From Dysidea avara (taxonomy: Eukaryota; Porifera; Demospongiae; Dictyoceratida; Dysideidae), in NCBI RefSeq assembly GCF_963678975.1, contig NC_089274.1:18927633-18991632 (forward strand): a stretch of 64,000 bases of DNA, read 5' to 3'. A program made the position numbers and the translations under genes. Below are positions 1-64,000 of this stretch, piece by piece (the first letter of the stretch is position 1; the number at the start of each line of letters is the position of its first letter). Below the pieces are notes generated by a model. That model saw only the letters and a program-made list of their open reading frames with translations. It was not told the origin of the DNA and searched no databases.

Positions 1-976
1 ACTGAAGACTTCGATATGTTAACAGCCAGTCAGTACTGACATCCTATGTGGAATTTGATGACGATGGCTTTGTATTGGTTTCTAAAAGTTCTGAATGATC
101 AGATGTGTCTTTATCATTATAATGTTACATGTACTCACTCAGTCATACTACAGTCATTTTCTTCTGCCAATAGCTACCAGTGTATATATTTTTATAACTC
201 TTGTGTATGCCATACAACTTGTTTTCATTAATAATACAATGCTGCTAATCAAATATTTGTTTCATAAAGTTTGCTAGGTCTCTATAAAGGCTACAAACAC
301 TACACAGGACATGATCGTAACTGCACAGTGAGTTGTAATATGACTTAACTAAAGACCACCACAAATTTGTTCTTGATCTTGTGTGGGGTCATATCACTTG
401 AATGGAGAAATATCGGCAAAGTATTGGTTTAGTAGGACACATTGTCACTACACACGGTACAATGAATACTGACCTGTCAGTATATAGCTATAGTGAGGTC
501 GTATATAATAGTATTTAGTCAATGTTATTATTTTATCAATAGGCACCTGTGTTTCCTCTTAATCTATAACAAATCAGCCTTCATTTTTGTTTATTATACT
601 GAACTTTTACCATCTTTTTGTAGCTGTGTGGAAGAAACAGATATGTATTTGTGTCCCTACACTTTGACAAGGTGCTGTACAACCTATGATAAGATATAAA
701 GAATCTACCAATTATAATGTGTAAGATCGGTACATAAATTAAAAGTATTCCTTCTAACCTCCAAGTCAATCACAAACATTTTATCTAATCCCTGGTAACT
801 ATTAAATACAACCATCATTCACAACTATATCTTTAATCTATGCATTGCGTATAGTTATGTAGCTATAGTCAAGTTGATACACAGCAAATATATGTGATGT
901 ATATGACACAGGTAGCGCATGCTACTATTTCACACTTATACAAACTACAATTAACACAATATATTGTTTTCTACAC
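1..976. other. intergenic region downstream of TRPA-like gene 1
   Basis: This stretch follows the stop codon of gene 1, which is read leftwards. I see only short, low-complexity open frames without family features, no repeat family shared with the rest of the window, and no RNA gene. It should contain the 3' untranslated region and poly(A) site of gene 1; a candidate AATAAA on the minus strand lies near 590, but I cannot prove its use. Confidence 0.5.
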
Positions 977-3900
977 TCAAGCTTCACTTTCTTCACTTTT
1001 CCCTTCAAACTTAACCACATATTCTTGTATTTTATCTGACAATACTCTAGGACGACGTCCTGAAAATCCTGATGTTACCTTCTTCTTAACATCTTGTTTA
1101 AGCTCTTTAATAGCACCCAGCAACTCCTGATCTCTCTTCTTAGCTTCAGCAGATTCTTTAACCAGCTGATCAACTATGGTTTTGATTTGCATCACAGCAT
1201 TTGTGTTAAGCAGAACTTGTGCTTTAACATCATCAATTGGCTCCAGTGCCTAATATGTGATCCATAATAAATTAGGATTTCATCTGGTGGTTCAGTACAA
1301 ACCTCTTTTCCTTGGAGCAAAGTAGTCAACTTTTCTTCAGTATTTAGTTGGTTTACTTCCTTTACTACTTGTCTGTAGGACTTTCTGAATAGTGTAGTAT
1401 AAGCTGATCTGTACCATCTCTGATAGAATGGAACGATGGGATTCTTTTCTATTCTTTGAAAGGGTTTCTTTAGTCTTCTCCTTACCCATGGTAGCTTTTC
1501 CTCAACTTCTAAAGCTAAGCTGACCTGTATATAACACATGTTAGATTTACCATAGGAATTAAAATCAGGTGGTTTATAGTATGTACCTGCAAACTTAAAT
1601 ATGTCAACGTAGCCTTATTCTCCACCTTCTGTGTGTCACCAACAGCAAGACCAATCTATACACACAGATGACATCAAAGTTACAAAACGTTAAACAATGA
1701 TCAAAACCAACCAGTAAGTTGAGGAACAATATTGGCATTAATATCACAAACACTGCCCATAGGATATTGGACAAAAGTGGATAATTTATTGATCCAAGTG
1801 GAGCATCGTTTTGACCATCTCTAAACCGAAACACTTGTTCATACTCCATTTCTCCTGAAGACATGACTAATAATTTCATCAAAGAAAGTGGTGCTGTGTC
1901 AAAAGAAGTTTCGACCTCAGACTAGGAAAGAAAAAATGCTAAACTAAGAGTGAATTATGTATAAAAACTTACTCTGGCAAACAACATGTAAAATGGCAAT
2001 GCAAAAGCAACAATTAAAATTGCTGGCAAATAAATCAACTTCAAAAATGTCCATATAACAGCTTGGAGCATATTAATGGGAATGCCAGTTATGGGTAGTT
2101 TCTTCAAATACATCACTAAATCAATCCATCCTAGGAATACAGCTAAAGCACCAAATTGCCAAGCATAACTCTCTAGACAGAAACACTTTTCTGCATGTCC
2201 AACAACAGCAACTGTGACAGTACTGGCAATTAGTAGTATTTCTAGGTAATTCTCTGCTTCTCCCAAGTAATGCCTTCCTCTGCTAATAAATTCTACTACT
2301 TCAGTCACAGTGCGAACACCACAATAGGCCAACAACAATGTAGCAGCAAATCGTAAAAACACTTGATCACTGTCAGACTCTGTGTATAGTAGTACATGAC
2401 GTATGCACAATATTGAGTAGGTACGTACCTTCATCACACTGTCCCCCTGCATCACAAGTATTTATCCTTGGTATAGGCAACACAACCACAAATGCTGTAA
2501 GAAAACCCAAAAACACTAAGTAGATGGCCAAGTTGACGAAAAACGCAGGCATGGCATATGCCCTCCATTTGTAAGACAGCAACTCATGAGTGACTGGGTG
2601 TTGAAGTAAATTAGTGCGCTCATATCTTACCTACGGCAGAATTTATACAGTACATAATTAAAATGTGGCTAATGGGGTGAATGAGTTTACCATCCAGCGT
2701 AACACATGATTGTTTTTATCAAAACGTTTTAGTGTCCTTGTAGTATTCAACTGTACTGCTTCTGGTAGTGTGTAGAGTCCTAATGTCCCTGTGCCAGGAG
2801 TAGCTCCAAACATTGAATTGTAGAACCCGCGTATGCCACCTCCTGGGGGATCTTCAAAATCATCCAAATATTCAAAATGCATTTTGAAGGCAATGTCTTG
2901 TCCCCTCTCATTCTCTTCCCGTTCGATGCAGTTGTAGAGCACAACTTCAGCAGCATCTATAAGGTGGCATACAATAAACAAAAACCATCAAGTTCAGCCA
3001 TACCAGGTAGATATTTTATAAGCAGTCTCAGTGGTGTTGATCCATACTTATCGCACCCAGTGAGTGCTTCTCGCCAGTGACAACTGTTCACAATTGCTAG
3101 TGCAGCTTGTCTGTATAGAAATATGGACATGCACAAAATGGTCACACTGTTTTATAACAGTTATCAGAAGTGAATGTTAACCTTTCAGACTATTATTATG
3201 CAGTTGCAAATGTGGACAGTGGGTATATTTTGGCAATGTGGACAATGGATATATTTGGTAATTCATATAAATGACCAACATACTTTAAATTCCTTGCATC
3301 AGTTTGCTTATGCCCATATATATATAGCTATATGAAAACAGATACATGAACAAAAGGTTGCTTACAAGTGGCCACGATCAGCTGCTGCTGCTAAACAGTT
3401 ATGTCCATCTTTATTCTGAAGGGTGACATCAATGTGAGGATGTTGCAACAATTGTAGTACACATTTTACGTGTCCATTTTTTGAAGCTAAAAGCAATGGT
3501 GTAGTCTACAATATTTCCCCAAGTAAATCACATACCACCATTAGCTAATAAATTACGTACTTGGACTTTGCCATAACCACCACTAACTGCTACATCTCGT
3601 GACAGCAAGTAATTCATGACCTTTACATGTCCCTGACTAGCAGCACAGGCTAGGGGTGTTCCATCTTCGCATTCACTAAAAATTGTCATGTGGTTGTGTT
3701 ATAAATAAGTTATTAAAACATGTATCCTATAAATTAGGTATGGCAGTACTTAATAGCAAGGATCACGAAAGTTGGCATTTCCCTACCAAATTTTTTTACA
3801 TACTTTTGAATTTTCTATATACTGACTGACTAACTGATGCCTTCAAACAAGCATAGCTCAATAATGGCTCATGCTACACACTTGACTTTTTTAAGTTAAC

Positions 3901-6900
3901 GTGCCTCTGGTGTATAATAGATACATCGTGGACCAACGTTTGTCCATCTTCAAGTCTCATTTTTCTTTGCTTTGAACACAATGGTATCAATTTGTGGTAG
4001 CACTTCTGTAAAGTAACTACAATGAAAACATGCAGGCTTGTCCATATTAGTCAAAGTAACCAGATTAAATACAAACAAGCTTTGTGAAGTTTTTGTTGTA
4101 TATAAAACTGTGTAACAGCAGATATTAGCTGAAAACTAAGCAAAATAGTAACACTGCTTGCCAGTTTGCATTTGAAACACATACAGTCATGCAATTTAAC
4201 AAAAATCAATGGGTATAAATAATATAGTAGAGATTGATATAATAAAAAGCAGAGAGATTACAGCCATGCTGATAATATGAGCTAAAGTAGGGACTAACTT
4301 TGCACATCAGATGAGTAGCTCCCTTGTTTTAGTACATTTTATTACAATAATCCCTACTAGCTACAAGTTTTTTCTTTACAATATAGTAAATCTTAAACTT
4401 ACCATGCTTCCAGTTCAGTCCCACTTGTACACAAATAATTCACAACCTGTAAGTGTCCATTGAGACAAGCAAGATGAAGTGCAGTGTACCCATCATTGTC
4501 TACTAAATTCAGGTCACTATCAACATGACCATCAGTACTGTCCATGTCCACTGTGGCACTTTCAAGGCAGTGCAAAGCTTTCACACACCTTCATACAAGA
4601 CAAGTACATGAATATTGCAAATGCCATGTGTAGGTGAAGAAATGAGTACATATATGTACAAATTACATATGCAAAAGTTTGACTTTTACACACACTCCCA
4701 CTCTTAAATTTACCACAACTTGATTGACACATTCAACGACAATAATAACCACTTTTTATCTTCACTTTACATAAAGCACTGTTGGATCTGAGCATACTTC
4801 ATCAGAACTACAATAACCATAACTTTTATTTTGGGTGTTTTGCAGCTGTGGAAAATTGGTCGGTCTTTTTGCTAGAAACTCAACTCTTGACCTGTTTCTC
4901 ATTTAAAACATCTGATAGTATATAGCGGTCCACTGTCTCCCCATAGCTATGAACACATGTGCTACTATTAGTACTAGATATTAAAGCTGTCAAAACAACA
5001 AAATATTTTATGTTAAGAACCATATCCAGCCAGAAAAGAAGAGATGGCAATTAGATGAAATTTTGGAGAAAAATTATAAGCATATTGGAATTTGCATAAT
5101 AATATATGTTGCAACAGTTCTTGTGTGTTGGATCCATGAAATGATTATACAAATGGTACACACACACACACACATGTGCACAGAGACACGTAGTGAGACA
5201 CGTAGTGCTCACTCTAAGTGGCCATTTTGAGCAGCAAGCATTAGGGGTGTCCTCCCATCACAGTCAGTATGTTCAAGTTGCTTTACAACATGTTTGTTAC
5301 ACAGCAGAACCTAAAGTAAAACCACAAGATACATATTAGTTTACAGGTGAATATATGCATGCCAAGCACAGACTTACATTAATAATAGATAATGCTCCTG
5401 AGGCTGCTGCAATGTGTAGCAACGACTTTCCACTTTCAGGGTCATTTTCTGTTGAAAGATTCAAGTCTACCTGAATCACAGCCTAATGAGATTTACATGG
5501 TTAAAGCGCCTTAATATTTTAACTGATGCACTCACATCAATTAGGACCGTGTGATCTGTTTCAATCGCCCATGTAAAAATGTTTTTATTATTTTTGGCAT
5601 CCAGTGACAAAATGTCTTTGACTGATACATGCTCAGCTTTTGCAATTGCCTTCAACATATGCAGCAAGACCTCTACATTTCCAGCAATAATGGCTGTCAT
5701 TAGAGGTGTGTTGCCAGCCACATTCTTCACTGTATGACTAGCACCTCTGTATAAAAGTGCAAACAACATTTCATAGGGTACATTATAGAGATATTTATGT
5801 CACAGGTGATATATGTATACATCACGTACAGGTGAATATAACTTTAACGCATAGGTGATAATAATACCATGCATTCAAATATAACACATGCAATGACATA
5901 TGGAGATTTGAGGATTATGAAAAACAAAGTTTGTCTTCCTAATTTCTTTCTTTTCCTGTCCTATTTATGTGGTTATAAGTCTCATTTGTTGGAGGCACAG
6001 AAAATTCAGGATCTCAGGTTGTGTGACTAATTCCTGCATGTAGGCTTTTAGTAGCCCCTAGTGGAAAAGTTATTAGTAACCCATTGGTTTCTACCCACTA
6101 TGCTTTTCCTAAAAGTATATATGCTGAGTGAAATCCAGTAACATTATGCTGCACCGTAACTAAAAATTGCCTTACTGAAATGAATACACGATACAGCAGC
6201 TAGGTTCAATTGTAAAAATGTATATATAATATTGTTATTTTGTGTGGATGTCCTCCTAAGGGTAGAAACTATGCACTATGTGAACATGCTAAGTTTGAAA
6301 TACATTCTACTGAAGTAGTTGCTTTAGAAGTACGCATATCTCCTTAGAACCAAATAATTATTACATTTAAAGTGCCAATTAAAATTTCTAAGGGTATGGA
6401 AAATACTTGTCTTTGTTGGCATGCTATTTAGTTTCTGACTCTGTATGTGACTTGTTCATAAGTATAATACGCAATATGGAATCAAGGACTGGTAATTTTA
6501 TGCTATTGTCACCAAACAAGACACTATTAGTATTTACAATGAGGTGACATACTTCTCAATGAACAGTACAATACTTTTCCAGTGACCCAATTGACATGCC
6601 ACATGAAGTGGTGTATCTCTTTTGTGGTTGCTTTCACCCAACATCAGCACACATTCATCTTCATCCAACAGTCGAGCATTTAAAACTCCATCATCATCTT
6701 TGGAAAATTTGTGAAAAATACCATCTCCATTGTTATTTTTGGTGTGTATGTCAAGTTTGTATGTTGTTTGGAGAAGGTCAAATGCTTCAGTAGTTGAAGC
6801 CTCTTTTGCTAGCAGCAGTGGTGTGTTACCCAAGTTGTCTTCTGCCTCCAGCATATTTTGTCTGGTTTCTTCTGGACACTTTTGTATGAGGTGCTCAAGG

Positions 6901-9900
6901 ACTCCCACAGATCCTCTTCGACAAACAATATGTAATGGTATAAACCCCTTCTCAGTTTTACAAATAAAATCTGCATCTTTCTCCAGCAGCATAGTTATGA
7001 TGTTAGTATTCTCATCAGCACATGCAAAGTGAAGAGGGACATACCCTTGATGATTTTGTTTGTTTACTTCGATTTCAGGATTTTCTAGTAGCATTTTTAC
7101 AACAATTTCTTTCTGTTTTTGCACAGCCAAAGAAAGCGGTGTTGTCCCTGAAGCATTGTGAGCATTTACTTTAGCCTTTTTCAATAGGAACTCTATGACC
7201 TGGTTACTGGTTTCACTCCTTTCAAGTGTGTTAGCTGCCTGACGATGTTTTTCACTGTAGGAATCGTAGTACCGTATAGCTAGCATGAGTGGAGTATCAT
7301 GGTCGTTATCTTTAGTAGTGCACTCTGTATCTGATAAACAATTGCACAATAGTTATATCAGTACAACTAAAGATGCTATGTATATGTGCATATGTTTTTG
7401 CACTTATTTTCTTTTTTTAATTGAATTAAACAGGATACGTGAGTGTCAATACTTACAAGTGTATACTATACTGTTGTTTTAGTATGGAGTTTTAGTTTTA
7501 GTTTTAGTTATAGTTGTAACTAGTTTCATCAATAATTTTAGTTTTAGTTTTAGTTATAGTAATCTTTCTTAATTCTTTTTAGTTATTGATTTAGTTATGG
7601 TTATTCACTCTTTGTTGTTTTAGTTTTAGTTATAGTTACAGTTAAAAACATGAAAACCTTTTAGTTTTAGTTACAGTTTTAGTTATGCACATCAAAATCT
7701 TTTAGTTCTAGTTCTAGTTACAGTTAAAAACATGAAAACCTTTTAGTTTTAGTTACAGTTTTAGTTATATACATGAAAATGTTTTAGTTCTAGTTCTAGT
7801 TAAAAAGTTGAAAACCTTTTAGTTTTAGACACAGTTTTAGTTATGTATCTGAAAACCTTTTAGTTATAGTTTTAGTTGTGCATAAGAAAACCTTGTTTAG
7901 TTTTAATAGTAAGCACCAAGTGACTATATTGTATGTGAATGAAACTCTTGTTATAATTTCAGTACCATTTTTCCAGCTTAGTAATACAAAATCTTTGAAT
8001 TACAAGACCTGTCAATTTTTTTATAATATAGATTAATACAACACTTAATACAGTGCATTTGATGCAATCTCTGTCACAGGTATTCCTTATTCTTTCTTAG
8101 TAGAACTTCCCTTTCCAAGTTACTATCTGTTGCGTTTGCCAGATGTCGATTCCCCACTTGTAGAAAATACTCTTTCAATAGGGGCTGTTGAAGCAGGTAT
8201 GCATAAATGTAGCCATTAGCTAAAAGCATTAAATTACAGTGACCATTAACAAAAACGGTTAGCATACTATAGGCCATCACTACTACCTAGTACCTACATT
8301 ACTGAGTTTGTGAATTTTGGTCAAACAGTTTTTATTAGTTATAGATTTAATAGTATGTACGTAACTATATGATATAGATATTTTAGTTGCATTTAGTTTT
8401 AGAAGTAGTATCAAATACATTTAGCGAGCAGTTACAGTTTTAATAATAAGATCAACTTGGCAGTTTTAGTTTTAGTAATAATATAGATTTGATTTTAGTT
8501 ATAGTTATAGTTTTAGTGATTATATACATTCGTTTTTAGTTACAGTTTTAGTTAACTTAAATATATCTAATCCAAAACAGCCAAGCTGTAAAAAAAGAGT
8601 GCGGCCCTGAGAAAGGCTATGGTGAAAAAAGATGTGAAATCCAAGGTGGCGGCCAAGAAATGGCTGTGATGGTAGGTTAATGGTAAAAATTTTAATAATG
8701 ACAATTCAGGTGAATTTTGTGCCAAGACCAAGCGGCATCAAATTCACCTGAATTGTTGTTATTAAAATTTTTACCATTAACCTACCATCACAGCCATTTC
8801 TTGGCCGCCACCTTGGATTTCACATCTTTTTTCACCATAGCCTTTCTCAGGGCCACACTCTTTTTTTACAGCTTGGCTGTTTTGGATTAGATTTCACTTC
8901 TTTTTGTATTTGTATACCCCAAAGCCGGCCTATGGCTGGCTTTAGGGCTTTTTAACCTGTCATTTTTTCTTTACTACAGGCAGAAGAAAAGATGAAGCAG
9001 GATGATTTCTTTGTAGCTGACCTCTCTGCAAGGTGATCCTTCTAGCTGATCTCTCTACCGGATGACTTGCTTGTAGCTGAACTCTCTACAGGGTGATTTG
9101 TTTGTAGCTGAACTCTCTACAAGGTAACTTCTTCTAGCTGATCTTTCTACAGGGTGATTTGTTTGTCTCTACAGGGCAATTTGTTTGCAGCAGAACTCTA
9201 GTTTCTTTGTAGCTGAACTCTCTACAATGTAACTTCTTCTAGCTGAACTCTCTACAGGGTAACTTGTTTCTAGCTGAACTCTCTACAGGGTGATTTGTTT
9301 GTAGCTGAACTCTCTACAAGGTAACTTCTTCTAGCTGATCTTTCTACAGGGTGATTTGTTTGTAGCTGAATTCTCTACAGGGCAATTTGTTTGCAGCTGA
9401 ACTCTCTACATGGTAGTTTCTTTGTAGCTGAACTCTCTACAATGTGACTTCTTCTAGCTGAACTCTCTACAGGGTGACTTGTTTCTAGCTGATCTCTCTA
9501 CAGTGTAACTTGTTTCTAGCTGAACTCTCTACAGGTTGATTTGTTTGTAGCTGAACTCTCTACAATGTACCTTCTTCTAGCTGAACTCTCTACAGGGTGA
9601 CTTGTTTGTAGTTGAACCCTCTACAGGGTGATTTGTTTGTAGCTGAACTCTCTACAAGGTAACTTCTTCTAGCTGATCTTTCTACAGGGTGATTTGTTTG
9701 TCTCTACAGGGCAATTTGTTTGTAGCTGAACTCTCTATATGGTAGTTTCTTTGTAGCTGAACTCTCTACAATGTAACTTCTTCTAGCTGAACTCTCTACA
9801 GGGTAACTTGTTTCTAGCTGAACTCTCTACAGGGTGATTTGTTTGTAGCTGAACTCTCTACAAGGTAACTTCTTCTAGATGATCTTTCTACAGGGTGATT

Positions 9901-12900
9901 TGTTTGTAGCTGAATTCTCTACAGGGCAATTTGTTTGCAGCTGAACTCTCTACATGGTAGTTTCTTTTTAGCTGAACTCTCTACAATGTAACTTCTTCTA
10001 GCTGAACTCTCTACAGGGTAACTTGTTTCTAGCTGAACTCTCTACGGGTGATTTGTTTGTAGCTGAACTCTCTACAAGGTAACTTCTTCTAGATGATCTT
10101 TCTACAGGGTGATTTGTTTGTAGCTGAATTCTCTACAGGGTGATTTGTTTGTAGCTAAACTCTCTACAAGGTAACTTCTTCTAACTGATCTTTCTACAGG
10201 GTGATTTGTTTGTAGCTGAATTCTCTACAGGGCAATTTGTTTGCAGCTGAACTCTCTACATGGTAGTTTCTTTGTAGCTGAACTCTCTACAATGTAACTT
10301 CTTCTAGCTGAACTCTCTACAGGGTGACTTGTTTCTAGCTGATCTCTCTACAGGGTGACTTGTTTCTAGCTGAACTCTCTACAGGGTGATTTGTTTGTAG
10401 CTGAACTCTTTGCATGATTGTTTCTTTGTAACTGAACTCTCTACAATGTGACTTCTTCTAGCTGATCTCTCTACAGGATGACTTGTTTCTAACTGAACTC
10501 TCTATAGTGTGATCTGTTCATAGCGGAACTTTCTACTGGGTGATTTGTTTGCAGCTAAACTCTTTGCATGATTGTTTCTTTGTAACTGAACTCTCTACAA
10601 GGTAACTTCTTCTAGCTGATCTCTCTACAGGGCAATTTGTTTGTAGCTGAATTCTCTATTAGGTACCTTCTTCTAGCTGATCTGACTACAGGGTGACTTG
10701 TTTGTAGCTGAATTCCCTACAGAATAACTTGCAATGTAATATAACTGTGTAAATTATACATGCAGCTGAATGCTTTATTAGGGTGACTGTTCTATTAGAG
10801 TATCTCGATCTCGCATTTGCTGCACGTAGTTGCCTTTCGAATCATAACTCAGTGATTTGTAATCCGATTCTTCTGTACTACTGCAAGAACTTTCTATGAT
10901 GATTATTCCAGCTACATACTGATTTTCAGTTCATTGCTCTAAGCGGTTTGCCTGGTAGACACGAAAACTAATAGTTTTTTTATTCATAAAAATCAATCGC
11001 GTAATTTTGACACAGGTTGAGTTTTGTGTCATATCTCCATGGTCTTTATCCCGATCCCTTTCAAACCACAAAAAGGCACTCCTACGATGGTTGCTCCATC
11101 TACATATCAAGTTTCAACTGATTCCTCCAAGGGGTTTACCCTGTAGGCGTGACAGACCTTCGACCTTATTTTACGCAAATAATCGGTAATAACTCCGTGA
11201 ATGTTCATCGGATTCTTACCAAAGTTGGTACGGGGATCCACCTTAATGAGCCCTTTAAGTGTGCCAAATTTCAGCCCAATCCGAGCACGCATTCGTGTTT
11301 TATGGCGAATTCTGCCAAGTGTACGAAATGAAGAAGATGAAGAAGTAAAAAACGAAGAAATTAAAACGAAATTTTGTTTGCTCGTATCTCGGAAATGGCT
11401 GGACCGATTTTCTTCAAATTCGGTATGTAGACTCCCCTAACTGGGCGGCACGTCTCTAGCAAATTTGGTTCCAATCGGATAAGGGATCACAGAGCTACAT
11501 AGGTGTGAAAATTGCGTTTTCTTTCTTCCTGTTAATATACTCACGGTGTGGCGCGCCGGCTTCTTGGGCCGCACGACACACTATCGTGTGTCTTGATTTA
11601 CCTTACTAAAAGTACTTTTAGTTTTAGTTACAGTTAACTGAAACAACACTAGTATACTAGAAAGTCTCTGTTACCATAGTTATGGACCATTTCCTATACT
11701 TGACAAGTTACACTGAAAGCGGCTATACATTGCATGTATTTGTAGGATATGATTACACTCTATTGTAGTCCAAGATATTTCAACCATAATATCTCAGCTA
11801 CATATAAGGTATATAGTGTATAGGAAATACATTGACTGCAATAAAAATGCAGTGTAGGAGTATAATGTGGCTGTTTGTGGTGCATGCCTCAACTGTTACT
11901 TCATCACCGTTTGTTCTCTGGTGATATTGGTGTTCAAACTCAGGTTTTTATACACTATTTTGGCAATAAAATAGAACCTGTTAATGTAGACTCAAGAAAC
12001 TCCAAAAGACAACTGTACTTAGTTAGGTATCAGATTATAGTACATATACTGTATTGTCTTGTAAATATGTCTTAAGATGCTTATGATAGATACTGGCACC
12101 CAATGCATGTTTGTGTACTTAAGTACAACATACGTATAGTTCACAGAATTCTATGTACATATCAGTGAAGGAACGTAAAGTACAGGCAAGTAGTGTTCTT
12201 CCTCTATATCAACATAGTCACCAGATGGTAGCAATCCACTTGTTTGGTTCAGTATATCATGCATAGTGAAAGTGCTTACTGCATGGTTTACAGCAGTTCT
12301 AAGACATCCAAAAATACCCTATGATACTTTGAGGAAGTACACATATTAGAAATGAAACAAGGAAATACGAATCCATAGCACTGTGCAAGTGATCAAAACT
12401 TTAGTCATGTTACCGTTGATGGTAAAGGACTATTGAAATGTGTAGTAAAGGCAGATAGCTATATGTAGCTTTCTCCTATATGCTATAAAATGTTAGCATT
12501 AACAGTGATACCTCCTCAGTGTTATACTTGGTTGAAAATTCAAGATTTATATCTTGCTACAGTCACTAAAATTCTTTGTCATTTGTCAATTACCTGTCAG
12601 TGTGTCCATGCAGTGCTTAAAAACTCCCTTCGGAAACTCTTATTATTTTACATACTGTATAGCGGGAAAATTTTCACGTTTTTCACTGATTCACTCCAAT
12701 CAACAAAAATTTTCTTCTTTGAAGTATGTGCCTTGACATTGTTGTTAATGCATAGAAAATCCTGAAAAGCGAACCCTCAAAATGTCATCTGCAAAATATT
12801 CCTCCCTCAAAAGTGTCCTACTATATGGTGTATAGATTATCCCATAGATATTAGTATTTAATATCTATGGTTTTGCTATACCACTGACTATGGTTTTGCT

Positions 12901-14155
12901 ATACCATGCATACATACATTACGCCGGAGCTAGAGGGTGACAATACCTGTACATATAGCATGACAGAATTATATGAAAAGTATGACATTTCAAAAAACCA
13001 GCCATTCAGATGCTACTCACAACCAGTTTAACCGTTGAAACTTACAAATACATTTTGGCCATTTCTACAGTTGAAAAATCACTTGTTTACAAATAACCTC
13101 AAATTCACATTTCATTATTGATACATTTGATATCAAGAAGAGAACATTTATGGGCTTAATTTATCTAACCAATACTGCTATATACTGACACAAATTTATC
13201 TTCAATAATTGTTTTGTAACCTTATTAAACAATCATGATGAATGAAGTCATTTTTTTGTGAATTGAAAATCATGAACAGAAGTGACCATTGTCTATTATA
13301 CTGTATAACACTATAGTACACTATAGCTATGCCATGAAACATAACATTTGACTTGCATGGGCTGCAAGCTGTACTAGCTATGTTACACAGGAATCCATTT
13401 CACTGTCGGTATGTAATATTAACTCACTGGCTCCATTGTTAATAAGGTAATGGATGATTGATAGCCTCTTGTAGCAGACAGCATAATGGAGCATATTGTA
13501 GCCTTCATCTTCAGTAGCTAGATCAATGAGGTAGTCACAAGAGTGCTTCTTCGTGGTCCTCAAAATTTCTTTGACTCTTTGTAAATCTCCATTGATAGCC
13601 GCCTAAATTGGAACACGCACATAACTATGAATTAATAATGCTTGCTACTTGCATGGTGTGTGTAAAGAGAATAGCTAGCTACTTTGCTATGTAACAAGTT
13701 TTGACTCATTGCGGCTTCCTGATCTATGACCAGTTCAGCTGCATAAATGTACTAGTGGAGCTCATACACAAAAGGCATGCAGAGTTGAACCTGCACTCAA
13801 AGTGATTAGCTATCACAAGCCTGAATTAAACAAGGAAGCTGGCAGGGTGAACTGAAGCCATGCTCCAAGGATGCATGGCATAATCACTTAGCTAATTAAT
13901 AGTGGCTACTCTGCATGGCCAGGTTTTGGCATACTAGCTATGTACTTTCTTTGCAAATAGCTAGCTACTTACTTTTGCACCATCTAGTTGAACTATTTCA
14001 GCGAGCTCGTATAGTACTTCTTGTTCTGCGGAAAAGCCGTGGAAAGGAAGATGAGAGGGTGATTTAAATCCGTCCAAGCTAATAATACTCTGGTTTCTCA
14101 GAGACTGATCCAGAAGAGTATGCGGAACAAGATTTCCACTTGTTGTTCTGTCCAT
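977..14155 (-). CDS. TRPA-like ankyrin-repeat cation channel, gene 1 (short S1-S2 loop)
   Basis: Seventeen exons on the minus strand: 14155-13973, 13602-13428, 7330-6553, 5746-5536, 5470-5378, 5310-5213, 4588-4403, 3675-3561, 3505-3366, 3110-3004, 2956-2691, 2630-2429, 2379-1973, 1921-1712, 1655-1587, 1524-1303, 1249-977. They join in phase into 1244 residues. An in-frame stop lies just upstream of the ATG. Ankyrin repeats fill about residues 75-690 (motifs such as TPLMLAI, PLHFACA, ALHLACLNGH). S1 is near 809-836, S2 859-880, S3 893-911, S4 922-940, S5 963-985, the pore loop near 1000-1018 with filter-like SSGEMEY, and S6 1036-1063 ending LNLLIGLAVGDT. A charged coiled coil follows 1155. The pre-S1 stretch HPVTHELLSYKW, the S5 motif ALPFYML and the S6 end place it in the TRPA family by recalled family features. 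The S1-S2 loop is only about 25 residues. It probably acts as a plasma-membrane cation channel; ligand and gating are unknown. Confidence 0.9.
2380..2428 (-). other. phase-1 intron in the S1-S2 loop of gene 1
   Basis: This 49-bp GT-AG intron splits a Glu codon after its first base, between the S1 exon and the S2 exon. Genes 2 and 3 have an intron of the same phase at the same place, but carry extra exons there. It marks the site where TSP1 and Ig modules sit in the paralogues. Confidence 0.8.
3676..4402. repeat. gene 1 intron with a decayed R1-family fragment
   Basis: Inside this 727-bp intron, about 3700-3930 contains the motif ACTGACTGACTAACTGATGCC followed by text similar to the minus-strand R1 copy near 62310-62410. 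The rest shows no genes. This is an old, truncated copy of the dispersed repeat R1 in minus orientation. Confidence 0.5.
4589..5212. other. gene 1 intron, nothing recognised
   Basis: An intron of 624 bp. It has a short CA run near 5159-5174 and a small direct repeat of the type GAGACACGTAGT near 5185-5206. I see no gene or mobile element. Confidence 0.5.
5747..6552. other. gene 1 intron, nothing recognised
   Basis: An intron of 806 bp between two ankyrin exons, AT-rich. I see no coding signal, repeat family or RNA gene in it. Confidence 0.5.
7480..8562. repeat. degenerate TTTTAG / TTATAG simple repeat in the first large gene 1 intron
   Basis: Runs of six-base words (TTTTAG, TTATAG, TTACAG, TTCTAG) fill 7480-7915 and recur at 8330-8562, separated by unique sequence. 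A further piece of the same type follows at 11605-11640, after the composite repeat. That suggests the composite element inserted into a once longer array. Confidence 0.75.
8564..8892. repeat. long inverted repeat (foldback), copy A
   Basis: Two arms of about 155 bp are near-perfect reverse complements around a spacer of about 20 bp. The left arm begins ATCTAATCCAAAACAGCC and the right arm ends with its reverse complement. The same foldback occurs at 52497-52827 and, more diverged, at 63341-63604. A one-sided remnant lies near 23530-23660. Confidence 0.85.
8990..10730. repeat. 31-bp tandem minisatellite, about 50 or more units
   Basis: The unit has the form GTAGCTGAACTCTCTACA followed by a variable GGGTGATTTGTTT-type half. 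Units vary at fixed positions (GGGTGACTT, AGGTAACTTC, GGGCAATTT). Blocks of several units recur in the same order (for example 9130-9420 and 9660-9960), so there is a higher-order repeat. Units abut without unique spacers. Confidence 0.85.
11596..13427. other. remainder of the large gene 1 intron
   Basis: After a short TTTTAG-type piece (to about 11640), this is mainly AT-rich unique sequence. Small local duplications occur near 12845-12910, where a GGTTTTGCTATACCA-type word is repeated. The open frames here are short, lack family features and are not flanked by convincing splice sites. Confidence 0.5.
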
Positions 14156-15447
14156 GTCGGTATGAGTGCTCTCGTACTGCCGTAGACTGTGAACATTGAG
14201 TTATATAAGTAGGATGGTGTTCCGTTACCGCAAATTTACATTTCCTTCATTGTTAGGATTGGTGTCTATTCTAAGTGCACGTGAGCCTATGTAGGCTTGG
14301 TGAACTATTAAGGCTAGCCAAAAAAAATCTATAGCAAGCCTAAGCAGCTATGCATACTGAATCATACTATATATGCAGTATGCAAGGAATTCTATGAACC
14401 GTACAGTTGTGTGTACATAGCTATATATAGCTAGTTTATCTCAGCTGCATGCCCTGGTGAATTATTGTTGCTAGTACAACAGCAAAATATTATATAACAC
14501 TTTAATATTCTTGGTCCATGCAACTTTAAAGTGGCTGTACCAAATAATAGTTAATTATTGATGTCATTACCAGTTAAGTCTAGCTGCTTGCATGTAGTTT
14601 TACAAGGTCAAGTCATCTGCAGCTGATCATTTGCTCCAGGCTTAGTGGTTTGACTCCAGTCTCTGCAAATAGTTTGGAACAGTGTGGTGATGGTCCCATA
14701 TTAACAAATACCATTTATGATTGTTTGCTAATTTCAAAGTAATAGAAGCCCATACATTCTAATTGACCACCACCAATTAGCAGCTTCATGTTTTGACCAC
14801 TTAACACCATATAGTCAGAAATCTATATAGTAGGTTTGTTGATGTCAACAGCAGCTACATAGCTACACTAACATACTGAATTAATACAACGTTTATAGAA
14901 ATGGGGTGGAAGTAAAATTGTAAAGCACACCAGCATATGGCATTGTATACAAGTTGTTGTGTGTCATGCACAAGTCAACTAGCTAGTTGAATATTCTCAC
15001 AAAACAAATATTTACTGCTACTAAAGCTGTGCACATAAAATTAAAGCACTACACACAGAGGATTAAGATAATTACAATGCTACGCACTTCATACTACTAC
15101 TAGTGCACAGAGTGGTAAGCATGGTACACATTTAATTCTGCACGACTAGAATATGCTTCACACAGTGATTACTGCTATTGTGTTCCTTGGTGCAGACATG
15201 CTTTTTAAAACCAATCCAGACTCTTCATAGCTGCGTGGTGTTTTTGCCTGACTGGTTCAAAAACAGGCACAATTCATACTCTTAATTGCTATGAGTATTG
15301 ACAGCAACAGATTATCTACATTCGGTTGCAGGTAAGATAACTACAACATGTATTGCACTACAACCTTTCACCGTATGTGTATATAGACAACAACTATATT
15401 CAGCAATACAATAGTCATATATTAGATAAATTATCATAGCTTCCATT
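14156..15447. other. intergenic region between gene 1 and gene 2
   Basis: These 1292 bp lie between the start codon of gene 1 and the stop codon of gene 2. They must hold the gene 1 promoter and the gene 2 poly(A) region. I recognise no other gene, repeat family or RNA. Confidence 0.5.
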
Positions 15448-18400
15448 TCATAAATGTTCAGTGTTCTTCCTGTCTATATGTGGAAGACTCAGTGCATCAG
15501 TTTGACTAACAATAGACTGTCTACCATTTATGGACATTTTAAGAGCATCATCAATTGACATTCTGCTTGCAGCAAGCGTATCATTATTTCTTGTACTAAA
15601 ATTGTATTCTTTTGTTTCATTGTCATATTGTAGCAACGGAATTTGAGAAATATTTTTTTTAGTTGATTGGATTAAATTTTCCAGAACTTGCATCTTATCC
15701 ATGAACCCCTTCTCTAACTCATCCATCTGCTTCACAACAGTTTCTTTAAGTTCCTTTAATGGATCTTTAGTAGAATTCTACAATAAGCGACAACATAGAA
15801 TGGTAGCTATTTACTCCATGTGTATAGTGGTATATTTCAGTGATTCAACCTGACTTAAATGGCATGGACTTCTTGCCAGCATAGGGCTTTATACTAAATG
15901 CTATCCCAATGGGGACATGTAAGTGACGTAGCGCAGAGAAAACTCTACAACGGATAGCCAAAACCAAAGGGGTAGCTTGATAAATGGCACCAGTATGCTT
16001 ACGTGTGTAGGTGACAGCCTAGCAGATCTAGTAGCAATACAAAAATACTTCCCTATATATACTCACATACCTGCAAAGTGTTGAAAATTGTTTGAAGTTC
16101 TTTGTCATCTTTTAAACTGGAAAGCAATTTTTTTTGCCGGTTGTACCAATTTCTTGTGATAAAAGAATATCTACCACCTGCTGCAAGAGTATAGGTCTTC
16201 ATCTTTTTCTTACAAAACTTCCTTAACACTGGTGCACTATCTTCAACCTCCAACGCCAATTGTACCTGTCAATAATTGTCAGCACTATAGTTATATGATT
16301 TATTTACTATGCATTTCTAGAACCTGGAGACCCAGCCTGATCAACGTAGCTCTTGCTCTTTCAGAAGCTGTGTCTCCTACAGCCAAACCAACCTGTATGC
16401 AGAGAACGAGTAATATAATTTTGTTCATATATTATATAAACTATACCAGTAAGTTGTTGAACAGCACTGGCATCATTATGATAAACACTATCCACAGGAA
16501 GTAAGCCGCTCCAGGGAAGTGTAGAGTTGGCAGTGGTGCTCCATTGTTATTATCAAAATTATCAACAGTATTTAGGAATAATGTGTCAAACTCAAATTCA
16601 CCGGTGGTCATGACCAGAGTTTTCACAAAAGCTCTACCAGGTGTAGAAAATGGTGTTAACTTATCCTGCAACATAATGTGCACTTTAATACCATTTGTTA
16701 ACTACTACACTATGACATACCGGCCTCACTAACAACATGTAAAATGGAAGAGCAAATGATAGAATTAGTAGAGCTGGTATGATGGCTAATGTCGCAAATG
16801 TGTACACAATGTTTAACAAGATATTGATGGGAATTCCAGTAAAGGGTAACCGTTTTAAAAACATCAGCAAGTCTGTCCATGCTAAGAAGAGAGAAATAGC
16901 CCCCACTTGCCACACCCCAGAAGTTGTACAGAAACAGTCACCTCTGTGGTGCCCTAAGCAAAATATAATTGTTAAAACAAACAGTGGAATCTCCACAAGG
17001 TTCTCCAAGTCATGAAAGTATAGGAATTTTCGTCTCCATATTTGCAGCAGTTCAAGCAGCAGTTGAACAATGGAAGACAACAAAATGATGTAGTTTACTA
17101 TATCCAGCGTACGATACTCTTGACTACTCAATCCTGCATGTGTACACACACACACACACACATAGCCATCTGGTTAATAACACGACATCACAACATACCA
17201 TAATCTTCACATTCTTCAACACTCCTTGAGTGTGTATTTATTGGAGCACTTTTACAAGCTGAATAACAACAAAATAACTGATTGATTCTATTATCTGAAG
17301 TTAACTTACTGTTGCAGTCAAAGTGAGTTTGATTAGCATCAACTCCTGTGCATGCATTATAGTCACTCAACAACACTACAAACTAAATACCTATTTCTTC
17401 TTCCATTTCTATTGTAGTATTGAAACTGTATGTATCATTTTCTGCTCCATTGCAAGTAAAATTATTATCACAAACAGTTTTTTCAGTGTTCTCTCCCTGG
17501 CAGAAACGTCCACCAAGCAATGGGGTAGGATTGTTGCACTCTCTAGTGCGAACCCGTGTGAAGACATTGTCATTGCATTTAACTGTACAGCACGACCATT
17601 CACTCCACTGACTCCAGCATCCATCAACTGCAAAGAAGATACTAACCAAGTACAGCATGCAATAACTGTACCTCTGCAAACTGGACCATTAGGTAGAGGT
17701 GTTACAAAAATCAGTGAAGTAAAAAGAGCAAGGAAAATAACATAGAACACAAGATTTAAGAAAAAGGATGGAGCACCAAAAGTCCGCCATTTATGATCTA
17801 GCAGACTACCCACTACTGGGTGTGTTAAGAGCCTTGTTCTCTGGTGTATCACCTGTAATATACACCATAAGTTATGATATCTATTACTCATAACTATATA
17901 GTACCATTAGCATTAAAGGATGATTTTTTATGGTGTAAGAAGCAGGACCCCATGGTTTATTGTCATCATCTTCATAAAATTCTGTATAGAAAACAGGATT
18001 CACAAAGGATGTATCCACTGCTGTTGCTGGCTTGATGAAAACATTAATTAACTTGTCAAAAAAGCTAGGGTTAGGTGGATCCTGAAAGTCATCCAAGTAT
18101 TCAAACAAGTAAGTTATTGCATTGCTCTCATTGTCTCCTTCTTTGTGCTGTTCCTCAATGATACACTGATACAACACTACCTCAGCAACATCTGTGATCA
18201 TATTATAGCAATATGACAGTTATTTAGTAATTATACCTGGCATATACTTGATAAGCAATCTCATTGGTGTTGTCTCATCATGGGTTGTGCAGAACCTCAT
18301 CAACCTTTGCCAGTACCGGCTAGTAACTAATGCCATAACTACTTCCCTTTACAGTAATAACGGTGTAATAGATTTAATAGATAAATGCACTTATATTACT

Positions 18401-20700
18401 TGTGCTTATTAAGGATAGCTTCAATCAAACAGTTGTGGCCATTATCATTGTTAATGGCAACATTCACACCATGATCTAGCAAGACCTTTACCACTTGGAC
18501 ATGCCCATTCTTACAGGCTAACATTAGAGGTGTGCTCTGTCAGAAATATAACTGACAGTGTACAGTCACTTGGGAAGGCACAAACCTGCAGAGTACATTT
18601 GTTACAGCCACCATCAGTGGATACATCTCTGCTCAGCAAATATCTCACAACTTCATGGTGTCCAAAATTTGCAGCGGTTGACAAAGGAGTACCCAACACT
18701 CCATTGCTGTATGTAAGTTATGCCAACATAGGATATATTTACAATCAACTGTATGCCAACTTTGCTTCTGGATCTGCTCTAGTGTTCTCCATTAAGAATT
18801 TCACAATCTTTAGGTGACCTTTCAGACATGCCGTGTGAAGTGGAGTATTACAATTGAAATCTTCAGCTGCTACAAGTGCATTGCTCTGTATCAACCTTTG
18901 GACACAGCTACAAGAAATTATGTCAATCAAACATGAATTAATGCTTCCACTAACTCAATATTTCCATACTCAGTAGCAACATGCAGTGGTGTATATCCAA
19001 ACTTGTTGTATGCACTGGTAAATATTTCACCATAGGAAGTAGGAAGCACAACCTGTATATGGGAATAGTACTATGTTGTGGTTAATATCACCTTACAGAC
19101 AAGCACGTTGCTGTCGGAGATTTAGCAGTGGCATGTACTAAACTATTTTCATGCTCATCAAGCAAAGTTAAATTTATTGAATGGTTTGTGTTGTAAGCAT
19201 CAGTCAGTACCTAAATAAATAAAAAAATCATGATCTGAATACAACGTGACTGGTTGGGTTAACCTCAAGTAATTCGGTGTGTTCATTTTCAATGGCCCAT
19301 TCGAGAACAGTTTTACCATGTCTTGCATGAGTGTAAATTTCACACCCACATTCTACAAACATTCTTATCACTTCCTTGTGTTTAGCAGCTATTGACACCA
19401 TAAAAGGTGTTAAATCACTGCTGTTTCTAGCTTCCATATCAGCTCCTCTGTATATATTTAAATAGTAAAATAAATTCTTAAGTAAAATTACTTGTTTAAC
19501 CTCTCAATAAATAAGAATGCTAGATCTTTGTGACCAATTGCTGCAACAATATGGAGAGGCTGGTCTCTGCTACGGTTCTTGCCGTGCAGCAGGGACTGGT
19601 CTTGGTCAATTATCAGATTACCAATCTCAGGGTCAGTGTGTGCAGTGAACAAATGCAACAGGTTATTGCCTTGGTTATTGCGAGCATGCAAATTAGATTT
19701 CAACAGGAGCAACAATTCCACCACTTCTTTTGAACAATAAGTGGACTGCACGGCCACCATTAATGGGGAATTGCCATCCCCATCACAATCATTGATCAAC
19801 TTTTTGATGTGATAGTGCTCATGACTCAACAACAACCTTAAGATTTCACTATCCCCATACTTGCATGCAGTAAAGATTGGAGTGTGACCACTTCTGTTCT
19901 TCAAGATTACTGAGGCATTACAAGCTAGCAAAATAGGAATTGCTTGCTTAAGATGTTTAGCACAAGCCACATGAAGAGCAGTATCACCATCTTGGTTTGT
20001 CAAATGAATGTTTGTTTGGTTTCTCTCCGCTAGCATTTTGATGAGATCAAGGTGGTTATTCTTGCAGGCTAACATCAGTGCTGAATCCCCAGCAGCATTC
20101 TGAGCATTAACATCAGCACCTGTTGCATAGAATAACACATTGGACACCATGAAAGACTTGTAGGCTTCAGTGGCGTTTACCTTGTTCCAGCAATATTTCA
20201 ATGACTTTCAGGTGCGTAGGATTGCTGAGGAGTTTATGTGAGACAGAAATATCCAGAGGATCAAGGAAGACATTATAGTACATAATAGCAAGGTGTAATG
20301 GAGTATACAGACCGTCATCATCTGTAGTACAGTCACAATCTGACACAAGAAAAAGATTATCATACACAAATGTACATGTGTATGTACCATACCTGCTTTA
20401 CTGTTTAACAACAATTCTACCATCGGTAGGTGCTTGTGCACTACTGAATAGTGAAGCATATTGTAACCAAAACTGTTCTTAGTATCAAGTAAGTGTGATG
20501 GACCATTATCCTCTTCATAATAATACACCCTGGCAATTAGTTCTAAAACCAAGTCCATATCCCCCATGACAGCAGCCTGCGATCCATGCATAAACCAATA
20601 CTACTGGTATAATACTATTTACTACTACCTTAGTGCCATCTACAATTATGGCATTACTCAAAACCTGAAAGAAGTAGTCTTTGTGAAAATGAGCTGCCAT
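15448..20700 (-). CDS. TRPA-like ankyrin-repeat channel with a TSP1 domain in the S1-S2 loop, gene 2
   Basis: Twenty-one exons: 20700-20629, 20576-20393, 20339-20181, 20119-19492, 19447-19264, 19210-19097, 19052-18955, 18907-18761, 18706-18586, 18536-18400, 18346-18237, 18191-17905, 17852-17672, 17627-17391, 17345-17310, 17258-17199, 17133-16721, 16665-16447, 16392-16324, 16265-16071, 15777-15448. All junctions are in phase and give 1326 residues. Ankyrin repeats cover about 25-640. S1 lies near 771-798, a TSP1 module near 808-865, S2-S5 about 928-1055, a pore loop with TTGEFEF near 1075-1085, S6 1108-1134 ending NLLVGLAVGDT, and a coiled coil after 1218. Three N-glycosylation sequons (NFT, NDT, NTT) after the TSP1 core fit an extracellular location. 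The 18907-18761 exon uses a donor inside CAAAGTTGG, chosen because the longer frame meets a stop; that junction is the weakest. Confidence 0.9.
17199..17258 (-). other. two-cysteine mini-exon before S2 of gene 2
   Basis: A 60-bp phase 1-1 exon encoding a C-x14-C segment directly before the S2 exon. Gene 3 has a 57-bp counterpart at 24691-24747 with exactly 14 residues between its two cysteines. Gene 1 has none. Probably a disulfide-closed stalk between the inserted domains and the membrane; this is inference. Confidence 0.7.
17391..17627 (-). other. TSP1-domain exon of gene 2 (phase 1-1)
   Basis: This 237-bp exon encodes the motif GCWSQWSEWSCC, then VRTRECNNPTP and FCQGENTEKTVC, the tryptophan ladder and cysteine order of a thrombospondin type 1 repeat. 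It starts and ends in phase 1, so it can be gained or lost without shifting the frame. It is followed by a 36-bp exon and a 60-bp exon, also phase 1-1. The intron to the 36-bp exon would be 45 bp long. Confidence 0.88.
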
Positions 20701-20909
20701 CTCTTACTAGGTTTAGCTTAGCAACAAAACTAATCTTTTCACACTTTATAAATGTAAACATTATAGGTGTTAATATAAATAATTATCACTTGTACAAACT
20801 ACCAAAAATATACATGCTAGCTGCTATTTCACACAGAGAGGTTTCAATACATAGTCAGCCATATATACTATACAGCAACAGCTAATTATTCTACATTCTT
20901 ATATAAAGG
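20701..20909. other. short intergenic gap between gene 2 and gene 3
   Basis: Only 209 bp separate the gene 2 start codon from the gene 3 stop codon. This must hold the gene 3 3' end and the gene 2 promoter. I see no clear TATA box or poly(A) hexamer that I would assign. Confidence 0.6.

Positions 20910-64000
<43,091 letters not shown>

Follow-up and report, generated by a model that had tools for sequence, protein, structure and literature searches.

Can a TRPA-type channel carry TSP1 and Ig modules in its first extracellular loop? The question is raised by a 64,000-nucleotide window of the sponge Dysidea avara (G000:C3:18927633-18991632, in a genome of 550.8 Mb and 108 contigs), in which an initial annotation distinguished three TRPA genes with the same channel core and with a loop after S1 that holds nothing, a TSP1 exon, or a TSP1 plus an Ig exon. 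Splice models were made by reading the minus strand exon by exon across the window. Genes A, B, and C (genes 1, 2, and 3 of the initial annotation) are all on the minus strand; gene B was modelled over its whole coding part, and genes C and A over the transmembrane part only. The exon tables confirm the shared core and the three states of the loop, with the following features.

1712..1921, minus strand: gene A, pore exon (exon table)
1973..2379, minus strand: gene A, S2-S5 exon, starting in phase 1, with nothing between S1 and S2 (exon table)
2429..2630, minus strand: gene A, S1 exon, ending in phase 1 (exon table)
2691..2956, minus strand: gene A, pre-S1 exon (exon table)
15448..20700, minus strand: gene B, TRPA-like channel with TSP1 in the S1-S2 loop (exon table; Pfam Ank_2, Ion_trans, and TSP_1 above cut-off)
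16447..16665, minus strand: gene B, pore-S6 exon (exon table, PDB match)
16721..17133, minus strand: gene B, S2-S5 exon of 413 bp, starting in phase 1 (exon table, PDB match)
17199..17258, minus strand: gene B, spacer exon of 60 bp with two Cys, phase 1-1 (exon table)
17310..17345, minus strand: gene B, spacer exon of 36 bp, phase 1-1 (exon table)
17391..17627, minus strand: gene B, TSP1 exon of 237 bp, phase 1-1 (Pfam, exon table, profile comparison)
17672..17852, minus strand: gene B, S1 exon of 181 bp, ending in phase 1 (exon table)
17905..18191, minus strand: gene B, pre-S1 exon of 287 bp (exon table)
18237..20700, minus strand: gene B, 11 ankyrin-repeat exons (exon table, Pfam)
22242..22310, minus strand: gene C, post-S6 exon (exon table)
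22502..22705, minus strand: gene C, pore exon (exon table)
24222..24637, minus strand: gene C, S2-S5 exon of 416 bp, starting in phase 1 (exon table)
24691..24747, minus strand: gene C, spacer exon of 57 bp with two Cys, phase 1-1 (exon table, paralogs)
30566..30847, minus strand: gene C, Ig exon of 282 bp, phase 1-1 (Pfam, exon table, donor common to two paralogs)
33109..33282, minus strand: gene C, TSP1 exon of 174 bp, phase 1-1 (Pfam, exon table)
33921..34101, minus strand: gene C, S1 exon of 181 bp, ending in phase 1 (exon table)
50556..50932, minus strand: gene C, pre-S1 exon of 377 bp (exon table)

Every splice site listed in the exon tables of the three genes has an AG acceptor or a GT donor. 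As first described, the S1 exon ends and the S2-S5 exon starts in phase 1 in all three genes, a point on which the splice and phase tables agree. Gene B has an open frame of 1314 aa in 21 coding exons, with 20 introns that are all GT-AG, the start codon being a guess. In gene A, the intron between the S1 and S2-S5 exons is 49 bp and joins them in phase 1, so the loop has no room for a module. The sizes first given for the inserted exons hold for gene B (237, 36, and 60 bp) and for two exons of gene C (174 and 57 bp), all of phase 1-1; the Ig exon was given as 315 bp and is instead 282 bp, because the donor that yields the shorter exon, A|GTGAGT, is kept in both paralogous Ig exons. The range first assigned to the finding, 15448..64000, contains gene B, but the transmembrane exons of gene A are outside it, at 1712-2956.

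The S1 exon of gene C is near its TSP1 exon and is parted from the pre-S1 exon by a 16 kb intron with transposon frames. Gene C probably extends beyond the end of the window, with a same-strand ankyrin exon within the next 10 kb. In the 16 kb intron, retroelement-like open frames are present on the plus strand at 34433-38567, one of which matches a tyrosine recombinase (PF00589, 27.8 bits, cut-off 27.1); the frames give the impression of being DIRS-like. Also on the plus strand of this intron, an element at 46063-48163 with a DDE_1 transposase frame at 47030-48163 (PF03184, E 1.7e-24) is probably a DNA transposon. Simple repeats at 31701-32054 and 55830-56150 have open frames on both strands (CLPA/GRQA-type) that do not look like genes. 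An Rfam search over the window gave zero matches.

The channel core is of the TRPA type. With the insert removed, the transmembrane region of gene B is closest in the PDB to TRPA1 of the fly (3.9e-31) and human (8e-28), followed by TRPV2 (2e-9). Pfam finds N-terminal ankyrin repeats (Ank_2, E 1.5e-75, nine stretches) and a six-segment core (Ion_trans, E 3.3e-12, 46.6 bits, cut-off 25), and the single predicted protein has Ank_2, Ion_trans, and TSP_1 together above their cut-offs. Hydropathy locates S1, S2, S3, S5, and S6, with S4 below the threshold used. Because TRPA1 structures match best and the Pfam domains exceed their cut-offs, gene B is by sequence a TRPA-type channel, as was initially proposed. 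It has in common with human and fly TRPA1 the ankyrin repeats, the six-segment core, and the position of the S1-S2 linker. Unlike genes B and C, the human chain shows no large insert where it aligns over S1-S2; the fly alignment stops between the two segments, and the fly loop may therefore be longer. Neither TSP1 nor Ig is known to occur in TRPA1.

Large extracytosolic parts between S1 and S2 are likewise present in TRPML and TRPP, but these have the core of another TRP group, and the loop modules here are TSP1 and Ig. In gene B, Pfam at E 0.01 does not find the S1-S2 domain that is proper to Group II TRPs (TRPML/TRPP), and neither channel is among the 36 PDB matches of its transmembrane region at E 0.01. 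A long S1-S2 loop is called unique to Group II TRPs in a review (PMC7312350), so the TSP1 and Ig loop modules would have been gained independently in a Group I channel.

The identity of the modules, as first read from the letters, was borne out by profile searches. Both TSP1 exons exceed the TSP_1 cut-off of 21.6 bits (gene B, E 5.7e-7 and 30.1 bits; gene C, E 5.8e-8 and 33.3 bits), and the Ig exon of gene C exceeds that of PF00047 (E 4.1e-5, 24.3 bits, cut-off 21.8), with matches to PF13927 and PF07679 below their cut-offs. The placement of the modules in the S1-S2 loop as symmetrical 1-1 exons of extracellular-type sequence is also supported. The inserts are 111 aa with four sequons in gene B and 171 aa with eight in gene C, each with 11 Cys. 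By comparison, the 735 aa before S1 of gene B have eight sequons; sequon density is nevertheless weak evidence of topology because the C-terminal cytosolic part of gene B holds five in 197 aa.

The same arrangement recurs elsewhere in the genome. A whole-genome search with the S2-S5 exon of gene B (E up to 0.01) gave at least 49 matches and one with an S1 exon gave 63 (E up to 1), 52 of which entered pairing. The 11 S1 matches left out by eye (nine on C8 in frames of 872-919 aa, C2:49704108, and C4:13807151) all have E >0.04; C6:6305928 (E 0.084) was kept because it is beside an S2-S5 exon. Each of the 49 S2-S5 exons was paired with a separate S1 exon on the same strand less than 60 kb away (121 bp to 45 kb), leaving 3 of 52 S1 matches unpaired; the longest pairings may be wrong. 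Of the 49 S1-S2 gaps, ten are shorter than 400 bp, seven contain TSP1, three contain an exon of a third kind, and the remaining 29 leave more room. Three of the seven TSP1 genes also have Ig, in the same order and on the same strand. Among these 29 gaps, that of C13:5585 was read by eye throughout and has a small exon only, and that of C3:27939 was listed for open frames. Genome searches found no TSP1 match in the other 42 gaps, a negative that is not strong because the Pfam TSP_1 scan (135 matches, with 150 of 234 candidates scored) caught only three of the seven known ones, those of gene B, gene C, and the C11 gene.

TSP1 matches are concentrated in these gaps, which total 319 kb of 551 Mb. 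The TSP1 query has 29 genome matches, seven of which, including the query itself, are in S1-S2 gaps on the coding strand (6 of 28 nonself matches; binomial 2e-16, with matches in tandem arrays not being independent). The two best of 101 nonself matches of the Ig query are also in S1-S2 gaps (4e-4 from the count alone), in TRPA genes C3:19104 and C3:19014 (43% identity; 2.4e-11 and 2.6e-11; the next match is at 0.001). No relatives were confirmed in prokaryote genomes and viral contigs.

Across paralogs, the modules keep their structural residues. All seven TSP1 exons (two by script, five by eye) and all three Ig exons are of phase 1-1. Taken singly, four of the seven TSP1 exons exceed the TSP_1 cut-off (genes B and C, the C11 gene, and C3:19108), and three are below 21.6 (C3:19165, 18.6 bits; C3:19181, 19.1; C3:19021, 15.7). 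Their alignment has 17 invariant columns, among them three Trp, three Arg, and six Cys in all seven; with these 17 residues shared, the exons look like one old module rather than repeated captures. A joint profile of the seven matches properdin (7e-31), thrombospondin-1 (8e-24), and UNC5 (2e-14), with which the modules have the TSP1 profile, the Trp/Arg pattern, and the six Cys in common. Those are secreted or single-pass proteins, whereas here a single TSR is within a channel loop. The O-fucosylation motif C-x(2-3)-S/T-C-x-x-G, by eye on the alignment, is in none of the seven exons; as it is present in many but not all TSRs, we did not take it as defining. The Ig core (C, W, and Y-x-C) is invariant across the three paralogous Ig exons, and a two-Cys spacer exon precedes S2 in six of the seven TSP1 genes, the corresponding stretch of the C11 gene being outside the comparison. 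Gene structure, phases, domain identity, recurrence among paralogs, and a conserved TSR core are all present in the genome sequence itself.

The third kind of exon is confined to C6. The TRPA gene at C6:6395781 has an exon of ∼74 residues between S1 and S2 (C6:6397104-6397325). It is rich in sequons, and short hydrophobic turns recur along it; the sequence gives the impression of a beta-solenoid-like fold. A genome search at E up to 1 returned exactly three matches including itself, all in the S1-S2 gaps of three C6 TRPA genes. Pfam gave this exon nothing above cut-off (best E 0.026).

A tree of S2-S5 exons (∼130 aa of one exon, from 34 of the 49 genes plus human and fly TRPA1) orders these states. 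The seven TSP1 genes and C3:19223 form a clade with moderate support (85/89), within which the three TSP1+Ig genes form a clade (98/96), and the three C6 genes group together (100/100). Gene A groups with four C5 genes, C2:9580, and C3:18897 (99/98), and all seven have gaps <400 bp. A clade of the seven TSP1 genes that excludes C3:19223 was rejected by an AU test (p 0.0065). Read most simply, the tree would imply that TSP1 was gained once, with Ig gained once at a later point and TSP1 lost from one gene, and that the C6 clade acquired its exon separately. The loss, in C3:19223, is not firm: that gene sits on a long branch (1.2), and a false join is a risk flagged by the program. Two other histories were rejected: repeated independent capture of TSP1, given the common core of the TSP1 exons and their single clade, and loss of TSP1 in gene A, as all seven members of its clade have short S1-S2 gaps. 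The initial annotation had described domain shuffling among the three genes. The insertion of symmetrical modules stands, but stepwise gain describes the history better.

A large diversification of TRPA channels is likewise described in the demosponge Ephydatia muelleri (PMC7385117), where the term "thrombospondin" has a count of zero in the main text, and another study reports TRPA expression in the sponge Halichondria panicea (PMC9798719). Searches of the open-access literature turned up no account of a TRPA channel with TSP1 or Ig modules in a loop.

What might such a loop do? We propose that a TRPA-type subfamily gained one phase-1-1 TSP1 exon in the S1-S2 intron and that one branch then gained an Ig exon, placed between the TSP1 exon and the conserved two-Cys spacer. 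The predicted product would have intracellular ankyrin repeats and, mounted on each subunit's first extracellular loop, a Cys-rich and sequon-rich ectodomain of ∼111 residues (gene B) or 171 residues (gene C). If expressed, folded in this context, and furnished with disulphides and glycans as predicted, the ectodomain would bind a partner outside the cell, be it a glycan, a soluble ligand, the matrix, or a neighbouring cell. Glycans or proteins are the usual partners of TSRs and Ig domains. Binding would then shift the voltage-sensor-like domain via the short S1-S2 linker and hence channel opening. A study of human TRPA1 describes coupling of the S1-S2 linker to gating and reports that protoxin-I acts through this linker (PMC5281607); an ectodomain in the loop would be well placed to bias opening. 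We favor, with somewhat better than even confidence, a Group I TRP subfamily with an independently gained S1-S2 ectodomain through which extracellular contacts bias gating. The initial suggestion of an adhesive or ligand-binding ectodomain that links contact to cation flux is plausible in this light.

If the predictions hold at the level of expression, these genes would give Group I TRP channels that come with their own extracellular binding domain, on the linker that influences gating in human TRPA1. In a sponge, which has no neurons, matrix or cell contact could thereby gain a concrete molecular path to cation entry. The plain, TSP1, TSP1+Ig, and third-exon versions in one family would constitute a natural test of the control of a TRP gate by a loop ectodomain. 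More tentatively, the S1-S2 loop may be an open dock, with TSP1, TSP1+Ig, and the third exon each gained in its own branch. The family would then consist of receptor channels gated by ligand or contact, whose recognition surface evolves fast, and would represent a third TRP route to a loop ectodomain besides those of TRPML and TRPP.

Rates of change bear on whether the ectodomain senses anything. We estimated dN/dS (NG86, 1000 bootstraps) between paralogs of this genome for the core (S1 and S2-S5 exons) and for the TSP1 and Ig modules taken as one. Within the TSP1+Ig clade, the three pairs have genes in common and give a dN/dS of 0.56-0.95 for modules versus 0.21-0.28 for the core, an approximately threefold difference. 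Bootstrap intervals for core and modules overlap in none of the pairs (0.19-0.41 and 0.57-1.60; 0.13-0.34 and 0.36-0.86; 0.13-0.33 and 0.39-1.02). In two of these pairs, the interval for TSP1 by itself does overlap that of the core. The modules of pair 19104/19014 have a dN/dS of 0.95 (CI 0.57-1.60), and because this value is near 1, dN/dS alone does not show constraint on them. In the alignment, this pair keeps 17 of the 19 TSR columns at which the other five genes are fixed, versus 11 of 41 other columns (Fisher 5.6e-6). The pattern points to a TSR scaffold that is kept while its surface may be changing fast in one branch, through relaxed constraint or positive selection.

Such a pattern suits a recognition surface better than a glycosylated cap or assembly module, one that senses nothing and serves folding, tetramer formation, or surface delivery. 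This alternative is a serious one, if doubtful. The TSP1-only pair, 19162/19178, has a dN/dS of 0.35 for TSP1 and 0.35 for the core, as for a structural part, and the inserts are rich in sequons. In human TRPA1, mutation of two predicted linker sequons lowered expression and reportedly influenced insertion into the plasma membrane; the authors consider these sites most likely unglycosylated (PMC5281607). In the same TSP1-only pair, the TSP1, S1, and spacer exons are islands of DNA similarity among mostly unalignable S1-S2 introns, a contrast that is only suggestive because similarity elsewhere in these genes runs through introns.

Alternatively, the modules may be spliced as cassettes, with a plain-loop TRPA as the main product and the ectodomain present only in a minor or tissue-specific form. 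The phases permit it: all modelled inserts in genes B and C are 1-1, so the frame survives skipping of any or all of them, and gene A and C3:19223 carry the channel core without TSP1. We regard this as unlikely, given that seven TSP1 and three Ig exons keep their splice sites, frame, and structural residues.

A further reading is of rapidly diversifying receptors for microbes, food, or self/nonself, fused to a channel. In its favor are the fast modules and slow cores of all three TSP1+Ig pairs and the partial homogenization of the Ig exon between two paralogs. The Ig exons of C3:19104 and C3:19014 have a dS of 0.10 versus 0.64 for their S2-S5 exons, with differences mostly in the first part of the exon, and were likely exchanged or gene converted recently. 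But the comparison is of paralogs of one genome in three pairs that share genes, dN/dS is not confidently >1, the TSP1 interval by itself overlaps that of the core in two of them, and the TSP1-only pair has no acceleration. We rate a diversifying receptor as quite unlikely.

That the TSP1 and Ig exons are outside the channel genes, whether as decayed exons, a nested gene, or open frames arisen by chance, is very improbable: order, strand, and phase are alike in seven paralogs, the two best nonself matches of the Ig query are at the matching place of two TRPA genes, and the fixed TSR columns are conserved in 19104/19014, grounds on which chance frames and a nested gene were rejected.

The survey also yielded observations on other loci. 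Dense arrays of TSP1 matches at C8:17251869-17270009 are a possible source of the TSP1 modules. The nine C8 matches left out of the S1 pairing, all weak, span C8:7258364-7448492, and their open frames (872-919 aa) are perhaps another channel family with few introns. The TRPA S2-S5 exons at C13:6058034 and C13:6086254 have identical protein sequences and may be recent duplicates or an assembly artefact. At C3:27939750-27940136, a TRPA S2-S5 exon has an in-frame TGA and is perhaps part of a pseudogene.
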